A stretch of 64,000 nucleotides of DNA, taken from positions 620,001 to 684,000 of the forward strand of contig NZ_MWQI01000001.1 of NCBI RefSeq assembly GCF_002210345.1, given 5' to 3'. The DNA comes from Fibrobacter sp. UWB4 (lineage in GTDB: Bacteria > Fibrobacterota > Fibrobacteria > Fibrobacterales > Fibrobacteraceae). The notes under the pieces are model-generated. The model was not told where the DNA came from. It saw only the letters and a program-made list of their open reading frames with translations, and made no database searches. Below are positions 1 through 64,000 of this stretch, piece by piece (the first letter of the stretch is position 1; each line of letters begins with the position of its first letter). A program made the translations under genes and the position numbers.

Positions 1-2
1 CG

Positions 3-794
3 CTTGCGGAATTCCGCGCATGGGCATTCTCGTCGAAAGAACCTGCTGTTGGGCGCTATCTTGAAAAGAATATTAAGATAACTGGTATTTCTAACTATGC
101 AGATTCCTTGAATGATAATACTCCGCCGACGATCAAGATCCAGTCTTGCAATGCCGGGGAATTGACATCGTTTGCCGATAATCAGTATGTGAAATTGAGG
201 ACCCCGGCCTGTTTGCAGGTTGTTGTTGAAGATGAAACAGCTTTGGATTACCGTGAACAGGCCGATGAAGGCATTTCTTTTGAAATGGTCGGGCTTGAAA
301 ACCCCTATCATCCGGCTCCATTCTTGGAACAGTCCTCGAAACGTGCTGTTGCCCGCAAGTCGTTAACGACGGAAGCGTATCCGGCTGGCGATTACACGTT
401 CAGGGTCCGTGCCCTGGATGTGCTTGGAAACATTGCGATAAAGACCGTCAATGTCCAGATTATAGAAGATTTGCAGACCGGGCTTGCCGATGTATTCAAT
501 GTCCCGAATCCGATGGGCAAGAAGGGGACGACGTTCTACTTTAAGAACCTTTCTGTAGACAAGGACCCGGAAGTGACGATTTTCATCTATAACCAGCATG
601 GTAGACTTGTCAAGGTCATTAAGGATGCCAAATCTGGCGTAACGCATTGGAATGGCAAGGACAATTATGGCCGGTTGCTTGCCAATGGGCTGTATCACTA
701 TGTTGTCCGAAGCAAGGCGAAAGTTAGCGTTTCGGATTCTAAAACAAAAAATAAAACTTGGACTAAAAAACAAAAACTGTTGATCTCGAGGTAA
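3..794 (+). CDS. C-terminal part of a large secreted protein (PorU/C25-peptidase-like end)
   Basis: The frame is open from the left edge, so only the last 263 residues are visible. The visible part begins in an Ig-like region, continues through a beta-rich segment after a TPPTIKI stretch, and ends in a roughly 90-residue FlgD/type IX sorting-like module with the pattern NPMGKKGTTFYF, a HGRLVK strand, WNGKDNYGR and LANGLYHY. This module typically ends extracellular proteins of Bacteroidota and Fibrobacteres, including C25 peptidases such as PorU. No catalytic domain is visible, so the peptidase assignment is inference. The next gene starts 4 bases after the stop, which suggests an operon. A TTG at 108 is in frame but internal. 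Confidence 0.6.
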   Translation, partial: LAEFRAWAFSSKEPAVGRYLEKNIKITGISNYADSLNDNTPPTIKIQSCNAGELTSFADNQYVKLRTPACLQVVVEDETALDYREQADEGISFEMVGLENPYHPAPFLEQSSKRAVARKSLTTEAYPAGDYTFRVRALDVLGNIAIKTVNVQIIEDLQTGLADVFNVPNPMGKKGTTFYFKNLSVDKDPEVTIFIYNQHGRLVKVIKDAKSGVTHWNGKDNYGRLLANGLYHYVVRSKAKVSVSDSKTKNKTWTKKQKLLISR

Positions 795-798
795 ATAA

Positions 799-1668
799 AT
801 GGAATTACGTGAAAAACCGGGCAAAGTGCAAAAGCTTTTGGAACTTTCCCTCCGCTTTCGCCTGATTTTTGTGCTGTTGATGGTTGGCTTTTCGGTGGCG
901 TTTCTCGCTACGGGCTGGCAACAGATGGCATCCCTTCCGCTTGGGGCTTCTGAAGCGCTTGGTATGTGGATTGCTAAGTTCACGAATTTGGCCTCGGCTT
1001 GGAATTCTGCGCAGTATTTCTTTGTTGCCGGGCTTTCCCTGATTGTGCTCTACTTTGTCTTTGGCGGTGTGCGTGGCGGCTTTGGCGGCCTGCTTGCGCT
1101 TGCGGCTTTTGTGGGGGCGCTGTTTGCGTTGGGCGGCGATGAAGATATGCTTGTGATTTTCTTTGCTGTGTTTGCGGGTGTTGCACTTTTGCTTGTGCTT
1201 TTGGCCAAGTGGAGTGTTGCCTGTGCGCTGTTCCCGTTTGCGCTTTCATGGCTTTTGCTTACGGGATTTGTAAGCTGGTTCCCGCTGATGATTGGTAAGG
1301 CTTGGCTCATGTGGGCTGTGCTTAGTGCCATTGCGTTCTCGGGCGTTGTTGCCTGTGCGTTGCTTGCAGGGAAGGAACTCGGTGAAGGAACGCCCTCTGC
1401 TGGCGCCCTCGTGAAAGCGGGCAAGAAAATGCTTGCTCCGGTCATGATCGCATCGCTCCTTGCTCTTTCGGCACTTGTAATCGACATGAGCGTCGTCGTG
1501 GACTGGAGAAGAATCGGCATTGCCGCCATTCTCTGGATTGCTTTTAACGTCTGGTTTTTCGGGTTTACGTTCGGGACGATGTCCTTTGCCCCGTGGGAAC
1601 GCATCCGCTCCGGCTCCCGCCGCGTCAAGATGAACGACAAGAAAAAGAAATCTTCAAAGAAGAAGTAG
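799..1668 (+). CDS. polytopic membrane protein of unknown function
   Basis: This 289-residue protein begins with a short basic N-terminus and then has about seven hydrophobic segments separated by short loops. It ends in a strongly basic tail rich in Lys. I do not recognise a family motif. It starts 4 bases after the upstream secreted-protein gene, so the two are probably co-transcribed and it may assist that protein. The Gly/Ala/Leu-rich composition fits an inner-membrane protein. The stop codon TAG lies inside the first heptad of the repeat array that follows. Confidence 0.7.
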   Translation: MELREKPGKVQKLLELSLRFRLIFVLLMVGFSVAFLATGWQQMASLPLGASEALGMWIAKFTNLASAWNSAQYFFVAGLSLIVLYFVFGGVRGGFGGLLALAAFVGALFALGGDEDMLVIFFAVFAGVALLLVLLAKWSVACALFPFALSWLLLTGFVSWFPLMIGKAWLMWAVLSAIAFSGVVACALLAGKELGEGTPSAGALVKAGKKMLAPVMIASLLALSALVIDMSVVVDWRRIGIAAILWIAFNVWFFGFTFGTMSFAPWERIRSGSRRVKMNDKKKKSSKKK

Positions 1669-1692
1669 ACCGTAGGAAGTCGGCGGTAGGAA
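1665..1692. repeat. four-heptad array, GTAGGAA family (H2)
   Basis: Four consecutive 7-mers (GTAGACC, GTAGGAA, GTCGGCG, GTAGGAA) occupy 28 bases. The first contains the stop codon of the membrane protein gene. The same family occurs at 4847, 4940, 25529 and 33416. Confidence 0.75.
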
Positions 1693-1694
1693 GT

Positions 1695-1742
1695 GTCATG
1701 CCCGCCGGAGCCTGTGCTGAGCGCAGTCGAAGTAAGCGGGCA
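1695..1742. repeat. nested palindromic repeat (P arms around a B core)
   Basis: Outer arms ATGCCCGC and GCGGGCA pair like family P. The interior contains CTGAGCGCAGTCGAAG, the core of family B. This nesting suggests that the two GTCAT-type families belong together. Confidence 0.6.
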
Positions 1743-1771
1743 ACGCCTTCTCGTCACCCATACGTACGCTC

Positions 1772-1799
1772 GTCACCCTGACGCGAAGCGGAAGGGTCC
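1772..1799 (+). repeat. family B repeat, diverged
   Basis: GTCACCCTGACGCGAAGC followed by GGAAGGGTCC matches the family B plan of GTCAYCCTGA, a variable middle, then GAAGGRTCC, with C instead of T in the arms. Confidence 0.6.
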
Positions 1800-1885
1800 A
1801 GTCAATTCTCGCTATCGCAATACAAGAAATGACTGGATGTTTCAGGGCTTCGCCCCTCAACATGACGAAGACGCAGGTCGCACTC

Positions 1886-1911
1886 GTCACCCTGAACGAA
1901 GTGAAGGGTCC
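1886..1911 (+). repeat. family B repeat, diverged
   Basis: GTCACCCTGAACGAAG then TGAAGGGTCC is a short-loop variant of the copy about 115 bases upstream, in the same orientation. Confidence 0.6.
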
Positions 1912-1933
1912 AGTTAAGTCTTGCATTACGAAA

Positions 1934-1964
1934 AAGCGTCTTGTGCTGTTTGCACGAGACGCTT
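1934..1964 (+). terminator. hairpin, possible weak terminator
   Basis: AAGCGTCTTGTGC pairs with GCACGAGACGCTT around a TGTTT loop, a 13-bp stem with one wobble. Only a weak TTGTTGTT tract follows, so termination efficiency is uncertain. Confidence 0.5.
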
Positions 1965-2021
1965 GTTGTTGGAGTGTGGATGTTTTATTCTTTCTGATTA
2001 TAAGTTAGATAGTTTTTAAGC

Positions 2022-2049
2022 AAAAAGCCCTACTTCCGTAGGGCTTTCT
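2022..2049 (-). terminator. intrinsic terminator after yicC
   Basis: AAAGCCCTAC and GTAGGGCTTT form a 10-bp stem with a TTCC loop. Read on the minus strand the stem is followed by T residues, so it suits the end of the metXW-yicC transcript. Confidence 0.75.
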
Positions 2050-2111
2050 ATGGATAAAAAATCCATGTTGAGAAATGGTGTTGAGAATTTTCGCGCGTGT
2101 TGATTCTCGCC

Positions 2112-2993
2112 TTAGGCGACGTTCATGGACTGTTCCCTAATGCACTCGATCTCGTTCTTGAGTTCGATGGCGAGTGCTGCGATTTCGGCGTTCTGGCACT
2201 TGGTGCCAAGCGTGTTCGCTTCGCGGCCCATTTCCTGGAGGATAAACCCGAGGTTCTTGCCCTGTGCGCCACCCTTGGCGAGCGCGTCGAGGAACAGCTT
2301 GTTGTGGCTCCTGAATCTCGTGATTTCTTCGTGGATGTCGAGCTTGTCGGCCATGATGCAGGCTTCTTGCAACAGGCGGACTTCGTCGATTTCGGAATCT
2401 TTCATGAGCGTGTTGATGCGTTCGCGGAACTTGACCTTCCACGTTTCAATGCGCTGCGGGTCGAGAACTTCGACCTTGTCGATGACTTCGTTCAGGTGGA
2501 TCACGCGGCGGGTGAGGTCTACGGCGAGGTTTGCGCCTTCCTTTTCGCGCATGGCGATGACGCCATCCAGAGCCTTGTCGAGTTCGGCCTTCAAATGCTT
2601 TTCCCAGACTTCGTTGTCGCCGTTGCCGTCCGTGAACTGCAAAACTTCAGGGATGGCAAGCACGTGTTCGAGCTTGATGTCACCTGCAATGCCGTACTTT
2701 TTCTGCATCGCCTTCGTGATTTCCACAAACTTTTCCACGGCGGCTTCGTTGTAGCAAACGGGAATGTTCCCGGCATTGCCTGCGCCAAGCGTAATCGACA
2801 AATTCACGGAACCGCGGACGAGCTTGTCCTTGATTTGGGCTTTAAAATCGTTTTCGAGATAAGCGAAGTTCTTCGGAATCTTGCTAGAAATTTCGAGGAA
2901 ACGGCTGTTCACGCTGCGTACTTCAATAACGCATGTGATTCCTTGCAATGTGGATTCGCTCTTGCCGAACCCGGTCATGGAAATAATAGACAT
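2112..2993 (-). CDS. yicC: YicC/YloC family endoribonuclease
   Basis: The 293-residue protein has the family start MSIISMTGFGKSE, the RSVNSRFLEI segment of the N-terminal domain and the C-terminal signature with HEEITRFRSHN and GKNLGFILQEMGREANTLG. Length matches the family. YicC proteins are conserved RNases; E. coli YicC has been linked to small-RNA turnover. Its ATG lies one base after the stop of the metX-metW fusion gene (GGATAAAATG), so the two are almost certainly co-transcribed and coupled. A terminator follows. Confidence 0.92.
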   Translation of the reverse strand: MSIISMTGFGKSESTLQGITCVIEVRSVNSRFLEISSKIPKNFAYLENDFKAQIKDKLVRGSVNLSITLGAGNAGNIPVCYNEAAVEKFVEITKAMQKKYGIAGDIKLEHVLAIPEVLQFTDGNGDNEVWEKHLKAELDKALDGVIAMREKEGANLAVDLTRRVIHLNEVIDKVEVLDPQRIETWKVKFRERINTLMKDSEIDEVRLLQEACIMADKLDIHEEITRFRSHNKLFLDALAKGGAQGKNLGFILQEMGREANTLGTKCQNAEIAALAIELKNEIECIREQSMNVA

Positions 2994-2994
2994 T

Positions 2995-4827
2995 TTATCC
3001 TCTTTCGTCTCTCGTCTCTCGTCTTTCGTCTAATTTACTAATCGTGGCTATCACATGTTCGGCGCCGAAGTTCGCAAGTCCAATGGCCGTCAGGAACTTG
3101 CTAATCTTGTGTTCATTCTGGAAGTGCAAGTTTTCGATTTTGAACCCTTCCTTGTTGCACAACGTATAGAAGTCCTTGAGCGTAAGCACACGGATGTTTG
3201 GCGTATCGTACCATTCGTAGGGGAGTTCTTTGGAAATTGGCATACGGCCGTGGAGCATCAGGCTTCCGCGGGCTGACCAGTGGCCGAAATTCGGGAACGT
3301 CACGATGACCTGCTTTGCTACGCGCAAAAGCTCGTTCAAAAGCGCCACCGGGTCGCGGATTTCCTGAATCGTGCGGTTGATAATGGCGTAGTCGAAACTT
3401 CCGTCCTTGATGTCCGTGAGGCCGCTTTCATCCAAGTCACGCTGGATAACTTGTACGTCTTTTTCGAGGCAGTCGAGAATTCCCTTGATGTTCTTTTCGA
3501 TGCCAAAGCCCGTGACGTTCTTCTTGCGGATAAGGTAATCCAGCAAGTCACCACTGCCGCAACCGAGATCGAGCACATGGCTCCCTTCCTTCACGAGCTT
3601 GCTGATGCGCTGGAAGTCGCTCTGGTCATGGAATACAGGCAATGCCTGCGTTCCGTTCTGCGGGATAATTTTGGAATCGAGGAAACGGCCCACGGCTTTT
3701 CCGAGTTCGCCAACTTCAATCAAGAATCCGTCATGGCCAAACTGCGTGTCGAGTTCGAGGCTCGTCACGGTCTTGCCTGTGTTGAGGAGTGCGCTTGTAA
3801 TGCGACGGCTTTCATGTGGCGGGAAAAGCCAGTCGGTCGAAAGGTTCACGTTCAGGACTTCGGCCTTGATGTCCTTGAAGGCGTTTTCGATGCTGCCGTA
3901 TTCCGTTTCGAGGTCGAATGCGTCAGTTGCATGCGCAATGTGCAAGTAACTGTTCGCGTCGAAGCGGTCAACAAACTTTGTTCCCTGATAACGTAAGTAG
4001 CTTTCGATCGGGAGATTCAAGTCGTACGGCGTCGTGTACGATACGGCGTGATTTCTGTTTTCCTGATCCTGGGCGCGCTTGAACTTCTTCTCCATGCCGA
4101 CGGCGGAGAGGTACGTGATGTGCGCGAGTTTGCGGGCGTTCGCAAGGCCGATGTCCGGTCTTGTCTTACCTTCTTCGTAATAGTCGCCACCGTGGAAGTT
4201 TGGGTCCTGCGTGATGACATCGCGGGCCACAACTTCAAAGCCGAGTGCCTGGCTCGAGAATCTGGGCGAGCTTGCGATCACGATGATGCGCTTCACCTGT
4301 TCCGGGTAGTAGATGGCCCACTTCATCGCCTGGAATCCACCCATGGAACCACCGATGACGCTGTAGAATTCCTTGATGCCGAGAGCGTTTGCGAGTTCCT
4401 TCTGGGCATGCACCATGTCGCCTATCGTGATGGTAGGGAAAGTACTGCCATAAGGTTTGCCCGTGCGCGGGTTGATCGTTGCCGGGCCGGTAGATCCCTT
4501 GCATCCGCCGAGGATGTTGCTGCAAACTACAAAGAATCGGTCTGTATCGATAGCCTTGCCAGGTCCGATGAGTTCGTCCCACCAGCCGGGCTTCTTGTCA
4601 TTTTCGGTGTACCAGCCGGCAGCGTGTGCATCGGCTGTTAACGGCGAGCAAACCCACACGGCGTTGTCGCCGGCGGAGTTCAGTGTGCCATAGGTCTCGT
4701 AACGGAGGGTGAGGGCCGGGAGCGTCTTGCCGCTTTCCAACAAAAAGCCTTTTTCACCGTAATCCTTGTTAAAATCCTTTGGGACAACGGGACCAAACGA
4801 TTTATGCAAATATTCACTCATATGCAT
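2995..4827 (-). CDS. metX: MetX-MetW fusion: homoserine O-acyltransferase plus methionine biosynthesis protein MetW
   Basis: Residues 1-390 are an alpha/beta-hydrolase homoserine acyltransferase of the MetX family, which activates homoserine for methionine synthesis. The nucleophile elbow is GGSMGG (Ser161), with Asp332 in STDWLFP and His365 in QFGHDGF. Whether acetyl- or succinyl-CoA is used cannot be read here. Residues 405-600 are a MetW-type methyltransferase fold with the SAM loop VLDLGCGSGDLL at 418-429. These are usually two adjacent genes; here one frame runs through both without a stop. The last nine residues are encoded by a heptad repeat array. Two ATGs, at residues 1 and 3, are possible starts; neither has a clear Shine-Dalgarno. 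Confidence 0.9.
   Translation of the reverse strand: MHMSEYLHKSFGPVVPKDFNKDYGEKGFLLESGKTLPALTLRYETYGTLNSAGDNAVWVCSPLTADAHAAGWYTENDKKPGWWDELIGPGKAIDTDRFFVVCSNILGGCKGSTGPATINPRTGKPYGSTFPTITIGDMVHAQKELANALGIKEFYSVIGGSMGGFQAMKWAIYYPEQVKRIIVIASSPRFSSQALGFEVVARDVITQDPNFHGGDYYEEGKTRPDIGLANARKLAHITYLSAVGMEKKFKRAQDQENRNHAVSYTTPYDLNLPIESYLRYQGTKFVDRFDANSYLHIAHATDAFDLETEYGSIENAFKDIKAEVLNVNLSTDWLFPPHESRRITSALLNTGKTVTSLELDTQFGHDGFLIEVGELGKAVGRFLDSKIIPQNGTQALPVFHDQSDFQRISKLVKEGSHVLDLGCGSGDLLDYLIRKKNVTGFGIEKNIKGILDCLEKDVQVIQRDLDESGLTDIKDGSFDYAIINRTIQEIRDPVALLNELLRVAKQVIVTFPNFGHWSARGSLMLHGRMPISKELPYEWYDTPNIRVLTLKDFYTLCNKEGFKIENLHFQNEHKISKFLTAIGLANFGAEHVIATISKLDERRETRDERG
3003..3030 (-). repeat. four-heptad array, GACGAAA family (H1), inside metXW 3' end
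   Basis: On the minus strand the heptads are GACGAAA, GACGAGA, GACGAGA and GACGAAA. They are translated as the C-terminal tail of the fusion protein ([10 protein letters not shown]). Confidence 0.85.
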
Positions 4828-4846
4828 AAAAAATAGTAAAGTTTTA

Positions 4847-4874
4847 GTAGGAAGTAGGCGGTAGACAGTAGGAA
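4847..4874 (+). repeat. four-heptad array, H2
   Basis: Heptads GTAGGAA, GTAGGCG, GTAGACA and GTAGGAA occupy 28 bases. It forms an inverted pair with the array at 4940, so the transcript could fold into a long imperfect hairpin. Confidence 0.8.
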
Positions 4875-4939
4875 GAGATAGTTCTCTCGTTTTTTGTTTT
4901 CGACGATAGTTTTTGTTTATTGTTGCTTATAAATTGTAC

Positions 4940-4967
4940 TTCCTACTTCTAACTTCCTACCGTCTAC
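4940..4967 (-). repeat. four-heptad array, H2, inverted
   Basis: On the minus strand the heptads read GTAGACG, GTAGGAA, GTTAGAA and GTAGGAA, opposite to the array at 4847. Confidence 0.8.
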
Positions 4968-5233
4968 TACATTGTAAATTCTTTTCATGCGATTTTTATC
5001 ACGTTTTTCACCACTTTTACTTTTGTAACTTATTGAATTGCTTGTAGTTACGGATCCCGATTTGCGGAAAATTGTCAAAAAATCAGATTTTACAATTGTT
5101 TTCTATGGATACAGATGAGACGATTGTGTATGCATTTTTGATGTTTTTCTCAAATCAAAGTAAGTTTTCGTTATTATATTTCTCACACATCGTGGGCTGA
5201 TTGTGCCCTCAAGTTTTAACTCAAAGGACTAAA

Positions 5234-5968
5234 ATGAAACGTCTCTCTCTCTTTGCTATGGCTCTTGTAGTCTCCGGCCTCGTTGCTTGCAACCAAGCTT
5301 CCGCTGGCGGTTCGTTCAACCAGCAGGCTCGCCTGGATAACCTTGAAAAGGATTTCAAGCAGGTCAAGGAAGAATTTGAAATCATCAAGTATGCCCTCGA
5401 CAAGCGTGGCATCTCCCTTGAACAGGCCCGTGCCGAAATGGAAGCCGACAACAAGGTCTGGGACATCCCGGATGATGAAAGCCCGGTCTTTGGCAATACC
5501 AAGAACCCGAAGCTCACGATTGTCGAATTCACGGAATTCCAGTGCCCGTACTGCTCTCGTATTGCTCCGACCATGCAGGAACTCAACAAGAAGTACCCGA
5601 ACGAAATCAAGTTCGTCTACAAGCACTTCCCGCTTAGCTTCCACTCCAATGCCAAGGCTGCAGCCGCTTCTTCTATCGCAGCTCAGAAGCAGGGCAAGTT
5701 CTGGGAATACCGCTATGCTCTCGCACCGCACTCCCGTGAACTCTCTGATTCCATCTACATCGCAGTCGCTAAGGAAGTTGGCCTCAACATCGAACAGTTC
5801 AAGAAGGACATGGTTCTCGATTCCGCTATGAGCGCTCGCATCGACAAGGACTTCCAGTTGGGCGTCAAGGTCGGCGTTCAGGGTACCCCGAACTTCTACA
5901 TCAACGGCAAGCGTCAGGACCGCTTCAGCCCGGATCTCGTCGAAAAGATGTTGAAGGAAGCCAAGTAA
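5234..5968 (+). CDS. DsbA-family thioredoxin-fold lipoprotein
   Basis: The 244-residue protein starts at ATG 5234, 6 bases after an AAAGGA site. An in-frame codon at 5201 is upstream of that site and is rejected. The N-terminus is a lipoprotein signal with lipobox LVAC. A coiled-coil-like segment (about residues 30-75) is followed by a DsbA-type fold with active site CPYC in the context FTEFQCPYCSRI and the cis-Pro region VQGTPNFYING. It likely oxidises, reduces or isomerises disulfides in the periplasm while membrane-anchored. The start is conventional and a terminator follows. Confidence 0.88.
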   Translation: MKRLSLFAMALVVSGLVACNQASAGGSFNQQARLDNLEKDFKQVKEEFEIIKYALDKRGISLEQARAEMEADNKVWDIPDDESPVFGNTKNPKLTIVEFTEFQCPYCSRIAPTMQELNKKYPNEIKFVYKHFPLSFHSNAKAAAASSIAAQKQGKFWEYRYALAPHSRELSDSIYIAVAKEVGLNIEQFKKDMVLDSAMSARIDKDFQLGVKVGVQGTPNFYINGKRQDRFSPDLVEKMLKEAK

Positions 5969-5980
5969 TTACGTTTTCAG

Positions 5981-6016
5981 GCGTACACGTTAAATCGATT
6001 GACGTGTGCGCTTTTT
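5981..6016 (+). terminator. intrinsic terminator
   Basis: GCGTACACGT and ACGTGTGCGC form a 10-bp stem (one G-T pair) followed by TTTTT, directly after the lipoprotein gene. Confidence 0.8.
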
Positions 6017-6066
6017 ATTTCGCAGGTTTATAATTTTAAATCAAAAACAACAAAAGGATGCACATT

Positions 6067-9000
6067 ATGATTAAGCAATCATTGAAAGTTGCCTCGCTCG
6101 CCGTCCTCGGCTTGAGTGTTACAGCTGCAATGGCTCAGCCGAAACGTCCGCATCTGGCTGTGTACAAGTTCTTCGATGAACAGTACCGTCCGGGTGGATA
6201 CGATTACTCTTACGGCGGCACGAGCAAGGGTGTCACCATCACAAAGTCTGGTGGTTACAAGTCCAAGGCTGCCTTGAACATCAAGTTGGACCCGAAGGAA
6301 TACTCCGGTGCTTCCATCTGCCTTTACAACGAATTCTTCGACTTGAACAAGTACATGCTTGACTCCAAGGTCGAATTCATGATCAAGGGCAAGAACGGTG
6401 GCGAAGCCGTGAAGGTCGGTCTCCTTGATGAAGAAGTTTCTGACGGCAAGAAGACTCAGGTTGTGCTTCCGATGAACAAGTACATCGAAGGCGGCGCCGT
6501 GACGACGGACTGGAAGAAGGTTTCCATTCCTCTCGTGGACTTCCCGGACCGTGGTCTCTACTGGGACAACACCCGCAAGTCCGAATTCCCGGCTCGTATC
6601 GACTGGGACAAGATTGCTGAAATCCGTTTCTCCATAGACAAGAGCGCTGCAAGCGAATTCGAAGTCTGGATCGACAATATCGAAATCGTGAAGGGCAACA
6701 AGAAGGCTGCCCCGAAGAAGCAGATGGTCTACTGGGATGAAAACAACGACGTCATCGACGGTCCGAAGAACCCGGAAAAGCTCGACGGCAAGGCCAAGAC
6801 GCTCGCTACGTTCTACGACAACCAGGTCAAGGGTTTTGCTTACAGCTACGGTGGCCTCACCGCTCAGCGTGAAGCTCAGTCCAAGACTCCGGGCAACAAG
6901 AACGTGCTCGCCATGTACATCGATAACAACGACTGGTCTGGCGTGACCTACTCTCTCGGTGAAGGTAAGTTCATTGACCTCTCCAAGGTTCGCGACAAGG
7001 GCGGTCTCTACTTCTGGATCAAGGGTAAGCTCGGCGGCGAAAAGCTCTACGTCGGTATCCTCGACAACCAGGGCAACGACATCAAGAGCCAGACCAAGGT
7101 CGGTCTCAACGATTGGATCAAGGTCTCCAAGGATTGGCAGCTCGCCAAGATTCCTCTCAAGCGCTTCACCGACAAGGGCAAGGCTTGGGACGCTAACAAG
7201 CAGGCCGAAGTTGCCAAGGACATCAAGTGGGACAAGATTCAGGAAATCCGCTTCTCTGTCGGTAAGGGCGAAAACGCAGGTGAACCGGGCAAGCCGGCTC
7301 CTGTGACGGTCTTTGTGGACCAGATCACCTTCACATCTAACATCGACTGGGTGGACCCGGATCTCAAGTGGGATTCCTTCAAGTCCAACGCTCCGGACTA
7401 CGTGATTTCCGACTTCGAAGGCAAGTTTGCCAAGGACAAGTGGGAACCGTCCACTGGTCCGAAGTCTCAGCTCAAGTTCAAGATTGAAAACTGCGCCGAA
7501 TTCAAGAGCAACTGCTTGAATATCGAACACTACCTCCTTGCTGACTGGGTTGACGTCGTGCTCGACATGCAGAAGAATGGCCGTCCGGCTGCTGACCGTG
7601 ACTGGACCAAGCACTGGGGCCTCATGTTCGACGTGTACTCCGACAAGGCTTGGCAGTCCATCACCGTTCAGGTTCAGGATGCTGGCAACGAAATCTTCGT
7701 TTCTAACGTCGGTGCTCCGAAGGGCAAGACCACAATCCTCGTTCCGTTCCGTACGTTCGGCAAGTTCCCGTACTATCAACCGCCTAACGCTGTTGAAAAC
7801 GGTCTCTTCGACCTCAAGGGTGTAACTGCTCTCGACTTCAAGCCGAGTGGTGAAGGTACTGCCGGTGGCTTCAAGGTGGACAACATCCGCCTCACCAACC
7901 AGCGCGCTGTCAAGGCTAAGGAACGTCCGGCTGTCATCAAGGTTTTGGTGAAGGGCGAAAAGGAAGTTCTCAACCCGGAAATCTCTGGTGGCCTCTTCGG
8001 TATCAACGCAGCCCTTTGGGACGGCGACATGCTCGACAACAAGAACTTCAAGGTTCAGACTCGCGAATTTGCAAAGCGCATCAACCACGGCATTATCCGT
8101 TACCCGGGTGGTCTCCGTGCTGATGACGACCACTGGAAGGAAATCCTCGACAACCACGACTGGATGGTCGATACCGACGAATTCCTCGAATGGTTGAAGA
8201 AGACTGGCTCTAACGCCATGTTCACTGTGAACTTCGGTTCTGGCACGGAACAGGAAGCCGCTGCTTGGGTCAAGCACACGAACATCGACAAGAAGGCCGG
8301 CATCCTCTACTGGGAAATCGGTAACGAAATCTACGGTAACTGGCATCCGTATTACGAAAAGTATGGTAAGGACGGCGGTACCATCTATGGTAAGCGCGCT
8401 CGTAAGTTCATCGAAGCCATGAAGAAAGTTGACCCGACCATCAAGGTGGCTGTGCTCGGCGTTCTCGAAGGCGACTGGAACGAAAAGGTCCTTGCTGAAA
8501 CGGGTGACATTGCTGACGGTCTTATCGTCCACCACTACCCGCAGCACTTCGGTGAAGAAAACGACTTCGCTATGCTCTCTGCTCCGCAGACCCTCACTGC
8601 AATCTACGAACGTTTGCACAAGGTCGTGGACAAGTGGACCAAGAAGTACAACAAGGATAAGAAGATTGAACTCTGGCTCACCGAATGGAACTCTGTTGAC
8701 TTCAACCCGGGTCCGCAGACCTTGTCTGTCGAAAACGGCTTGTTCGTCGCTGACTACCTCGGTATGCTCGCTACTGAAAACGTCGATAACGCTCAGTACT
8801 GGGATATCCACAACGACATCACTCCGGAAGGCGGTGACTACGGTTACTTGACCCGTTCTGGTGAAGAATGCATGAACTGCCCGCGCCCGAGCTACTGGGC
8901 ATTCCAGATGGCTTCTGACGCTCTCCGTGGCAAGCTCATGAAGACCACCATCAAGGGTGACGAAGACGCTCTCCTGACCGCTTACTACACTGTAAACGGC

Positions 9001-9228
9001 AACAAGAAGCAGCTCCTCCTCGTGAACAAGAGCCCGTACAGCGACTTCGACATCAAGCTCGACATTCCGGGCTTCAAGGGCAAGGCTTCTGTCCAGACTT
9101 TGGACAAGACTTCCGAAAAGCTCAAGGAAGGCTGGGCAAACGACCCGTCCAAGAAGGCTAAGACTGTCGATATCTCTAAGGGTATCAAGGTCGGCAAGCG
9201 CACCCTTACTCTCATCACTTTGAACTAA
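6067..9228 (+). CDS. celF: cellulose-binding GH51 endoglucanase, endoglucanase F (Cel51A)-like
   Basis: The 1053-residue secreted protein has a signal peptide ending AAMA. Three successive CBM11-like beta domains lie at roughly 30-210, 235-425 and 445-625; the first two are clear repeats (WDKIAEIRFS and WDKIQEIRFS). A clan GH-A barrel of GH51 type follows, with IRYPGG, the acid/base Glu754 in WEIGNE and the nucleophile Glu873 in LTEWN, then a small beta domain. Length and layout match endoglucanase F of Fibrobacter succinogenes, a major cellulose-binding cellulase. I chose ATG 6067, 8 bases after AAAGGA; the ATG at 6058 overlaps that site. Lysine is almost always AAG, suggesting strong expression. 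Confidence 0.85.
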   Translation: MIKQSLKVASLAVLGLSVTAAMAQPKRPHLAVYKFFDEQYRPGGYDYSYGGTSKGVTITKSGGYKSKAALNIKLDPKEYSGASICLYNEFFDLNKYMLDSKVEFMIKGKNGGEAVKVGLLDEEVSDGKKTQVVLPMNKYIEGGAVTTDWKKVSIPLVDFPDRGLYWDNTRKSEFPARIDWDKIAEIRFSIDKSAASEFEVWIDNIEIVKGNKKAAPKKQMVYWDENNDVIDGPKNPEKLDGKAKTLATFYDNQVKGFAYSYGGLTAQREAQSKTPGNKNVLAMYIDNNDWSGVTYSLGEGKFIDLSKVRDKGGLYFWIKGKLGGEKLYVGILDNQGNDIKSQTKVGLNDWIKVSKDWQLAKIPLKRFTDKGKAWDANKQAEVAKDIKWDKIQEIRFSVGKGENAGEPGKPAPVTVFVDQITFTSNIDWVDPDLKWDSFKSNAPDYVISDFEGKFAKDKWEPSTGPKSQLKFKIENCAEFKSNCLNIEHYLLADWVDVVLDMQKNGRPAADRDWTKHWGLMFDVYSDKAWQSITVQVQDAGNEIFVSNVGAPKGKTTILVPFRTFGKFPYYQPPNAVENGLFDLKGVTALDFKPSGEGTAGGFKVDNIRLTNQRAVKAKERPAVIKVLVKGEKEVLNPEISGGLFGINAALWDGDMLDNKNFKVQTREFAKRINHGIIRYPGGLRADDDHWKEILDNHDWMVDTDEFLEWLKKTGSNAMFTVNFGSGTEQEAAAWVKHTNIDKKAGILYWEIGNEIYGNWHPYYEKYGKDGGTIYGKRARKFIEAMKKVDPTIKVAVLGVLEGDWNEKVLAETGDIADGLIVHHYPQHFGEENDFAMLSAPQTLTAIYERLHKVVDKWTKKYNKDKKIELWLTEWNSVDFNPGPQTLSVENGLFVADYLGMLATENVDNAQYWDIHNDITPEGGDYGYLTRSGEECMNCPRPSYWAFQMASDALRGKLMKTTIKGDEDALLTAYYTVNGNKKQLLLVNKSPYSDFDIKLDIPGFKGKASVQTLDKTSEKLKEGWANDPSKKAKTVDISKGIKVGKRTLTLITLN

Positions 9229-9275
9229 GTCGATGAATTAAGGTTCGCAAACTAGATTCTCGAAATCTTGAAAGG

Positions 9276-9307
9276 ACTCCGCCGGAAACGGCGGGGTTCT
9301 TTTTTTC
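9276..9307 (+). terminator. intrinsic terminator after the endoglucanase gene
   Basis: ACTCCGCCG and CGGCGGGGT pair around a GAAA loop, followed by TCTTTTTTTT. Confidence 0.88.
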
Positions 9308-9325
9308 TAAATTCAGCCTTAAAGT

Positions 9326-9931
9326 ATGAAACGCCTTCTCATTTTGTTGCAGCTTGTTGCATCGGTTGCCTTTGCCGCACCTTTGTCTGCGCCGTATTCG
9401 CATGATGGCTTGTTTGCAAATGCTGCAATGGGGCTTGGTTACGCATCATTTGAAAATACAAATGGCAAGGAATCTATGACTGCTGACGGTCTTGGCGTCA
9501 TGCTTCACGGAAAGCTGGGCTATTATGCCGTTACGGATTTGGCCCTGCATGCGAACTTGGGATATGTGATGTATTCCAATTTTCGAGAAGCCGTGTATGG
9601 AACTTCACAGTATGTAGACCATGATTTTTATGTGCTTAGTTCTGTCTATGTAGGTGCCGGGATCACGTATTATGTGCCCCAATGGAATAATATTTTCTTT
9701 AGCGGTTCTCTTGGAGTGACGGGTTATGCAACGAATAACCGAAGGTTTAAAGGAAATACTGGGCTACGTGCTTTTAGCTTTGGACTTGAAGCGGGTAAGG
9801 AATGGTGGGTGAGTGAACACGTTGCTTTAGGCGCGTCCGTCGCATTCAATTCCGGCGAATACTGGTCCGATGACGATGGCGTGTTCCGCTCGTCGTCAAT
9901 TATGCTTTTGTTCTCGATAACATTGAATTAA
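9326..9931 (+). CDS. small outer-membrane beta-barrel protein
   Basis: The 201-residue protein has a signal peptide (MKRLLILLQLVASVAFA) and then alternating aromatic/Gly strands of an eight-stranded-type barrel, ending in a hydrophobic strand (SSIMLLFSITLN) as barrel proteins do. No specific family is recognised. It lies in its own unit between two terminators. Its codon use (AAT, GGA, TTT) is much less biased than that of the neighbouring endoglucanase gene. Confidence 0.7.
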   Translation: MKRLLILLQLVASVAFAAPLSAPYSHDGLFANAAMGLGYASFENTNGKESMTADGLGVMLHGKLGYYAVTDLALHANLGYVMYSNFREAVYGTSQYVDHDFYVLSSVYVGAGITYYVPQWNNIFFSGSLGVTGYATNNRRFKGNTGLRAFSFGLEAGKEWWVSEHVALGASVAFNSGEYWSDDDGVFRSSSIMLLFSITLN

Positions 9932-9932
9932 A

Positions 9933-9963
9933 AAAATCCCTGAAATGAATTCAGGGACTTTTT
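9933..9963. terminator. bidirectional terminator between convergent genes
   Basis: TCCCTGAA and TTCAGGGA pair around ATGAA, with A residues before and T residues after the stem. It can serve the barrel gene (plus) and glgB (minus). Confidence 0.8.
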
Positions 9964-9974
9964 AATGAAATTCT

Positions 9975-10002
9975 AGTAACTAATGACTAGTGACTAAGAA
10001 CT
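9975..10002 (+). repeat. four-heptad array, AGTNACT family (H3)
   Basis: Heptads AGTAACT, AATGACT, AGTGACT and AAGAACT occupy 28 bases just downstream of glgB. Confidence 0.75.
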
Positions 10003-10016
10003 GCGCGAATGCGCTA

Positions 10017-12233
10017 TTATCTCTCGAGCTTGAAGTAGACTGCGGCAAGAGGCGGAAGCTTGATGTTCAAGCTCCATTCGCGGTTCTGCCACGGAACATC
10101 CTGCGTCCAGACTTCACCGAGATTGCCCACGTTAGAGCCGCCGAACATGGCTGCGTCAGTGTTGAAAATTTCTTTCCAAGCACCGCGAGCAGGAGCGCCC
10201 AGACGGTAATCGTTACGGACAACCGGCGTGAAGTTGAACACGCAGAGAATCATGTTGCCATGGTCATCCTTGCGGACGAAGCTTACGATGGAGTTGTCGG
10301 CGTCATCGCACCAGATCCATTCAAATCCGGTGTAGTAATGGTCGATTTCCCACAGCGGAGAATTTTCTTTGTAGATGTGGTTCAGGACCTTCATCATTTC
10401 GAGGAGCTTGCCATGGCTATCCCAGCTGATCAAGTGCCAGTCGAGTGAACGCTTTTCGTTCCATTCGCGGAACTGACCGAATTCGTTGCCCATGAAGTTG
10501 AGCTTCTTGCCCGGGTGTGCGTACTGGAATGCGTAGGTGAGGCGGAGGTTTGCAAACTTCTGCCAGTTGTCGCCAGGCATCTTGCCGAGCATGGATCCCT
10601 TGCCGTGCACCACTTCGTCATGGCTGAAAACTTGTATGAAGTTTTCAGAATAAGCGTAGACCATGCTGAATGTGAGCTGGTTGTGGTGGTACTTGCGGTG
10701 GATCGGTTCGTGCTGGATGTAGGAGAGGAAGTCGTTCATCCAGCCCATGTTCCACTTGTAGTGGAAGCCGAGACCGCCCTGCTCTGGCGGGCGTGTGATG
10801 CTCGGGAAGCTTGTCGATTCTTCGGCGATAAGGATGGCATGCGGGGTCAAGCGGCCCATGATGCTGTTCAAGTGCTTCAGGAATTCGAGCGTGTCGTAGT
10901 TGATGTTGCCGCCGTCCTTGTTCGGCACCCATTCGCCTGGACCCTTACCGTAGTCGAGGTAAAGCATGGAGGCAACGGCATCGACGCGCAGACCGTCGCA
11001 GTGGAATTCCTTGAGCCAGTACATCGCGTTTGCAATGAGGAAGTTCTTGACTTCGTTACGGCCGAGGTTAAAGATGTAGGTGCCCCAGTGCGGGTGTTCG
11101 CCCTGACGCGGGTCGGCGTGTTCGTAGCAGGCGGTGCCGTCGAAACGTCCGAGAGCGTGAGCGTCTTTCGGGAAGTGAGCCGGAACCCAGTCCAAAATCA
11201 CGCCGATTTCGTTCTGGTGGCAGAGGTCCACAAAGTGGCGGAACTGGTCTGGTGTGCCGTAGCGGCTCGTGGGGGAGTAGTAACCGGTGACCTGGTAGCC
11301 CCAGGATTCGTCGAGCGGGTGTTCGGCGAGCGGCAAGAATTCCACGTGCGTGTAGCCCATTTCCTTGAGGTACGGGATGAGGCGTTCGGAGAGTTCGTCC
11401 CAGTTGAGGAAACGGTCCGGGTTGGCCGGGTCGCGGCGCCAGGAACCGGCGTGGACTTCGTAAATGTTCATCGGAGCGCCAAAGACCTTTGTGGCCCAGT
11501 GCGTCTTCATGTAAAGATCGTCGCCCCATTCGTAACCGTCGAGGTGCGTGGTGATGGAGGCTGTTGCCGGGCGGACTTCGGCAAGCTTTGCAAGCGGGTC
11601 TACCTTCACATGGAGGTTCCCGTCGGCGCCGTGAATTTCAAAGCGGTAAAGTTCGTTTTCGCCAAGATTCGGAATGAAGATTTCCCAAATGCCCGAGGCT
11701 CCGAGCATGCGCATCTGGTGACGGCGGCCGTCCCAGCTGTTGAAATTGCCGACTACAGAAACGGCATGAGCGTTCGGCGCCCAGACGGCGAAGTGAACGC
11801 CCTTGAATCCCTGGTGCTCGATGATGTTTGCGCCGAGCTTGCGGTAAAGTTCGTAGTGCGTACCCGTTGCAATCAGGTGGCGGTCAAAGTCGCTGAGGAC
11901 CGGCAAGAATGCATAAGGATCGACGAGTGTGTATTCGATACCGTCACCTTGCTTGATGATGAGCTTGTAAAAGAACGGCTTGTATTCCAAGTCGAGGATG
12001 GCTTCGAAAAATCCAGTGTCGCCAAGCTTCACAAAGTCAAATTCTTCGGTACCGTCGCACGATTCACCGCGGACAAAGCATGCCTGCGGCTGGTAGGTGC
12101 GGATGACGGTCTTGATTCCGCGATCGGTCTCGATCGGGTGGATGCCTAAAATTGAAAACGGGTCTTTTGTCTTGAAGTCCCAAATTGCCTGCATGTTTTC
12201 TGCGGTCAGGCTCGTGAAATCATTCCATTCCAT
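10017..12233 (-). CDS. glgB: 1,4-alpha-glucan branching enzyme
   Basis: The 738-residue protein transfers alpha-1,4 glucan segments to alpha-1,6 branch points in glycogen. An N-terminal domain and a CBM48 module (HFAVWAPNAHAVSVVGNFNSWD) precede the GH13 barrel. The nucleophile is Asp418 in DGLRVDAV, the acid/base Glu is in ILIAEESTS, and a HDEVVHGK motif is present. I start at ATG 12233, preceded by GGGA at a fair distance; a GTG four codons upstream is the alternative. Glycogen storage is known in Fibrobacter. The gene stands alone. Confidence 0.95.
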   Translation of the reverse strand: MEWNDFTSLTAENMQAIWDFKTKDPFSILGIHPIETDRGIKTVIRTYQPQACFVRGESCDGTEEFDFVKLGDTGFFEAILDLEYKPFFYKLIIKQGDGIEYTLVDPYAFLPVLSDFDRHLIATGTHYELYRKLGANIIEHQGFKGVHFAVWAPNAHAVSVVGNFNSWDGRRHQMRMLGASGIWEIFIPNLGENELYRFEIHGADGNLHVKVDPLAKLAEVRPATASITTHLDGYEWGDDLYMKTHWATKVFGAPMNIYEVHAGSWRRDPANPDRFLNWDELSERLIPYLKEMGYTHVEFLPLAEHPLDESWGYQVTGYYSPTSRYGTPDQFRHFVDLCHQNEIGVILDWVPAHFPKDAHALGRFDGTACYEHADPRQGEHPHWGTYIFNLGRNEVKNFLIANAMYWLKEFHCDGLRVDAVASMLYLDYGKGPGEWVPNKDGGNINYDTLEFLKHLNSIMGRLTPHAILIAEESTSFPSITRPPEQGGLGFHYKWNMGWMNDFLSYIQHEPIHRKYHHNQLTFSMVYAYSENFIQVFSHDEVVHGKGSMLGKMPGDNWQKFANLRLTYAFQYAHPGKKLNFMGNEFGQFREWNEKRSLDWHLISWDSHGKLLEMMKVLNHIYKENSPLWEIDHYYTGFEWIWCDDADNSIVSFVRKDDHGNMILCVFNFTPVVRNDYRLGAPARGAWKEIFNTDAAMFGGSNVGNLGEVWTQDVPWQNREWSLNIKLPPLAAVYFKLER

Positions 12234-12328
12234 AGGTTTTCCCACTTAATGTTTTAACGCAAAGAAAAATAACATAAAATGGGAATGTTAAGCGAATAAT
12301 TGCAATAAAAACTGTAATTTTAGAGCTT

Positions 12329-12437
12329 GTTGAGGTATGGGGTCGCGCTAAAGCGCTTTGAGCGCGCTTCGCTTTGGGCTATGAACAATTTGTTTTTAGC
12401 CCATACCTCAAAGGGCCGAAAGGCCCGACCTCATAGC
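12329..12437 (+). repeat. family A composite repeat, copy 1
   Basis: TGAGGTATGGG at 12331 pairs perfectly with CCCATACCTCA at 12400. The copy contains CTTCGCTTTGGGCTATG and the hairpin GGGCCGAAAGGCCC, then GACCTCATAGCT. Related copies lie at 18262, 29905, 31983 and 33302. Confidence 0.8.
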
Positions 12438-12478
12438 TAGAATTATTTTGTTACATTTATTTTGAATGGAGGCTTACA

Positions 12479-12910
12479 ATGGCTGTAGTGATGGATGAAA
12501 ATGAAAACCCGGTGAAGTTTGAAAAGCTTTTTAAGGTGACGCCCGAAATGATTGACGAGAACAAGCACATGAATAATGTGTGGGCGGTGCAGTGGGTTCA
12601 GGATATTTCGATTGCTCATTCGGATTCCGTCGGTGCGACCGATGTCATGTACCAGTTCGGTTGCGGCTGGATGATCCATACGCAGTTCGTGGAATACAAG
12701 AATCAGGCGTTCTTGGGCGATGAAATCCGTGGAACGACTTGGGTCGCTGGCTACAGCAAGGTCATGAGCGTACGCAAGTGCCGCTTTGAACGCGTTTCTG
12801 ACGGCAAGGTCGTTTTTGAATCCGAGACGCAGTGGGTCCTTATGGATATGAAAAAGGGACGGCCGTTTGCCATCCCTCAAGAAATTAAAGACCGTTTCCA
12901 GGTAAAGTAA
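12479..12910 (+). CDS. hotdog-fold acyl thioesterase
   Basis: The 143-residue protein matches the 4HBT/FatA-like single-hotdog type: VTPEMIDENKHMNNVWAVQW, with a DENxHMNN motif near the start, and later FVEYKNQAFLGDEI. Such enzymes hydrolyse acyl-CoA or acyl-ACP thioesters; the substrate cannot be told. A strong GGAGG precedes ATG 12479. A family A repeat lies just upstream and a palindromic repeat downstream. It is convergent with the alcohol dehydrogenase gene. Confidence 0.82.
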   Translation: MAVVMDENENPVKFEKLFKVTPEMIDENKHMNNVWAVQWVQDISIAHSDSVGATDVMYQFGCGWMIHTQFVEYKNQAFLGDEIRGTTWVAGYSKVMSVRKCRFERVSDGKVVFESETQWVLMDMKKGRPFAIPQEIKDRFQVK

Positions 12911-12918
12911 GATTGAAT

Positions 12919-12964
12919 GTCATGCCCGTCCCGGAACAAGTCCGGGGTGACAGTTGGGCATCTT
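12919..12964 (+). repeat. family P palindrome, composite
   Basis: GTCATGCCCGTCCCGGA, then TCCGGGGTGACAG, then TTGGGCATC. The outer arms are ATGCCC and GGGCAT, with a second palindrome nested inside. It fills the gap between convergent genes and could form a terminator-like hairpin. Confidence 0.65.
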
Positions 12965-12967
12965 CTT

Positions 12968-14188
12968 TTACAACTTCGTCCCTTTCACAATGCGATAGAG
13001 CGTTTCAAGCTCTTTCGCATTTAATATTTTCGGCACGGGGTAAAGCGGGTTTGCTTCCTTGCTTGCAGACTTCGCGAGTCTTGGAATATCTTCGCTTTGG
13101 ATGAATTCCAGGTGCTCCGGGATTTCCATGGAACGGTTCAGTTCGCGGATCTGCATGATGAAAACCTTGGATGCTTCATGATTATCCAGTTCTGCGGGAA
13201 CAGCTCCGATTGCCTTTGCAAAGAACCCGAGGCGCTTTTCGCAGGCTTCGCCGTAAAACTCTAGAACGTGCGGTAAAATGACGGCGTTGGCAAGCCCGTG
13301 AGGCGTGTGGTACATGCCACCCAGGCTGTGGGCAATGGCATGGACGTAACCGACATAGGCGCGTGTAAAAGCAAATCCTGCAAGGTATGACGCCTTTTGC
13401 AGATTTTCTCTTGATTTGATATTGTGCCCGTCGCGGTAAGCGTTCTGGATATTCTCGATGATAAGGCGGCCTGCCAGGATGGCGGCTTCGGCACTTCCGT
13501 CAAAGTTGCTATTGCCGATGTAGGCTTCGATGGCGTGTGTGAGTGCATCCATGCCGGTAGTTGCCGTAAGACTTGGGGGCAAGTCGAGCGTAATGTTTGC
13601 ATCGAGAATCGCAAGGCGCGGAATCAGGACAAAGTCATTGATGGGGTACTTCTCGTGCGTCTGCGGATTCGAAATCACGGCGGCCACAGTCGCTTCGCTT
13701 CCTGTCCCCGCCGTTGTCGGGATGGCGACGAGATACGGAATCTTGCGAAGAACGCGGAGCGTCCCTCGCATAAATGAAATCGGAGTCCACGGCCTTGCGA
13801 TGCGGATTCCAACTCCCTTTGCGCAGTCGATGGCGGATCCTCCGCCAAAAGCAACGAGTCCTTTGCATTTGTTCTTTCGATAAATGCGGGTGGCTTCGTT
13901 GATATTGTCGATTGTCGGGTTCGGAATTGTCTTATCGTAAACGGAATACCTGAGTCCCGCTTCTTCCAGGTATTTTTTGATGTTCTGGAAATGCTCTGTC
14001 TTGGCGAGGAATTCGTCTGTAACGAGCAGGACATTATCGATGTCGTTTGCCTTGAGGTGCTTGGGGAGTTCTCGTAAGCTCCCAGCTCCGTGAACAATCT
14101 GCGGTTCACGCCAGGGCATAAAGTGGATGCCCACGAAGAATGTTTTCTGGAATGCTCGGCAAGCGAATCTGTACAGTAAAGAAGCCAT
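12968..14188 (-). CDS. iron-containing alcohol dehydrogenase
   Basis: The 406-residue group III (Fe-dependent) dehydrogenase has the nucleotide-binding GGGSAIDCAKG, the AIPTTAGTGSEAT signature, the metal-binding GMDALTHAIEA and the VHAIAHSLGG...HGLANA region. A clear TAGGAGG precedes the ATG. The gene starts 9 bases after the aldehyde dehydrogenase stop, so the pair probably interconverts an aldehyde with its alcohol and acid. The N-terminal 25 residues are hydrophobic/basic and unusual for the family. Confidence 0.9.
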   Translation of the reverse strand: MASLLYRFACRAFQKTFFVGIHFMPWREPQIVHGAGSLRELPKHLKANDIDNVLLVTDEFLAKTEHFQNIKKYLEEAGLRYSVYDKTIPNPTIDNINEATRIYRKNKCKGLVAFGGGSAIDCAKGVGIRIARPWTPISFMRGTLRVLRKIPYLVAIPTTAGTGSEATVAAVISNPQTHEKYPINDFVLIPRLAILDANITLDLPPSLTATTGMDALTHAIEAYIGNSNFDGSAEAAILAGRLIIENIQNAYRDGHNIKSRENLQKASYLAGFAFTRAYVGYVHAIAHSLGGMYHTPHGLANAVILPHVLEFYGEACEKRLGFFAKAIGAVPAELDNHEASKVFIMQIRELNRSMEIPEHLEFIQSEDIPRLAKSASKEANPLYPVPKILNAKELETLYRIVKGTKL

Positions 14189-14197
14189 AGAAACCTC

Positions 14198-15649
14198 CTA
14201 CATTGATTTTAAAAAGCGCAACGCTTTTTCGGCGAAACTCTGAATTTTGGAATGCAAGTTGCCCGGAACAATTCCGTAAGGCGGATGGAAAAATGTCACC
14301 GCGTCAAATCCCTTTTGCTCCATAATATTGCGTTCGTGGCTAAACGTCTTGAATCCGTAAAATCCGTGGTAGTTGCCTGTACCGCTCATGCCCACGCCGC
14401 CAAAGGGAACTTCCAGATTCTCGATCTGGATAATGGTATTGTTCACGCAAGTGGATCCTGATGTGGTATGGTTCAAAACATGATTGATGTCGCGTTTGTT
14501 TGTACCAAAGATGTACAGGGCGAGTGGCTTTGGCCTACTCTGGATAAATGCAATCGCTTCGTCAAGAGTCTTGTAGGCGATAACCGGCATAATCGGTCCG
14601 AAAATTTCGGACTTCATGATTTCCATGTCGGGCGTGACGTTTGTGAGCACGGTGACCGGCGTGTAGCAGTTTTCGATATCGCTTACTCCGCCGACGACTT
14701 GGTTCGCCCCTTTGGCAATAGCATCCTTGATAAGGGCCGCGTGACGTTCGGTAGCCCGCTTGTCTACGATGTGTACAAAGTCTTTGCAATCGTGGCGCTT
14801 GGCCTCGGTGTCGCCGAATCTGCGTTTGATTTCTTCTGCAAAAGCTTCGGCAAATTCTTGAACTTTGTCTTCTGGGCAAAGAGCGTAATCGGGCGCGATG
14901 CAGGTTTGCCCGCCGTTTAGCGTCTTGCCCCAGGCAATTTGCTTGATGTGCTTTTTGACGTTTACGTCGGGGAGTAAAATTGTGGGCGACTTTCCGCCAA
15001 GTTCAAGCGTAATGCTGGCGTGGTGCTTGGCTGCCATTTCTGCAATATGGGCGCCGACCTTTGGACTGCCCGTAAAGAACACGTGGTCAAACGGAAGCTC
15101 TAGAAGCTTGTCTCCAATTTCGGCCCCTTCGCCTTCGATAAGTGCAATTTCATTTTCTGGGAACAGGTCCTTGAATAGCCGGACTGCAAAAGCACTGACA
15201 TGAGGTGTCTTGTGCGATGGCTTCGCCATAATGACATTGCCTGCGGCAATTGCCGAAATGATCGGATTTACAAGCAGCAAAAACGGATAGTTCCACGGCA
15301 CAAAAATGAGGACGCGTCCTTTGGGTTCATAGCGGAGAACGCTTTTGGACGTGGGCAAGAAAAAAACTCGATTTGCTTTTTTATCTCGCATCCATCTTTT
15401 TAAATGCTTGATGTTGTAGTCTATTTCTTCAATTGTCGGGAATATTTCGCTAAGCCAAGCTTCGAATCTTGGCTTGTGAAAATCCTGCCAAACAGCTTCG
15501 TAAAATTCATTTTGATGCTTTATAACGGCATCGCGGAGCTTTTTCAATTTCTGAATACGCTCTTTTGCTGATGTCTGGGCTATTTCCCAGCGATTTTGCC
15601 CTTGCGCTTCGAAAATGCTTTTAAGATTGATCCCATATAATTCATTCAT
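14198..15649 (-). CDS. aldehyde dehydrogenase, class 3-like
   Basis: The 483-residue NAD(P)-dependent aldehyde dehydrogenase has VPWNYPF, FFTGSPKVG, the general-base Glu in TLELGGKSP, the catalytic Cys in NGGQTCIAPDY, and a C-terminal PFGGVGMSGTGNYHG. The pattern (short N-terminus, CIAPDY) is that of class 3/fatty aldehyde dehydrogenases. An in-frame TTG lies two codons upstream; ATG 15649 is preferred. It forms a two-gene operon with the Fe-alcohol dehydrogenase. Confidence 0.9.
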   Translation of the reverse strand: MNELYGINLKSIFEAQGQNRWEIAQTSAKERIQKLKKLRDAVIKHQNEFYEAVWQDFHKPRFEAWLSEIFPTIEEIDYNIKHLKRWMRDKKANRVFFLPTSKSVLRYEPKGRVLIFVPWNYPFLLLVNPIISAIAAGNVIMAKPSHKTPHVSAFAVRLFKDLFPENEIALIEGEGAEIGDKLLELPFDHVFFTGSPKVGAHIAEMAAKHHASITLELGGKSPTILLPDVNVKKHIKQIAWGKTLNGGQTCIAPDYALCPEDKVQEFAEAFAEEIKRRFGDTEAKRHDCKDFVHIVDKRATERHAALIKDAIAKGANQVVGGVSDIENCYTPVTVLTNVTPDMEIMKSEIFGPIMPVIAYKTLDEAIAFIQSRPKPLALYIFGTNKRDINHVLNHTTSGSTCVNNTIIQIENLEVPFGGVGMSGTGNYHGFYGFKTFSHERNIMEQKGFDAVTFFHPPYGIVPGNLHSKIQSFAEKALRFLKSM

Positions 15650-15762
15650 ACTCAATAAGATAGAACTTATTGGACAAAATGTTGCATTTTAAGTAATAAA
15701 AACAAAGCTTTTTTAATTATATAGGTATATCTTCTTTTGCTTTAATTTTGTAAATTGAAATT

Positions 15763-16278
15763 ATGAGTTCTTTAATCCGTTATAAAGGTAAAACTCCACA
15801 GGTTGGTGAAAGAGTATTTTTAGCCGAAGGTGCATGCCTTGTGGGCGATGTTTGCATCGGTGATGATTCGTCGGTGTTCTACAATGCCGTTTTGCGTGGC
15901 GATCTGGCTCAAATCAAAGTTGGCAAGAGATCGAATATTCAGGACAATGTGACTGTTCATGTTTCAACGGGTGTTGGCGTGAACATTGGCGACGAAGTGA
16001 CTGTTGGTCATGGGGCTGTACTCCATGGATGCACGATTGATGACAATGTTCTCGTTGGCATGGGGGCTATTGTCATGGATGGGGCTCATATCAAAAAAAA
16101 TTGTATTATCGGTGCTGGCGCGCTAGTGACTTCTGCAAAGGAGTTCCCTGAAGGTTCACTTGTGATGGGATCTCCGGCGCATGTCGTTAGGGCGTTGACT
16201 ACAGATGAAATAAAGAATGTAAAGATTGGCGTAGAACACTACTTGGACGCAAAGGATGAACTTTTAAAAGATGTATAA
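15763..16278 (+). CDS. gamma-carbonic anhydrase family hexapeptide protein
   Basis: The 171-residue left-handed beta-helix protein has hexapeptide turns. The three metal-ligand histidines of the gamma class sit in NVTVHVS and VGHGAVLHG. Such YrdA/PaaY-like proteins are trimeric and often zinc-bound; carbonic anhydrase activity is not guaranteed. The C-terminus overlaps the next gene by 8 bases, making an operon with the lipid kinase and lpxD. Confidence 0.88.
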   Translation: MSSLIRYKGKTPQVGERVFLAEGACLVGDVCIGDDSSVFYNAVLRGDLAQIKVGKRSNIQDNVTVHVSTGVGVNIGDEVTVGHGAVLHGCTIDDNVLVGMGAIVMDGAHIKKNCIIGAGALVTSAKEFPEGSLVMGSPAHVVRALTTDEIKNVKIGVEHYLDAKDELLKDV

Positions 16279-17236
16279 GTTCTTTTTCCTCATTAATCCG
16301 GTGAGTGGAGGTGGACAAGGTAAGGTAATCCATAAGTTTCTTCCTGAAATTATGGAGTCGATGGATTTTAAATCTGACGAGTGGAAGTCGGAATTTACGC
16401 GCAAGGATGGCTTGAACGAACAAGTCCTGAAGGCGCTTTCTTCGACGGAAACGCTTGTTGCTGTTGGTGGCGATGGAACGGTTTCTTCGGTGCTTTCCAT
16501 TATGCTGACCTCGGAAGATGCCGACAGAGTCCAGATTGGGCTTATCCCGCTTGGTACTGGCAACGACCTTGCTCGCGTACTTGGGCTTTACAAGCCTTTT
16601 GCGGACAAGGGACTTTTGTATCTGGTGCGCAGGCTCCTGATGGCGAAGGCTAGACCTTTTGATATCTGGACGGTGAATGGCAAGTACGCGCTTGCAAATT
16701 ATTTCTCGGCGGGTATTGATGCTCGTATTGCTCATGATTTTAACCAAGACCGGGCAATGGGTGTCATTTCTTCGAATTCTGTTATTGCGAACAAGCTGCA
16801 TTATGTTAAGCGCTTTTTTGCGGATAGGGCATACCATCTGAAAAGTGGATGGCTGTCGATGGTTGAAAATACGCCTGAGCTTGTTGAAAATGTGGATTTG
16901 ACGGGGCATACGACGGTCATTGTCGGGAACATCCCGAGCTTTGCCAGTGGTGCCAATCCGTTCTTCAAGTCCGACATGGCGGATGGCTATTTGGAAGTCG
17001 TCTGTGTGCCGAATATGCTGAATTTCTTGCTTGCAATCGCTGTCGGGAATATTCCTGTTGTTGGCTATATTCTCAAAAAGCACCTGCTCAAGTCGCGCAA
17101 GGTTCGTTCGCTGACGCTTGACCTCGCCGATAACGAATACATCCAGCTCGATGGGGAAGATTTGAGTGGCAAGGTGGGGCGTCGCGTTACCATTCAGTTT
17201 GCATGTCAAGTTCACATGCTCACGCTAGAGGAATAA
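16271..17236 (+). CDS. diacylglycerol kinase-family lipid kinase
   Basis: The 321-residue protein has the DAGK catalytic motifs: LINPVSGGGQG near the N-terminus, VAVGGDGTVSSVL and IPLGTGNDLAR. The C-terminal domain is the beta sandwich of YegS/DgkB-type kinases. It probably phosphorylates a lipid such as diacylglycerol at the inner membrane. Its stop (TAA) overlaps the lpxD ATG as TAATG, so translation is likely coupled. Confidence 0.88.
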   Translation: MYKFFFLINPVSGGGQGKVIHKFLPEIMESMDFKSDEWKSEFTRKDGLNEQVLKALSSTETLVAVGGDGTVSSVLSIMLTSEDADRVQIGLIPLGTGNDLARVLGLYKPFADKGLLYLVRRLLMAKARPFDIWTVNGKYALANYFSAGIDARIAHDFNQDRAMGVISSNSVIANKLHYVKRFFADRAYHLKSGWLSMVENTPELVENVDLTGHTTVIVGNIPSFASGANPFFKSDMADGYLEVVCVPNMLNFLLAIAVGNIPVVGYILKKHLLKSRKVRSLTLDLADNEYIQLDGEDLSGKVGRRVTIQFACQVHMLTLEE

Positions 17237-18255
17237 TGTTTTCAGTTTCTTTATCTGAAGTTTTTGAAACGATGAATCTTAAAATGCCTTCGAATGAGGG
17301 CGTTTTAAATTTTAAACTGACTGGATTTTCATCGCTCGATCAGGCGGGGCCGCACGATGTCTCGTTCTGGACGGGCGATGCCAAAACGGAAACAGGACTT
17401 GCAGGGAATGCCGGTGGCGTGAGCGCGAGTGCTTTTGCCGGCGTTACGGCGGGCCTCCTTTTTGTGCCGAGTTTATACGAAAAGTATTGCGTGGATGGGC
17501 GCTCAGAACTTTTGCCGAATGTGCATTTTGTATGCCCGGTCGAAAATCCATACCATGCAATGGTGACGTTCATGAAGGAATTTGTAGAACGTCGCGAAGT
17601 TTTTGAAGAAACGAAAATTGCAGCTTCTGCACAAGTTCATGCTTCGGCGGTTGTTGAAGGCGTGGTGGGCGAGAACGCTATCGTCGGTCCGAATTGCGTG
17701 GTGATGAAAGGCGCTACGATTGGCGCTGGCACAATTCTAGAAGCAAATGTGACGGTTTACCCGCGTGTGACGATTGGCGAAGATTGCGTGTTCCAGGCGG
17801 GCGTTGTCGTGGGTCCTCGCGGTTTTGGATTTTACGAGTACGAGGGCAAGCGTCGTATGGTGCCGCATTTGGCGGGAGTCCGCATCGGGAACCGCTGTAG
17901 CTTTAGCGCAAATGACGTGGTTGCTGCGGGCTTTGTCTCTCCGACGGTGATTGGCGATGATTGCCATTTCGATACGTTCGTACAAGTGGCGCATAATTGC
18001 CGCCTTGGAAACAACATCATGATGGCTTCGCAGTCTGGCGTGGCGGGTTCCGTGATTATGGAAGATGACGTGGAATTTGCGGGCGGTGTGCAGTCGGCGG
18101 GGCATTTGACGATTGGCAAGGGCGTGAAAGTCGCTGCCAAGGCGGGCGTTACCAAGAGCCTCAAGGCGGGCAAGGTTTACGCTGGCTATCCGGCCGAAGA
18201 AATTGACGTCTGGCGCCGTTCCGTCGTGAAACTCCGAATGATGGGAAAGCGGTAG
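17236..18255 (+). CDS. lpxD: UDP-3-O-acylglucosamine N-acyltransferase
   Basis: The 339-residue LpxD adds the N-linked acyl chain during lipid A synthesis. An N-terminal uridine-binding domain (to about residue 110) leads into a left-handed beta helix with hexapeptide repeats and the VAHNCRLGNN segment carrying the catalytic His. The end is YAGYPAEEIDVWRR. I use ATG 17236, which overlaps the upstream stop and follows AGAGGA; an in-frame codon at 17203 lies inside the kinase gene. A family A repeat separates it from lpxC and fabZ, the next genes of the pathway. Confidence 0.93.
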   Translation: MFSVSLSEVFETMNLKMPSNEGVLNFKLTGFSSLDQAGPHDVSFWTGDAKTETGLAGNAGGVSASAFAGVTAGLLFVPSLYEKYCVDGRSELLPNVHFVCPVENPYHAMVTFMKEFVERREVFEETKIAASAQVHASAVVEGVVGENAIVGPNCVVMKGATIGAGTILEANVTVYPRVTIGEDCVFQAGVVVGPRGFGFYEYEGKRRMVPHLAGVRIGNRCSFSANDVVAAGFVSPTVIGDDCHFDTFVQVAHNCRLGNNIMMASQSGVAGSVIMEDDVEFAGGVQSAGHLTIGKGVKVAAKAGVTKSLKAGKVYAGYPAEEIDVWRRSVVKLRMMGKR

Positions 18256-18261
18256 GGTGTG

Positions 18262-18376
18262 GGGTATGGGGTCGCTAGTAAACTTGCTATGGGGACGCTA
18301 CGCTTTGGGCTTTAGAAATATTGTTTTATGCCCATAGCCCATAGCTCAAAGGACCGTAAGGTCCGCGCCCATAGCT
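18262..18376 (+). repeat. family A composite repeat, copy 2
   Basis: It contains GGTATGGGGTCGC, GCTACGCTTTGGGC, then GCCCATAGCCCATAGCTCAA, the hairpin GGACCGTAAGGTCC and CCCATAGCT. The terminal parts are themselves 7-mers (GCCCATA). It sits between lpxD and lpxC. Confidence 0.8.
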
Positions 18377-18383
18377 TAACATG

Positions 18384-18411
18384 CTCTAAGTTCTAAGTTC
18401 TTAACTTTCAA
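18384..18411 (-). repeat. four-heptad array, H3-like
   Basis: Heptads CTCTAAG, TTCTAAG, TTCTTAA and CTTTCAA occupy 28 bases. On the other strand they begin with AAGAACT-like units, as at 9996. Confidence 0.6.
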
Positions 18412-18445
18412 GAGTGCAATATTTTTATAAATTCCCGTTATCTAA

Positions 18446-19375
18446 ATGAAAAAAGATTCTCGTAAAAGCCCGCGTGAGTGGGAATTTAGTTCTGCGTCTT
18501 TGTCTTACGGCAAGGCGAACGTTAAAATTGAACTCCAGGAGTACAATCCGCAACTGGAGCCTCGCGTCGAATGGCGCGTGGGCGGTCGTTCTTTTTACAG
18601 CACCGATTGCGTGAAGTGCTTCACGGATTTGAAGTTCAGCGTGGCCCGTACTGCAATTTATGAATCGGGCGAAGGCGCTCATGCATTGAAGCTTGCGTCT
18701 CCGGAACACCTTGCACCTGTATTCTTGATGTGGCCGTCTCGCCGCTTTGTGGTGGATGTCGCCTGCAACGAAGAAAGTGATAAGGGTTGTGTTGCTGAAG
18801 TCCCGCTGATGGATGGCAGTGCGCTCCCGTTCTTTAGCGAATTTCGCAGAAATGTGGGTGCGCCCGAAGAACTCGCTTTTTACGACGTTCCCTTGCACGA
18901 TGAATGGGACTTGTTCCGCACGGATGTTGATGTTGCACAAGCACAAAAGCCTTACGGTTCCGTGAAAATCACGCCGAGCGAAGCGTTCGAGGTGGAATAC
19001 ATCTTGGAACGAAACGAAAACGGTCGCGTCTTTAAGTCGGCGGCGAATGTTTCCATTTACTCGGCAGAAGACTTGTACAATGTCTTTGTGGCGAGAACTT
19101 TTATTTTGAAAAACGAATTTGACGAAGCCCGCAAGGCAGGTTTGCTTGGCGGGGTGGATGAATCCTGTGGGCTCTTGCTCGACAATTCTCCGGAAGCTTC
19201 GGCTCCCGCGTTTAGAGTTGCCGATGAACCCGCTCGTCATAAAATCCTCGACCTGTTGGGAGACCTTTGCTTTGCAAAGCCCGCACTCCCGAAAGTTCGT
19301 CTGGAAATCATCAACGGTGGTCACTTGAGCCACAGAACAATCTTAGAAAAGGTGTTGCCCTATGCTTTACAATGA
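18446..19375 (+). CDS. lpxC: divergent UDP-3-O-acyl-GlcNAc deacetylase (LpxC-like)
   Basis: The 309-residue protein is divergent, but the LpxC active-site pattern is intact: SPEH (His88), VPLMDGSALPFF, the HKILD zinc motif in ARHKILDLLGDL (His265, Asp269) and GGHLSH (His293), matching the positions of the zinc ligands and general acid in LpxC. The N-terminal domain is weakly conserved. LpxC catalyses the committed step of lipid A synthesis. The fabZ start lies inside its last codons; in Bacteroidota and some others these two are fused into one protein, which supports the call. Confidence 0.82.
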   Translation: MKKDSRKSPREWEFSSASLSYGKANVKIELQEYNPQLEPRVEWRVGGRSFYSTDCVKCFTDLKFSVARTAIYESGEGAHALKLASPEHLAPVFLMWPSRRFVVDVACNEESDKGCVAEVPLMDGSALPFFSEFRRNVGAPEELAFYDVPLHDEWDLFRTDVDVAQAQKPYGSVKITPSEAFEVEYILERNENGRVFKSAANVSIYSAEDLYNVFVARTFILKNEFDEARKAGLLGGVDESCGLLLDNSPEASAPAFRVADEPARHKILDLLGDLCFAKPALPKVRLEIINGGHLSHRTILEKVLPYALQ

Positions 19376-19799
19376 AGAACAAGTTCATGCCCTCCTCCCT
19401 CAGAAGGCTCCGTTTGCTTTCGTGGACGAAATTCAGGAAATCACCGAAGGTGACCAGCCGTCTATCGTTGCTGTTTGGCACGTGACGGGCAAGGAAAAGT
19501 TCTTTGACGGTCACTTCCCGAACAATCCGGTGCTCCCGGGCGTGATCCAGATCGAATCCATGGCTCAGGCCGCAACGCTCTTGACAATGATTGCTAAGAA
19601 GGCCGATGTCGAAGGCAAGCGCCCGGCATTCATGGGTGTCGAAAACTGCCGCTTCCGCGCTCCGGTGATTCCGCCGCAGGACTTGACGCTCAAGGCTACG
19701 CTCGTGATGGCTCGCCATGGCATCTACAAGTACACTGGCGAAATCTGGCAGGGCGAAACGCTTATCTGCAACGCCTCCTTTAGCGCTGCAATGGTCTAA
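19362..19799 (+). CDS. fabZ: 3-hydroxyacyl-ACP dehydratase FabZ
   Basis: The 145-residue hotdog protein has the FabZ active site DGHFPNNPVLPGV with the catalytic His, followed by the Glu in IQIESMAQAA, and an N-terminal LLPQKAPFAFVDEI. It dehydrates 3-hydroxyacyl-ACP in fatty acid synthesis. It overlaps lpxC by 14 bases in another frame, so the two are translationally coupled rather than fused. Confidence 0.93.
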   Translation: MLYNEEQVHALLPQKAPFAFVDEIQEITEGDQPSIVAVWHVTGKEKFFDGHFPNNPVLPGVIQIESMAQAATLLTMIAKKADVEGKRPAFMGVENCRFRAPVIPPQDLTLKATLVMARHGIYKYTGEIWQGETLICNASFSAAMV

Positions 19800-19812
19800 T
19801 TAAGGCTGAGTT

Positions 19813-20682
19813 ATGACGCGAGCTGACGATAAATTGAACGTGTTGATTTTAGCGGCTGGGCTTGGCACAAGGCTGAGACCTTTGACGTCGGAAATCCCGA
19901 AGCCGTTGGTTCGCATTTATGACAAGAGCATTCTCGAAATCCAAATGGAGCGGGCGAAGTCGCTTGGCGATGTCCGCTTGCACGCGAATGCGCATTACCT
20001 GGCTGACCAGATTGTAAGTGAGGGCAAACGCCTTGGCTTTGAAAAAGTTTGGGTCGAAACGCCTGAAATCCTCGGAACTGCTGGCCCCTTGCGCCGGATT
20101 TATGCGGCGGGGTATCGCGGTGGTCTCTTGATTATGAATGGCGACGCGTACTGCAATTTTGACTTGGGTGCGTTTGTGCGGAATGCACGAAACCGCTGTG
20201 AGGTGGCTCTCCTGGCGGTCGATTTCCCGAAGGTAAACACGTTCCGCGTGGGTGCGGATGGTTGCCTTGCGGGCGTTGCAGGCCGCTTTGGCTCGGAAGA
20301 AGGCTTTGCCGCAACGTTCTCTGGAATTTCGTGGTACAGCGATGAAGCTTTGTCTCGGATTCGCGACGGCGAATTCGATATCCGTGAATTCTGGAAGCAA
20401 GAGATTGCTGCGGGGTGTGCTCCGTTTGTCGATATGAGTCAACTGCATGCCACGTGGATTGACATGGGTTCGCCCGAAGGTCTTATGGCTGCAGTGGAAG
20501 CGCGCTTGGTGGAATGTGGCCGCAACAAGAATGAAGCGGTTGTGGAACCCGGCGTTGTCATTCCTGACGGTGTGAAAATTGCTCATTCTGTGATTTTTAA
20601 AGGTGCCGAAATTCAACCTGGCGAGACCATCGAAAACGAAATCCGCGGAAAAGGATTTAAGTGGGTAGTCAGTGGTCAATAG
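19813..20682 (+). CDS. sugar-1-phosphate nucleotidyltransferase (MurU/HddC-like)
   Basis: The 289-residue protein has the nucleotidyltransferase signature LAAGLGTRLRPLT with PKPLV, and MNGDAYCN. A short tail after residue 235 has two hexapeptide-like turns. Related enzymes make UDP-MurNAc or NDP-sugars for cell-wall recycling or surface sugars; the sugar cannot be told. It starts 13 bases after fabZ and is probably in that operon. The final codons (VVSGQ) and stop are supplied by a heptad repeat array. Confidence 0.82.
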   Translation: MTRADDKLNVLILAAGLGTRLRPLTSEIPKPLVRIYDKSILEIQMERAKSLGDVRLHANAHYLADQIVSEGKRLGFEKVWVETPEILGTAGPLRRIYAAGYRGGLLIMNGDAYCNFDLGAFVRNARNRCEVALLAVDFPKVNTFRVGADGCLAGVAGRFGSEEGFAATFSGISWYSDEALSRIRDGEFDIREFWKQEIAAGCAPFVDMSQLHATWIDMGSPEGLMAAVEARLVECGRNKNEAVVEPGVVIPDGVKIAHSVIFKGAEIQPGETIENEIRGKGFKWVVSGQ

Positions 20683-20699
20683 TCATTGGTCAATAGATA
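20665..20699 (+). repeat. five-heptad array, H3, overlapping a gene end
   Basis: Heptads GTAGTCA, GTGGTCA, ATAGTCA, TTGGTCA and ATAGATA occupy 35 bases. The first two encode the last residues of the nucleotidyltransferase and the third provides its TAG stop. Confidence 0.8.
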
Positions 20700-20714
20700 G
20701 TTTAATTTTAGTGT

Positions 20715-20751
20715 GTCATCCTGAGCGGAGTGTAACGTAGTCGAAGCATCT
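20715..20751 (+). repeat. family B repeat, left of the GIY-YIG gene
   Basis: GTCATCCTGAGCG, then GAGTGTAACGT, then AGTCGAAGCATCT. It ends 15 bases before the nuclease ATG and is inverted relative to the copy at 21053. Confidence 0.85.
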
Positions 20752-20766
20752 AAAGCGAATTGCATT

Positions 20767-21051
20767 ATGCCAAATAGTTATTACACATACATAATGACAA
20801 ATCAAAGTAATACTACTTTATATATTGGTGTAACGAATAATATTGAACGTCGTGCGTTAGAACATATTGAAGGATTTGGAGCGGCATTTACATCTAAATA
20901 TAAAATCAATAAACTTGTTTATTTTGAACGATATACAGAAGTTTTGGATGCTATTAAGCGAGAAAAACAATTAAAAGGATGGAAACGAGAAAAAAAGGTA
21001 ATGCTTATAAATCAGATGAATCCTGAATGGAATAACTTGATGCAGGAATAG
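20767..21051 (+). CDS. single-domain GIY-YIG nuclease
   Basis: The 94-residue protein is one GIY-YIG domain: YYTYIMTNQ (GIY strand), LYIGVTNNIERRALEH (YIG strand, catalytic Arg region), and a C-terminal REKQLKGWKREKK helix. It is of the YhbQ/UPF0213 size class. The gene is noticeably more AT-rich than its neighbours and has no clear Shine-Dalgarno. It is bracketed by inverted copies of repeat family B, one 15 bases before the ATG and one starting a base after the stop. That suggests gene and repeats form one unit. Function in repeat mobility is inference. Confidence 0.88.
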   Translation: MPNSYYTYIMTNQSNTTLYIGVTNNIERRALEHIEGFGAAFTSKYKINKLVYFERYTEVLDAIKREKQLKGWKREKKVMLINQMNPEWNNLMQE

Positions 21052-21052
21052 A

Positions 21053-21094
21053 GATCCTTCGACTCCACGCTTAACGCGTTTCGCTCAGGATGAC
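21053..21094 (-). repeat. family B repeat, right of the GIY-YIG gene
   Basis: On the minus strand: GTCATCCTGAGCG, then AAACGCGTTAAGCGT, then GGAGTCGAAGGATC. The arms match the copy at 20715; the middle differs and is itself palindromic. Confidence 0.85.
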
Positions 21095-21135
21095 ACTGTT
21101 GTTTAACCATGCTTTATTGCAATGATGTAGTTCTA

Positions 21136-21163
21136 ACCCCTAAAACCTATAACCTACTACCTA
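21136..21163 (-). repeat. four-heptad array, ACCTA family
   Basis: Heptads ACCCCTA, AAACCTA, TAACCTA and CTACCTA occupy 28 bases and end 3 bases before the ATG of the methyltransferase gene. Confidence 0.7.
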
Positions 21164-21166
21164 ATC

Positions 21167-21976
21167 ATGCGTAAATTTAGAATTGTTTTAGTTGAACCGG
21201 AACACCCGCACAATGTGGGGTTTGTCGCACGTGCCATGCATTGCTATGCATTGCCGGAACTTTATATTGTCTATCCGAAGCGCGACAAAGTCTTGGACAA
21301 ATCTTACCATACGGCGGCCAATAGCCATGACATTCTGGATAACGCAAAGGTTGTCCACAAGTTCGAAGATGCCATTGGCGATTGCTCTTGCGCTGTCGCT
21401 TACAGCCGCCGCATTTTTGCAAGTTCCATCAAGCATACGATGGTGCAGAACTTGTCTGACATGCTCCCCGAAGATGGAACGATTGCTCTCGTGTTCGGTC
21501 GTGAATCTTGCGGGCTTGCGCTTGAAGAAGTGAACGCTTGCACGTACCAGTGCGAAATTCCGGTGCCGGGACTTATGAGCTTGAATCTTGGACAAGCGGT
21601 CTCGATTAGCTTGTACGAACTTTGCCGTTCCGGGGCACTCGCGAACGGCGAGGGCCGCGCGAAGCGCACAACGCGAGGCGTTGCCGAAACGGGTCCTGCA
21701 ACTATTCAGCAGATTGATGGCTTCAAGAAGTTCCTTGACCGTTATTTGACGGGCCAGTATCACGATCAGGCTTGGCGCGATAGCTTCCTCAACACGCTCT
21801 TGCAGCGCTTGCACCCGACGCGTAACGAACTCTCGGCGCTGTTCGGACTTTTGCGCAATTTGGCTGGCAAGCCCGCTCGCTTGGAACATGCCGCCGAAAA
21901 GGCTGCAAAGCAGGCATCGCAGAATGCTGAACAGGATGAAACTCAAAAGGCGGACTGCTCGCAGAAATCCGAGTAG
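21167..21976 (+). CDS. SPOUT-class tRNA/rRNA 2'-O-methyltransferase (TrmJ-like)
   Basis: The 269-residue SpoU/TrmH-family protein has motif 1 NVGFVARAM, motif 2 LVFGRESCGL and motif 3 SLNLGQAVSISLYEL, which form the trefoil-knot SAM site. The extra C-terminal region resembles TrmJ, which methylates the 2'-O of tRNA position 32. The final 30 residues are a charged Gln/Ala/Glu tail. A heptad repeat array replaces any normal leader, so the start signal is unclear. Confidence 0.85.
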   Translation: MRKFRIVLVEPEHPHNVGFVARAMHCYALPELYIVYPKRDKVLDKSYHTAANSHDILDNAKVVHKFEDAIGDCSCAVAYSRRIFASSIKHTMVQNLSDMLPEDGTIALVFGRESCGLALEEVNACTYQCEIPVPGLMSLNLGQAVSISLYELCRSGALANGEGRAKRTTRGVAETGPATIQQIDGFKKFLDRYLTGQYHDQAWRDSFLNTLLQRLHPTRNELSALFGLLRNLAGKPARLEHAAEKAAKQASQNAEQDETQKADCSQKSE

Positions 21977-21990
21977 CAATACCGCTGGAG

Positions 21991-22953
21991 ATGGACATGT
22001 ACGAAATATTGCCCTACAGTCACGAACTGGAACAGCGCTGGGATCGCTTTGTCATGGAAAATTCCATGAACGGAACGTTTTTGCAGACGCGCAAGTTCTT
22101 GAACTACCATCCAGAAGGTCGGTTCAAGGACGCTTCGTTCTTTGTCGAAAAGAGCGGTATCATCGTGGCTGTCGTTCCTGGCTGTAATGTCGATGGCAAA
22201 TTCGTATCGCATCAGGGGTCCACTTTCGGTGGCCCCGTTATCTCCAAAGATTTTTATTCGGGCAACAAGATTCTTGAAATCATCAAGACGATTGATGATC
22301 ACATTGCCCAAAATTTCAAAAGCGTAAAGCTAAAACCGACGTCGCAGATTTTTGCAACGATGCCGACGGATATGCTGGATTACGCTTTGGAACATGCGGG
22401 TTACTGCCGCCATACGGAACTCAGCTGCTATACGCCGCTTGCTCAAGATGTTGATCCGCTTGAAGCCTGCAAGCGTGAATGTCGCCATAACTTTAGACAA
22501 GCTGAAAAATTGAATTTGACCTACGGCGAGATTCCCGATAGCGAAATGGAAACATTTTACGATTTCCTGGTGCTTTCTAAGGCTCGCCACAACACGACGC
22601 CCGTCCATTCCTTAGCTGAACTGCACGACCTTAAACGGAGATTTCCAAAAGAAATTTTATTCCGTGGTGTTTGGCAGAACGGCGAATACCTTTCGGGAAT
22701 GATGATTTTCTATTTCAAACAGGTAAAGGTTTTCCATTTCCAGTACCTTGCTCCCGATGATTCTAAACGCGAAACGAACGCTACAACGGCGCTGTTTGTG
22801 AATGCCATGCGAGAAGCCGCTCAAGCGGGCTGCGAAAAATTCTCTTGGGGAATTTCGACTGAAGATGGCGGCGCGTATTTAAACGAGAATCTCTATCGTT
22901 TTAAAGAGTCGTTCGGCGCACTTCCTTGCGTGAACGCGAGATACGAGAAATGA
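21991..22953 (+). CDS. GNAT/FemAB-like acyltransferase
   Basis: The 320-residue protein has two GNAT-like halves as in FemAB/BioF2-like proteins: an N-terminal half with FLQTRKFLNYH and GGPVISKDF, and a C-terminal half with CRHNFRQAEK, FLVLSKARHN and the acceptor region ALFVNAMREAAQAGCEKFSWG. Such enzymes transfer acyl or aminoacyl groups, often to cell-envelope sugars or peptides. The substrate is unknown. The gene follows the methyltransferase by 14 bases, so they are probably co-transcribed. Confidence 0.68.
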   Translation: MDMYEILPYSHELEQRWDRFVMENSMNGTFLQTRKFLNYHPEGRFKDASFFVEKSGIIVAVVPGCNVDGKFVSHQGSTFGGPVISKDFYSGNKILEIIKTIDDHIAQNFKSVKLKPTSQIFATMPTDMLDYALEHAGYCRHTELSCYTPLAQDVDPLEACKRECRHNFRQAEKLNLTYGEIPDSEMETFYDFLVLSKARHNTTPVHSLAELHDLKRRFPKEILFRGVWQNGEYLSGMMIFYFKQVKVFHFQYLAPDDSKRETNATTALFVNAMREAAQAGCEKFSWGISTEDGGAYLNENLYRFKESFGALPCVNARYEK

Positions 22954-22964
22954 GTTACTAGTTG

Positions 22965-22992
22965 TTGGTCCTTAGTCAATAGTTTTTAGTTT
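22965..22992 (+). repeat. four-heptad array, H3
   Basis: Heptads TTGGTCC, TTAGTCA, ATAGTTT and TTAGTTT occupy 28 bases. They face the inverted array at 23018; CCTTAGTCAATAGTT here is nearly perfectly complementary to AACTATTGACTAAAC there. Confidence 0.75.
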
Positions 22993-23017
22993 TGCAAACG
23001 TGTAATCGAAAATCTCT

Positions 23018-23050
23018 AATGACCATTGACCAATAACTATTGACTAAACT
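23018..23050 (-). repeat. heptad array, H3, inverted
   Basis: Units AATGACC, ATTGACC, AATAACT and ATTGACT run up to the stop codon of the cupin gene. With 22965 they make a long hairpin between two convergent genes, which could act as a terminator. Confidence 0.75.
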
Positions 23051-23476
23051 CTAATCCCTATTTACTTCTTTAACAAAATCCTCATACTCGTAGATGTAAT
23101 CGGATTCATCGTAATGCTCGGAGGCGAGCACCATGCAGACGGCGCCCGAAGAGAAGTTTTCGATTTCGCGCCAGTGCATTGTCGGGATGTAAAGCCCGTG
23201 GTAGGAACGGTTCAGGGAATATTTGGAACGCGTCTTGCCGTCGTCCAGAATCACGTCAAAGCTACCGCTTGCCGCAATGATCAGCTGACGTAGCTTGCGA
23301 TGGGCATGGCCACCGCGGGTCGTTCCGCCCGGGACGTCGTACAGGTAGTACACGCGCTTGATATCAAACGGGATGAGTTCGCCGCCTTCGACAACACTCA
23401 AGTTGCCTCGCTGGTCGTGAGCGATAGGGATATCAATTAAACGCGGTTCTTTAAGCTGTTCTTCGTTCCATTCCAT
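23051..23476 (-). CDS. FdtA/QdtA-type cupin (sugar 3,4-ketoisomerase-like)
   Basis: The 141-residue cupin has DQRGNLSVVEGGELIPFDIKR in outline, VYYLYDVPGG, RGGHAHRKLRQ and the CMVLASEHYDESDYIYEYEDF end, the signature of dTDP-4-oxo-6-deoxyglucose 3,4-ketoisomerases (FdtA, QdtA, WxcM-C). These act in deoxysugar synthesis for surface glycans. The open frame continues upstream to 23617, but that part is repeat DNA and lacks a start signal, so I start at ATG 23476 (MEWNEE). No sugar-biosynthesis partners are next to it. Confidence 0.85.
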   Translation of the reverse strand: MEWNEEQLKEPRLIDIPIAHDQRGNLSVVEGGELIPFDIKRVYYLYDVPGGTTRGGHAHRKLRQLIIAASGSFDVILDDGKTRSKYSLNRSYHGLYIPTMHWREIENFSSGAVCMVLASEHYDESDYIYEYEDFVKEVNRD

Positions 23477-23572
23477 GCCCTTAATATAACAAAACCTTTT
23501 TGAAATGAAATGATTTGCTTGAAAAATATAATGTATGGCGCCCCCGGAACAAATGCGAGTACGAGAAATAAT

Positions 23573-23616
23573 GGATCCCCTCCCTGACGGTCGAGGATGA
23601 CGGGGCCGGGGTGACA
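23573..23616. repeat. composite P/B-type palindromic repeat
   Basis: GGATCCCCTCCCTGACGG, then TCGAGGATGACGGGGCC and GGGGTGAC. The GTGAC/GATCCC ends are those of family P, with internal rearrangement. It lies between the cupin and regulator genes. Confidence 0.55.
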
Positions 23617-23628
23617 ATGTGAGCCAAC

Positions 23629-24072
23629 TTATCTCCAGTGCTTCAGTTGCGAGAGGTGCGAATCAAAGAACTTGCGTCTTTCTGCATCGGGCGTGTTGTC
23701 GGGATTTGGCATGTGCGAAAGCAAAAAGTCAAGCAATGTGTCTTTGCTTGTGTAGGCAAACTTGCCACCGTCATAGCACCACTTGCAGTAATCTTCGTTG
23801 AAAGAGCCGTCCGTTTCGCGGCTGATCATGGCATCGTCACCGAGCGGCATGCCGCAGCACTGGCAAAAGAGCTGGCGCGGAGCGCCGAGCAGCGTGTTGA
23901 TGGAAACGTTGAATTCCTTTGAAAGCACTTTGAGCATTTCTGTGTTTGGCTGAGTTTCTCCGGTTTCCCAGCGGCTAATGGCCTGGCGTGTCACGTGAAT
24001 GCGTTCTGCCATTTGGTCTTGCGTAAGGTTGTGCTTTTCGCGGATGTTCTTCAAAATCTCCTGGGTCTTCAT
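23629..24072 (-). CDS. XRE-family regulator with C-terminal zinc ribbon
   Basis: The 147-residue protein has an N-terminal Cro/C1 helix-turn-helix (residues 1-62: LTQDQMAERIHVTRQAISRWE) and a C-terminal putative zinc-ribbon domain with CQCCGMPL and CKWCYDGG as the two Cys pairs. The second domain is known from small zinc-ribbon proteins found alone or fused to HTH domains. A good AAAGGAG precedes the ATG. The target genes are unknown. Confidence 0.88.
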   Translation of the reverse strand: MKTQEILKNIREKHNLTQDQMAERIHVTRQAISRWETGETQPNTEMLKVLSKEFNVSINTLLGAPRQLFCQCCGMPLGDDAMISRETDGSFNEDYCKWCYDGGKFAYTSKDTLLDFLLSHMPNPDNTPDAERRKFFDSHLSQLKHWR

Positions 24073-24182
24073 TGAATCTCCTTTGTTCGATTACGGAGTC
24101 AAATATACCAACGCTCTAGCGCAAAATCAAGAAACAGGCTGTTGCGTTGTGTAAAATGTAAATGGGTTGTTAGTTGTTTGAA

Positions 24183-25001
24183 TTAGTAATTCGGAATCTG
24201 AATCTTGGGCATCTTCAGGTTCAATGGGCGGTACAGTTCGTCGTATAAATCCTGAAGTTCCTTTTTCTTGAAATCGTAAAGGCGGTATGTTCCTATGACG
24301 CTTCTCGCTGTGTCTAGGTTGCCGAGATTTCTTCCAACTTGGATGTGCTTGAAACCGGCTGTTTTTATAGCCCGCATAAGGGAACGTAGCTCGTAAAGAT
24401 AGTCCTTGTTAAAGCCATCTTCCAGTATCAGGACAATCCAGTCCTTGTCTGGAAATTCGAATCGTGTGCGCACTGTGGCGAGGTCCTTGGCGATGACGTT
24501 AAAGGCCGATAGAGGCTTTATTCTTGCATTAGGGTAGTCTTTGTCACGGATGGCCTTGATGGAATCAGATGGCTTTGCTCCGCGGCGCCCTTCTCCGGGG
24601 AATGCGATGAAGGCCCCGCTGGAATCAGTGATATATTCTTTGTTGGAATCGGAGTAAAGGCCCCAGATTATTTTGCCCGGGTCTTCTTCCGATTCTTTTT
24701 GGATGGCGACATAATCTACATTTGGCTTTCTCTTGGGAAAATCATCAGATGATGGATCGACGAGTTCCTTTAGAACGGTGTAGTAGGTGTTCGGCATGAA
24801 ACCGCCCCTTGCGCCAATGACGAAGAAACTGTCTTTTTTTACGGCGACAGCCAAATGCAGCAGGCTGGAATCGCTTTTTTCAAAGGAAACTTGGACTTTC
24901 TCAAATACGGCACCTTTGATGCTGCCTTTTGGCCGTTCTTTCGCGGATGTGTTCGATACGGCAAGTATAGTTATGATTGCAAAAAGAATGAACCTGTTCA
25001 T
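24183..25001 (-). CDS. secreted protein of unknown function
   Basis: The 272-residue protein has a signal peptide (MNRFILFAIITILAVSNTSA) followed by a soluble alpha/beta region without a recognised motif. A segment near the middle (GLYSDSNKEYITDSSGAFIAF) is preceded by VVIGARGGFMPN-like text. It stands alone between the regulator and dut. Fibrobacter-specific function is a guess only. Confidence 0.6.
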   Translation of the reverse strand: MNRFILFAIITILAVSNTSAKERPKGSIKGAVFEKVQVSFEKSDSSLLHLAVAVKKDSFFVIGARGGFMPNTYYTVLKELVDPSSDDFPKRKPNVDYVAIQKESEEDPGKIIWGLYSDSNKEYITDSSGAFIAFPGEGRRGAKPSDSIKAIRDKDYPNARIKPLSAFNVIAKDLATVRTRFEFPDKDWIVLILEDGFNKDYLYELRSLMRAIKTAGFKHIQVGRNLGNLDTARSVIGTYRLYDFKKKELQDLYDELYRPLNLKMPKIQIPNY

Positions 25002-25039
25002 ACGTTTTACTTAAAGATAAAACTTTGTATATTTACGGC

Positions 25040-25474
25040 ATGACCGCAAAGACTATAAAAATACAATATCTCAATGAATCGATTCCGAAACTCGCTTACA
25101 TTGGTGGCAAATCGGACTGGATAGACCTTGCCGCCGCAGAAACGGTGACGCTCAAGGCGGGCGAATTCCGCCTGATTCATCTAGGTGTTGCAATGAAGTT
25201 GCCTGAAGGCTACGAGGCACATATCGCTCCGCGCAGTTCCACGTTTAAAAACTTTGGAATTTTACAGGTAAATTCTGTAGGCGTGGTCGATTCGAGCTAC
25301 TGCGGTGCAAACGACTGGTGGAAAATGCCTGTTTACGCCACCCGCGACGTGACCATCGAGAAAGGGAGCCGCATTGCGCAGTTCCGCATCATGGAAATCC
25401 AGCCGACGCTCACCTTCGAGGAATGCCCGCTTGACGGCGCCGACCGCGGTGGTTTTGGAAGTACAGGAATTTAG
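25040..25474 (+). CDS. dut: dUTP diphosphatase
   Basis: The 144-residue dUTPase hydrolyses dUTP to dUMP, keeping uracil out of DNA and feeding thymidylate synthesis. Motifs visible: APRSS (motif 2), GVVDSSYCG (motif 3, with the catalytic Asp) and DRGGFGSTG (motif 5, the flexible arm). Motif 3 has Ser where most enzymes have a second Asp, and it is followed by ANDWWKMPVY as in some clostridial-type enzymes. ATG 25040 is preferred to an in-frame codon five residues upstream. Confidence 0.9.
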   Translation: MTAKTIKIQYLNESIPKLAYIGGKSDWIDLAAAETVTLKAGEFRLIHLGVAMKLPEGYEAHIAPRSSTFKNFGILQVNSVGVVDSSYCGANDWWKMPVYATRDVTIEKGSRIAQFRIMEIQPTLTFEECPLDGADRGGFGSTGI

Positions 25475-25528
25475 GGACCCCACACATATTCCCCCTTCTC
25501 ATACCTACAATTTTTACATGAATTTCAC

Positions 25529-25556
25529 TGTCTACTTCCTACTTCCTACATCCTAC
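25529..25556 (-). repeat. four-heptad array, H2
   Basis: On the minus strand: GTAGGAT, GTAGGAA, GTAGGAA and GTAGACA, 28 bases, in the dut-ddh gap. Confidence 0.8.
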
Positions 25557-25600
25557 TTTCCTATATTTTCCACGCAAAAATTTTAAACAAGGACATTGTT

Positions 25601-26584
25601 ATGGCAAAGATTGCTATTCTCGGTTACGGTAACCTCGGTCGCGGTGTGGAATGCGCTGTGAAGCAGGCTCCGGATATGGAACTCGTCGCTGTTTTCACGC
25701 GTCGCGATCCGTCGACGGTGAAGATCCAGACGGCTGGTGTTCCGGTGTTGAACGTCTCTGAAATGGAAGCATGGAAGGACAAGGTTGACGTGCTCATCAT
25801 TTGCGGTGGCTCTGCTACGGATCTGCCGGTGCTCACTCCGAAGTACGCTTCTATGTTCAACGTGATCGACTCCTTCGACACGCACACTAAGATTCCGCAG
25901 CACTTCGCTGCTGTTGACGCTGCAGCCAAGGGCGCAAACAAGATTGCTATGATCTCTGTCGGTTGGGACCCGGGTATGTTCAGCTTGAACCGCGTGTATG
26001 CTCAGTCCATCCTTCCGGAAGGCAAGGACTACACGTTCTGGGGCAAGGGTGTTTCTCAGGGCCACAGCGATGCTGTTCGCCGCATCAAGGGTGTGAAGAA
26101 CGCCAAGCAGTACACCTGCCCGGTGGAATCTGCTCTCGAAGCCGTGCGTAGCGGTTCCATGCCGGAACTCACGACTCGCCAGAAGCACACTCGTCTCGTT
26201 TACGTTGTTGCAGAAGAAGGTGCAGACAAGGCTTACATCGAAAACGCCATCAAGACGATGCCGAACTACTTCGATGAATACGACACCACGGTCAACTTCA
26301 TCAGCGAAGAAGAATTCAACAAGAACCACAGCGGCCTCGCTCACGGTGGTTTCGTGATCCGTACCGGCAAGACCGGCATGAACAAGGAACACACGCACGT
26401 GATCGAATACAGCCTGAAGCTCGATTCCAACCCGGAATTCACGACGAGCGTTCTCGTGGCTTACGCCCGCGCCGCTCTCCGCATGAAGGCTAACGGCCAG
26501 ACCGGTTGCAAGACTGTTCTCGACGTTCCGCCTGCATACCTCAGCACCTTGAGCGACGAAGACCTCCGCGCTCATTGCTTGTAA
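25601..26584 (+). CDS. ddh: meso-diaminopimelate D-dehydrogenase
   Basis: The 327-residue NADPH-dependent enzyme interconverts tetrahydrodipicolinate and meso-diaminopimelate in one step, supplying lysine and peptidoglycan. The N-terminus has the Rossmann motif GYGNLGRG; the Ddh-typical GWDPGMFSLNRVYA and WGKGVSQGHSDAVRR follow. Length is typical. Lysine codons are almost all AAG and CTC/GTC/TTC predominate, suggesting high expression. AAGGA precedes the ATG. Confidence 0.95.
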   Translation: MAKIAILGYGNLGRGVECAVKQAPDMELVAVFTRRDPSTVKIQTAGVPVLNVSEMEAWKDKVDVLIICGGSATDLPVLTPKYASMFNVIDSFDTHTKIPQHFAAVDAAAKGANKIAMISVGWDPGMFSLNRVYAQSILPEGKDYTFWGKGVSQGHSDAVRRIKGVKNAKQYTCPVESALEAVRSGSMPELTTRQKHTRLVYVVAEEGADKAYIENAIKTMPNYFDEYDTTVNFISEEEFNKNHSGLAHGGFVIRTGKTGMNKEHTHVIEYSLKLDSNPEFTTSVLVAYARAALRMKANGQTGCKTVLDVPPAYLSTLSDEDLRAHCL

Positions 26585-26690
26585 TAAGACCGCACGGCTC
26601 TATCGTAAGATAGAACCTCCGTCTTCGCCTTGTTCCCACCTTCGACGACTCATTGATACGAGTTGCCTACGGCTCACGGTAAAGAACAAA

Positions 26691-26713
26691 GATCCCCGCC
26701 TGCGCGGGGATGA
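26691..26713 (-). repeat. family P palindrome
   Basis: GATCCCCGCC, then TGCG, then CGGGGATGAC. The arms ATCCCCGC and GCGGGGAT pair perfectly. Confidence 0.7.
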
Positions 26714-26729
26714 CATTGTGGAAAAAATT

Positions 26730-26755
26730 GCCTCGGGTTAACCCGAGGCTTTTCT
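26730..26755 (+). terminator. intrinsic terminator after ddh
   Basis: GCCTCGGGT and ACCCGAGGC form a 9-bp stem followed by TTTTCTGTAT. A nearly identical hairpin ends the next gene at 27700. Confidence 0.85.
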
Positions 26756-26799
26756 GTATAAAACAAGTCTTTTGTGTGGCTTGTTGGAGAGTCTTTTTG

Positions 26800-26805
26800 T
26801 ATAAT
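26800..26805 (+). promoter_or_regulatory. possible -10 element
   Basis: TATAAT 61 bases upstream of ATG 26866, just after the previous terminator. No convincing -35 hexamer is seen at the usual spacing. Confidence 0.35.
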
Positions 26806-26865
26806 GGACAGAAGAAATTTTTATTTTGGGGGTGAAAGTTTCTATAGTTGAAACGGGAGAATCCT

Positions 26866-27678
26866 ATGCGTGTGTTTTTGAGAAAGATTTTTTTGCTGAC
26901 TGCGATTGTTATATGTGGTCTTGTTTTTGATTCTTGTGCTATGATTTTTTCAGTGAGCCGTCCTGATCTTTCGCAAAAAGAATATACTGCCTTGATTATA
27001 AATGATAAAAAGGCTGCACAATGCTATGTGGAAGAAACAAGAGTCGGGATGATTATTTTGGATGCTATTTTCTGGCCTGCGCTTCTTGTTGATGGTCTTG
27101 GTGGTTATTATACTTATTACTCTTATTCACCTGCCTTTTGCTCCAATAACAGTGTAAATAGTGCTGAACCGGTTTCCGTTGCCGAAAAAAAATGGGATGT
27201 CGATAATATTGCCACTAATACACAGAAGAATAAGAAAATCGTTTCTAGTCGTCCTGTTTTTGTTGCTGTCCTTGAATCGGTTTCGGGCGGTATCCTTAAA
27301 TATCAGGAAAACCAGTTTATAACAAATGTATTGAGAGAAGAAGCTGTTAAGGCTTTGTCTTCGGAAATTAACGCAACTATTATGACTAGGGAGAATATCA
27401 GAGAAATGCTCCCTCCTGAAAAATCGCTTGAAGATTGCGAGGGTGCATGTATAGTTGAGACTGGAAAAAATATCAGTGCGGATTATGTCTCTCAGGCAAG
27501 AGTTGGAACTTTTGGAAAGAACCTTACGATTTCTGTGGAACTTTACAAGACATCAAACAACAAGCTGGTTTCGAGCTTTAACACCAAGGCGCAGGATATA
27601 GATGCTCTTGAAGAAAAAATTCGAGAAAATGCATCGGGGATGTTTGCCGACATTGTTCGCGAGGAATTGAACAGATAA
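26866..27678 (+). CDS. lipoprotein with CsgG/curli-assembly-like C-terminal region
   Basis: The 270-residue protein starts at ATG 26866 after GGGAGA; an in-frame TTG at 26848 is less likely. A lipobox-type signal peptide ends at FDSCAM. A hydrophobic stretch (VGMIILDAIFWPALLVDG) lies at about 60-80. The C-terminal half (VAVLESVSGG, TRENIREML, GACIVETGKNISADYVSQARV) resembles a CsgG-like domain found in outer-membrane-associated lipoproteins of unknown role. The gene is flanked by two matching terminators, so it is its own transcription unit. Confidence 0.65.
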   Translation: MRVFLRKIFLLTAIVICGLVFDSCAMIFSVSRPDLSQKEYTALIINDKKAAQCYVEETRVGMIILDAIFWPALLVDGLGGYYTYYSYSPAFCSNNSVNSAEPVSVAEKKWDVDNIATNTQKNKKIVSSRPVFVAVLESVSGGILKYQENQFITNVLREEAVKALSSEINATIMTRENIREMLPPEKSLEDCEGACIVETGKNISADYVSQARVGTFGKNLTISVELYKTSNNKLVSSFNTKAQDIDALEEKIRENASGMFADIVREELNR

Positions 27679-27699
27679 GGAATTGAATCGATAAAGAAT

Positions 27700-27726
27700 G
27701 CCTCGGGTTTATCCCGAGGCTTTTTG
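27700..27726 (+). terminator. intrinsic terminator
   Basis: GCCTCGGG and CCCGAGGC around TTTAT, then TTTTTGTATAAA. Stem and downstream bases match the terminator at 26730. Confidence 0.85.
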
Positions 27727-27732
27727 TATAAA

Positions 27733-27761
27733 GGAGATGCCCGTTCGGAGACGGGCATGAC
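27733..27761 (-). repeat. family P palindrome
   Basis: GGAGATGCCCGTTCGGAG then ACGGGCATGAC. The arms ATGCCCGT and ACGGGCAT pair perfectly. It lies between convergent genes (the lipoprotein and dnaA). Confidence 0.8.
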
Positions 27762-27786
27762 AATTAAGAACTGCGCCGAAGGCGTA

Positions 27787-29112
27787 TTAGTCGTGAATCG
27801 CGTTCTTGAGGCTTTCGATCAAGCGGGCGAAGCTCGGGTCGGTTTCCATCTCTTTCTTGACGCTCTTGATGGCGTGGACAACGGTGGAATGGTCCTTGCC
27901 GCCAAAACGGGAACCGATGCTCTGCAAGCTGATGGGGGAGAGTTCACGCATGAGGAACATGGCGACCTGGCGGGCTTTCGAGATTTCCTTGGTGCCGCGG
28001 CCCGGTTCGATGAGCTTTGTTTCTGGAACTTCGTAGTGCTGCGATACGGCATGGAGCACGGCGTCAAGGCTTACGCGGCGACGGAGTGTCGGGGCGATTT
28101 CGGTGACGACCTTCTGTGCAATGTTCATATCGATGTCGTGGCTCATGAGGCTCGACTGGAGCGTGAGCTTGATAATGGCGCTTTCGAGGCAACGAACGTT
28201 GCTTGCAATATTTTCAGCAAGGTAACGGATGACTTCGTCGCTGATTTCGAGATGGCGTTCTTCGGCCTTCTTGTGGAGAATGGCTTCGCGCGTTTCGACG
28301 TCAGGCGGCTGGATGTCAACTGTTAAGCCCCAGGAGAAGCGGCTCACGAGGCGGTCGGAGAGGTTCTTCACTTCGGCGGCGGGGGCGTCTGAAGTGAGAA
28401 CGATCTGCTTGCCTGCCTGGTGCAGCGCATTAAAGATCAAGAAAAATTCGTTTTGCGTTTCGTACTTGCCCGTCCAGTTCTGGATGTCATCGATCAGGAG
28501 AATGTCCACTTCGTTGCGGTAGAAGTCGGACATTTCGGTGATGCGCTTTTCTTGCAGGCACTTCATGTACTGCTGCGAGAAGTCTTCGGACGTGAGGTAG
28601 ATGACGCGCTTGGTCGGATCTTCTTCGAGAATGTAGTTACCGATGGACTGGAGCAAGTGCGTCTTGCCAAGACCTGAAGACCCATAAATAAATAGCGGGT
28701 TGTACTGCGTTCCATCCGGGTTTCTCGCGACGGCGAGGGCGGCGTTGAAGGCGAGCTGGGCCTTGTCACCCGGGACGAAGTTTTCAAAACGGAAGCTGCC
28801 AGAGAGCGGAACGCTCGGCTTGATAAATTCGCGGAAAGAGTTGTCGGAGGAGCTTGTTTGCGGCTGGTAAACGTCTTGCGGCTGGAATTCGAATTCCACC
28901 GGAGCGTCGTCGTGGGAAACGTCTTTCCAGGCGAGGCGGATCAGGTCCTTGTAAGCGGCATAGACTTTGACGTCAAGTCCGGGGGGCACTGCGATGACGG
29001 CGTGTCCTGGGGTTTGGCTTACAAGCTTGGTCTGTGCAAAATATGTCTTGAATACCGTATCCGACAGCATTCCATGGAGGTAGTTCAAGCATCTTTCCCA
29101 TTCAACTTGCAT
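27787..29112 (-). CDS. dnaA: chromosomal replication initiator DnaA
   Basis: The 441-residue DnaA has an N-terminal domain I (WERCLNYLHGMLSDTVFKTYF), a short Ser/Gln-rich linker (85-105), the AAA+ domain with Walker A GSSGLGKT (144-151) and Walker B ILLIDDIQ, and the C-terminal DNA-binding domain with the DnaA signature GGKDHSTVVHAIK. It binds DnaA boxes and opens oriC. A 12-bp inverted repeat with DnaA-box-like cores lies 30-90 bases upstream of the start, suggesting autoregulation. No dnaN or recF neighbour is seen. Confidence 0.96.
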   Translation of the reverse strand: MQVEWERCLNYLHGMLSDTVFKTYFAQTKLVSQTPGHAVIAVPPGLDVKVYAAYKDLIRLAWKDVSHDDAPVEFEFQPQDVYQPQTSSSDNSFREFIKPSVPLSGSFRFENFVPGDKAQLAFNAALAVARNPDGTQYNPLFIYGSSGLGKTHLLQSIGNYILEEDPTKRVIYLTSEDFSQQYMKCLQEKRITEMSDFYRNEVDILLIDDIQNWTGKYETQNEFFLIFNALHQAGKQIVLTSDAPAAEVKNLSDRLVSRFSWGLTVDIQPPDVETREAILHKKAEERHLEISDEVIRYLAENIASNVRCLESAIIKLTLQSSLMSHDIDMNIAQKVVTEIAPTLRRRVSLDAVLHAVSQHYEVPETKLIEPGRGTKEISKARQVAMFLMRELSPISLQSIGSRFGGKDHSTVVHAIKSVKKEMETDPSFARLIESLKNAIHD

Positions 29113-29141
29113 TCTTCAATCCTCATCCGATCTGAGTTCAA

Positions 29142-29198
29142 AATCTATCAACAACTAGGCGTAATAATTTAGCTAATTCTTTGAAATGTTGATAGATT
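29142..29198. promoter_or_regulatory. 12-bp inverted repeat upstream of dnaA
   Basis: AATCTATCAACA (29142-29153) and TGTTGATAGATT (29187-29198) are perfect inverted copies separated by 33 AT-rich bases. The core CTATCAACA differs from the DnaA box TTATCCACA at two positions. It may be a DnaA autoregulatory site or part of an origin. Confidence 0.45.
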
Positions 29199-29321
29199 GG
29201 GAGTGAAATAAACCTAAAAATTTTCTTACTTCTTTGTAAATGAAAATTAACGTCCTTGTACGCGCTTTTATCGATTGGCTTTATTCCTCTAAAATTTGCA
29301 AATTTTCTAATTTTTTCTACG

Positions 29322-29897
29322 ATGGTAATGAATACGCTTGTGGAATACTGTTTCTGGACGCCCGTCTTGCTTTGGGTCGGTCTCCATTTTTGGTTTAGGA
29401 ATGTCTCGTACGTCGTTTTTTTGAAAAATCAGCTTGATCGAGGCGAAAAATGGGCTTACGTGCTGAGCGGATTTGTGAAAAATCCGGGTCGAGTGAGCTT
29501 TTTGCGCTTTTGCGATTATCTGTTTACGGGGGTGACGTCGGTCGCTACGGCGGCGTTTATAGTGTGGATGCTCCAAAAGATTGGACTTGGTTCCAATGCC
29601 TATTATGGATTTGTGTCCGTGTTTGTTTTTGCCTGGGTCGCTCATTTGATGAAGCGCAGGACGGAACTCAAGCTCACGGACTTGTTCCAGTCGGCTTTTT
29701 ACCTGGAATACCGTTGGGTGAATTATGGGATCCAGCGCAAGGGTATTGCGATGTCGGAAGAAAATGTGCGTGACCGCGCGGGACTCAGCTATGCGCATAA
29801 GCTCCGCAATGCCGAAGACCATGGACGTTTTTGGAAGTATGTAAAGTCGATGGCCGCATCTAAAAAAGTCCCGCCGGAAATGTTCGAGGTATACTGA
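29322..29897 (+). CDS. membrane protein of unknown function
   Basis: The 191-residue protein has three to four hydrophobic segments, for example VEYCFWTPVLLWVGLHFWF, and a charged C-terminal third with RAGLSYAHKLRNAEDHGRFW. I start at ATG 29322; the frame is open to 29256, but that part lacks a good start. An overlapping ATG two codons on is also possible. No family recognised. It lies between dnaA (divergent) and the squalene-synthase-like gene. Confidence 0.55.
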   Translation: MVMNTLVEYCFWTPVLLWVGLHFWFRNVSYVVFLKNQLDRGEKWAYVLSGFVKNPGRVSFLRFCDYLFTGVTSVATAAFIVWMLQKIGLGSNAYYGFVSVFVFAWVAHLMKRRTELKLTDLFQSAFYLEYRWVNYGIQRKGIAMSEENVRDRAGLSYAHKLRNAEDHGRFWKYVKSMAASKKVPPEMFEVY

Positions 29898-29904
29898 TGA
29901 GGAT

Positions 29905-30020
29905 TGAGGTTGTCAGGTCGGGCTTCGCCCTTTCGGCACGCTACGCTTTGGGCTGTTGCCCATACCTCAGAGGCGGCGTTAGCTGCCGAACTCAAAACCC
30001 CATAGCTGATGACCATTGAC
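29905..30020 (+). repeat. family A composite repeat, copy 3, with H3 tail
   Basis: It begins TGAGGTTGTCAGGTCGGG, has GCTACGCTTTGGGC, GCCCATACCTCA and the stem GGCGGC...GCTGCC, then CCCCATAGCTGAT followed by two H3 heptads (GATGACC, ATTGACC). It fills the gap before the squalene-synthase-like gene. Confidence 0.75.
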
Positions 30021-30034
30021 CAAGTAGAGCAAGT

Positions 30035-31123
30035 ATGATTGATAAATTGGATTCTTTAGATGTGGGCGAGAAGGTGCTCGAAGGCAAGGCGGCGTGGAAG
30101 TACGCCGAGGATATCTTGCAGCTGGTGTCGCGTACGTTTGCGCTGAACATCCAGGTTTTGCGTGGCAAGTTGCACCGCAGTATTTTGCTCGCGTATCTTT
30201 ATTTGCGCATTGCCGATACGGTTGAAGATGACCCGGACATGAAGGCGACCGAAAAGGACCGCGTACTTGCGCTGTTTGCCGATGTGTTTAAAACGGGCGA
30301 ACTCGAGACCGAAAAGATTCGCACGTTTGTGGCCGCGCTCCCTGAATCCTGGCATGGCTCCGAAGACCCGAACAAGGATCTTTGCGTAAAGTCCGAAGTC
30401 GTGGTGCCGCTTTTGAAGTCGCTCCCCAAGAACTACCAGAAGCCGGTTTGCAATGTCGTGATTGAAATGTGCGGCGGTATGGCGAAGTTTGCGCTCCGTC
30501 AGGAAGCGGCGCTTTCGGCGGGTTGGTTCACGCTTGCGAACGTGGGCGAACTGGACGAATACTGCTACTATGTGGCTGGCATTGTCGGGAAGCTCTTGAC
30601 GAAGCTTTTCTCGGCGGACACGTGCTTTATCAGTGCGGAACGTGAGGCTGAACTTTCGAAGCTGGACGTGAGCTTTGGGCTTGCCTTGCAGGTCGTGAAC
30701 ATCGTGAAGGATTGCGTCGAGGATTCTGGACGCCGCGTGTGCTTTATCCCCGAAGAGATTTGCAAGCGTCATGGCTTTGCGCACCCGAGTGAACTGTTTG
30801 CTGTTGGGGCTGACGCTCAAAAATGTGGCGCGGTACTTTCGGAACTTGTCGAAAAGGCTTGGCATCATCTGGACGATGCGATTGCCTACACGAAGCTCAT
30901 CCCGAACATCAAGATGCGTACGAGGCTATTCTGCCTTTGGCCGCTCTTTATGGCCGCGGAAAACTTGAGCTTGATCGGGGATGGCGTGTCGGTGTTCACT
31001 TCGGACAAGAAGGTGAAAATCACGCGCGATACGGTGAAGCGGATCGTGAAGGAAACGTCGATGCACTTCTATTCGGACAAGTGGATTGATCAGGCGTACG
31101 CGAGAATTAAGAGGAACATTTAG
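30035..31123 (+). CDS. squalene/phytoene synthase family protein
   Basis: The 362-residue protein has the trans-isoprenyl head-to-head synthase motifs: SRTFALNIQVL, the first Asp-rich YLRIADTVEDDPD, YVAGIVGKLLTKLF, and the second Asp-rich LALQVVNIVKDCVED. The layout resembles squalene synthase more than phytoene synthase. It would condense two farnesyl diphosphates, at the membrane. No hopanoid or carotenoid genes are nearby. The start follows a repeat without an obvious Shine-Dalgarno. The stop overlaps an H1 array. Confidence 0.83.
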   Translation: MIDKLDSLDVGEKVLEGKAAWKYAEDILQLVSRTFALNIQVLRGKLHRSILLAYLYLRIADTVEDDPDMKATEKDRVLALFADVFKTGELETEKIRTFVAALPESWHGSEDPNKDLCVKSEVVVPLLKSLPKNYQKPVCNVVIEMCGGMAKFALRQEAALSAGWFTLANVGELDEYCYYVAGIVGKLLTKLFSADTCFISAEREAELSKLDVSFGLALQVVNIVKDCVEDSGRRVCFIPEEICKRHGFAHPSELFAVGADAQKCGAVLSELVEKAWHHLDDAIAYTKLIPNIKMRTRLFCLWPLFMAAENLSLIGDGVSVFTSDKKVKITRDTVKRIVKETSMHFYSDKWIDQAYARIKRNI

Positions 31124-31136
31124 ACGAAAGACGAGA
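31123..31136 (+). repeat. two-heptad array, H1
   Basis: GACGAAA and GACGAGA follow the stop codon directly and are joined to the family B repeat at 31142, the same order as in the tilS insertions. Confidence 0.75.
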
Positions 31137-31141
31137 GTCGT

Positions 31142-31205
31142 GTCATCCTGAGCCCATTCGACAAGCTCAGGGTAAACTCCGGGCGGAGCGCGAAGTCGAA
31201 GGATC
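31142..31205 (+). repeat. family B repeat, long middle
   Basis: GTCATCCTGAGC, a long variable middle that includes TTCGACAAGCTCAGGG, then GAAGTCGAAGGATC. Confidence 0.8.
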
Positions 31206-31229
31206 CAGTGCTTTTTTAAGGAAATCATA

Positions 31230-31808
31230 ATGGAGAATAATACGAAGTTTTATAATAAGTGGCCGTTCCATGTGGCGGTGATTGTTTTTAGCATTGTTGC
31301 AGACCAGTTGACGAAGCTGTGGGCGGTATCGCGTTTTACCGACGAAGCTGGGAATTTTACCTACGAGAAAATTCCTGTGATTGGTGAACTTGTGCGTTTC
31401 CAGCTTGTGTACAACAAGGGGGCTGCGTTTAGTAGCCGTCCGCAGGACTTGATGCCGTTCTTGCCGCCTTGGCTTTTCTTTTTGCTGATTTCGATTGTCG
31501 CCGCTTTTGCGCTCGCATGGTTCTACAAGTCCATCGACAAGCGCGATTACTTGAGCCGCTTGGGCGTCGTGATGATTCTTGGTGGTGCTGTCGGAAACTT
31601 CATTGACCGCATGCGCATGCAGATGGTCGTGGACTTTATCGACTGCGATTTCCCGGACTTTATCATGACCCGTTTCCCGACGTTTAACGTGGCGGACTCG
31701 TTTGTGACCGTCGGTGTTGCTCTTGTGATTTTGTCTCCCGTGATCTTGCGTAAGTTGCATAAACAGATAAAAGAAGAAAAAGACGCTGCTGAAAAAAATA
31801 AGAATTAG
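31230..31808 (+). CDS. lspA: lipoprotein signal peptidase
   Basis: The 192-residue inner-membrane aspartyl peptidase cleaves prolipoproteins at the lipobox. Four membrane segments are visible. The two catalytic aspartates lie in GGAVGNFIDRM and FNVADSFVTVG, and VYNKGAAFS is the conserved loop. Many lipoproteins in this window are its likely substrates. AAGGAAATCATA precedes the ATG. The C-terminal tail is Lys/Glu-rich. Confidence 0.94.
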   Translation: MENNTKFYNKWPFHVAVIVFSIVADQLTKLWAVSRFTDEAGNFTYEKIPVIGELVRFQLVYNKGAAFSSRPQDLMPFLPPWLFFLLISIVAAFALAWFYKSIDKRDYLSRLGVVMILGGAVGNFIDRMRMQMVVDFIDCDFPDFIMTRFPTFNVADSFVTVGVALVILSPVILRKLHKQIKEEKDAAEKNKN

Positions 31809-31810
31809 CT

Positions 31811-31839
31811 GTCATTCCCGGCTTAGACCGGGAATCTCC
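31811..31839 (+). repeat. family P palindrome
   Basis: GTCATTCCCGGC, TTAGA, CCGGGAATCTCC. The arms ATTCCCGG and CCGGGAAT pair perfectly, right after lspA, and may end its transcript. Confidence 0.75.
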
Positions 31840-31934
31840 ATCGAGCTGAATGTCGCAAAATATACTTGTATATTTTATGACTGAAGCGAGGGGAGATGAG
31901 CATTGCTCAATCCCCTTCTTGAAAAAATAGAAGA

Positions 31935-31963
31935 GGAGATGCCCGCTCGGAGGCGGGCATGAC
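31935..31963 (-). repeat. family P palindrome
   Basis: GGAGATGCCCGCTCGGAG then GCGGGCATGAC; the orientation is opposite to the copy at 31811. Confidence 0.8.
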
Positions 31964-31982
31964 ATGAAAAAAGTTAACACAA

Positions 31983-32015
31983 CCCCATACCTCAAAGCGG
32001 CGAAGCCGCGACCCG
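31983..32015 (+). repeat. family A repeat, partial copy 4
   Basis: CCCCATACCTCAAAGCGG, then CGAAGCCGCGACCCG: only the right half, with a GCGGCGAAGCCGC hairpin. It ends just before the rluD ATG. Confidence 0.7.
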
Positions 32016-32019
32016 AAAA

Positions 32020-33300
32020 ATGAATTACATCGTAGAAGAAAAGCATAATGGTGAACGTATCGACAAGTTTCTTGTCGGCGTTATGGAAAATGTCTCCCGC
32101 ACAGACGTGCAGAAGCTGATTGAAGCGGGCGAAGTCAAGGTCGGCGGTGGCAAAGTCTCCAAGAACTTCCGCGTAGAAACGGGGATGGCGGTTGTCGTTG
32201 AAAAGATGATCGAGAAGGAATCTTCGACGCTTGAACCCGAAGATATTCCGCTGAACATCGTTTACGAAGATGACGATATCGTGGTCATCAACAAGCCGCG
32301 CAATTTGGTGGTGCACCCGGGTAATGGTGTGAGCAAGGGAACGCTTGCTGCAGCTCTCCTGTACCACTTCAAGGAAAATCTTTCGACTGTGAACGGTCCG
32401 CTCCGTCCGGGTATTGTTCATCGCTTGGACAAGGATACGCCGGGGCTTATGGTGGTCGCGAAAAACGATGCCGCTCACAGGCATTTGGCGCATCAGCTTG
32501 AAACGCGTACGCTCCATCGCACGTACAATGCGCTTGTGTGGGGTTGCCCGCGTGACCTCGAAGGAACGATTGACGCTCCGATTGGCCGTAACCCGAAGAA
32601 TCGTCTCAAGATGGCTGTGGTGAAGGGCGGTAAGGAAAGCCGTACGCATTACGTTGCGAAGCAGTTCTTTGCGATTGCAACGCTTTTGGAATTGCAACTG
32701 GAATCGGGACGTACGCACCAGATTCGCGTACATAGCCGTTACACGGGCCATCCGGTCGTGGGCGATCCGCTCTACGATGGTCGCGATGAAAGCTTGAACC
32801 GCGTGCCGCCTCTGATGAAGCCGGTTGCTGAGAAGGTTCTTGAAATTGCTCCGGCGCAGCTTTTGCAGGCCGTGAAAATCGAACTCATTCATCCGCGCAC
32901 GAACAAGAAGCTCACGTTCAAGGTTCCGATGGAAGAGCCGTTTGCAAATGTGCTCAAGCTCTTGAAGAAGGAATGTCCGGCGTCGGCGCCTGTGTATGAC
33001 GAAGAAGAAGGCTTCCGCGATTTTGACGCGCAGATTCGCTTTGACGAAGATGATGAAGATTTTGACGAATACGCAGAACCGCTCGAAATCTCGCCGGATG
33101 AAGCCGCTCCCGTGAAGGAACGCAAGACTCGTGCCCAGCGCCTCGCCGAGAAAAAGGCGACTGCCGCCAAGCGCCGTGCCGTTGCTGCCGAACGCAAGCT
33201 CATCAAGCAGATGAAGGCCGCTCGCCGCAAGGGAATCGCCCCGGAAGATTTCGTGGAACCGGGTTACGAACCCACAATCGATCCTGAGCTGTTGGAATAA
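32020..33300 (+). CDS. rluD: RluD-type 23S rRNA pseudouridine synthase with long charged tail
   Basis: The 426-residue protein has an S4-like RNA-binding N-terminus (to about 65), then the pseudouridine synthase domain with catalytic Asp137 in GIVHRLDKDTPGLMVVAKN and RTHQIRVHSRYTGHPVVGDPLY. RluD makes pseudouridines in helix 69 of 23S rRNA. The normal fold ends near residue 320; the last 100 residues are an acidic stretch (DEDDEDFDEY) followed by a basic, Lys/Arg/Ala-rich helix. The repeat immediately upstream leaves little room for a ribosome-binding site. Confidence 0.88.
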   Translation: MNYIVEEKHNGERIDKFLVGVMENVSRTDVQKLIEAGEVKVGGGKVSKNFRVETGMAVVVEKMIEKESSTLEPEDIPLNIVYEDDDIVVINKPRNLVVHPGNGVSKGTLAAALLYHFKENLSTVNGPLRPGIVHRLDKDTPGLMVVAKNDAAHRHLAHQLETRTLHRTYNALVWGCPRDLEGTIDAPIGRNPKNRLKMAVVKGGKESRTHYVAKQFFAIATLLELQLESGRTHQIRVHSRYTGHPVVGDPLYDGRDESLNRVPPLMKPVAEKVLEIAPAQLLQAVKIELIHPRTNKKLTFKVPMEEPFANVLKLLKKECPASAPVYDEEEGFRDFDAQIRFDEDDEDFDEYAEPLEISPDEAAPVKERKTRAQRLAEKKATAAKRRAVAAERKLIKQMKAARRKGIAPEDFVEPGYEPTIDPELLE

Positions 33301-33301
33301 T

Positions 33302-33410
33302 CAGGTATGGGGGCGTGCTTCGCACTTTCAGGTCGCTTCGCTTTGGGCTATGGGCGATTCTCATACCCCAAAGGGAACCGAAGGTGACCGACCTCATACC
33401 CCATAGCTGA
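33302..33410 (+). repeat. family A composite repeat, copy 5
   Basis: CAGGTATGGGGGCG, GGTCGCTTCGCTTTGGGC, TCATACCCCAAAGGG, then CCTCATACCCCATAGCTGA. It carries the same arms and core as the other copies. Confidence 0.8.
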
Positions 33411-33415
33411 TTTAC

Positions 33416-33443
33416 TGTCTACTTCCTACTTCTAACTTCCTAC
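33416..33443 (-). repeat. four-heptad array, H2
   Basis: On the minus strand: GTAGGAA, GTTAGAA, GTAGGAA and GTAGACA. It ends 6 bases before the Mur ligase ATG. Confidence 0.8.
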
Positions 33444-33449
33444 TCAATT

Positions 33450-34877
33450 ATGAACGAATCTTACTTCTTTATCGGTGTTGCGGGCGTGGGCATGAGTGCC
33501 ATCGCGCAGTATTTGGTGGGCAAGGGCGTTGCCGTGAGCGGTAGCGACCGTCAGTTTGGCGAGTTCCTGAACGGAAATGCCGAAAAGCCGCTTGTCATGA
33601 GCCAACTCGAAGATTGCGGAATCAAGTGCTTTGCGCAGGATGGTTCCGGCGTTGTCGAAGGCCTTACCGCAGTTGTGGTGAGCACCGCTATTGAAAATTC
33701 GAATCCGGATTTGAAGCGCGCGAAGGAACTTGGCGTTCCGGTGATGCACCGCAGCGAAATGCTCGCGAAGATTTCGAAGGAAGCGCGCACGATTGCTGTT
33801 TCGGGCACGAGCGGAAAGTCAACGGTGACCGCGATGATTTACCACATCTTGGAATACGCTGGACTCCAGCCGTCCGTGATGACGGGTGCAGGTCTTGTAA
33901 ACTTGCAGGCTCAGGGCAAGATTGGCAATGCTGTGAGTGGCAAGGGTGAATGGCTCGTTGCCGAAGTCGATGAAAGCGATGGAACGCTTGTTCGCTATGA
34001 ACCGGAAATTGGCGTCATTTTGAATATCGACAAAGACCACAAGGAAATCTCTGAACTTGAACAAATTTTCCTCAAGTTCAGCCAGAACGTCTTGAGCGCA
34101 GGCCACATCTTGATTGTGAACGATGCGCATCCGCTTGCAAAGAAGTTCAGCGCAGGCCGTGAATTTGACTTTGGCTATGAAAGTTATGTGAGCGTCCAGG
34201 GAATTGACTTTAAGTCGGTCGGAACGCATATCCAGTTCCGTGTTCGCCATGGCAATGAACTTGTGAAGTTCGAAATTCCGCTGCCAGGCAAGCACAATAT
34301 GGAAAATGCCTTGGCTGCGACTGCTGCTGCGCTCCGTGCAGGCGTTTCGCTCCACACATGCGCCGATGCGCTTTCGTCTTTCCCGGGCGTGTTCCGCCGT
34401 CACCAGATTCTTGGAACGTTCAACGGTATCACGCTTGTTGATGACTTTGCTCACAATCCGGCAAAGATTGCCGCGAGCATCAAGAGCGCCCAGGACTTTA
34501 CCGAAGGCCGCGTGATTGCTTGGTTCCAGCCGCATGGCTTTGGTCCGACGCGATTCTTGCGCAAGGACTTGGTGGACTTTATCGCCAAAACGCTCCGCCC
34601 GATGGACATGGATTTTGACCGCAAGAACGATGTGATGTTCTTCAGCGAAATCTATTACGCTGGCGGAACGGTCACGCGTGACATTAGCGCAGGCGACCTT
34701 GCGGATGACTTGATTCTCAAGGGCTGCGAAGCGATTTACATTGCCGACCGCAACGAGTGCGCGAAGAAAATGCTAGAATATGCAGAGCCTGGCGATACGA
34801 TTTTGCTGATGGGGGCAAGGGATCCTAGCTTAAAGGAATATGCATGTTACGTCAAACAACTTTTAGAAGATCGATAA
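33450..34877 (+). CDS. Mur ligase, MurC/Mpl-like
   Basis: The 475-residue three-domain ligase has an N-terminal Rossmann-type FIGVAGVGMSAIAQYL, the ATP loop AVSGTSGKSTVTAM, EVDESDGTL, ILNIDKDHKE, HNMENALAATAAAL and VDDFAHNPAKI. The UDP-binding domain is of MurC/Mpl type. The ATP loop has Ser in place of the usual His and Thr of GTHGKTT. It probably adds L-Ala (MurC) or a recycled peptide (Mpl) to UDP-MurNAc; the two cannot be separated here. A second, decayed copy of its last 21 codons lies 176 bases downstream. Confidence 0.83.
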   Translation: MNESYFFIGVAGVGMSAIAQYLVGKGVAVSGSDRQFGEFLNGNAEKPLVMSQLEDCGIKCFAQDGSGVVEGLTAVVVSTAIENSNPDLKRAKELGVPVMHRSEMLAKISKEARTIAVSGTSGKSTVTAMIYHILEYAGLQPSVMTGAGLVNLQAQGKIGNAVSGKGEWLVAEVDESDGTLVRYEPEIGVILNIDKDHKEISELEQIFLKFSQNVLSAGHILIVNDAHPLAKKFSAGREFDFGYESYVSVQGIDFKSVGTHIQFRVRHGNELVKFEIPLPGKHNMENALAATAAALRAGVSLHTCADALSSFPGVFRRHQILGTFNGITLVDDFAHNPAKIAASIKSAQDFTEGRVIAWFQPHGFGPTRFLRKDLVDFIAKTLRPMDMDFDRKNDVMFFSEIYYAGGTVTRDISAGDLADDLILKGCEAIYIADRNECAKKMLEYAEPGDTILLMGARDPSLKEYACYVKQLLEDR

Positions 34878-34903
34878 GCGCACATCAGGTTGTGAGCCGA
34901 AAG

Positions 34904-34976
34904 CGACTCGTATTAACGAGTCGTGTCGGCGAGAGCACGAGCCTGATTAAGTTTAATGAAGGCGAAAGGCTCGTGC
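34904..34976. repeat. two strong hairpins between murC-like gene and its duplicated end
   Basis: CGACTCGT and ACGAGTCG pair around ATTA (34904-34923). GCACGAGCCT and AGGCTCGTGC pair around 22 bases (34935-34976). Both stems are perfect. Confidence 0.75.
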
Positions 34977-34987
34977 GGTCTTATCAG

Positions 34988-35053
34988 GGCGCGCGAGACC
35001 CGAGTTTGCAGGAATTCGCTCGCTCGGTAAAGCAACTTTTGGAAAATCGTTAA
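34988..35053 (+). pseudogene. remnant of a duplicated Mur ligase 3' end
   Basis: Translated in frame this reads GARDPSLQEFARSVKQLLENR and stop, against GARDPSLKEYACYVKQLLEDR and stop at the end of the intact gene. The similarity continues past the stop (TAAGCGCA, then TCAGG). The two copies are 176 bases apart. There is no start for the remnant, so it is not a gene. Confidence 0.82.
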
Positions 35054-35118
35054 GCGCATCAGGATCGTGCGGTCGTGTTAGAGTCGTGTGGTCCTGTCAA
35101 AAATAGGGGAAAATTGCA

Positions 35119-36375
35119 ATGGACAAAAAGACTATTCTAAAATCCGTTTTCTTTGATGGCGCAAAGCGCGACATCTTGATTGTCGGTAATCTCTTTGAAA
35201 AGGTCACGCGTCCGCTTGAACATGCCGATTACGAAGGCGCTGAAATTGTTGATTGCTCGCATTTTGCCATTATGCCTGCATTTTACAACGGCCATACGCA
35301 TGCTGCAATGAGCTTGTTGCGCGGCTTTGCTGATGACATGGAACTCCACAAGTGGCTCAATGAATACATTTGGCCGACTGAAGCAAAACTCACGGCTGAC
35401 GATATCGCTGTCGGTAGCCGCTTGGCGATTCTCGAAATGATCAAGTCGGGATCGGTTTTCTTTGCGGATATGTACTGGCATCGTGAACAAACTGCACTAG
35501 CTGTCGAAGATATGGGAATCCGTGCGGCGATTGGCGTTACGTTTGCAGAACCGCTGATGTCTAGGGATGCTTGGGCGAAGAACGTTGAATTCTTGAAAAA
35601 TCACACGGGCGAATCGGAACGTGTACAGCTCGTAGTAATGCCTCATGCTGTTTATACAGTGGGCGAGGAAAAAACGGCTGAATTGATTGAGCTTGCTCAT
35701 GCCGAAAACTACAAGATTCATACTCATTTGTCCGAAACGACAACCGAAGTCAAGAATTGCGAGGAAAAGTTCAAGTGTACTCCGGTGGAATTCTGGAAGC
35801 GCTTGGGCGGCTTGAATTCGAATTTCTCTGCAGCGCACTGTACGCATTTCACGGCTTCTGACCGCAAGATTTTTGCGGAATCAGGTGCAACCGCGATTCT
35901 GAATCCGTGCTCCAACATGAAGTTGAATAGCGGTATTCCGCAGGTTGCCGAAATGATCAAGGACGGCATGAAGCTTGGCCTTGGCACGGATGGAGATTCG
36001 TCGAACAACAATCTCGACATGCAAGAAGAAATGAAGACGATTGCACTCCTCGCGAAGTATCTTGGGACTGCGGAAACGCTCCCGGCCGAAGAGGCTCTCA
36101 AGATGGCAACTTACAATGTCGCGCAGTTCTTTGGAATCAATGCTGGCCGCATTGCGGAAGGCTATCATGCGGATTGCTTGCTCATAGACTTGAACAACGA
36201 ACGCATGGTGCCGTGCTACAACATCTATAGCAACTGGGTTTATTCAGCAAATTCTAGTGCAATTGATTCCGTGATGTGCAATGGCAAGTTCGTGATGCGC
36301 GGTCGCCATGTCGATGGGGAAGAAGAAATCCTCCGCAATGCTCGTGAATGCGCCGCCCGCCTCGCTTCCAAATAG
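35119..36375 (+). CDS. MtaD-like amidohydrolase (5'-methylthioadenosine/SAH deaminase type)
   Basis: The 418-residue metal-dependent hydrolase shows PAFYNGHTHAAMSLLRGFADDM, WPTEAKLT, THLSETTTE, SAAHCTHFT and GTDGDSSNNNLDM, the metal and substrate motifs of the MtaD/SAH deaminase group. It likely deaminates methylthioadenosine, S-adenosylhomocysteine or adenosine, in purine or methyl-cycle salvage. Length is typical. It is preceded by TAGGGGAAAATTGCAATG, a fair ribosome-binding region. Confidence 0.87.
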   Translation: MDKKTILKSVFFDGAKRDILIVGNLFEKVTRPLEHADYEGAEIVDCSHFAIMPAFYNGHTHAAMSLLRGFADDMELHKWLNEYIWPTEAKLTADDIAVGSRLAILEMIKSGSVFFADMYWHREQTALAVEDMGIRAAIGVTFAEPLMSRDAWAKNVEFLKNHTGESERVQLVVMPHAVYTVGEEKTAELIELAHAENYKIHTHLSETTTEVKNCEEKFKCTPVEFWKRLGGLNSNFSAAHCTHFTASDRKIFAESGATAILNPCSNMKLNSGIPQVAEMIKDGMKLGLGTDGDSSNNNLDMQEEMKTIALLAKYLGTAETLPAEEALKMATYNVAQFFGINAGRIAEGYHADCLLIDLNNERMVPCYNIYSNWVYSANSSAIDSVMCNGKFVMRGRHVDGEEEILRNARECAARLASK

Positions 36376-36400
36376 CGATGCGGCGTCCTGCCGCCGCTTT

Positions 36401-36428
36401 GTCATGCCCGACGTGATCGGGCATCTCC
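36401..36428 (+). repeat. family P palindrome
   Basis: GTCATGCCCGA, CGTGA, TCGGGCATCTCC. The arms ATGCCCGA and TCGGGCAT pair perfectly. Confidence 0.8.
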
Positions 36429-36434
36429 TTTTTT

Positions 36435-36474
36435 GTCATCCTGAGCGAAGTGCGTAGCACGAAGTCGAAGGATC
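36435..36474 (+). repeat. family B repeat
   Basis: GTCATCCTGAGCG, AAGTGCGTAGCACG, AAGTCGAAGGATC. The middle has a GTGC-GTA-GCAC hairpin tip. It directly follows a P copy. Confidence 0.85.
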
Positions 36475-36490
36475 TAGTCAAATCTTGTAT

Positions 36491-37225
36491 TTACTTCTTA
36501 GCAGTACTTGAAGAATTTGTCGATGAACTAGACTTGCTTTCTTCAAACGTCTTGACTGCGGCATCCTTAGCAGCGATAGCGGCGTCTTTGGCCTTCTCGG
36601 CTGTTTCGCTAACTTTATTTGAGAGGCTGTCCGCTGCGTTTTTGACGGCGGCCTTTGCACTATCGGCGGCTTGTTCCGTTGAACCTTTTGCTTTGTCTGT
36701 AATGGTCTTTGTAAGTTCGCTTGCTTTTTCTTTAGCCATCTTGCGGAGATTAACTTCATCAGAGGAGTATCCCATGGCTTCAAGAGAAGACTTGTAAAGG
36801 CCGTAGGCTACGGCTTCGTTTCTCAGTGATTTCAGTTTTCCTTCGACGGGAAGCAAGTGTAAAATGGTAAGCAATACAAAGCAGACCACAGTTGCCTTGA
36901 TGATGCCGAATACCATTCCGAGAATGCGGTTCGTCTTTCCGACGATTGTGTTCTTGATGGAATCGCCGACAACATGGCCGATAAACGAAAATAAAAGGAA
37001 TGGAATTAGAAAACCGATGCTTGTGCAGATGAGGCGCGCCGCGAAATCTCCAAAGGCAAAGTTGCGCACGAAAAAATCGCCAAAAAGATCTTGGGCAAAG
37101 TAGGCGCCTAAAATTGCTGCCACCCAACCGCAAAGCTTAAACACGCTGCTTAATAGTCCACGCCATAAGCCGATGACACTGAACACGAGTAAGCAAGCCG
37201 CGCATGCTATATCTATCCAATTCAT
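36491..37225 (-). CDS. CvpA family membrane protein with amphipathic tail
   Basis: The 244-residue protein has four hydrophobic segments of the CvpA/colicin V production family (WIDIACAACLLVFSVIGLWRGLL start, GFLIPFLLFSFIGHVVGD, GMVFGIIKATVVCFVLLTIL). After residue 150 there is a long Ala/Lys/Glu-rich helix-forming tail of 11-mer-like repeats (KAKDAAIAAKDAAVKT) ending in a Ser-rich stretch. The tail is unusual for CvpA. Role unknown; the gene follows a Ser/Thr kinase by 12 bases and is probably last in the nadB-kinase-cvpA operon. Confidence 0.85.
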   Translation of the reverse strand: MNWIDIACAACLLVFSVIGLWRGLLSSVFKLCGWVAAILGAYFAQDLFGDFFVRNFAFGDFAARLICTSIGFLIPFLLFSFIGHVVGDSIKNTIVGKTNRILGMVFGIIKATVVCFVLLTILHLLPVEGKLKSLRNEAVAYGLYKSSLEAMGYSSDEVNLRKMAKEKASELTKTITDKAKGSTEQAADSAKAAVKNAADSLSNKVSETAEKAKDAAIAAKDAAVKTFEESKSSSSTNSSSTAKK

Positions 37226-37237
37226 TGGACAAATCCT

Positions 37238-38287
37238 CTAGATAGCTAACTGCACACCGATAAATGCGATGGCTGCAACTACCACTCCTAGTAAAAATCC
37301 TATTCCATACTTAAATGTAGTTTTTTGCGGCTTCGGAGACATCACAGAATCGACCGGTTGGTCTTCATTTACCGTATCGGCCCATTCGGCGATGTAGGGG
37401 GTCATGTCGCGCGGGTATTCCCTCATGAGGTCGGCAAGCTCGTTGGCGGCGTCGCAGGCCGAGGACGGGCGCTTGCTTGCACGTTTATTGAGCAGCTTCA
37501 AGACGAACTTGCGGAGCGGCTTGGGAACATCGTTCGGGAAGACTTCTGGCTTGAACTTCATCTTGAGGATGTTTTCGCGCGTTTCTTCGAAGTCCTTGCC
37601 TCGGAAAAGGTTCTCGCCGATGAGCATTTCGCAGGCGATGATGCCTACGCTAAAGAGGTCGCTTGCGTAGTTGACCTTTTCGCCCATGATCTGTTCGGGA
37701 CTCATGTAGGCGGCGGTACCGATGATGCAGCCTGTCTGCGTAAGTTCCTTGCCGATTTCGAGTGGCGTATCCGTGTGGGCGATGCCAAAGTCCAGGAGGC
37801 GAACACGACCGTCTTTGTCAATCATCATGTTTGCGGGCTTCAAGTCGCGGTGGGTGACACCGTTTCTATGGGCATGGCTGAGTGCGCTCAGGAGTTCGTA
37901 TAAAATGGTCTCAACAACCCAGATGGGCGGTCGCTTGTTCCTGAGTAGCAAGTCTTTGAGGCTTGAACCTTGTACATACTCCATCGACATCGTATAATTG
38001 CCGTCGCTGTCTTTCCAGAGGGCATACGGCTGGATGATGTTTGGATGATTCAGGTGGGCGAGGATGCTCCCTTCTTGCAGGAATCTCTTGATGTAGATGT
38101 CCTGCTGGTTCAGGTTGATGTTGAGCCTTTTCGCTACGACGAGCCTGTCGAGGGACGGGTCCCTGCAAAGCCATAGACTGCCCATGGCTCCGCTATTGAG
38201 AGCTTGTATTGGCTTGTATCCGCCTATTTTAGACGGAAGCTGATCTTTGACTTTCTTTCTGGACTGTGTTGCCTTGACCTCTTCCAT
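37238..38287 (-). CDS. membrane-anchored Ser/Thr protein kinase
   Basis: The 349-residue Hanks-type kinase has a glycine loop (LNSGAMGSLW), the ATP Lys53 (VVAKRL), the catalytic HRDLKPANM at 146, DFG at 166-168, the activation segment with GTAAYMSPEQIMG, and a C-terminal membrane anchor (residues about 327-347: GIGFLLGVVVAAIAFIGVQL). The kinase domain is cytoplasmic and there is no large external sensor domain. It is in an operon with nadB (upstream) and the cvpA-like gene (downstream), which may indicate a substrate. Confidence 0.93.
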   Translation of the reverse strand: MEEVKATQSRKKVKDQLPSKIGGYKPIQALNSGAMGSLWLCRDPSLDRLVVAKRLNINLNQQDIYIKRFLQEGSILAHLNHPNIIQPYALWKDSDGNYTMSMEYVQGSSLKDLLLRNKRPPIWVVETILYELLSALSHAHRNGVTHRDLKPANMMIDKDGRVRLLDFGIAHTDTPLEIGKELTQTGCIIGTAAYMSPEQIMGEKVNYASDLFSVGIIACEMLIGENLFRGKDFEETRENILKMKFKPEVFPNDVPKPLRKFVLKLLNKRASKRPSSACDAANELADLMREYPRDMTPYIAEWADTVNEDQPVDSVMSPKPQKTTFKYGIGFLLGVVVAAIAFIGVQLAI

Positions 38288-38309
38288 GCTGCCCTATATA
38301 GAAAATGAT

Positions 38310-39890
38310 TTATTTCTTGTCGCTCAGGTAAATGCTCTGGTGCTTCGTCTTCGGATCCTGATTCGGGTAGTCGAGGATGTAGTGAAGCCCGCGAGATTCC
38401 TTGCGACGGAGGGCGGCGATGAGGATCATCTTGGAAACCTGGAGTGCGTTCAGGAATTCAAGGAAGTGCAAGTTTTCTGTTTCTTTGTTCTTGATGGCGG
38501 TATCGACATCTTTCTGGAGTTCTTCGATGACCTTGAGTCCCTGATTGAGGCCAGCAACGGTACGGACAATGCCGCAGTGCGTCCACATCATGTCCTGGAG
38601 CATCTTCTTGCGCTTCTTCCAGTAGGCAGCCTTTGCGAAGCTGACGGTCTCTTTCTTGGACTTGGGTGCGGTGAATTTGTCCTTAGTGATGCCGCTCTTT
38701 TCGATATCATCGACGGCGCGGATGGCAAACACGACGCTTTCCAGGAGCGAGTTCGAGGCGAGACGGTTTGCCCCGTGAACGCCGGTTGCTGCTACTTCGC
38801 CGCAAGCATAGAGTCCCTTGATTTCGGTGCGGGACCAGGTATCGACGAGAACGCCGCCGCACATGTAGTGCGCTGCCGGAACGACCGGGATCCATTCCTT
38901 CGTGATGTCGATGCCTGCATCCATGCATTTAGAATAAATGTGCGGGAAGTGGCTCTTGATGTCCTTTGGCGTACGGCCAGAGAGGTCGATAAACATGTGG
39001 TCCTTGCCGAGACGCTGCATTTCGCTGTGGATCGCGCGAGCGACAATGTCACGCGGGGCGAGGGAGTGCAGCGGATGCACTTGGTTCATGAATTCTTCGC
39101 CCTTGTCGTTCTTTAGGATGCCGCCGAAACCGCGCACTGCTTCGGAGATGAGGAACGGCTTCTTGAACTTCGGTGCGTACAAGCTAGTGGGGTGGAACTG
39201 CATGAACTCGATGTCCTGGAGGGCGGCTCCTGCGCGGGCTGCGATTGCCATGCCGTCGCCACAGCTGTCGGGCGGGCAGACGGTGTACTGCCAAATGCGG
39301 CCTGCACCACCTGTCGAAAGAATTGTTGCCTTGGCGTAGATGCTTTCGACTTCTCCAGACTTCTGGTGGATAATCTTTGCACCGACGCAGCGCTTGTTCT
39401 TGCCTTCGCCTTCGCAAATCAAGTCCTTGATATAGCAGTTTTCAAGGTAGTTGATGTTCTTCTGTTCGTGAAGCTTGCAGAGGAGGGCGCGCATGATCTC
39501 TTTACCGGTGAGGTCAGCGGCGTGCAAAATGCGGTGGTGGCTGTGTCCGCCTTCGAGGTGAAGGTCGAACTGCGACTTGTCTTCGGGCGACGGTGTGAAC
39601 TGGACGCCCCACTTGACGAGCTGCTTGATGGTCGAAGGACCGCTCTTGGTGAGGATGTTGACGGGTTCCTTTTTGCAGAGGCCGGCTCCCGCTTCGAGAG
39701 TGTCTGCGATGTGGAATTCAAACTTGTCTGTCTTTTCGGTAACGGTAGCGATTCCGCCCTGGGCGTAGTTTGATGAACCGTCCGGTTTTGCTCCTTTGGT
39801 TAGGATAACTACGTGGAAACCTTTTTCTGCCGCGTGGAGAGCTGCGCTCAATCCAGAAATGCCGGCACCCAGAACCAAAATATCGTACAT
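38310..39890 (-). CDS. nadB: L-aspartate oxidase
   Basis: The 526-residue FAD enzyme converts L-aspartate to iminoaspartate, the first step of NAD synthesis. Visible features: N-terminal GAGISGLSAALHAA, SSNYAQGGIA, GGHSHHRILHA, the FAD/substrate loop SRTEIKGLYACGEVAATGVHGANRLASNSLLE and a helical C-terminal domain. I start at ATG 39890, after GGAG; an in-frame TTG four codons upstream is less likely. It leads the kinase-cvpA operon. No nadA or nadC neighbour is seen here. Confidence 0.95.
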   Translation of the reverse strand: MYDILVLGAGISGLSAALHAAEKGFHVVILTKGAKPDGSSNYAQGGIATVTEKTDKFEFHIADTLEAGAGLCKKEPVNILTKSGPSTIKQLVKWGVQFTPSPEDKSQFDLHLEGGHSHHRILHAADLTGKEIMRALLCKLHEQKNINYLENCYIKDLICEGEGKNKRCVGAKIIHQKSGEVESIYAKATILSTGGAGRIWQYTVCPPDSCGDGMAIAARAGAALQDIEFMQFHPTSLYAPKFKKPFLISEAVRGFGGILKNDKGEEFMNQVHPLHSLAPRDIVARAIHSEMQRLGKDHMFIDLSGRTPKDIKSHFPHIYSKCMDAGIDITKEWIPVVPAAHYMCGGVLVDTWSRTEIKGLYACGEVAATGVHGANRLASNSLLESVVFAIRAVDDIEKSGITKDKFTAPKSKKETVSFAKAAYWKKRKKMLQDMMWTHCGIVRTVAGLNQGLKVIEELQKDVDTAIKNKETENLHFLEFLNALQVSKMILIAALRRKESRGLHYILDYPNQDPKTKHQSIYLSDKK

Positions 39891-40365
39891 GAGATACTCC
39901 AAAGGAATTGATGTATTTTTTTATGTCCAATAAATAGAAAAAATAGGCTTCACTTGCAAAGTATTTTTATTGAAATTCAAGAAAGAAGTTTATGCGGGCG
40001 GGGCCCCAGCTCGGAGTTGACGCCTACGGCGTCAGCGGCTTCACTCGGTTATGCCGGTCTGCAAGCAGCCCGTCGCAACACTCGTTTTGCGCGCTACTGC
40101 GAAGAAAATACCTTGGCCGACGCTTTTATTCTAACGATAACAACTTGTTATTTTTATTCGAAAAAAATTACGTTAAAGCGTTTAGTAATAGTTTTTTTTG
40201 AAGAAAGATTGCTTGAACATCCATTCTATTGAAATTCATAGTTATAGATGCAAAAAAAATAGGGCTTTTCGGCATTATATTTGGCTTGTAATTTCGATAA
40301 AATAAAATGCAAACATTTTTTTTTGCTATTTTTCGGTGCGACAAAATTTTAATGGAGTTGTCTCT
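39891..40365. other. AT-rich intergenic region with one family C repeat
   Basis: Between nadB (minus) and ppiD (plus). The left part holds family C copy 1. The rest, from about 40110, is AT-rich with several TATAAT-like stretches, likely the ppiD promoter. Short open frames across the repeat translate repeat DNA and are not genes. Confidence 0.6.
39994..40104 (+). repeat. family C repeat (111 bp), copy 1
   Basis: It starts GCGGGCGGGGCCCCAGCTC, contains the perfect hairpin TGACGCC-TAC-GGCGTCA, then GCGGCTTCACTCGG, and ends GCTACTGCGAAG. It is about 88 percent identical by eye to the copy at 42653, equal in length and orientation. Confidence 0.85.
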
Positions 40366-42297
40366 ATGTTAACCTGGATTAATGAAAAAGCCAAGTGGGT
40401 AATTGTGATCTTTGCCGCCGGTATCGCCATCGGTCTTCTCGCCATGGACCGTGTTCCGGATCAGGGACGTAGCTATCCTATCGGCATTGTCAACGACACC
40501 AAGATTTCTTACACGGACTTTGATTCTCGCGTGAAGATGATCGTGCAGAATCAGTACCAGAACCAGCACTTGGACGACGAACAGTACTCCCAGCTCCGCG
40601 CTCAGGTGTTCTCCAGCTTCGTTCGTCAGGCTCTCTTTGCTGAACAGTACGAAAAGGCCGAACTGAGTGCCTCGGTTGCCGAACTCAAGAACGAGTTCAA
40701 GCGCAATTCCGATGCTGTCCGCGCACGTTTGGTCCAGGAAGCTCAGGCTCACCTCTATGCTATCCAGCAGCAGGCTACTTCTCAGGAAGACCTGATCCAG
40801 CGCTCTCAGGCTTACCTCAGCTCTTTGCCGAAGTTCCTCACGGACACGACTTTCAACAAGGCTGATTACGATGCTTGGATTGAAACTCCGGCCGCATACC
40901 GCTGGAACTCCATGCTCATGCTCGAAGACGAAATGAAGAACAACACTATTCCGGCTCGTCAACTTCAGACGCTGGTCGGCGCTTCTGTCCATCCGACTTC
41001 TCTTGAAGCCAAGTGGAGCGTTGAACGTCGCATGACGGATTACGAACTGCAGGTGGCGGTTGCTCCGAGTTCTGCATTTGTTGTGGATTCCAATTCCGTG
41101 GATAGCGTGATGGTCGCTGGCTACTTCAATGCTCATATTGATAGCTTCTTTGTTAAGAATGACGCTGCCCAGTTCCAGTATGTTTCCCTCCCGGTCGAAG
41201 CTACTGCCGCTGATGACGCTAGCATTCGCGAATACGCTATGACGCTTTACTACCAGCTCACGGACTCCTCTTCCGCTACGACATTCGAAGACATGGCTCG
41301 CGTTTCTTCTGAAGATCCGGGCAGTGCTGAAAAGGGCGGTATCTTGAGCGAAGATTTCGTTGGCCGTGGCACTTACGTGAAGCCGTTCGAAGACGCTGCT
41401 TTTGCTCTTGATTCCGGCAAGATTTCTGAACCGGTCCGTTCCCAGTTCGGTTACCACATCATCAAGTCTTACGGTAATGTAAAGAATGCCAAGGGTGAAG
41501 TTGAAAAGGTCAAGGTTGGCCACATCCTCCTCACTGTTACGGCTTCTTCCAATACAATCGATAGCCTCGAAAAGATCCTCACCAACATCAAGAAGGATGT
41601 CGATGCTGGCTCTGACTTGCTCACCGAAGCTCAGGCTCGTGGTCTTGAAGTCAAGACTTCTGAATGGGTTTCTCGTGATGGCAACATTGCTGCATTTGGC
41701 TACCTCAAGGGTCTTGCTTCTTTCGCTTGGCCGAACGAAAACCTCCCGAAGGAAGAAAGCGAAATTTCTGGTGTGCTCAGAAACAACAAGTGGGTTGTCA
41801 TTGCCAAGAAGGTTGGTGCATTTAAGGCTGGCGAACGTAGCCTCGCTCTCTACTACAATGACATCAAGGAAACGCTCCTCAAGCAGAAGGCTGGCAAGGC
41901 TGCCGAAGTCTACTTGAACTCTGTCGCCGCCCAGGTCAAGGCTTGGAATCCGGCTGATACGGCTGCCAAGATTGAAAAGATCGAACTTGAAACCAAGAAT
42001 GCTTCTGTTGACGGCTTTGTTCCGGGCTTTGGCTACGGCAATGCTCAGATCGCACGAGTTGTGGGCAAGGCTAAGGCTGGCGAATGGACTGCTCCGGTTG
42101 TCGCCGAAAACGGCGCCGTGATGGTCAAGGTCGTATCCAAGAAGACTCCGTCTGTTGAAGAAGTTGAAGACGCCATCAAGCAGGATGTCGAAAACTCCTA
42201 CCGCTTTGGCGTGATGACCGCTTTCAACGACTACGTGACGACTCTTGAAGCTTCTACGCCGGTCAAGAGCAATCTCGACCTCTTCTACAGAGACTAG
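40366..42297 (+). CDS. ppiD: PpiD-type periplasmic peptidyl-prolyl isomerase/chaperone
   Basis: The 643-residue protein starts at ATG 40366 (TGGAG upstream); an in-frame GTG at 40336 is rejected. One N-terminal membrane anchor ([17 protein letters not shown]) is followed by a SurA_N/PpiD helical region and a parvulin-like domain, with [21 protein letters not shown] and [10 protein letters not shown], and a second weaker isomerase-like segment after VGHILLT. It is an inner-membrane chaperone for exported proteins. Codon use is biased (AAG, CTC, GAA), suggesting good expression. The TAG stop overlaps a heptad array. Confidence 0.87.
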
Positions 42298-42336
42298 TCT
42301 TTAGTTAATGGTTATTGGTCAGTAGTCATTAGAGAT
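42295..42336 (+). repeat. heptad array, H3
   Basis: Units TAGTCTT, TAGTTAA, TGGTTAT, TGGTCAG, TAGTCAT and TAGAGAT. The first supplies the ppiD stop codon. It faces the inverted array at 42354. Confidence 0.75.
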
Positions 42337-42353
42337 GTTTTCTAAAATCATTC

Positions 42354-42388
42354 AACTAATGACTAACGGCTAATCGCTAAGAACTAGA
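42354..42388 (-). repeat. heptad array, H3, inverted
   Basis: Units AACTAAT, GACTAAC, GGCTAAT, CGCTAAG and AACTAGA. With 42295 it could form a long hairpin after ppiD. Confidence 0.7.
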
Positions 42389-42436
42389 TTCTAGTAAATG
42401 CGGCGAAGCTGCTCTGCAACTCTTAACTAAAATCAG

Positions 42437-42465
42437 TTGACGGAATACGCTTAATTTGCTATAAT
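42437..42465 (+). promoter_or_regulatory. sigma-70-type promoter for tRNA-Glu
   Basis: TTGACG (42437-42442), a 17-base spacer and a perfect TATAAT (42460-42465). Start of transcription is expected about 42472, 5 bases before the tRNA. Confidence 0.82.
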
Positions 42466-42476
42466 GTGCCGCACTT

Positions 42477-42549
42477 GCCCCCATCGTCTAGTGGCCCAGG
42501 ACTCGGGATTCTCATTCCCGCAACAGCGGTTCGAGTCCGCTTAGGGGTA
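42477..42549 (+). tRNA. tRNA-Glu, anticodon CTC
   Basis: The cloverleaf is clear: D-arm GTC...GAC with the Glu-type TAGTGGCCCAG loop, anticodon stem CGGGA/TCCCG around TTCTCAT (anticodon CTC), and T-arm AGCGG-TTCGAGT-CCGCT. The acceptor stem GCCCCCA/TAGGGGT has a G-U pair at the end and one C-A mismatch. No CCA is encoded. It decodes GAG. A good promoter precedes and two terminators follow. Confidence 0.9.
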
Positions 42550-42553
42550 TAAA

Positions 42554-42582
42554 AACGACCAACCGAAAGGCTGGTCGTTTTT
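42554..42582 (+). terminator. intrinsic terminator after tRNA-Glu
   Basis: AACGACCA and TGGTCGTT pair around ACCGAAAGGC, then a T run. Confidence 0.88.
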
Positions 42583-42587
42583 ACTTT

Positions 42588-42607
42588 CCGCCACAGGGGT
42601 ATAAAAA
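42588..42607 (+). pseudogene. vestigial tRNA 3' end
   Basis: CCGCCACAGGGGTATAAAAA repeats the end of the tRNA gene (CCGCTTAGGGGTATAAAAA) about 51 bases downstream and is again followed by a terminator. It looks like the remains of a tandem tRNA gene. Confidence 0.6.
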
Positions 42608-42636
42608 AGTCTAACCGAAAAGGTTAGGCTTTTTTT
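42608..42636 (+). terminator. second intrinsic terminator
   Basis: AGTCTAACC and GGTTAGGCT pair around GAAAA, followed by seven T. It follows the vestigial tRNA end. Confidence 0.85.
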
Positions 42637-42652
42637 GTAATATGAAAGTCTT

Positions 42653-42763
42653 GCGGGCGGGGTCCCAGCTCGGAGTTGACGCCTACGGCGTCAGCGGCTT
42701 CACTCGGTCATGTGCGCCTGCAAGCAGTCGCCCGCGACTCTCGTTTTGCACGCTACTGCGAAG
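42653..42763 (+). repeat. family C repeat (111 bp), copy 2
   Basis: Same 111-bp length, hairpin and ends as copy 1 at 39994; about 13 differences, mostly between GGTCATG and CTCTCG. Together the copies flank ppiD and the tRNA as direct repeats. Confidence 0.85.
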
Positions 42764-42780
42764 GATTCTGTAAAACTAAA

Positions 42781-42807
42781 AAAGCCAGGGTTTGTACCCT
42801 GGCTTTT
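42781..42807. terminator. bidirectional terminator
   Basis: AAAGCCAGGGT and ACCCTGGCTTT pair around TTGT. With the A run before and T run after, it suits the porin-like gene on the minus strand. Confidence 0.8.
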
Positions 42808-42870
42808 CAAATGCTTTAAGCGAGCTTCGCGCAGTTTAGTTAATATGCCCGCGCGTTTTGGCGTTTACGA

Positions 42871-43941
42871 TTACTTGATTGTGCTCGTGAGGCGGAAGGC
42901 GAAGCCGACGTCGCTGATTTCATTGCCGCTATAGACGCTGAACTGGAGCTTTGTCTTTGCAATCTTCTTGGCCCATGCTACAGTCCATGCCCAGTCGTCA
43001 ATCTTTTTGCCGTCATTAAGCTTCTTTCTGTCGCCGATGTGTTCCCATTCCACATAGAGGCTGCTCATAAGGTTGCTCATGAATCCTTCTTCTGGGGCGT
43101 ATTCTGCGCCGATGTAGAACGGCATGTAAGAATCACCTGGTTTCATGTACTTGCATTCAGGAGCGACGTAATTGTTGGCCGCTTTTTCGACCGCATTGTC
43201 CTGCGTGAAAATATAGGCGTATTCGCTGTAAAGACGGAGATCAGCAATCTTGTAGCTCAGGTAAGATGCCATGCGGTGTGTGATGGCTGCTGTATTTTGC
43301 AGTGGATCGATGGCGTTGCTGCGGTAGGCGAATTTTGCTTCGAGCGGGAAGTCGAACTTGAGATCTTCTTCAATGCGGATGTAGCCTGTATTGAATTTGT
43401 TGTCTCTTGTGGCGATCATGGCGTTGAAGTTGGAGTAACCCGTTTTCCAGCCGAATTCAAGGGCATTATGAGCGTAGTCGCGCATCCAAAGTCCTCGTGC
43501 CGTCAAATCCTTGTCGATGTAGGTACCGAAGTGTGTGGACTGGGACCAGTCCGTTTTCCAGTGACCGACCTTGAGGTTGAATGTGTGGCTGTTGTAAATC
43601 CATTTGTAGTTTGCCCAGTAGAGATCTGCGAGAATCTTGTCCTGTGCGGACTTGGTCGTCTTGAGATTGTCATTATCCCATGTTGCGTCTGTGACGTTGA
43701 TATTGCCAAACTGCGGGGCAAAAATGCGAAGCATCACCTGTGCATCGAAGTTTTCGCTTTTATAAAGTCCGCCAATGTTGGCGCGAATCCAGAAGGAACT
43801 CAAGTTGTTGTCGCGGTCAGCAATTGTCTTGGTGGCCTGAGTCTGGACGTTACCTTTGAGATTGAATTCACCATCGGCGGCAAAAGCTGCAGAGCACATT
43901 CCTGCAACCAAAACAGCACTTGTAATTTTTTTGAAGTTCAT
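42871..43941 (-). CDS. porin-like outer-membrane protein
   Basis: The 356-residue protein has a signal peptide (MNFKKITSAVLVAGMCSAAFA) and a sequence of short amphipathic strands rich in Tyr, Trp and Asn, ending in a hydrophobic strand FAFRLTSTIK, as in beta-barrel porins. The strand SFWIRANIGGLYKSENFDAQ is typical of the first hairpins. Substrate unknown. A bidirectional terminator lies just downstream. Confidence 0.75.
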   Translation of the reverse strand: MNFKKITSAVLVAGMCSAAFAADGEFNLKGNVQTQATKTIADRDNNLSSFWIRANIGGLYKSENFDAQVMLRIFAPQFGNINVTDATWDNDNLKTTKSAQDKILADLYWANYKWIYNSHTFNLKVGHWKTDWSQSTHFGTYIDKDLTARGLWMRDYAHNALEFGWKTGYSNFNAMIATRDNKFNTGYIRIEEDLKFDFPLEAKFAYRSNAIDPLQNTAAITHRMASYLSYKIADLRLYSEYAYIFTQDNAVEKAANNYVAPECKYMKPGDSYMPFYIGAEYAPEEGFMSNLMSSLYVEWEHIGDRKKLNDGKKIDDWAWTVAWAKKIAKTKLQFSVYSGNEISDVGFAFRLTSTIK

Positions 43942-44072
43942 GGTTTCTCCGTATAAGTTTTTTACAATAAAAATTTAGAAATTTCAAAAAATATTTAAAG
44001 ATAATTTGAAACTATGTCTGTCAATTTTTATTTTTGCCTCGCATAATACGCTTCATTTTTAGGAGTACAAGA

Positions 44073-44771
44073 ATGAGAATGATATCCCGCATTGCCCTTT
44101 CGGCTATGGTGGCTGTTTCTTTTGCATCTGCCGGCAAGCTCGCGCCGAATAAGACGCACGCTGTGTTGAATGTGACATATACGAACAACGAAGATGTTCC
44201 GCATGCAAATAAAAAACTTACGTTTGTAGGTCAAAATAAAGGCAAGAAGGTGGTGGTGACGACGGACGTGTATGGCGAAGCGAGTTTCCATATTCCACGT
44301 GAAGATACTTACACGATTTTGTGCGAAAGCCTGACCGGCCCGTTTGAATGCGGCGAGACTCCATATGTTTCCCGTACGGCTAGCACGGGGGGAATTTCCG
44401 TTGTCTTTGACGATACTCGTTCGGAACTTACGGGTGTGACGTTCAAGGCTGGAAGCGCAGAGCTTGTTCCTAGTTCTTTGAAAACGCTTGATGCTGCAAT
44501 TGCTGGGCTGAAACGTAATCCGAAGGCCAAGATCGAGGTGGAAGGCCATACGAGTAGCGATGGCTCCGCAGAACTCAACCAGCAACTTTCCGAAGACCGC
44601 GCGAATAGTGTCCGCAGCTACATGATCGAACAGGGAATCGATGCGGAGCGCGTGACTGCTGTGGGTTATGGCCCGAGCCGTCCTAAAGCGAGCAATTCAA
44701 GTGAAGCGGGCCGCCGTGCTAACCGCCGCATTGAACTCAAAGTGCTCAACGCCGACGAAGTGAATTTCTAA
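44073..44771 (+). CDS. OmpA-family peptidoglycan-associated protein
   Basis: The 232-residue protein has a signal peptide, an Ig/transthyretin-like domain (residues about 20-115: AVLNVTYTNNEDVPHANKKL) and a C-terminal OmpA/Pal domain with EVEGHTSSDGSAELNQQLSEDRANSVRSYM and the RRANRRIEL end that binds diaminopimelate peptidoglycan. It tethers the outer membrane to the wall. ATG 44073 follows AGGAG; a 13-codon upstream extension is rejected. Confidence 0.9.
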   Translation: MRMISRIALSAMVAVSFASAGKLAPNKTHAVLNVTYTNNEDVPHANKKLTFVGQNKGKKVVVTTDVYGEASFHIPREDTYTILCESLTGPFECGETPYVSRTASTGGISVVFDDTRSELTGVTFKAGSAELVPSSLKTLDAAIAGLKRNPKAKIEVEGHTSSDGSAELNQQLSEDRANSVRSYMIEQGIDAERVTAVGYGPSRPKASNSSEAGRRANRRIELKVLNADEVNF

Positions 44772-44781
44772 AAAACGAGAT

Positions 44782-44805
44782 GCGCGGCCGATGAGCCGCG
44801 CTTCT
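44782..44805 (+). terminator. hairpin after the OmpA-family gene
   Basis: GCGCGGC and GCCGCGC pair around CGATGA, with a weak TTCTT tract. Confidence 0.6.
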
Positions 44806-44846
44806 TATAATGTACACTTTAAATCCCGCGAATCTTGAAAATGAAG

Positions 44847-44868
44847 AAAGCCGCAAATCGCGGCTTTT
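44847..44868. terminator. short bidirectional hairpin
   Basis: AAAGCCGC and GCGGCTTT pair around AAATC, flanked by A and T runs, between convergent genes. Confidence 0.65.
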
Positions 44869-44873
44869 CAGCT

Positions 44874-44902
44874 GTCATTCCCGCCTCTGAGCGGGAATCT
44901 CC
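44874..44902 (+). repeat. family P palindrome
   Basis: GTCATTCCCGC, CTCTGA, GCGGGAATCTCC, with perfect ATTCCCGC/GCGGGAAT arms. Confidence 0.8.
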
Positions 44903-44913
44903 TTTTTAGGGGA

Positions 44914-45747
44914 TTAAACTGCGCGAATCCCGTCTTCTTCGATGACGATTTTTTCTTCGCGGAAGAGCGTCCCGATAATCTTCTTGAAGGTCTTCTTGGA
45001 CATGCCGAATTCGCGACGGATGGTTTCCGGGTCGGTGTGGTCGCCGTAGGGGAGGAATCCGCCTGCTTCTTCGAGCTTTTGCAAGACCGCATTGGGGCTT
45101 TCGCTTTTCATCATGCCCTTGTAGCCGATCGGAGTCAAGTTGAGCGTAATCTTTCCGTCGCTTGTAAAACGCTGGATAAATCCGGGCATCGTATCGCCGA
45201 TGTAGATGCGTTCCATGCCGGGCGTCATCATGAGGCGGCCCGTGTAGCGGTAATCCACGAGGCAATCGACGTAGTCGGGCGTGACTTCGTAAGCGGCGAG
45301 TTCTACGCGCTGGCCGATGTGGAGGTCGTTTGTGTCTGGATCGATAAAGCTCTTGATCTTTTCTGTGGCGATGATGCGTCCGCTCTTTTCGTCTTCGAGA
45401 ACAAAGACAACGCAACGGTCGCCTTTCTGCAATTCACCGAGCTGTTGCTTGAAGGGGAGGAACAAGTCCTTGTTGAGACCCCAGTCCAAGAATGCGCCAA
45501 CGCGGTTGACTTCCTTGACTGTGAGCACCGCAAATTCGCCTACCTGAGCGAGCGGCTTGTCAAGCGTTGCAATCGGGCGGTCTTCGGAATCCGTGTAAAC
45601 GAACACGTCAATGATTTCGCCTTCGACAAGCGTGAATTTGTTGCGGTTGCCGGGGAGGAGTACGCTGCCGCCAGTTTCAAGTTCCAGGTAGTAACCTTGC
45701 GGGGTGATAGACTCCACGCGTGCGCGGTTAATTCTTCCAAGTTCCAT
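44914..45747 (-). CDS. cvfB: CvfB-family S1 RNA-binding protein
   Basis: The 277-residue protein has S1-type OB-fold repeats and a C-terminal winged-helix domain (GDHTDPETIRREFGMSKKTFKK, KKIIGTLFREEKI) as in CvfB/YitL, a conserved RNA-binding virulence regulator of Gram-positives also present in Bacteroidota. The start at ATG 45747 (MELGRIN) follows AAAGGC; the open frame continues upstream but that part is not conserved-looking. It is downstream of an ABC-F gene and a DUF5662 gene on the same strand. Confidence 0.86.
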   Translation of the reverse strand: MELGRINRARVESITPQGYYLELETGGSVLLPGNRNKFTLVEGEIIDVFVYTDSEDRPIATLDKPLAQVGEFAVLTVKEVNRVGAFLDWGLNKDLFLPFKQQLGELQKGDRCVVFVLEDEKSGRIIATEKIKSFIDPDTNDLHIGQRVELAAYEVTPDYVDCLVDYRYTGRLMMTPGMERIYIGDTMPGFIQRFTSDGKITLNLTPIGYKGMMKSESPNAVLQKLEEAGGFLPYGDHTDPETIRREFGMSKKTFKKIIGTLFREEKIVIEEDGIRAV

Positions 45748-45821
45748 AATTTGCCTTTCCGTTCTGGTATCCCGCAGGGCGGGGTTAATGTCGCGGACAT
45801 CCGCGATATGACTAAATATAG

Positions 45822-46358
45822 TTATTCCGTCGGCAGTTCTTTGCAATGCCGCATAAACTTAAGCGTTTCTTTTTCGCCATCCGTCGCAAGCTTCTTGAGC
45901 AAGAACAACAATTTCTTGTAAGTCGTCTCCGTCATCTTCTCGTGCGCGGTGCTTTTCGTCAAATACTGGAGCGGAGATTCTTGCGTGTAGCTTTTCTTGT
46001 TGTAAGTCTTGGAGGCGGCCACGCGGTCGCAGAACATCTCCTTGATGTAGCGGTCCGGCATGTCCATCGGCACGATTTTTTTTGTCTTCATGTCGTAATC
46101 GTACCAGAATTCAAAGTGGTGTTTGTTGCGCCCTTTGTGGTGCATCCAAGCAAGGCTCATGCCCGTGTCGCGGCGTTCGCCGTTGTTTGGCGATTCCTTG
46201 CCCGTGTAATATTTTGCACCAGGAATAAATTCGGTGGGACTGTACTTCGATAAATCGTGGAACAGTCCCTGCAACCCGATACCGGCCTTAAAGCAAAGCC
46301 GAACGACTTCGTTTCTGTGCTTGGTAATTGTGATGAAGTGCCGGATCGGGTGGAACAT
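45822..46358 (-). CDS. DUF5662-like protein
   Basis: The 178-residue protein begins HPIRHFITITKHRNEVVRLCFKAGIGLQGLFHDLSKYS and has WMHHKGRNKHHFEFW; the conserved His/Asp (LFHDLSKYSPTEF, HHKGRNKHH) recall an HD-like metal site. I recall it as DUF5662, function unknown. It begins 5 bases after the ABC-F gene, so it is in that operon. Confidence 0.72.
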   Translation of the reverse strand: MFHPIRHFITITKHRNEVVRLCFKAGIGLQGLFHDLSKYSPTEFIPGAKYYTGKESPNNGERRDTGMSLAWMHHKGRNKHHFEFWYDYDMKTKKIVPMDMPDRYIKEMFCDRVAASKTYNKKSYTQESPLQYLTKSTAHEKMTETTYKKLLFLLKKLATDGEKETLKFMRHCKELPTE

Positions 46359-46363
46359 GATTT

Positions 46364-47959
46364 TTACTTCTTCTTGGTCTTCTTGCTTTCAAGCCATTCG
46401 TCGAAGGTAATGCTGCGGTCAACAATGCCATTCGGCGTGAGTTCCAAGACGCGGTTTGCGATCGTTTGAACAAATTCATGGTCCTGAGAGCAGAAGATGA
46501 CCGGACCCTGGAAAGCCTTGAGGCCGTTGTTCAAAGCGGTAATGGCTTCCAAATCGAGGTGAGCGGTCGGTTCGTCGAGCAACAAGCAGTTTGCGTTCGA
46601 GAGCATCATCTTCGAAAGCATGCAGCGTACCTTTTCACCACCGGAGAGCACGTTTGCGCTCTTGAGGGCTTCTTCACCGGTAAAGAGCATACGGCCGAGG
46701 AATCCGCGGATGAACGTTTCGTCCTGTTCCTTGCTGTACTGGCGCAGCCAATCCACGAGGGAGAAGTCCGTCTTGAAGTAGGCGTCGTTGTTCTTCGGGA
46801 AGTAGTTGTAGCTGATGGTGTTGCCCCACTTGAGCACACCTTCCGGAGCCTTGGTTTCTTCGGCAATGAGCTGGAAGAACGCGGTCTTGAGCGTGTCGAA
46901 TTCACCGACGAGCGCAACCTTGTCCTGGTTGCCGAGCGAGAAGTTCAGACCCTTGCAGATGATGCCGTCGCCGCCGTCGATTGTGGCGTTCTTGACTTCG
47001 AGCACGATCTTGCCCGGTTCGCGGTCCATCTTGAAGTTCACCCACGGGAACTTACGGCTCGATGCCGGCATTTCTTCGACGGTCATCTTGTCCAAAAGCT
47101 TCTTACGGCTGGTGGCCTGCTTGGCCTTAGCGGCATTCGATGCGAAGCGGCGGATGAATGCCTTCAATTCTTCGATCTTTTCTTCAGCGCGGCGGTTCTG
47201 GTCCTTGCGCTGCTTCTGGGCGAGCTGGCTTGCTGCGTACCAGAATTCGTAGTTACCGCCGTAAATGTTGATCTTGCCGTAGTCGATATCGCAAGTGTGC
47301 GTACAGACGGCGTTCAAGAAGTGACGGTCATGGCTCACCACGATCACGATGTTTTCGAAGCGTTCGAGGTAGTCTTCGAGCCAGCCGACTGTTTCCAAGT
47401 CAAGGTGGTTCGTCGGTTCGTCCAAGAGCAAAATGTCCGGGTTGCCAAACAGAGCTTGGGCGAGGAGTACGCGAATTTTCTGACCGCCGTCGAGGTCCGA
47501 CATCAAGTTGTAGTGGAATTCTTCGGGAATGCCAAGACCCTTGAGAAGCACGGCTGCGTTGGAGTCGGCTTCGTAACCGCCGATTTCGCCAAAGCGCGTT
47601 TCGATTTCCATGGCCTGCATGCCCTGTTCTTCGGTCATTTCAGGGAGCGCGTAAAGTTCGTCGCGCTTCTTGCCAAGTTCGTAGAGTTCCGGGAAACCCA
47701 TCATCACGGTTTCGAGGACAGTGTTGTTTTCGTAAGCAAAGTGGTCTTGCTTAAGGACGGCGATACGTTCGCCCGGGTCCTTCGTGACTTCACCCGTGTT
47801 CGGTTCGAGTTCGCCCGAAAGAATCTTGAGGAATGTGGATTTGCCGGCACCGTTTGCGCCGATGACACCGTAGCAGTTGCCTCTCTTGAAGGAAAGGTTC
47901 ACTTCCTTGAAGAGGACGCGGCTACCATACTGAAGACTGACATTAGAAACATTAAGCAT
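46364..47959 (-). CDS. ABC-F family ribosome-associated ATPase
   Basis: The 531-residue protein has two ABC ATPase domains without membrane segments. Motifs: GVIGANGAGKST and VALVGEFDT for the P-loops (the second is unusual), DGGQKIR and SGGEKVR as signature sequences, and ILLLDEPTNHLD and LLLDEPTAHLD. The inter-domain linker is KQATSRKKLLDKMTVEEMPASSRKFPW, as in YbiT-type ABC-F proteins. These bind the ribosomal E site and regulate translation. ATG 47959 is preferred to an upstream in-frame codon. It leads a three-gene operon. Confidence 0.88.
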   Translation of the reverse strand: MLNVSNVSLQYGSRVLFKEVNLSFKRGNCYGVIGANGAGKSTFLKILSGELEPNTGEVTKDPGERIAVLKQDHFAYENNTVLETVMMGFPELYELGKKRDELYALPEMTEEQGMQAMEIETRFGEIGGYEADSNAAVLLKGLGIPEEFHYNLMSDLDGGQKIRVLLAQALFGNPDILLLDEPTNHLDLETVGWLEDYLERFENIVIVVSHDRHFLNAVCTHTCDIDYGKINIYGGNYEFWYAASQLAQKQRKDQNRRAEEKIEELKAFIRRFASNAAKAKQATSRKKLLDKMTVEEMPASSRKFPWVNFKMDREPGKIVLEVKNATIDGGDGIICKGLNFSLGNQDKVALVGEFDTLKTAFFQLIAEETKAPEGVLKWGNTISYNYFPKNNDAYFKTDFSLVDWLRQYSKEQDETFIRGFLGRMLFTGEEALKSANVLSGGEKVRCMLSKMMLSNANCLLLDEPTAHLDLEAITALNNGLKAFQGPVIFCSQDHEFVQTIANRVLELTPNGIVDRSITFDEWLESKKTKKK

Positions 47960-48029
47960 GGCGCCAAAGATAGTAAATTGTAGGGTCGGATTGTAGGGGG
48001 CTTCTTGTGGATTCAATTGAAATAAGGTT

Positions 48030-48057
48030 GTCATGCCCGACTTGAACGGGCATCTCC
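48030..48057 (+). repeat. family P palindrome
   Basis: GTCATGCCCGA, CTTGAA, CGGGCATCTCC: arms GCCCG and CGGGC within ATGCCCG and CGGGCAT. Confidence 0.8.
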
Positions 48058-48088
48058 TTCTTGAAAAAAGTTATTTTTAAGGTCTACT

Positions 48089-48718
48089 ATGAATTTTAAT
48101 TTGTTTGATCGTATGGCGAATTACGCCATTTGCGCATCTTTTGCTCTTGCGATGTCTTGTGCTTTGTCGGGTTGTTCCGATGAACGTCATGAGTCGTCCG
48201 TTAATGCTGTAGATGTGATTAATGATGAAAGTTCGTCTTCTGTCAAAAGCTTGTCTTCGTCCTCAACAGCAAATTCCTTTTTTAGCGGAACCTGGCGCGA
48301 AGATTGCCTTGCTAAAATCAACGAATACCGGGCAACTGAAAATCTTGACCCGCTGACGCTTGCACCCGAAGAAAAGCAGGTTTGTACGGACAAGGAAGCC
48401 GCTGATGACCTCGCTGAAAACAAGGCTCACGGTCACTTTGGCAACTGCGGCGAAGGCGCTCAAAACTCGGGTCCGAATTTCAACACTTCATGGCGTAGGA
48501 CGGCAACTGAAGCAACCGATGCCTACCTTAAGATGATGTGGGAAGATGAAAAGGCTCTCGTGACAAGCGGCGAGCGCGATCCCGACAAAAAAGAGGATTA
48601 TTCCTACATTGGCCATTACCTCAATATGAAGGGCAATTACAAAACAGTCGCCTGCGGTATCGCACTCTCGAAAGATGGCAAAAAAGGCTGGCTGAATATC
48701 AATTTCTTCAGAAAGTAA
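48089..48718 (+). CDS. lipoprotein with CAP (SCP/PR-1) domain
   Basis: The 209-residue protein has a lipoprotein signal with lipobox LSGCS, a Ser-rich linker (SSSSVKSLSSSSTANS) and a CAP domain from about residue 75: CLAKINEYRATENLDPLTLAPE, then a His/Glu region HGHFGNCGEGAQN and the C-terminal NYKTVACGIALSKDGKKGWLNINF. CAP proteins are extracellular; bacterial roles are unclear. The Ser-rich linker is typical of Fibrobacter surface proteins. Confidence 0.82.
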   Translation: MNFNLFDRMANYAICASFALAMSCALSGCSDERHESSVNAVDVINDESSSSVKSLSSSSTANSFFSGTWREDCLAKINEYRATENLDPLTLAPEEKQVCTDKEAADDLAENKAHGHFGNCGEGAQNSGPNFNTSWRRTATEATDAYLKMMWEDEKALVTSGERDPDKKEDYSYIGHYLNMKGNYKTVACGIALSKDGKKGWLNINFFRK

Positions 48719-48738
48719 ATACCTAATAAAATTGTAAG

Positions 48739-48775
48739 AAATTTCCATGTTATTTTGTTGTATGGGAATTTTTTT
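48739..48775 (+). terminator. intrinsic terminator after the CAP lipoprotein
   Basis: AAATTTCCAT and ATGGGAATTT pair (one wobble) and are followed by a run of seven T. Confidence 0.78.
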
Positions 48776-48826
48776 GTAATATAAATTCTATATAATTGGT
48801 TCCTATGATTTTTTAAATTTGACCTT

Positions 48827-49597
48827 ATGAAATCAAGGTCAAAATTTTTCATTTTTATCCTGACTTTTGTCGCGCTTGCATTTTCGGCTTCGTATGCCGA
48901 TTCTCCGAAGCCTGCTAAAAAAGGAGGGCTTCTTGGAAGTCTTTTCCCTGTTGAAGAAGATGAAGCGATTCATCGCGGGAATTTTCAAACTGGTGCCACG
49001 CTTTTTTTGCTTCAGGGTAGCTCTGATGACGATGCCTTAAATATCATTTTTGGCGATATCTACAAGGCTGAAGGCTACACCTTCACCGCAGAAGCGTTTG
49101 GCGGGTATTTTGTCCGTGATGCAATGGCCATTGGCACCCGTGTAGGGTATAGCCGTACCTATGCCGATGTTGATTTTTCGATTCTCGAAGATCTTGCGGA
49201 TATTAAACAGCACCGTAAGTATTTAAGCAATGGATTTTTTGTTCAGCCGTTCCTCAAGAATTATTTGAAAGTCCTTGATTCCAAGACAATTTATTTTTTC
49301 AACGAAACATCTCTTACTGTGGAATATTCCTATGGAATTTCTCAGTCGGATGATGGTGAAGATGTCTCGAAAACTAAAAATCACGGCTGGACATTTAAGT
49401 TCGGTATTAACCCGGGACTTTCCATAATGGTCTTGGATCGTTTGGCGTTTGAAACATCCGTAGGTCTTTTGGGACTGAACTCTTCGTGGATGACGATTGA
49501 AGAAAATGATGAAACCCGTAGTAAGGTTTCGTACAATATTGTGAATTTTAAGATAAACTTGTTGGCACTTGACTTTTCGTTGGTGTATTTCTTCTAG
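48827..49597 (+). CDS. outer-membrane beta-barrel protein of unknown function
   Basis: The 256-residue protein has a signal peptide (ending SASYA) and alternating amphipathic strands ending in LLALDFSLVYFF, as in small barrels. A DxxDxD-type acidic stretch and Gly/Tyr-rich strands (FGGYFVRDAMAIGTRVGYSRTY) are visible. The downstream lipoprotein gene starts 9 bases after its stop, so the two are probably co-transcribed. Confidence 0.65.
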   Translation: MKSRSKFFIFILTFVALAFSASYADSPKPAKKGGLLGSLFPVEEDEAIHRGNFQTGATLFLLQGSSDDDALNIIFGDIYKAEGYTFTAEAFGGYFVRDAMAIGTRVGYSRTYADVDFSILEDLADIKQHRKYLSNGFFVQPFLKNYLKVLDSKTIYFFNETSLTVEYSYGISQSDDGEDVSKTKNHGWTFKFGINPGLSIMVLDRLAFETSVGLLGLNSSWMTIEENDETRSKVSYNIVNFKINLLALDFSLVYFF

Positions 49598-49606
49598 GAG
49601 CTTGTG

Positions 49607-51400
49607 ATGTTGTTTGAAAATTTTAATCATACGAAAAATGGATATTGCGCAGGTGTCGCGCTCTCGCTCCTTGGACTTATCGCTATTGTACTTTTGAATG
49701 GCTGCTCTGCGGATTACGATACTTTGGGAGTCTCGGATTACCGCAATCTGGAAGAAATTTCATTTGCTGAACAGGATGGATCTTCCATGGTGTATTCTGC
49801 AGAACATAGCATGGAATTTGATTTTGTTGCGCCGCCTGAATCACTTGAAACTTGGGACTCTTTAACTGTTGAAAATATTGACTTGAGCCATTTTGCATCG
49901 CTTTATTTAGTTGATGATAAAATAAAAGAATTTCCTGAGGATTCGTTGGAATTTGATTCTTTGGCTGAGAAGGTTTCTTATTCAAAGAGTGCTTTAAAAC
50001 CTGGCGATAAAATCCGAGTACCATCTAGCCATGTTGTTTATGTTGTTGTTGTTTCCGAAAGCGGAAAGAAATCCATTTGGAAGTTGATTTTGAACGTCCC
50101 TGAAAGTGAAAAATCTAGCAGTTCTGTGAAAAACGCTACATCTAGTAGTTCTGCGAAAAAAACGTCGAGCAGTTCTGCAAAAAAAGCAACATCTAGCAGC
50201 TCGGCAAAATCTGCAACATCCAGCAGCTCGGCAAAGTCGGCGGCTTCTAGTAGCTCGGCTGGCAACAGTTCCGGCAAGTCTAGCAGCAGTTCTTTGGGGT
50301 CTAGCAGTTCAAAGGATGGCAAACCTGTTGAATCGTCGTCTAGCGTTGCGAATGAATCGCTCGGTTCTAGCGATTCTGTAAGTGAAAGCCCGGCTCCGCG
50401 CATCCTCTCGCTTTCCATCGCAGGCAAATCCGCTGAATTTGACGAGGATCGTAAAACATTCCACGTGGACGATCTGGATTTTCGCACAGACCTCACATCG
50501 ATTGAACTTTCTGAAATGGAACTTTCAGAAGGCGCTACAGCAAATGTCGAAGTGGGTGAGTCTTATGACTTTGGTGCTGGCATTCAAGTGACCGTCACGA
50601 ATGCAAACGATGAATCTGAAACGTACACTGTCAAGGCGGGCTATCAGCTGCCGGGTTCAAATTTCAACTCCTGGAAAGGTGATGATGTCACGCCAGATTC
50701 CATCTGGGGCAATGCCAATACCATTTTGACGACGACGGAAAAAATCACGTCTGGCTCCATGATTGGTGCAAAAATCCAGACGAGTTCTGCTCTTACAAAA
50801 ACGGCAAGCGGAAGCCTTTACACGGCGGTCTTTAATCCCAAAGGCGTCGGTACTCTCTCGATGGCGAGTTCTTCGACATGGCCCGATGGCAACGAACTCC
50901 TGGACTTTGGCAAGCCTTTTAACGCCCGCCCTGAATTCATGGAAGTCAAGTTCAGCTACGAAGGTAAAGGCGACAGCTGCGACATTTACATCCTTCTTGA
51001 AAATCGCACCGGCGACAAGAATGTCAACCGCAAGTCCAGCGACGTGAACAAGCTGGTCGCCTCTGCTTGGTTCCGTTCCACAAAGGCCGATAATTCCGGC
51101 CGCGAGAATCCGGATGTCGTGAGCGTCTCGGCACCGGACGAAAATGGCATGCGTACGCTCCGTCTCAAGCTCCAGTACGGCGTGCCGCTCGCTGGTTCAC
51201 CGATTGAAAATTCTTCGACGTTCAACACGAAACTTGAATCCTCGAACAAGTCCGCCATCAACAACGGCTTGGTGCAGGGGTCAGGCGACGAACCCGTGAC
51301 GCATATCCGCGTGGTCTTTGCATCGAGTGCCGATGGCAACCATTACAAGGGTACAAAGGGTGCGATACTCGTCATTGACGAAATGAAGCTGATATATTAA
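49607..51400 (+). CDS. lipoprotein with Ser-rich repeat linker and PCMD-type carbohydrate domain
   Basis: The 597-residue lipoprotein (lipobox LLNGCS) has an N-terminal beta domain to about 165, a Ser-rich linker (about 170-260) made of SSSSAKKA/SSSSAKSA repeats, a small Ig-like domain (about 265-345) and a C-terminal PCMD-like domain from NSWKGDDVTPDSIWGNAN to TKGAILVIDEMKLIY. PCMD domains occur in Bacteroides surface lipoproteins linked to carbohydrate use. ATG 49607 follows AGGAG; an adjacent in-frame GTG is closer to it. Function inferred only from the domain. Confidence 0.8.
   Translation: MLFENFNHTKNGYCAGVALSLLGLIAIVLLNGCSADYDTLGVSDYRNLEEISFAEQDGSSMVYSAEHSMEFDFVAPPESLETWDSLTVENIDLSHFASLYLVDDKIKEFPEDSLEFDSLAEKVSYSKSALKPGDKIRVPSSHVVYVVVVSESGKKSIWKLILNVPESEKSSSSVKNATSSSSAKKTSSSSAKKATSSSSAKSATSSSSAKSAASSSSAGNSSGKSSSSSLGSSSSKDGKPVESSSSVANESLGSSDSVSESPAPRILSLSIAGKSAEFDEDRKTFHVDDLDFRTDLTSIELSEMELSEGATANVEVGESYDFGAGIQVTVTNANDESETYTVKAGYQLPGSNFNSWKGDDVTPDSIWGNANTILTTTEKITSGSMIGAKIQTSSALTKTASGSLYTAVFNPKGVGTLSMASSSTWPDGNELLDFGKPFNARPEFMEVKFSYEGKGDSCDIYILLENRTGDKNVNRKSSDVNKLVASAWFRSTKADNSGRENPDVVSVSAPDENGMRTLRLKLQYGVPLAGSPIENSSTFNTKLESSNKSAINNGLVQGSGDEPVTHIRVVFASSADGNHYKGTKGAILVIDEMKLIY
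50113..50345 (+). repeat. coding repeats for a Ser/Ala/Lys linker
   Basis: Repeated units of about 21-24 bases, beginning TCTAGCAGTTCTGCG or TCCAGCAGCTCGGCA, encode SSSSAKKA-like octapeptides. Codon variants differ between units, so it is an old or degenerate array. Confidence 0.8.
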
Positions 51401-51462
51401 ATAAAACTCACAAGGGTTCCCAAACTTTCGGCTTTTAACTAACTTTTAATTAAGGTTAGAAA

Positions 51463-52959
51463 ATGATACGAAAGTTATATCTCCCTCTTCTTATTGCTCT
51501 GTTCTCGCTCGCACTCACATCGTGCCAAAGCGAGAAACAGACCGTCATCCCCAACAGGGTTCATTCCATCAGCGATCTCGGCCACAAAAAAGTGGGCGTA
51601 CAGATTGGCAACACCGCCGATATTTATGCGTCGGACTTTGGTGGCGACACGGCTAAAATCGATGTCGAACGCTACACGAAGCTTGCCGATGCCGTGCAAG
51701 CGTTGTTGCAGGGGAAGATTGACGCGGTCATGAGTGACGACCAGCCCGCTAAGGCTTTCGTGCTCCAGAATCCGTCGCTCCGCATTCTCGAAGAAGTCTT
51801 CGTCGAAGAAATGTACGCAGGCGTTGTCGCGAAGGGCAACGAAGCGCTTTTGGATTCTGTGAACCAGGCGCTTGAAGCAATGAAGAAGGATGGCGTTTAC
51901 GATTCTCTCTTCAATACGTACATTTATCGTTCGGGCGATTATCACTATCAGAAGAAAGTGACCGAAGGCCCGAAGCTTGTGGTTTCGACCAACGCTCAAT
52001 TCCCGCCATACGAATATTACGAGAACACGAAAATTGTCGGTCTCGATATCGAAATCGTGAACTACATTGCCGATTACCTCAACCGCACTGTTGAAATTCA
52101 AGACATTGAATTCGACGCGATTATCAATGCGGTCGCATCGGGCAAGGCTGATGTCGGTTTCTCGGGATTCACCGTTACCGAAGAACGCAAGAAGTCCATC
52201 AACTTCACGACTCCGTACACGCTCTCGAAAGTCGTCGTGATTGTTCGCGGTGACCAAGCTGTAGAAAGTGAAGAAAGCTTTGGCGACCATGTCTACAAGA
52301 ATTTCGTGAAGGATTCCCGCTGGAAGTTCATTGTCGAAGGTCTCCGCAACACGCTCGTGATTTCGTTCTTTGCGGCTATCCTTGGCATCATGATTGGCTT
52401 TGTGATTGCGCAGATTCGCACGAGCAATGAATTTAACGGTCGTTTCAAGGTACTGAATTGGTTTGCGAAGGCATACCTCGCCGTGATTCGCGGTACGCCG
52501 ATGATGATCCAGCTCCTTATCATTTACTACATCGTCTTCTCGTCGGTGAACATCAACAAGATTCTCGTCGCCATTGTCGCATTCGGCATCAACTCGGGCG
52601 CGTACGTTTCCGAAATCATCCGCAGTGGCATCAAGGGCGTTGATCCAGGACAGATCGAAGCGGGCCGTAGCCTTGGCCTCAAGTTCCGCACGGTGCTTTA
52701 TTACATCGTTTACCCGCAGGCGTTCAAGAACTCGCTCCCGGCTCTCACGAACGAATTTATCTCGCTCATCAAGGAAACTTCCATTTGCGGTTACATCGGC
52801 CTTACCGACCTTACTCGCGGTGGCGATATCATCCGCAGTATGACTTACGAAGCCATGCTCCCGCTCCTTGCTGTGGCTGCTATTTACTTTATCATTGTCG
52901 CCGGGCTTTCGGCTTGTGTTGCAAAACTTGAAAAGAGGTTGAAGAAAAATGAACGCTAA
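51463..52959 (+). CDS. amino-acid ABC transporter permease fused to a circularly permuted binding domain
   Basis: The 498-residue lipoprotein (lipobox LTSC, Cys21) starts directly with the second lobe of an SBP_bac_3 fold (residues 36-156: [15 protein letters not shown] through [15 protein letters not shown]), then the first lobe (169-262: [42 protein letters not shown]), then a permease (288-490) with the EAA-type loop [22 protein letters not shown]. In normal proteins lobe 1 comes first. So the binding domain is circularly permuted. It imports a polar amino acid such as glutamine, with the ATPase overlapping its end. Confidence 0.88.
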
Positions 52960-53695
52960 TGCAGAAACTTTAATCCAGGTCAAGAACCTTTGCAAATCTT
53001 ACGGTGACAAGCAGATTCTTAAGGGAATTTCACTTGATATCCATCGCGGTGACGTGATTGCAATTATTGGTCCGTCTGGTTGTGGTAAGTCGACTTTCTT
53101 GCGCCAGCTGAACTTGCTTGAGCTTCCGACGAGCGGCGATATCCTTTTGGATGGCAAGAGCATCTTGGCGAAGGATGTTTCGAAGCCTTCGATTCGCGAA
53201 CGCGTTGGCATGGTTTTCCAGCAGTTCAACCTGTTCAAGAACATGACGGCTCTCAAGAACATCATGTTTGCGCCGGTGAAACTCGGTCGCCTTTCGAAGG
53301 CTGAAGCCGAAACTCGTGCGCGTGAACTTTTGAAGCGCGTGGGACTTTTGGACCGTGCAGACCATTATCCGGCACAGCTTTCGGGCGGTCAGCAGCAGCG
53401 TATCGCTATTGCCCGTGCTATGGCAATGCAACCCGAAGCGATTCTCTTTGACGAACCAACGAGTGCTCTGGACCCGGAAATGGTGGGCGAGGTGCTCAAG
53501 ATCATGAAGGACCTTGCAAAGTCAGGAATGACGATGATCGTTGTGACGCACGAAATGAGCTTTGCCCGCGAAGTGGCGAACCGCGTTCTTTTCTTTGCCG
53601 ACGGTTACGTCAAGGAAGACGGAACGCCTGAAGAAGTCTTCGACAATCCGAAGGACACTCGCCTCAAGGAATTCCTTTCGGCTTTGAAAAAGTAA
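52949..53695 (+). CDS. glnQ: polar amino-acid ABC transporter ATPase (GlnQ-type)
   Basis: The 248-residue ATPase has Walker [10 protein letters not shown], the LSGGQQQR signature, Walker [12 protein letters not shown] and the switch His in [10 protein letters not shown]. It energises the permease encoded by the preceding gene, whose last 11 bases it overlaps in another frame. Together they form a complete two-gene importer, presumably as a homodimeric permease and ATPase. Confidence 0.93.
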
Positions 53696-53710
53696 GAAGT
53701 GCAGCGACGT

Positions 53711-53744
53711 GTCATCCTGAGCAAGCGCAGCGCGTCGAAGGATC
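53711..53744 (+). repeat. family B repeat, short middle
   Basis: GTCATCCTGAGC, AAGCGCAGCGC, GTCGAAGGATC. Confidence 0.8.
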
Positions 53745-53811
53745 TATACATTTTGCGGCACTCCCGCATTAAGTTGTCTTCCCCGCCTTATTTCTTCGTC
53801 ATCCTGACGCT

Positions 53812-53840
53812 GTCATCCCCGCATCCGAGCGGGGACCTCC
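53812..53840 (+). repeat. family P palindrome
   Basis: GTCATCCCCGC, ATCCGA, GCGGGGACCTCC. One arm base differs, GGGGAC instead of GGGGAT. Confidence 0.75.
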
Positions 53841-53852
53841 TTTAAGAAAACG

Positions 53853-53882
53853 AGAAACCCCGGCTTTAAAACCGGGGTTTCT
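53853..53882. terminator. strong bidirectional terminator
   Basis: GAAACCCCGG and CCGGGGTTTC pair around CTTTAAAA, between the ABC transporter and the minus-strand lipoprotein gene. Confidence 0.85.
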
Positions 53883-53934
53883 TGCATTAAAAATCGCGGG
53901 CTTCTCGCTCGGCATTTTGCCGGCGTTTCAGCAC

Positions 53935-54312
53935 TTAGTTGTAGTTGTTCTTAGCTTCGGACTGAGCCTTGAAAATCTTGTCGTATTCGTCCTTCGAGAT
54001 TCTCATGTAACCCGTCACGATCTTGCCAGATTCGTCTTCGCCGAATTCATAGTAGGCGGAGTCGCCTTTCACGCGCATCAAGATGTCCATGTTGAGCGAG
54101 TTCTTGCCACGGAGAGCGTTGTCTTCGTATTTGGCCGTGATGTCGCCGTTTACGTTTCTGATGGTGTAATCAACGTTATTTTCGGTGAGAACTTCGAAAA
54201 TCATGTCGGCTTCGCCTTTCCAGTAACCCGTAAAGTTGGGCTTTTCATTGTTGCAGCCGAAGAACGTAAACGAAGAAAGTAAAAGAGCGGAGAGTAAAAG
54301 TTTTGTTTTCAT
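53935..54312 (-). CDS. small lipoprotein of unknown function
   Basis: The 125-residue protein has a lipoprotein signal ending FFGCNN, then a single beta-rich domain with FTGYWKGEADMIFEVL and a C-terminal helix (ISKDEYDKIFKAQSEAK). No family recognised; a lipocalin-like fold is possible but unproven. It ends the long minus-strand block and has a terminator after it. Confidence 0.65.
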   Translation of the reverse strand: MKTKLLLSALLLSSFTFFGCNNEKPNFTGYWKGEADMIFEVLTENNVDYTIRNVNGDITAKYEDNALRGKNSLNMDILMRVKGDSAYYEFGEDESGKIVTGYMRISKDEYDKIFKAQSEAKNNYN

Positions 54313-54379
54313 GCTTTTAAATTAGATAATTTTTTCCAGTTGAGTTAGTTAATCTATGTAATGTTGTTTTAACGGTGAG

Positions 54380-55606
54380 TTATTTACAACACCTGAAACC
54401 GACACTCGGGTACTGGTTTTGCGGATAGAAGCTGAATTTGCTCACGGAACAGCTACTTTCGTTGTTCGTGTTCCATGCGCCACCTGCGACCAGGAACTTG
54501 TCCGGGTGCTGCTTGCTTGTGGAGGCTGTCCATTCCCAGAGGTTTCCGTTCATGTCGTACATGCCGTACCAGCTGCGGCACTGCGTCTTGCGACCGCTTC
54601 TCTTGGCTGCCTTAGTATTGGTGTTGCACTTGCTTTGCTTGTAACTGTTACCGTAGGAGAATTTGAATCCGTCCTTGCCACGGCAGGCGGCTTGCCATTC
54701 GTCGATGGTACAGAGGTGCTTGCCTTCGTTTGCGCAAATGCGGGCGGCTTCTTCCTGTGAGACCATGTCTTTCGGTGTGGCATCCGGCTGGTTCGGGTAT
54801 TCGTAAGCGTCTACGCAGACGGTCTTTGAACCGACCGGAACGGGGTAGGCGTTCTTGCCGCAAATGTTGTCGCTTGCCATGTCGTACTTGGCTTCTTCCC
54901 AGGCGGTGCGGTTACCGACGGAGTCGGTTGCGTAGAAGAATACGGAACCGGTCTTGTTGTAATCGATGGGCTTACTTGCGTCTTGCGGGTTGAGCGTATC
55001 GCCGATGGAAACAAATGTCTTGCACTTGATTTCGTCGCACTTGACCTTGAGCTTGATCGGATCGTAGTAGCGGCCTGCAGGCGGCGTGATTTCGGCGGTG
55101 GGCGGGACTTTGTCCGAGTTGCGGAGGCTATCGGCAAAGCGAGCCTTGTTCAGAGAATCCTGGCGGTCTTTTTCGATACGGGCGAGTGAGTCGTTAACGC
55201 GGGCGATGCTATCCCTGCGGAACTTGCGTATGGCGCGGATGCTGTCCTTGTTGACTGCCGGGACTTTGGGCAAATTGGCAAGTGAATCTGCCGTGCGGAT
55301 GCTGTCGGCAAGGCGCAAACTGTCTGCGATTCTTGCTTCTTCGAGAGCCTTCAAGCTGTCTGCCTTGGCCTGTTCTGCGCGGAGGCTATCAAGAATCTGC
55401 TGCTGGCGGAGCGCTAGTTCCGAGAGCTTCTGCTCTTCAAGCGCTTGCTGCTTGACCTTGTTGAGCTGGCACTGTACTATAAAAAGGCAGATGAGCAAAA
55501 GGAACATCAAAATCAGGATGACGAGATTGCGTTTCCCTTTTTTCTTCGGTGCATTGCCTTGCGCATGTTGTGCGTTCTGCGTAGAATTCTTTTCGTTGTT
55601 TGCCAT
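54380..55606 (-). CDS. membrane-anchored protein with FGE-sulfatase (SUMF1-like) domain
   Basis: The 408-residue protein has a basic N-terminus, a membrane anchor (about 27-46), a long Asp/Ala/Leu-rich helical segment with ADSLR-type repeats (50-165), a CHB_HEX_C-like Ig domain (168-232: PPAGRYYDPIKLKVKCD) and a C-terminal FGE domain with CVDAYEYPN, LCTIDEWQAACRG, MYDMNGNLWEWT and a final GFRCCK. FGE domains can be catalytic or purely binding; the known copper-site cysteine pair is not clear here. The gene is 3 bases from cdaA. Confidence 0.85.
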   Translation of the reverse strand: MANNEKNSTQNAQHAQGNAPKKKGKRNLVILILMFLLLICLFIVQCQLNKVKQQALEEQKLSELALRQQQILDSLRAEQAKADSLKALEEARIADSLRLADSIRTADSLANLPKVPAVNKDSIRAIRKFRRDSIARVNDSLARIEKDRQDSLNKARFADSLRNSDKVPPTAEITPPAGRYYDPIKLKVKCDEIKCKTFVSIGDTLNPQDASKPIDYNKTGSVFFYATDSVGNRTAWEEAKYDMASDNICGKNAYPVPVGSKTVCVDAYEYPNQPDATPKDMVSQEEAARICANEGKHLCTIDEWQAACRGKDGFKFSYGNSYKQSKCNTNTKAAKRSGRKTQCRSWYGMYDMNGNLWEWTASTSKQHPDKFLVAGGAWNTNNESSCSVSKFSFYPQNQYPSVGFRCCK

Positions 55607-55609
55607 AAA

Positions 55610-56458
55610 TTACACCTTGTTTTCGACAGCTTCGTTCTCGCCTTCGGTTTGTTCTTCTTCAATCACTTCGTTGAAGAGGTCGTGCCAGTGGCGGAAAATT
55701 TCGGCTTTAAGTTCTTTCGGGGTGAGGCCGCGTCTCAGGTTGTTTCTGTAAGCGGTAGAAATTTTACCCGTTTCTTCGGAGACGATGATGATGAGTGCAT
55801 CACTTTCGGCGGCGAGTGCTTTAGCGGCGCGGTGGCGCATGCCATAGCCTGCGTCGCCTTCGGCGTTACCGGTCGGCATCGGCAAAATGCAGCCTGCGGC
55901 GACAATCGACTTGCAGTTGAGAATCACGGCACCGTCGTGCAAAGCGGAGTTCGGGAAGAACAGTGCGCGCAAAAGTCTGGAGCTGATTCGTGCATCGAGG
56001 TATTCACCTGTATCTGCGTAGTTCTTGAGGCCCACGCGCTTTTCAAGCACGATGAGCGCACCGGTTTTTGTCTTTGCCAAATCCTGAACGGCCGTGCAAA
56101 TCTTCTGGGCGATGTCATCGAGACCGCTGGCGTGGAAGAGAATGTTTCTCAAGTCCACCTTACTTACGCTTTGGCCGATTCGCGTGAGTGCGCTTCGGAT
56201 TTCGGGCTGGAACAAAATTACGATGGCAATAATACCGAGCGTTGCAAGGTTACTGAGCATCCACACGAGCGTATGGAGTTCCCACCATTGTGCGATGAGC
56301 CATGCGAGAATGAGCAAAAAGCCACCGAAAATCATCTGGGCCGCACGTGTTCCGCGGAACAGCAAAAAGATATAGTACAGAATGACTGATATGAGGAGGA
56401 CATCCAGGATGTCAGCCATGCGAACATCGATGATGCCGAATAACTTAAACAGCGTCAT
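55610..56458 (-). CDS. cdaA: diadenylate cyclase CdaA
   Basis: The 282-residue protein makes cyclic di-AMP from two ATP. Three N-terminal membrane segments (VLLISVILYYIFLLF, IFGGFLLILAWLIAQW, LATLGIIAIVILF) precede the DAC domain with NSALHDGAVIL and YGMRHRAAKALA, the active-site DGA and RHR motifs. c-di-AMP controls wall and potassium homeostasis. It overlaps folP by 14 bases, the same arrangement seen in several other phyla. Confidence 0.94.
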   Translation of the reverse strand: MTLFKLFGIIDVRMADILDVLLISVILYYIFLLFRGTRAAQMIFGGFLLILAWLIAQWWELHTLVWMLSNLATLGIIAIVILFQPEIRSALTRIGQSVSKVDLRNILFHASGLDDIAQKICTAVQDLAKTKTGALIVLEKRVGLKNYADTGEYLDARISSRLLRALFFPNSALHDGAVILNCKSIVAAGCILPMPTGNAEGDAGYGMRHRAAKALAAESDALIIIVSEETGKISTAYRNNLRRGLTPKELKAEIFRHWHDLFNEVIEEEQTEGENEAVENKV

Positions 56459-57359
56459 GGGACTTCAATGCCTCCAAATATAAAAGTGATTCTTTTGCTT
56501 CGCGAACATCGTGAACGCGGATGACGCTTGCACCGCCAAGGGCGGCAATAATGTCTGCGGTCACGGTCGGGATAAGCCTGTCGCTCGTTTCAAGCCCAGG
56601 CATCTTTCCGATGTAGGACTTTCTCGACGTGCCAATCAAAACGGGGTAGCCGTCCTTGAGCATCACGTCCACGGACTTCATCAAGTCTATGTTGTCTTGA
56701 ACCGTCTTTCCAAAACCGATACCCGGGTCAATGCAAATGCGTTCTTTTTCGACGCCGGCATCGAGGAGCTTCTTCACTTGGGCCAAGAGTTCTTCCTGAA
56801 CTTCCTGGACTACGTTCGTGTACGGTTTGAAGTCCTGCTGCATCGTTCCGAAGTTTCCGCGCATGTGGTTCAGCACCACGCTTGCCTTTGTGCTTGCTAC
56901 GGTTTCAATCATCTTCGGGTCCATCATGCAGGCGCTGATGTCGTTGATGATGTGCGCACCGAGCTTCATGCATTCTTCGGCGACTTTAGCCTTGACCGTA
57001 TCGACCGAGATGTAGAACTTGCGGAATCCCGGATTGTCGAGGTCTTCCGAAATGGTTGCTGTCTGTGCGAGCGCTTCTACGACGGGGCATACGCGGTCGA
57101 GTTCTTCCTGGACGCTTACGGGAGCGCTTCCCGGGCGGCTGCTTTCACCGCCGATATCGAGAATCGCTGCACCTTGTTCCACCAACGAAATAGCGTGCTC
57201 GTAAGCGGCTTCGGGCGTGTTATGCTTGCCTCCATCAAAGAAACTGTCTGGGGTAACATTCACGATACCCATGACAAGCGGCATCCTCGAAGCTGGAATG
57301 ATGTCGTTTCCAATTTTCCAAGAGATTGCACGATTAGATTCTAATAGAGAGCGGAGCAT
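56445..57359 (-). CDS. folP: dihydropteroate synthase
   Basis: The 304-residue enzyme joins p-aminobenzoate to the pterin diphosphate in folate synthesis; sulfonamide target. Motifs: LVMGIVNVTPDSFFDGG, GAAILDIGGESSRPGS, FYISVDTVKAKVAE, HIINDISA, IDPGIGFGKTVQDN and VLIGTSRKSYIG. It follows ftsH by 9 bases and overlaps cdaA. Confidence 0.95.
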   Translation of the reverse strand: MLRSLLESNRAISWKIGNDIIPASRMPLVMGIVNVTPDSFFDGGKHNTPEAAYEHAISLVEQGAAILDIGGESSRPGSAPVSVQEELDRVCPVVEALAQTATISEDLDNPGFRKFYISVDTVKAKVAEECMKLGAHIINDISACMMDPKMIETVASTKASVVLNHMRGNFGTMQQDFKPYTNVVQEVQEELLAQVKKLLDAGVEKERICIDPGIGFGKTVQDNIDLMKSVDVMLKDGYPVLIGTSRKSYIGKMPGLETSDRLIPTVTADIIAALGGASVIRVHDVREAKESLLYLEALKSHDAV

Positions 57360-57368
57360 TGAGCGACC

Positions 57369-59459
57369 TTATTCGTTTTCCTTCACAGAATTTGTAGCGG
57401 TTTCGTTGCCTGATGCAGGGGCGGGCTGCACGTCGGTAATCGGTGCTACCGGCGGTTGGTCACCCGGGTCAGGCGGCGGAGTGTTTTCTTCTTCGCGCTT
57501 CTTTGCGAGTTCTTCCATGGCCTTGTACTGGCGGCTCTTCTTTGTACCGGTGAGCTTTTCGCCAGCCATGACCTTGTCGATTTCTTCGCGGTCGAGCACT
57601 TCAAATTCAAACAGCGCTTCGGCGAGGTCGGTGAGCTTGTCCTTGTGTTCTTCAAGGAGTTCTCTTGCCTTGTTGTCCATGCGCTTGATCAAGTTGTTGA
57701 TGGCGTTGTCGATCTTTTCCGCCATCATTTCAGACATTTCCTTCGGCTTCGAAATTTCGCGTCCGAGGAACACTTCGCCATCGGCGCGGCTGTAGCAGAC
57801 CGGTCCAATTTCTTCGTCGAAGCCCCATTCCGTCACCATCTTACGGGCAAGTTCAGTAGCTCGCTGGATGTCGTTACTTGCACCCGTGCTCTGGTGGTTG
57901 AAGAAGATGAGTTCGGCGAGGCGGCCAGACATCATGATCATGATGCGTTCTTCGGCGTATTCGCGGCTGTAGCTCACCTGGTCGCGTTCGGGCAAACTCA
58001 TGGTCACACCGAGAGCGCGTCCGCGAGGGATGATCGTAATCTTATGGAGTGGGTCAGAGTGCTTGCAGAGAAGCGTCATGAGGGCATGGCCTGCTTCATG
58101 GTAAGCGGTGTGGCGCTTTTCTTCGTCGGTCATGAGGAGCGTACGGCGTTCAGCACCCATGCTGAGCTTGTCGCGGGCTTCTTCAAAATCGAGCATCGTC
58201 ACTTTCTTGTTGTTGAACCTTGCGGCGAGGAGCGCTGCTTCGTTCACCAGGTTTTCGAGGTCGGCACCGGCAAGTCCCGGAGTTCCCTTAGCGACAGCCT
58301 TCACATCGACATCATCGCCGAGAGGAACCTTGCGTTTCTTCAAGTGAACCTTCAAAATTTCTTCACGACCCTTGAGGTCGGGGAGGCCCACCACAATCTG
58401 GCGGTCAAAGCGGCCCGGGCGGAGGAGTGCCTTGTCGAGCACGTCAGGACGGTTCGTGGCTGCAATCAAGATCACGCCTTCGTTAGCGGTAAAGCCGTCC
58501 ATTTCCACGAGCAACTGGTTCAAAGTCTGTTCGCGTTCATCGTGACCACCACCGAGACCAGCACCACGCTGGCGACCTACGGCATCGATTTCGTCGATGA
58601 ACAAAATGCACGGAGCGTTTTTCTTGCCGGTTTCGAACAAGTCACGTACACGGGATGCACCCACGCCAACGAACATCTCCACGAAGTCCGAACCCGACAT
58701 GCTAAAGAACGGCACTCCTGCTTCACCTGCGACAGCGCGGGCGAGGAGCGTCTTACCCGTGCCCGGAGGGCCAACGAGGAGCGCACCCTTCGGGATGCGG
58801 CCACCGAGCTTGTCGTACTTCTTCGGGTCCTTCAAAAATTCAACGAGTTCTTGCAAGTCCTGCTTGGCCTCGTCGCAACCGGCAACGTCATTGAACGTCG
58901 TCTTCTTTTGCGAGTTCAGCTGGCGCACCTGGCTCTTGCCGAACGAGAACGGACTCTTACCGCCACCGCCCATCTGACGGCTCATCATGATGTAGAAGAA
59001 CGCAATCAGCAAAATGGCGGGCAAGAATGCGACGAGCGTATCGATCCAGGTGGTCGATTCGTGAATGACCTTGACCTTCACGCCCTTGAATGCTTCCCAA
59101 GTCGAAATCTGCTCGTTCGAAATTTCGAGCATGTGGCTCTTGAAATGCTTGTTCTTCGTGTCGCTATTGTTGCGAGTGAATCTGGCGAGCGCACTTTGGT
59201 TCTTCTTGGCCTCGGCGACTTCTTCCGGGGACATCTCGTAAGCGCCTTCGATAATCACGCCATCGGGAGTCTTCTGGAGTGTAAGTTCAGTAATGACCTT
59301 GGTTGAATCGCCCATCATGGCTAAAAATTCGGTGCGGGTAATATCCTTGCTGGAATCTTTCCCGGTCATGGGGAACATGACGAAAAGCATGAGGAGCATG
59401 ATGAGAACAATGATAAAATTCTTGTTCTTAAACGGAGCTGGCTTCTTAGGTTGATTCAT
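57369..59459 (-). CDS. ftsH: ATP-dependent zinc metalloprotease FtsH
   Basis: The 696-residue membrane protease has two N-terminal membrane segments with a periplasmic loop, a glycine-rich stretch, an AAA+ domain (Walker A GPPGTGKT at 230-237, [14 protein letters not shown]) and the zinc site HEAGH at 454-458. It degrades misassembled membrane proteins and some cytosolic regulators. I start at ATG 59459, after AAAGGA; an upstream in-frame codon lies within tilS. The C-terminal tail is Pro/Thr/Glu-rich. Confidence 0.96.
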
Positions 59460-60876
59460 TATAATCCTTTTCTTTCTTCTCGCAAGATACAAATTTTGCG
59501 GCTGAAAGCGCGTCCTTGAACTCGCAAATCCAGACAGTATGCGCTATTTTGACGATGGAACGCCTGCGGTAAACTGCCCGGACCGGAATTTTCACGTGGG
59601 CAGGCTCCTTAGGCCCGTAGAAAAATCCAATCGGGAACCGTAACCCCTTTTCCGAAAGCCACAACCGGAACAACTCGGAAAGGTCCGCGTTCGCGTATTC
59701 GCGTAGAATTTTATTGAGTTTTTTCTTGTCTAATGAGACGAAAGACGAGGGACGAGAGACTAGAGAATCTTTGTCATTCCCGCCACCGAGCGGGAATCCC
59801 CTTGAGTCATCCTGAGCGAAGTCGAAGGATCTAGAGCATTTAGCGATTACTTTCGCATACGCCTTGTCGGCAAGCCCAGCAATCTTGCAAAGCTGTCTGA
59901 TTGCCCCCGGACATTCTCGTTCCAGATTCGGCAAAAACTCGTGCCTAATCTTGTTGCGTGCGAACTTCACGTCCGCATTGCTCTCATCTTCGCACCAGCA
60001 TAAACCATTCTCGCGAGCGTAGGCGAGAAGGTTGCTACGAGTGACGTTCAGGAAAGGACGGAAAATATAGACGAGAGACGAAAGACGAGAGACGAGAGAT
60101 TTGTCTTTTGGGGTGGGGGAAGTTTCCCCCTGATTGCAGCCCGCTGCGCGGTCTTCCATCACCCCCTCTAGCGGGGCTTCAGACGCCAGCCCCGCAACGC
60201 CCTTGCTATTGCTTAAAACGCGAATTTCTTGAATCCCTCGTAACCCTGCAAGCGTTGTCCCGCGCTTGAGTCGCATGAACATCGTTTCCGCTTGATCGTT
60301 TGCATGGTGCGCCGTCACGATAGCAATTGGGCTGTAGGAGACGAAAGACGAGAGACGAGAGACGAGAGAAATGTCATCCTGAGCGGAGAACCGTAGGTTC
60401 GTAGTCGAAGGATCTTTGTCATGCCCGACTTGATCTCTTTGATCACTTAGTGCTTTAGCACTTATGTGAGCATGATCCGCGTATGGGGAGGGCATCTCCC
60501 TTTTGTCATCCTGAGCGGAGTGTAACGGAGTCGAAGGATCCAGAGCAATATCGACCAGTGCTTTGTACCTAGCATCTCTTGCGTTTTCTTCGAGCGATCC
60601 TTCGGCGGCCTTGAGCGCTTCTCCATCCAAACGCTTCAGGAAAAACGGAACATTGTGCGACTTTGCAAATTCTTCTACAAATTTTGCATCGCGATCCGCC
60701 GTTCCTTCGCGCAACCCGTGATGCACATGCGCAATGCCGATCCATTCAATGCCAAGCGCTTCGCGGTTTTTGATAAAATAATGCGCGAGGCAAATAGAAT
60801 CCAAACCGCCCGAAACTGCAAGCAACAGGCGCTTAAAACCATGATGGCGAATATTTTCAATTAAGTCGAAAGACAA
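59446..60876 (-). CDS. tilS: tRNA(Ile)-lysidine synthetase TilS with repeat-derived insertions
   Basis: TilS converts C34 of tRNA-Ile2 to lysidine so that it reads AUA. The P-loop SGGLDS is at 22-27, HVHHGLR at 51, and the RNKIRHE motif at 307-313. A normal enzyme would be about 320 residues; this one is 476 because three repeat-derived segments (about residues 111-180, 221-269 and 347-381) interrupt it in frame. These encode peptides like [10 protein letters not shown] and SAQDD from H1, B and P repeats. The start is a TTG preceded at a distance by GAGG. It overlaps ftsH by 14 bases. The gene is otherwise intact, so it may still work. Confidence 0.88.
59736..59763 (+). repeat. four-heptad array, H1, in tilS insertion III
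   Basis: Units GACGAAA, GACGAGG, GACGAGA and GACTAGA, 28 bases. Translated in minus frame as part of [10 protein letters not shown]. Confidence 0.85.
59773..59800 (+). repeat. family P palindrome inside tilS
   Basis: GTCATTCCCGC, CACCGA, GCGGGAATCCC. It encodes GFPLGGGND in the minus frame. Confidence 0.85.
59806..59831 (+). repeat. family B repeat inside tilS
   Basis: GTCATCCTGAGCG then AAGTCGAAGGATC, the shortest form of the family, encoding SFDFAQDD. Confidence 0.85.
60070..60216. repeat. tilS insertion II (H1 array plus another repeat type)
   Basis: An H1 array (60070-60097) is followed by GGGGTGGGGGAAGTTTCC, GCCCGCTGCGCGG and CTCTAGCGGGGC, a different GC-rich repeat with a GCGGGGC/GCCCCGC pair. 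It encodes residues about 221-269. Confidence 0.7.
60340..60367 (+). repeat. four-heptad array, H1, in tilS insertion I
   Basis: Units GACGAAA then three GACGAGA, 28 bases, followed within 5 bases by a B repeat. Confidence 0.85.
60373..60414 (+). repeat. family B repeat inside tilS
   Basis: GTCATCCTGAGCG, GAGAACCGTAGGTTCGT, AGTCGAAGGATC. The middle has a GAACC-GTA-GGTTC tip. Confidence 0.85.
60418..60498 (+). repeat. family P palindrome with nested hairpin inside tilS
   Basis: The outer arms ATGCCC and GGGCAT are separated by about 60 bases that contain AGTGC-TTTA-GCACT. Confidence 0.65.
60505..60540 (+). repeat. family B repeat inside tilS
   Basis: GTCATCCTGAGCG, GAGTGTAACGG, AGTCGAAGGATC. 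It differs from the copy at 20715 by two bases. Confidence 0.85.
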
Positions 60877-60912
60877 ACGGAGAAAACCTCGAAATAAAAT
60901 CTAAAAAATAGA

Positions 60913-61908
60913 TTAACGTTTCGTGGCTTTGCGTCGTTCAGGTTTTCTAATTTCTTGCTTTGTTGAATTGTGCGTCGAATCGGTTTTCATTTCTACGAAT
61001 ATTTGAGGCAGACGGTCGTTACATTTTTCCTCTACATCTGCAGAGTCGTTGAATGAAATTAAGGCAAGCCCGAGGTTGACAATTTCTAGTGCATGGGGAA
61101 CTTCTTCAGATGTGTTCCCGAGTTCCAATGAACGAATCGTCTTCTTTTTGAAGTCTAAAATGTCGATACCAAATGTGTATCCATCCAATGCAAAACTCAG
61201 TGTGTGTTCTATGCGATAATTTTCTGCCAATTTTTTTAATTGAAGCAGCGTCGCTTTTTTCTCTTGAGGCAAGGGTTCCCACTGGCAGATATTCTGCGGT
61301 GTTGCTTGTACGGCTTGAGTGTCGCGGCTTGACGAATCTTCAAAAATAAACGTTACACCGGCGCACATTCTATATTGTTTGCAATAAACGATTGAATCTT
61401 CGTTGGAACCCGCTACGTGCTTCCCGCGCATAGTGACAGTGTAATGGTTATTGCCCCATGCATCGGCGTTATTTATTTTCACCTCGTAGTCATAATTAGC
61501 GTTGTAGAGACTGTCTGGCAAGGCTTTGTCATTTATATAGCCGAACGGCTCCCTCAATTCGTAATACTCAAAAGTTGTGAGCAAAGCAAGGGAACAGGGG
61601 AGGATTAGAATCGCAACGAGACAAAGGATAACTTTCTTGTTGCTGAAATAGTAACCGACTGCAATTGACGCGCCATACAAAATTGCGAGTGCGCTGCAGA
61701 TTATGAAAATGTATATAAATGTAAAAGAACAGACAAAAAGTAAATAGCTTAATACGACTGACGGAATTGCCGCTAAAATGATTTTCAGTTTCTTTTTATT
61801 ATTTCTGAATTTTGCGGTAAAAATCAACGCCAAAAGGCTCGGCAAAAAAATGCAGAGCCCATAAATGTGAGGATCATCTGATATGATTAATTTGAAAATT
61901 TCGTACAT
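60913..61908 (-). CDS. membrane protein with soluble C-terminal domain, unknown function
   Basis: The 331-residue protein starts at ATG 61908 (4 bases after the upstream stop). Four hydrophobic segments in the first 130 residues are followed by a soluble region with YDYEVKINNADAWGNNHYTVT and FALDGYTFGIDILDFKKKTIRSLELG. The tail is very basic (KPERRKATKR). No family recognised. It is in line with tilS. Confidence 0.6.
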   Translation of the reverse strand: MYEIFKLIISDDPHIYGLCIFLPSLLALIFTAKFRNNKKKLKIILAAIPSVVLSYLLFVCSFTFIYIFIICSALAILYGASIAVGYYFSNKKVILCLVAILILPCSLALLTTFEYYELREPFGYINDKALPDSLYNANYDYEVKINNADAWGNNHYTVTMRGKHVAGSNEDSIVYCKQYRMCAGVTFIFEDSSSRDTQAVQATPQNICQWEPLPQEKKATLLQLKKLAENYRIEHTLSFALDGYTFGIDILDFKKKTIRSLELGNTSEEVPHALEIVNLGLALISFNDSADVEEKCNDRLPQIFVEMKTDSTHNSTKQEIRKPERRKATKR

Positions 61909-61912
61909 GTTA

Positions 61913-62950
61913 TTAATTGTTGTGAACCTTAGCAAATGGACTCAGTAAATTCTTCGTTTCTTCTGTGACAAGAGATTTTGTGCATTCGTAATACTCATCT
62001 CTGTTGTCGATTTTGAAACCTTCTACAGGACCTTCTTCATAGTAGAATAGCTCTTCGCTTTTGTCGCGGTCGCTCAACAGAAATTCTGCACTTTCTTCTT
62101 TGCACATTTTTTCGTTGATATTTCCAAAACGTTCATGTCTTGTGCATGTTTTACCATTACTTGAAAAAGTTTCAAAGTAATTCATGCCTGTTGAATCGAA
62201 TTTTGCATAGCCGTCAACTTCAAAAATTTGATTACCGATAGAAAAAGAAAACCTTTCAACTGGATTTGGAGCTTGATGTGAAATCTCCTTGATGACTTGA
62301 GTTTTGAAAAGAGAGTCTATGTAAAGGTCTCCGATATCAAATCCCAAATTATCATCAAGGATATGATCGTAATTTGCACCAAGCTCAATTGCGTTGTCTA
62401 TACTCACTCTAGTCGTGATATATAGAGAGTCTGGAGTGATTGTAAATGTACGTGTTATACCGCTCAAGTGAGCGATGAATTTTGAACACTTTATTTCTGT
62501 TTCACCGAGAATCCTTTCGCAACCGGTAAGTTCCCAAACACCGTAAATGCCATTGTGGTTATTGCTTAAAGACAATGTTTCAACATTTATGTATGCGTCA
62601 AGAAACTGTTGCTCATTTGGATCTTCAGAAACTTGTTTTTCTGTAGGTCCTATCCAAAGGGAATCTCCAACAACCCTAAATGAACTGGGTTCTAGTGATT
62701 TTAGATTTTCTTCCCATGCAAAAGTTTTTGTATCGGGGTGGTAATTGCAGGAGTATGTCCCTACGTATGCTTTTTTTGTATCCTCTTCAAATCTGAACGG
62801 AGTCACAAACGTATAACCTTCGCCGATATCAACATTTGACTGAGTTGATGGTTTTGTGGTTTGAGTATTGTCGAGACCCGATGTCGGATTGTCATCGCTG
62901 CAAGCGACAAATATGAACATGCCACATAAAACTGCGTAAGCCTTTCTCAT
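61913..62950 (-). CDS. lipoprotein of unknown function
   Basis: The 345-residue protein has a lipoprotein signal (MRKAYAVLCGMFIFVACSDD), a short Thr/Ser-rich linker and a beta-rich body without a recognised motif. AAGGG precedes the ATG. It is the first gene of the minus-strand block and is divergent from the small basic protein at 63010. Confidence 0.65.
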   Translation of the reverse strand: MRKAYAVLCGMFIFVACSDDNPTSGLDNTQTTKPSTQSNVDIGEGYTFVTPFRFEEDTKKAYVGTYSCNYHPDTKTFAWEENLKSLEPSSFRVVGDSLWIGPTEKQVSEDPNEQQFLDAYINVETLSLSNNHNGIYGVWELTGCERILGETEIKCSKFIAHLSGITRTFTITPDSLYITTRVSIDNAIELGANYDHILDDNLGFDIGDLYIDSLFKTQVIKEISHQAPNPVERFSFSIGNQIFEVDGYAKFDSTGMNYFETFSSNGKTCTRHERFGNINEKMCKEESAEFLLSDRDKSEELFYYEEGPVEGFKIDNRDEYYECTKSLVTEETKNLLSPFAKVHNN

Positions 62951-63009
62951 ATTAAAACCCTTTTTTATTTAACGGTAATATATTAAATTTGTCTTTCAAG
63001 GAGGCTGTC

Positions 63010-63258
63010 ATGGCTAAAAAGAAAGATAAAGCGTTCAGCAAGGTTGCTGAAACCGCCAAAGAAAGCGATGCGATGCGCATGCTCCGCATAGACGGCTCCC
63101 AAAACGGAGCCACGTTACGGACAAGAGTTGTCCGAGACAAGACAAAGTACAAGAGAAATTTGAAACACAAGAAGTCTCTTGGTTTCTGCTATGGATTGAA
63201 ATCCCTCGCCGATGCGGGGGATTTCCCTTTTTTATGGGGTGCGGTCGTATGTGAATGA
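63010..63258 (+). CDS. small basic protein, ArfA-like, with a terminator inside its reading frame
   Basis: The 82-residue ORF has a strong AAGGAGG 5 bases before ATG 63010 (an upstream in-frame ATG lacks this). Residues 1-30 (MAKKKDKAFSKVAETAKESDAM) form a charged helix; residues 36-56 (ATLRTRVVRDKTKYKRNLKHK) match the Arg-Val...Lys...Tyr.Arg.-Lys-His pattern of the ArfA tail, which enters the empty mRNA channel of stalled ribosomes. A perfect 12-bp hairpin plus six T lies before the stop codon, so most mRNA should be non-stop. ArfA identity is inference from this match. Confidence 0.6.
   Translation: MAKKKDKAFSKVAETAKESDAMRMLRIDGSQNGATLRTRVVRDKTKYKRNLKHKKSLGFCYGLKSLADAGDFPFLWGAVVCE
63118..63134 (+). 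repeat. small hairpin inside the ArfA-like ORF
   Basis: CGGACAA and TTGTCCG pair around GAG. Its role is unknown. Confidence 0.6.
63198..63233 (+). terminator. intrinsic terminator within an ORF
   Basis: GAAATCCCTCGC and GCGGGGGATTTC pair over 12 bp (one G-T) around CGAT, followed by CC and six T. It ends 22 bases before the TGA of the ArfA-like ORF. No other terminator follows before the next gene. Confidence 0.88.
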
Positions 63259-63322
63259 ATCCGTATAGAATTTCATATTTATATTTGTGATGAAAATTTA
63301 TATTTGACAAAAAAGGTTTCTT

Positions 63323-64000
63323 ATGCGGTTTGTGCTATTTGGAATTATGAGCATTGCGATGGCGCTCGGTGCTTGTTCTCAATCGGTTTCGTCAACTGAA
63401 GATGATGATCCAGCTTCTTTAAATGGCCCCAAGAAAAATAAGGTCAGCTCCAGTAGCAGAATTAATGAAAAAAGTTCATCGAGCCGTTCCACGGATAAAT
63501 CTGACGAAGAAGATTGTTCTGGCGAGTCGGGTGAACCCTGGGATGGAACGACCGCAAAGGATTTCGCTTGTGGTACGGGAACTAAGCTTAGCCCGTACAT
63601 CATATTGACGGCTGAACAGCTTGCTCGCTTGTCTTTCTTGGTAAATGCTAGTGAAAAGGCTTATAGCGGCAAGTATTTCAAGCTTGGTGCAGATATCTTG
63701 CTCAACAAGGGAAAAGTTATTGATAGCAAGGGCGCTCTTGTGGCAGATTCGACGAAACTTCACAAGTGGACACCTATCGGCAATTCAAGTGTGTCCTTTG
63801 ACGGCAACTTTGATGGCGATGGTCATACTATAAGCGGCATGTTCATCAACACGACAAGTACGCACAATGGACTGTTTGGAAATAGCCAGGGAACCGTGCA
63901 AAATTTGACCGTGGACAATTCTTGGGTGTACGGTGGCAAATATACTGCGGGGGTTGTGGGTGCTAATGTTGGAATGGTTTTGAAAATAACGAATCAGGCT
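63323..64000 (+). CDS. start of a GLUG-like surface lipoprotein (partial)
   Basis: The frame is open to the window end (226 codons visible). The signal peptide has lipobox LGACS; a Ser/Lys/Asp-rich linker with SSSSR units follows to about residue 60. The rest has GLUG-like features: WTPIGNSSVSFDGNFDGDGHTISGMF, NNGLFGN-like NGLFGNSQGTVQNLTV, and YTAGVVGANVG. GLUG-repeat proteins occur on the surface of Fibrobacter and Bacteroides; function unknown. AAAAAGG precedes the ATG. Confidence 0.8.
   Translation, partial: MRFVLFGIMSIAMALGACSQSVSSTEDDDPASLNGPKKNKVSSSSRINEKSSSSRSTDKSDEEDCSGESGEPWDGTTAKDFACGTGTKLSPYIILTAEQLARLSFLVNASEKAYSGKYFKLGADILLNKGKVIDSKGALVADSTKLHKWTPIGNSSVSFDGNFDGDGHTISGMFINTTSTHNGLFGNSQGTVQNLTVDNSWVYGGKYTAGVVGANVGMVLKITNQA

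Follow-up and report, generated by a model that had tools for sequence, protein, structure and literature searches.

A small gene of Fibrobacter sp. UWB4 appears, from comparison of its sequence with those of its relatives, to found a new protein family of putative release factor (RF)-recruiting backup rescue factors controlled through a non-stop message. The gene lies in a window of 64,000 nucleotides (the whole stretch of DNA analyzed here) and carries a transcription terminator inside its own reading frame, ahead of the stop codon. Judged from its homologs, this non-stop gene architecture is nearly certain. By analogy with known systems, the gene probably encodes a new alternative ribosome-rescue factor family, made from non-stop mRNA and held low by trans-translation, and this factor may well depend on RF2, which it would recruit.

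A Gene With a Terminator Before Its Stop Codon

The open reading frame (ORF; 82 aa) occupies positions 63010-63258 of the plus strand, from an ATG at 63010 to a TGA at 63256-63258, with a Shine-Dalgarno sequence, AAGGAGG, at 62998-63004, five bases 5' of the ATG. An earlier note on this DNA had described an 82-residue frame with a strong Shine-Dalgarno, and both the coordinates and the AAGGAGG were verified in the sequence. Further upstream, 26 nt 5' of the ATG, lies the promoter-like -7 element TAAATTTG (62984-62991, plus strand), an instance of TAnnTTTG, which we take to be the Bacteroidota-type promoter consensus. Of 49 genus loci, 30 carry TAnnTTTG at -24 to -26 from the ATG, where 0.035 would be expected per locus, and AAGGAG is conserved in all 49 upstream regions. 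Since both elements lie just 5' of the start, the gene looks monocistronic, with a very short leader.

Codons 1-55 (63010-63174) form the conserved protein core, RIDGSxNGATLRTRVVRDKTKYxRxxKHKK in alignment A1, and include codons K52-H53 (63163-63168), which correspond in position to the ArfA and BrfA KH motif. A 27-nt in-frame insertion (63172-63198, edges ambiguous), found in A1 only in the allele of the window, separates KHK from the hairpin. The terminator hairpin then spans 63198-63225 on the plus strand and codes for KSLADAGDF; it has 12 pairs, of which 7 are G-C and one is a G-U wobble, and the 4-nt loop CGAT. It is followed by CC and six T (CCTTTTTT; T-run at 63228-63233) and then by 22 bases to the TGA. 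What had been called a perfect 12-bp hairpin is therefore right as to its 12 pairs, six T and 22 bases to the TGA, and with one G-U is not strictly perfect. The hairpin RNA folds at -19.7 kcal/mol (z -4.5), a stability equaled by none of 200 shuffles. A strict terminator scan, which required 10 or more stem pairs, 5 G-C and 6 of 8 T, gave six sites in the 64-kb window vs. none or one in shuffles, and among those six only the hairpin at 63198-63225 sits within a same-strand ORF. The mRNA is predicted to end at about 63231-63233, and the in-frame extension with its TGA (63234-63258), mostly unconserved, is predicted to be missing from the main transcript.

Conservation of the In-Frame Terminator

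Orthologs with the terminator 3' of the stop codon, the main objection that the earlier note had raised against its own reading, were looked for and none was found. The stem ends 5' of the in-frame stop in 49/49 intact genus loci, which have common ancestry and are not independent samples, and the terminator within the ORF, whose conservation the note had proposed to check, is kept in essentially every homolog, even in divergent ones whose hairpin sequence differs. From stem end to in-frame stop the distance is 9-234 nt (mean 67, median 57; 49 loci), a typical value being close to that expected of random sequence. Conservation of the protein ceases at the T-run, beyond which the loci mostly resemble each other neither in sequence nor in the place of the stop; one group of relatives, with a conserved convergent neighbor in common, partly departs from this in its residues. 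The hydrophobic residues past the terminator had been likened to full-length ArfA, a comparison that we drop: because conservation does not extend to the 22 bases that follow the T-run, the hydrophobic tail is not a family feature.

The stem itself is 98.3% paired over 44 distinct sequences, and it covaries more strongly than any of 500 shuffles or any slid control. One stem pair joins two synonymous third positions, AAA/AAG and GAT/GAC, at which GAC accompanies AAG in 12 cases vs. 1 (Fisher p 0.017, uncorrected for relatedness). The stem is weaker in one relative (L007). In L025 (1650-1737; also L079), a locus truncated by the end of its contig, the in-ORF terminator is broken near that end by ACCCCGAAAGTTGGACACAACTTTCGGGGT, which looks like the end of an insertion element.

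An ordinary small gene could present the same picture if the terminator overlapped its 3' end by chance, or served convergent genes, and transcription read through to the in-frame stop. Many downstream neighbors are indeed close and convergent, which makes a shared terminator plausible, and in some relatives the T-run is only 3-4 T. However, several loci are not convergent, the stop position is scattered over mostly unconserved residues, and a stop before the hairpin occurs in no homolog (0/49, plus divergent loci). On this last ground we reject plain terminator overlap, which we consider very unlikely. The divergent loci bear on it in another way. A profile search reached L236, L237, L238, and L241, from three other genera of the family, and a paralog (L239), and an in-frame terminator is present in all of them. 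The L238 terminator is AAATCCTTCGAGGATT followed by A and eight T, and that of L241 is ACGGCCCGCAAGGGTCGT followed by TTGATTTTTT. Because these two hairpins are unrelated to the genus hairpin and yet sit in frame at the same place, it is the in-frame place that has been kept and not the sequence, and the divergent homologs seem to us the strongest argument for a non-stop architecture. The paralog L239 (G055 C15, about 61.5-61.8 kb) lies in a Fibrobacter genome alongside the main gene and has an in-frame terminator of its own. Weak profile matches at L242, L243, L244, and L255 were due to chance or ambiguous.

A small ORF that overlaps a terminator also recalls a leader peptide or attenuator for a downstream gene. 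No conserved co-directional gene follows the loci: downstream neighbors differ in family and strand, the largest group makes up 9/47, and many lie on the opposite strand. The protein itself is, moreover, strongly conserved. With neighbors so varied we reject a leader peptide, whose probability we regard as negligible, and return to the non-stop gene.

Distribution and Conservation of the Protein

In alignment A1, 23 columns are invariant, including R23, R26, I27, D28, G29, S30, N32, G33, L36, T38, K44, Y47, R49, K52, and H53, and by this comparison the small ORF is a genuine gene. Among 101 relatives searched at the protein level, 49/61 genus genomes have it, and when a profile was run against 168 genomes of the phylum it turned up in 66/80 Fibrobacter genomes, plus one remnant; most of those genomes carry one main copy. 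There is no copy in 13/80 genus genomes, several of them near complete. The remnant (L245; G049 C43:2500-4300) is decayed, with a Shine-Dalgarno sequence and about 22 codons followed by unrelated sequence, and its genome has no intact copy. Given these 13 genomes and the remnant, the gene is dispensable. When 84,980 genome species were scanned with A1, the matches were Fibrobacter, with Fibrobacter succinogenes and other Fibrobacter bins as the named relatives, L099, and L101. L099, on a short contig of a Bacteroidales-labeled bin, keeps the in-frame terminator and looks like a true family member. The matched frame of L101, from a Clostridia-labeled bin, is without the KTKY motif and was taken as chance.

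An Rfam search gave no match, nor did PDB sequence searches with the protein and with the profile. AlphaFold2, run with 28 sequences, returned no confident fold (pLDDT 56, pTM 0.19), with a helix at 6-27 and the remainder unstructured.

Comparison With Known Rescue Factors

The KH motif and the in-ORF terminator are common to ArfA and BrfA (PMC6881298, PMC8012679), and in both the KH contacts U534 of 16S rRNA (PMC6881298). The earlier note had called the Fibrobacter protein ArfA-like. The PF03889 (ArfA) model found no match in the window protein, 27 family members, 10 relatives, or the organism's own genome, and the KGKGS of ArfA is absent from the family alignment, where hhalign puts a gap. 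On these grounds the protein is not ArfA, and membership of that family is rejected by the Pfam tests. What survives of the comparison is the basic tail. The ArfA-type tail [YF]-x-R-x-x-K-H is present, with Y47, R49, K52, and H53 invariant, and its spacing equals that in most of 12 ArfA sequences. In a profile alignment the region LRTRVVRDKT---KYKRNLKHK pairs with the ArfA tail at a score of 22.3, reached by 0/900 column-shuffled controls (maximum 19.5), while reversed ArfA gave 7.8; genus-only and other-genera-only profiles each scored above 20 against ArfA. Because the hhalign probability against ArfA stays low (11-37%), we go no further than to call common descent with ArfA possible.

Like ArfA of E. 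coli, the Fibrobacter factor would come from a non-stop message and serve as a backup to tmRNA, and the elements [LF]RxRV..[ND]K...[YF]xR[KNT]xKH stand in the same order in the two proteins. Unlike ArfA, whose mature size is 52-55 aa, it would have about 65 residues; its N-terminal part differs (RIDGSxNGAT), and RNase III cleavage is not indicated for its gene. A survey of 15,259 genomes found ArfA in 0/1,956 genomes of the FCB group, the group concerned here (PMC11633108).

BrfA (YqkK) of B. subtilis has a terminator in its ORF before the stop and an active product of about 62 aa (PMC6881298); it is reported to be without obvious similarity to other Arf proteins and was compared here by its published description. 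It shares with the Fibrobacter gene the terminator within the ORF (49/49 genus loci and the divergent homologs), a KH in the basic C-terminal tail (K52-H53 are invariant in A1; the divergent L238 has no KH at the usual place), and the presence of tmRNA and SmpB. The two differ in phylum, and B. subtilis has RqcH whereas Fibrobacter has none. ArfT of Francisella, which recruits an RF, is likewise very small and basic, but is reported not to be ArfA-like in regulation and contains a stretch resembling KGKGS (PMC6299226). For their broader ArfT family, Burroughs and Aravind describe repeated charged helices (PMC6514570). As for ArfB, the Fibrobacter protein is without GGQ and has no PF00472 match.

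Relatives in Phages

The core RVVRDKTKYxRxxKHK is shared with the phage proteins of DUF7230 and phrog_2701/18092/6310, which the window protein matched in profile searches at E 2e-5 (phrog_2701) to 3.5e-4. Against DUF7230 (PF23876; gathering cut-off 27) the window protein scored 22.2 bits and L237, a short homolog, 27.1 bits. Unlike the Fibrobacter gene, the phage members seen, for example in Vibrio and Campylobacter phages, stop ordinarily; they have 36-58 aa and are without known function. The related Vibrio phage protein adjoins ClpP, and the related Campylobacter phage protein lies between the clamp loader and RNase H. With the consensus as query, tblastn found nothing in phages better than E 3, which leaves the link to phages resting on profile searches, and since our phage set was chosen by a pattern from this motif, its strong profile score against the family is partly circular.

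Phage proteins of 36-58 aa with KKKYxRKxKHK are very common (L116-L209, viral contigs; L102 541-717; L104 1492-1623) and are unannotated or hypothetical. On several marine contigs they lie between the portal and major capsid genes, and on other contigs the protein comes after a 63-aa MMTRKDYVA ORF. In Vibrio phage Va1 (L103 601-699; record 33087-33185) the homolog beside clpP is unannotated, while it is a CDS in sister phages. A divergent relative, L240 (G143 C34, about 22.5 kb; RKTRTRAIPDKRHKAPKHKK), has an ordinary stop and a phage-like setting. Because phage proteins carry the motif with ordinary stops, some of them between portal and capsid genes, the motif alone is no proof of rescue. Phage-borne rescue factors have been proposed before, as a pelagiphage gene annotated as ArfA has been reported (PMC12753301). 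It is a tentative and rather doubtful idea that the Fibrobacter factor, the DUF7230-like phage proteins, and ArfA come from one ancestral rescue peptide with the shared core R-V-x-x-[ND]-K..Y-x-R-x-x-K-H, phages spreading stop-bearing forms on which bacteria would impose non-stop control. The rescue reading would give the DUF7230-like phage proteins a testable role.

Rescue Machinery and Proposed Mechanism

The genomic context fits the rescue reading of the earlier note. tmRNA and SmpB are present in 14/14 genomes checked, where the tags read were ADENYALAA (canonical), ANEEYALAA or ANEDYALAA, and RqcH was found in 0/14. The genome of the window has an RF2 with SPF and GGQ and no recognized ArfA (PF03889) or ArfB.

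In the proposed mechanism, RNA polymerase would halt at 63231-63233 and release a message without a stop, whose end ribosomes would reach. With trans-translation working, tmRNA-SmpB would tag the product for degradation; with trans-translation failing, the product would be stable. The factor would in this way gauge and replace failing trans-translation, as the E. coli ArfA and the B. subtilis BrfA do; the products of their non-stop messages are tagged and degraded while trans-translation works and are stable when it does not (PMC6881298, PMC8012679). Given that logic and the KH tail, the simplest reading is a backup rescue factor.

A small basic protein under trans-translation control might instead have another job, for instance by inhibiting translation or by binding the ribosome in stress or hibernation, and release no peptidyl-tRNA. 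The architecture shows only that the level of the protein should track trans-translation, sequence similarity to ArfA is weak, and the motif also occurs in phage proteins of structural modules. We nevertheless think another job unlikely: the KH tail matches ArfA in place and spacing, and the genomes have no other recognized backup, save a poorly classified GGQ protein. To our knowledge, the well-studied genes with this kind of in-ORF terminator are arfA and brfA, and both encode rescue factors.

RF-recruiting rescue factors made from non-stop messages are so far known from parts of the Proteobacteria and from Bacillus, and our literature search found no paper linking Fibrobacter to such a factor. 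A review points out that similarity searches may have difficulty in detecting others, for which genetic screens might be required (PMC8012679). The Fibrobacter rescue candidate was found from architecture alone, and most of the genus keeps it, as do further genera of the family. Its pattern offers a rule by which more families might be sought: a conserved short basic frame, an in-frame terminator, and unconserved sequence past the terminator.

The poorly classified protein is a third GGQ protein in the 14 genomes, and the two copies tested scored far below the ArfB and PrfH cut-offs. In the genome of the window it lies outside the window, at about 614.5-615.0 kb (L267 312-803, minus strand), as a release-factor-related protein of 163 aa that is PrfH/ArfB-like and below all cut-offs. 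It is present in the Fibrobacteraceae genomes searched and is possibly a second release or rescue factor.
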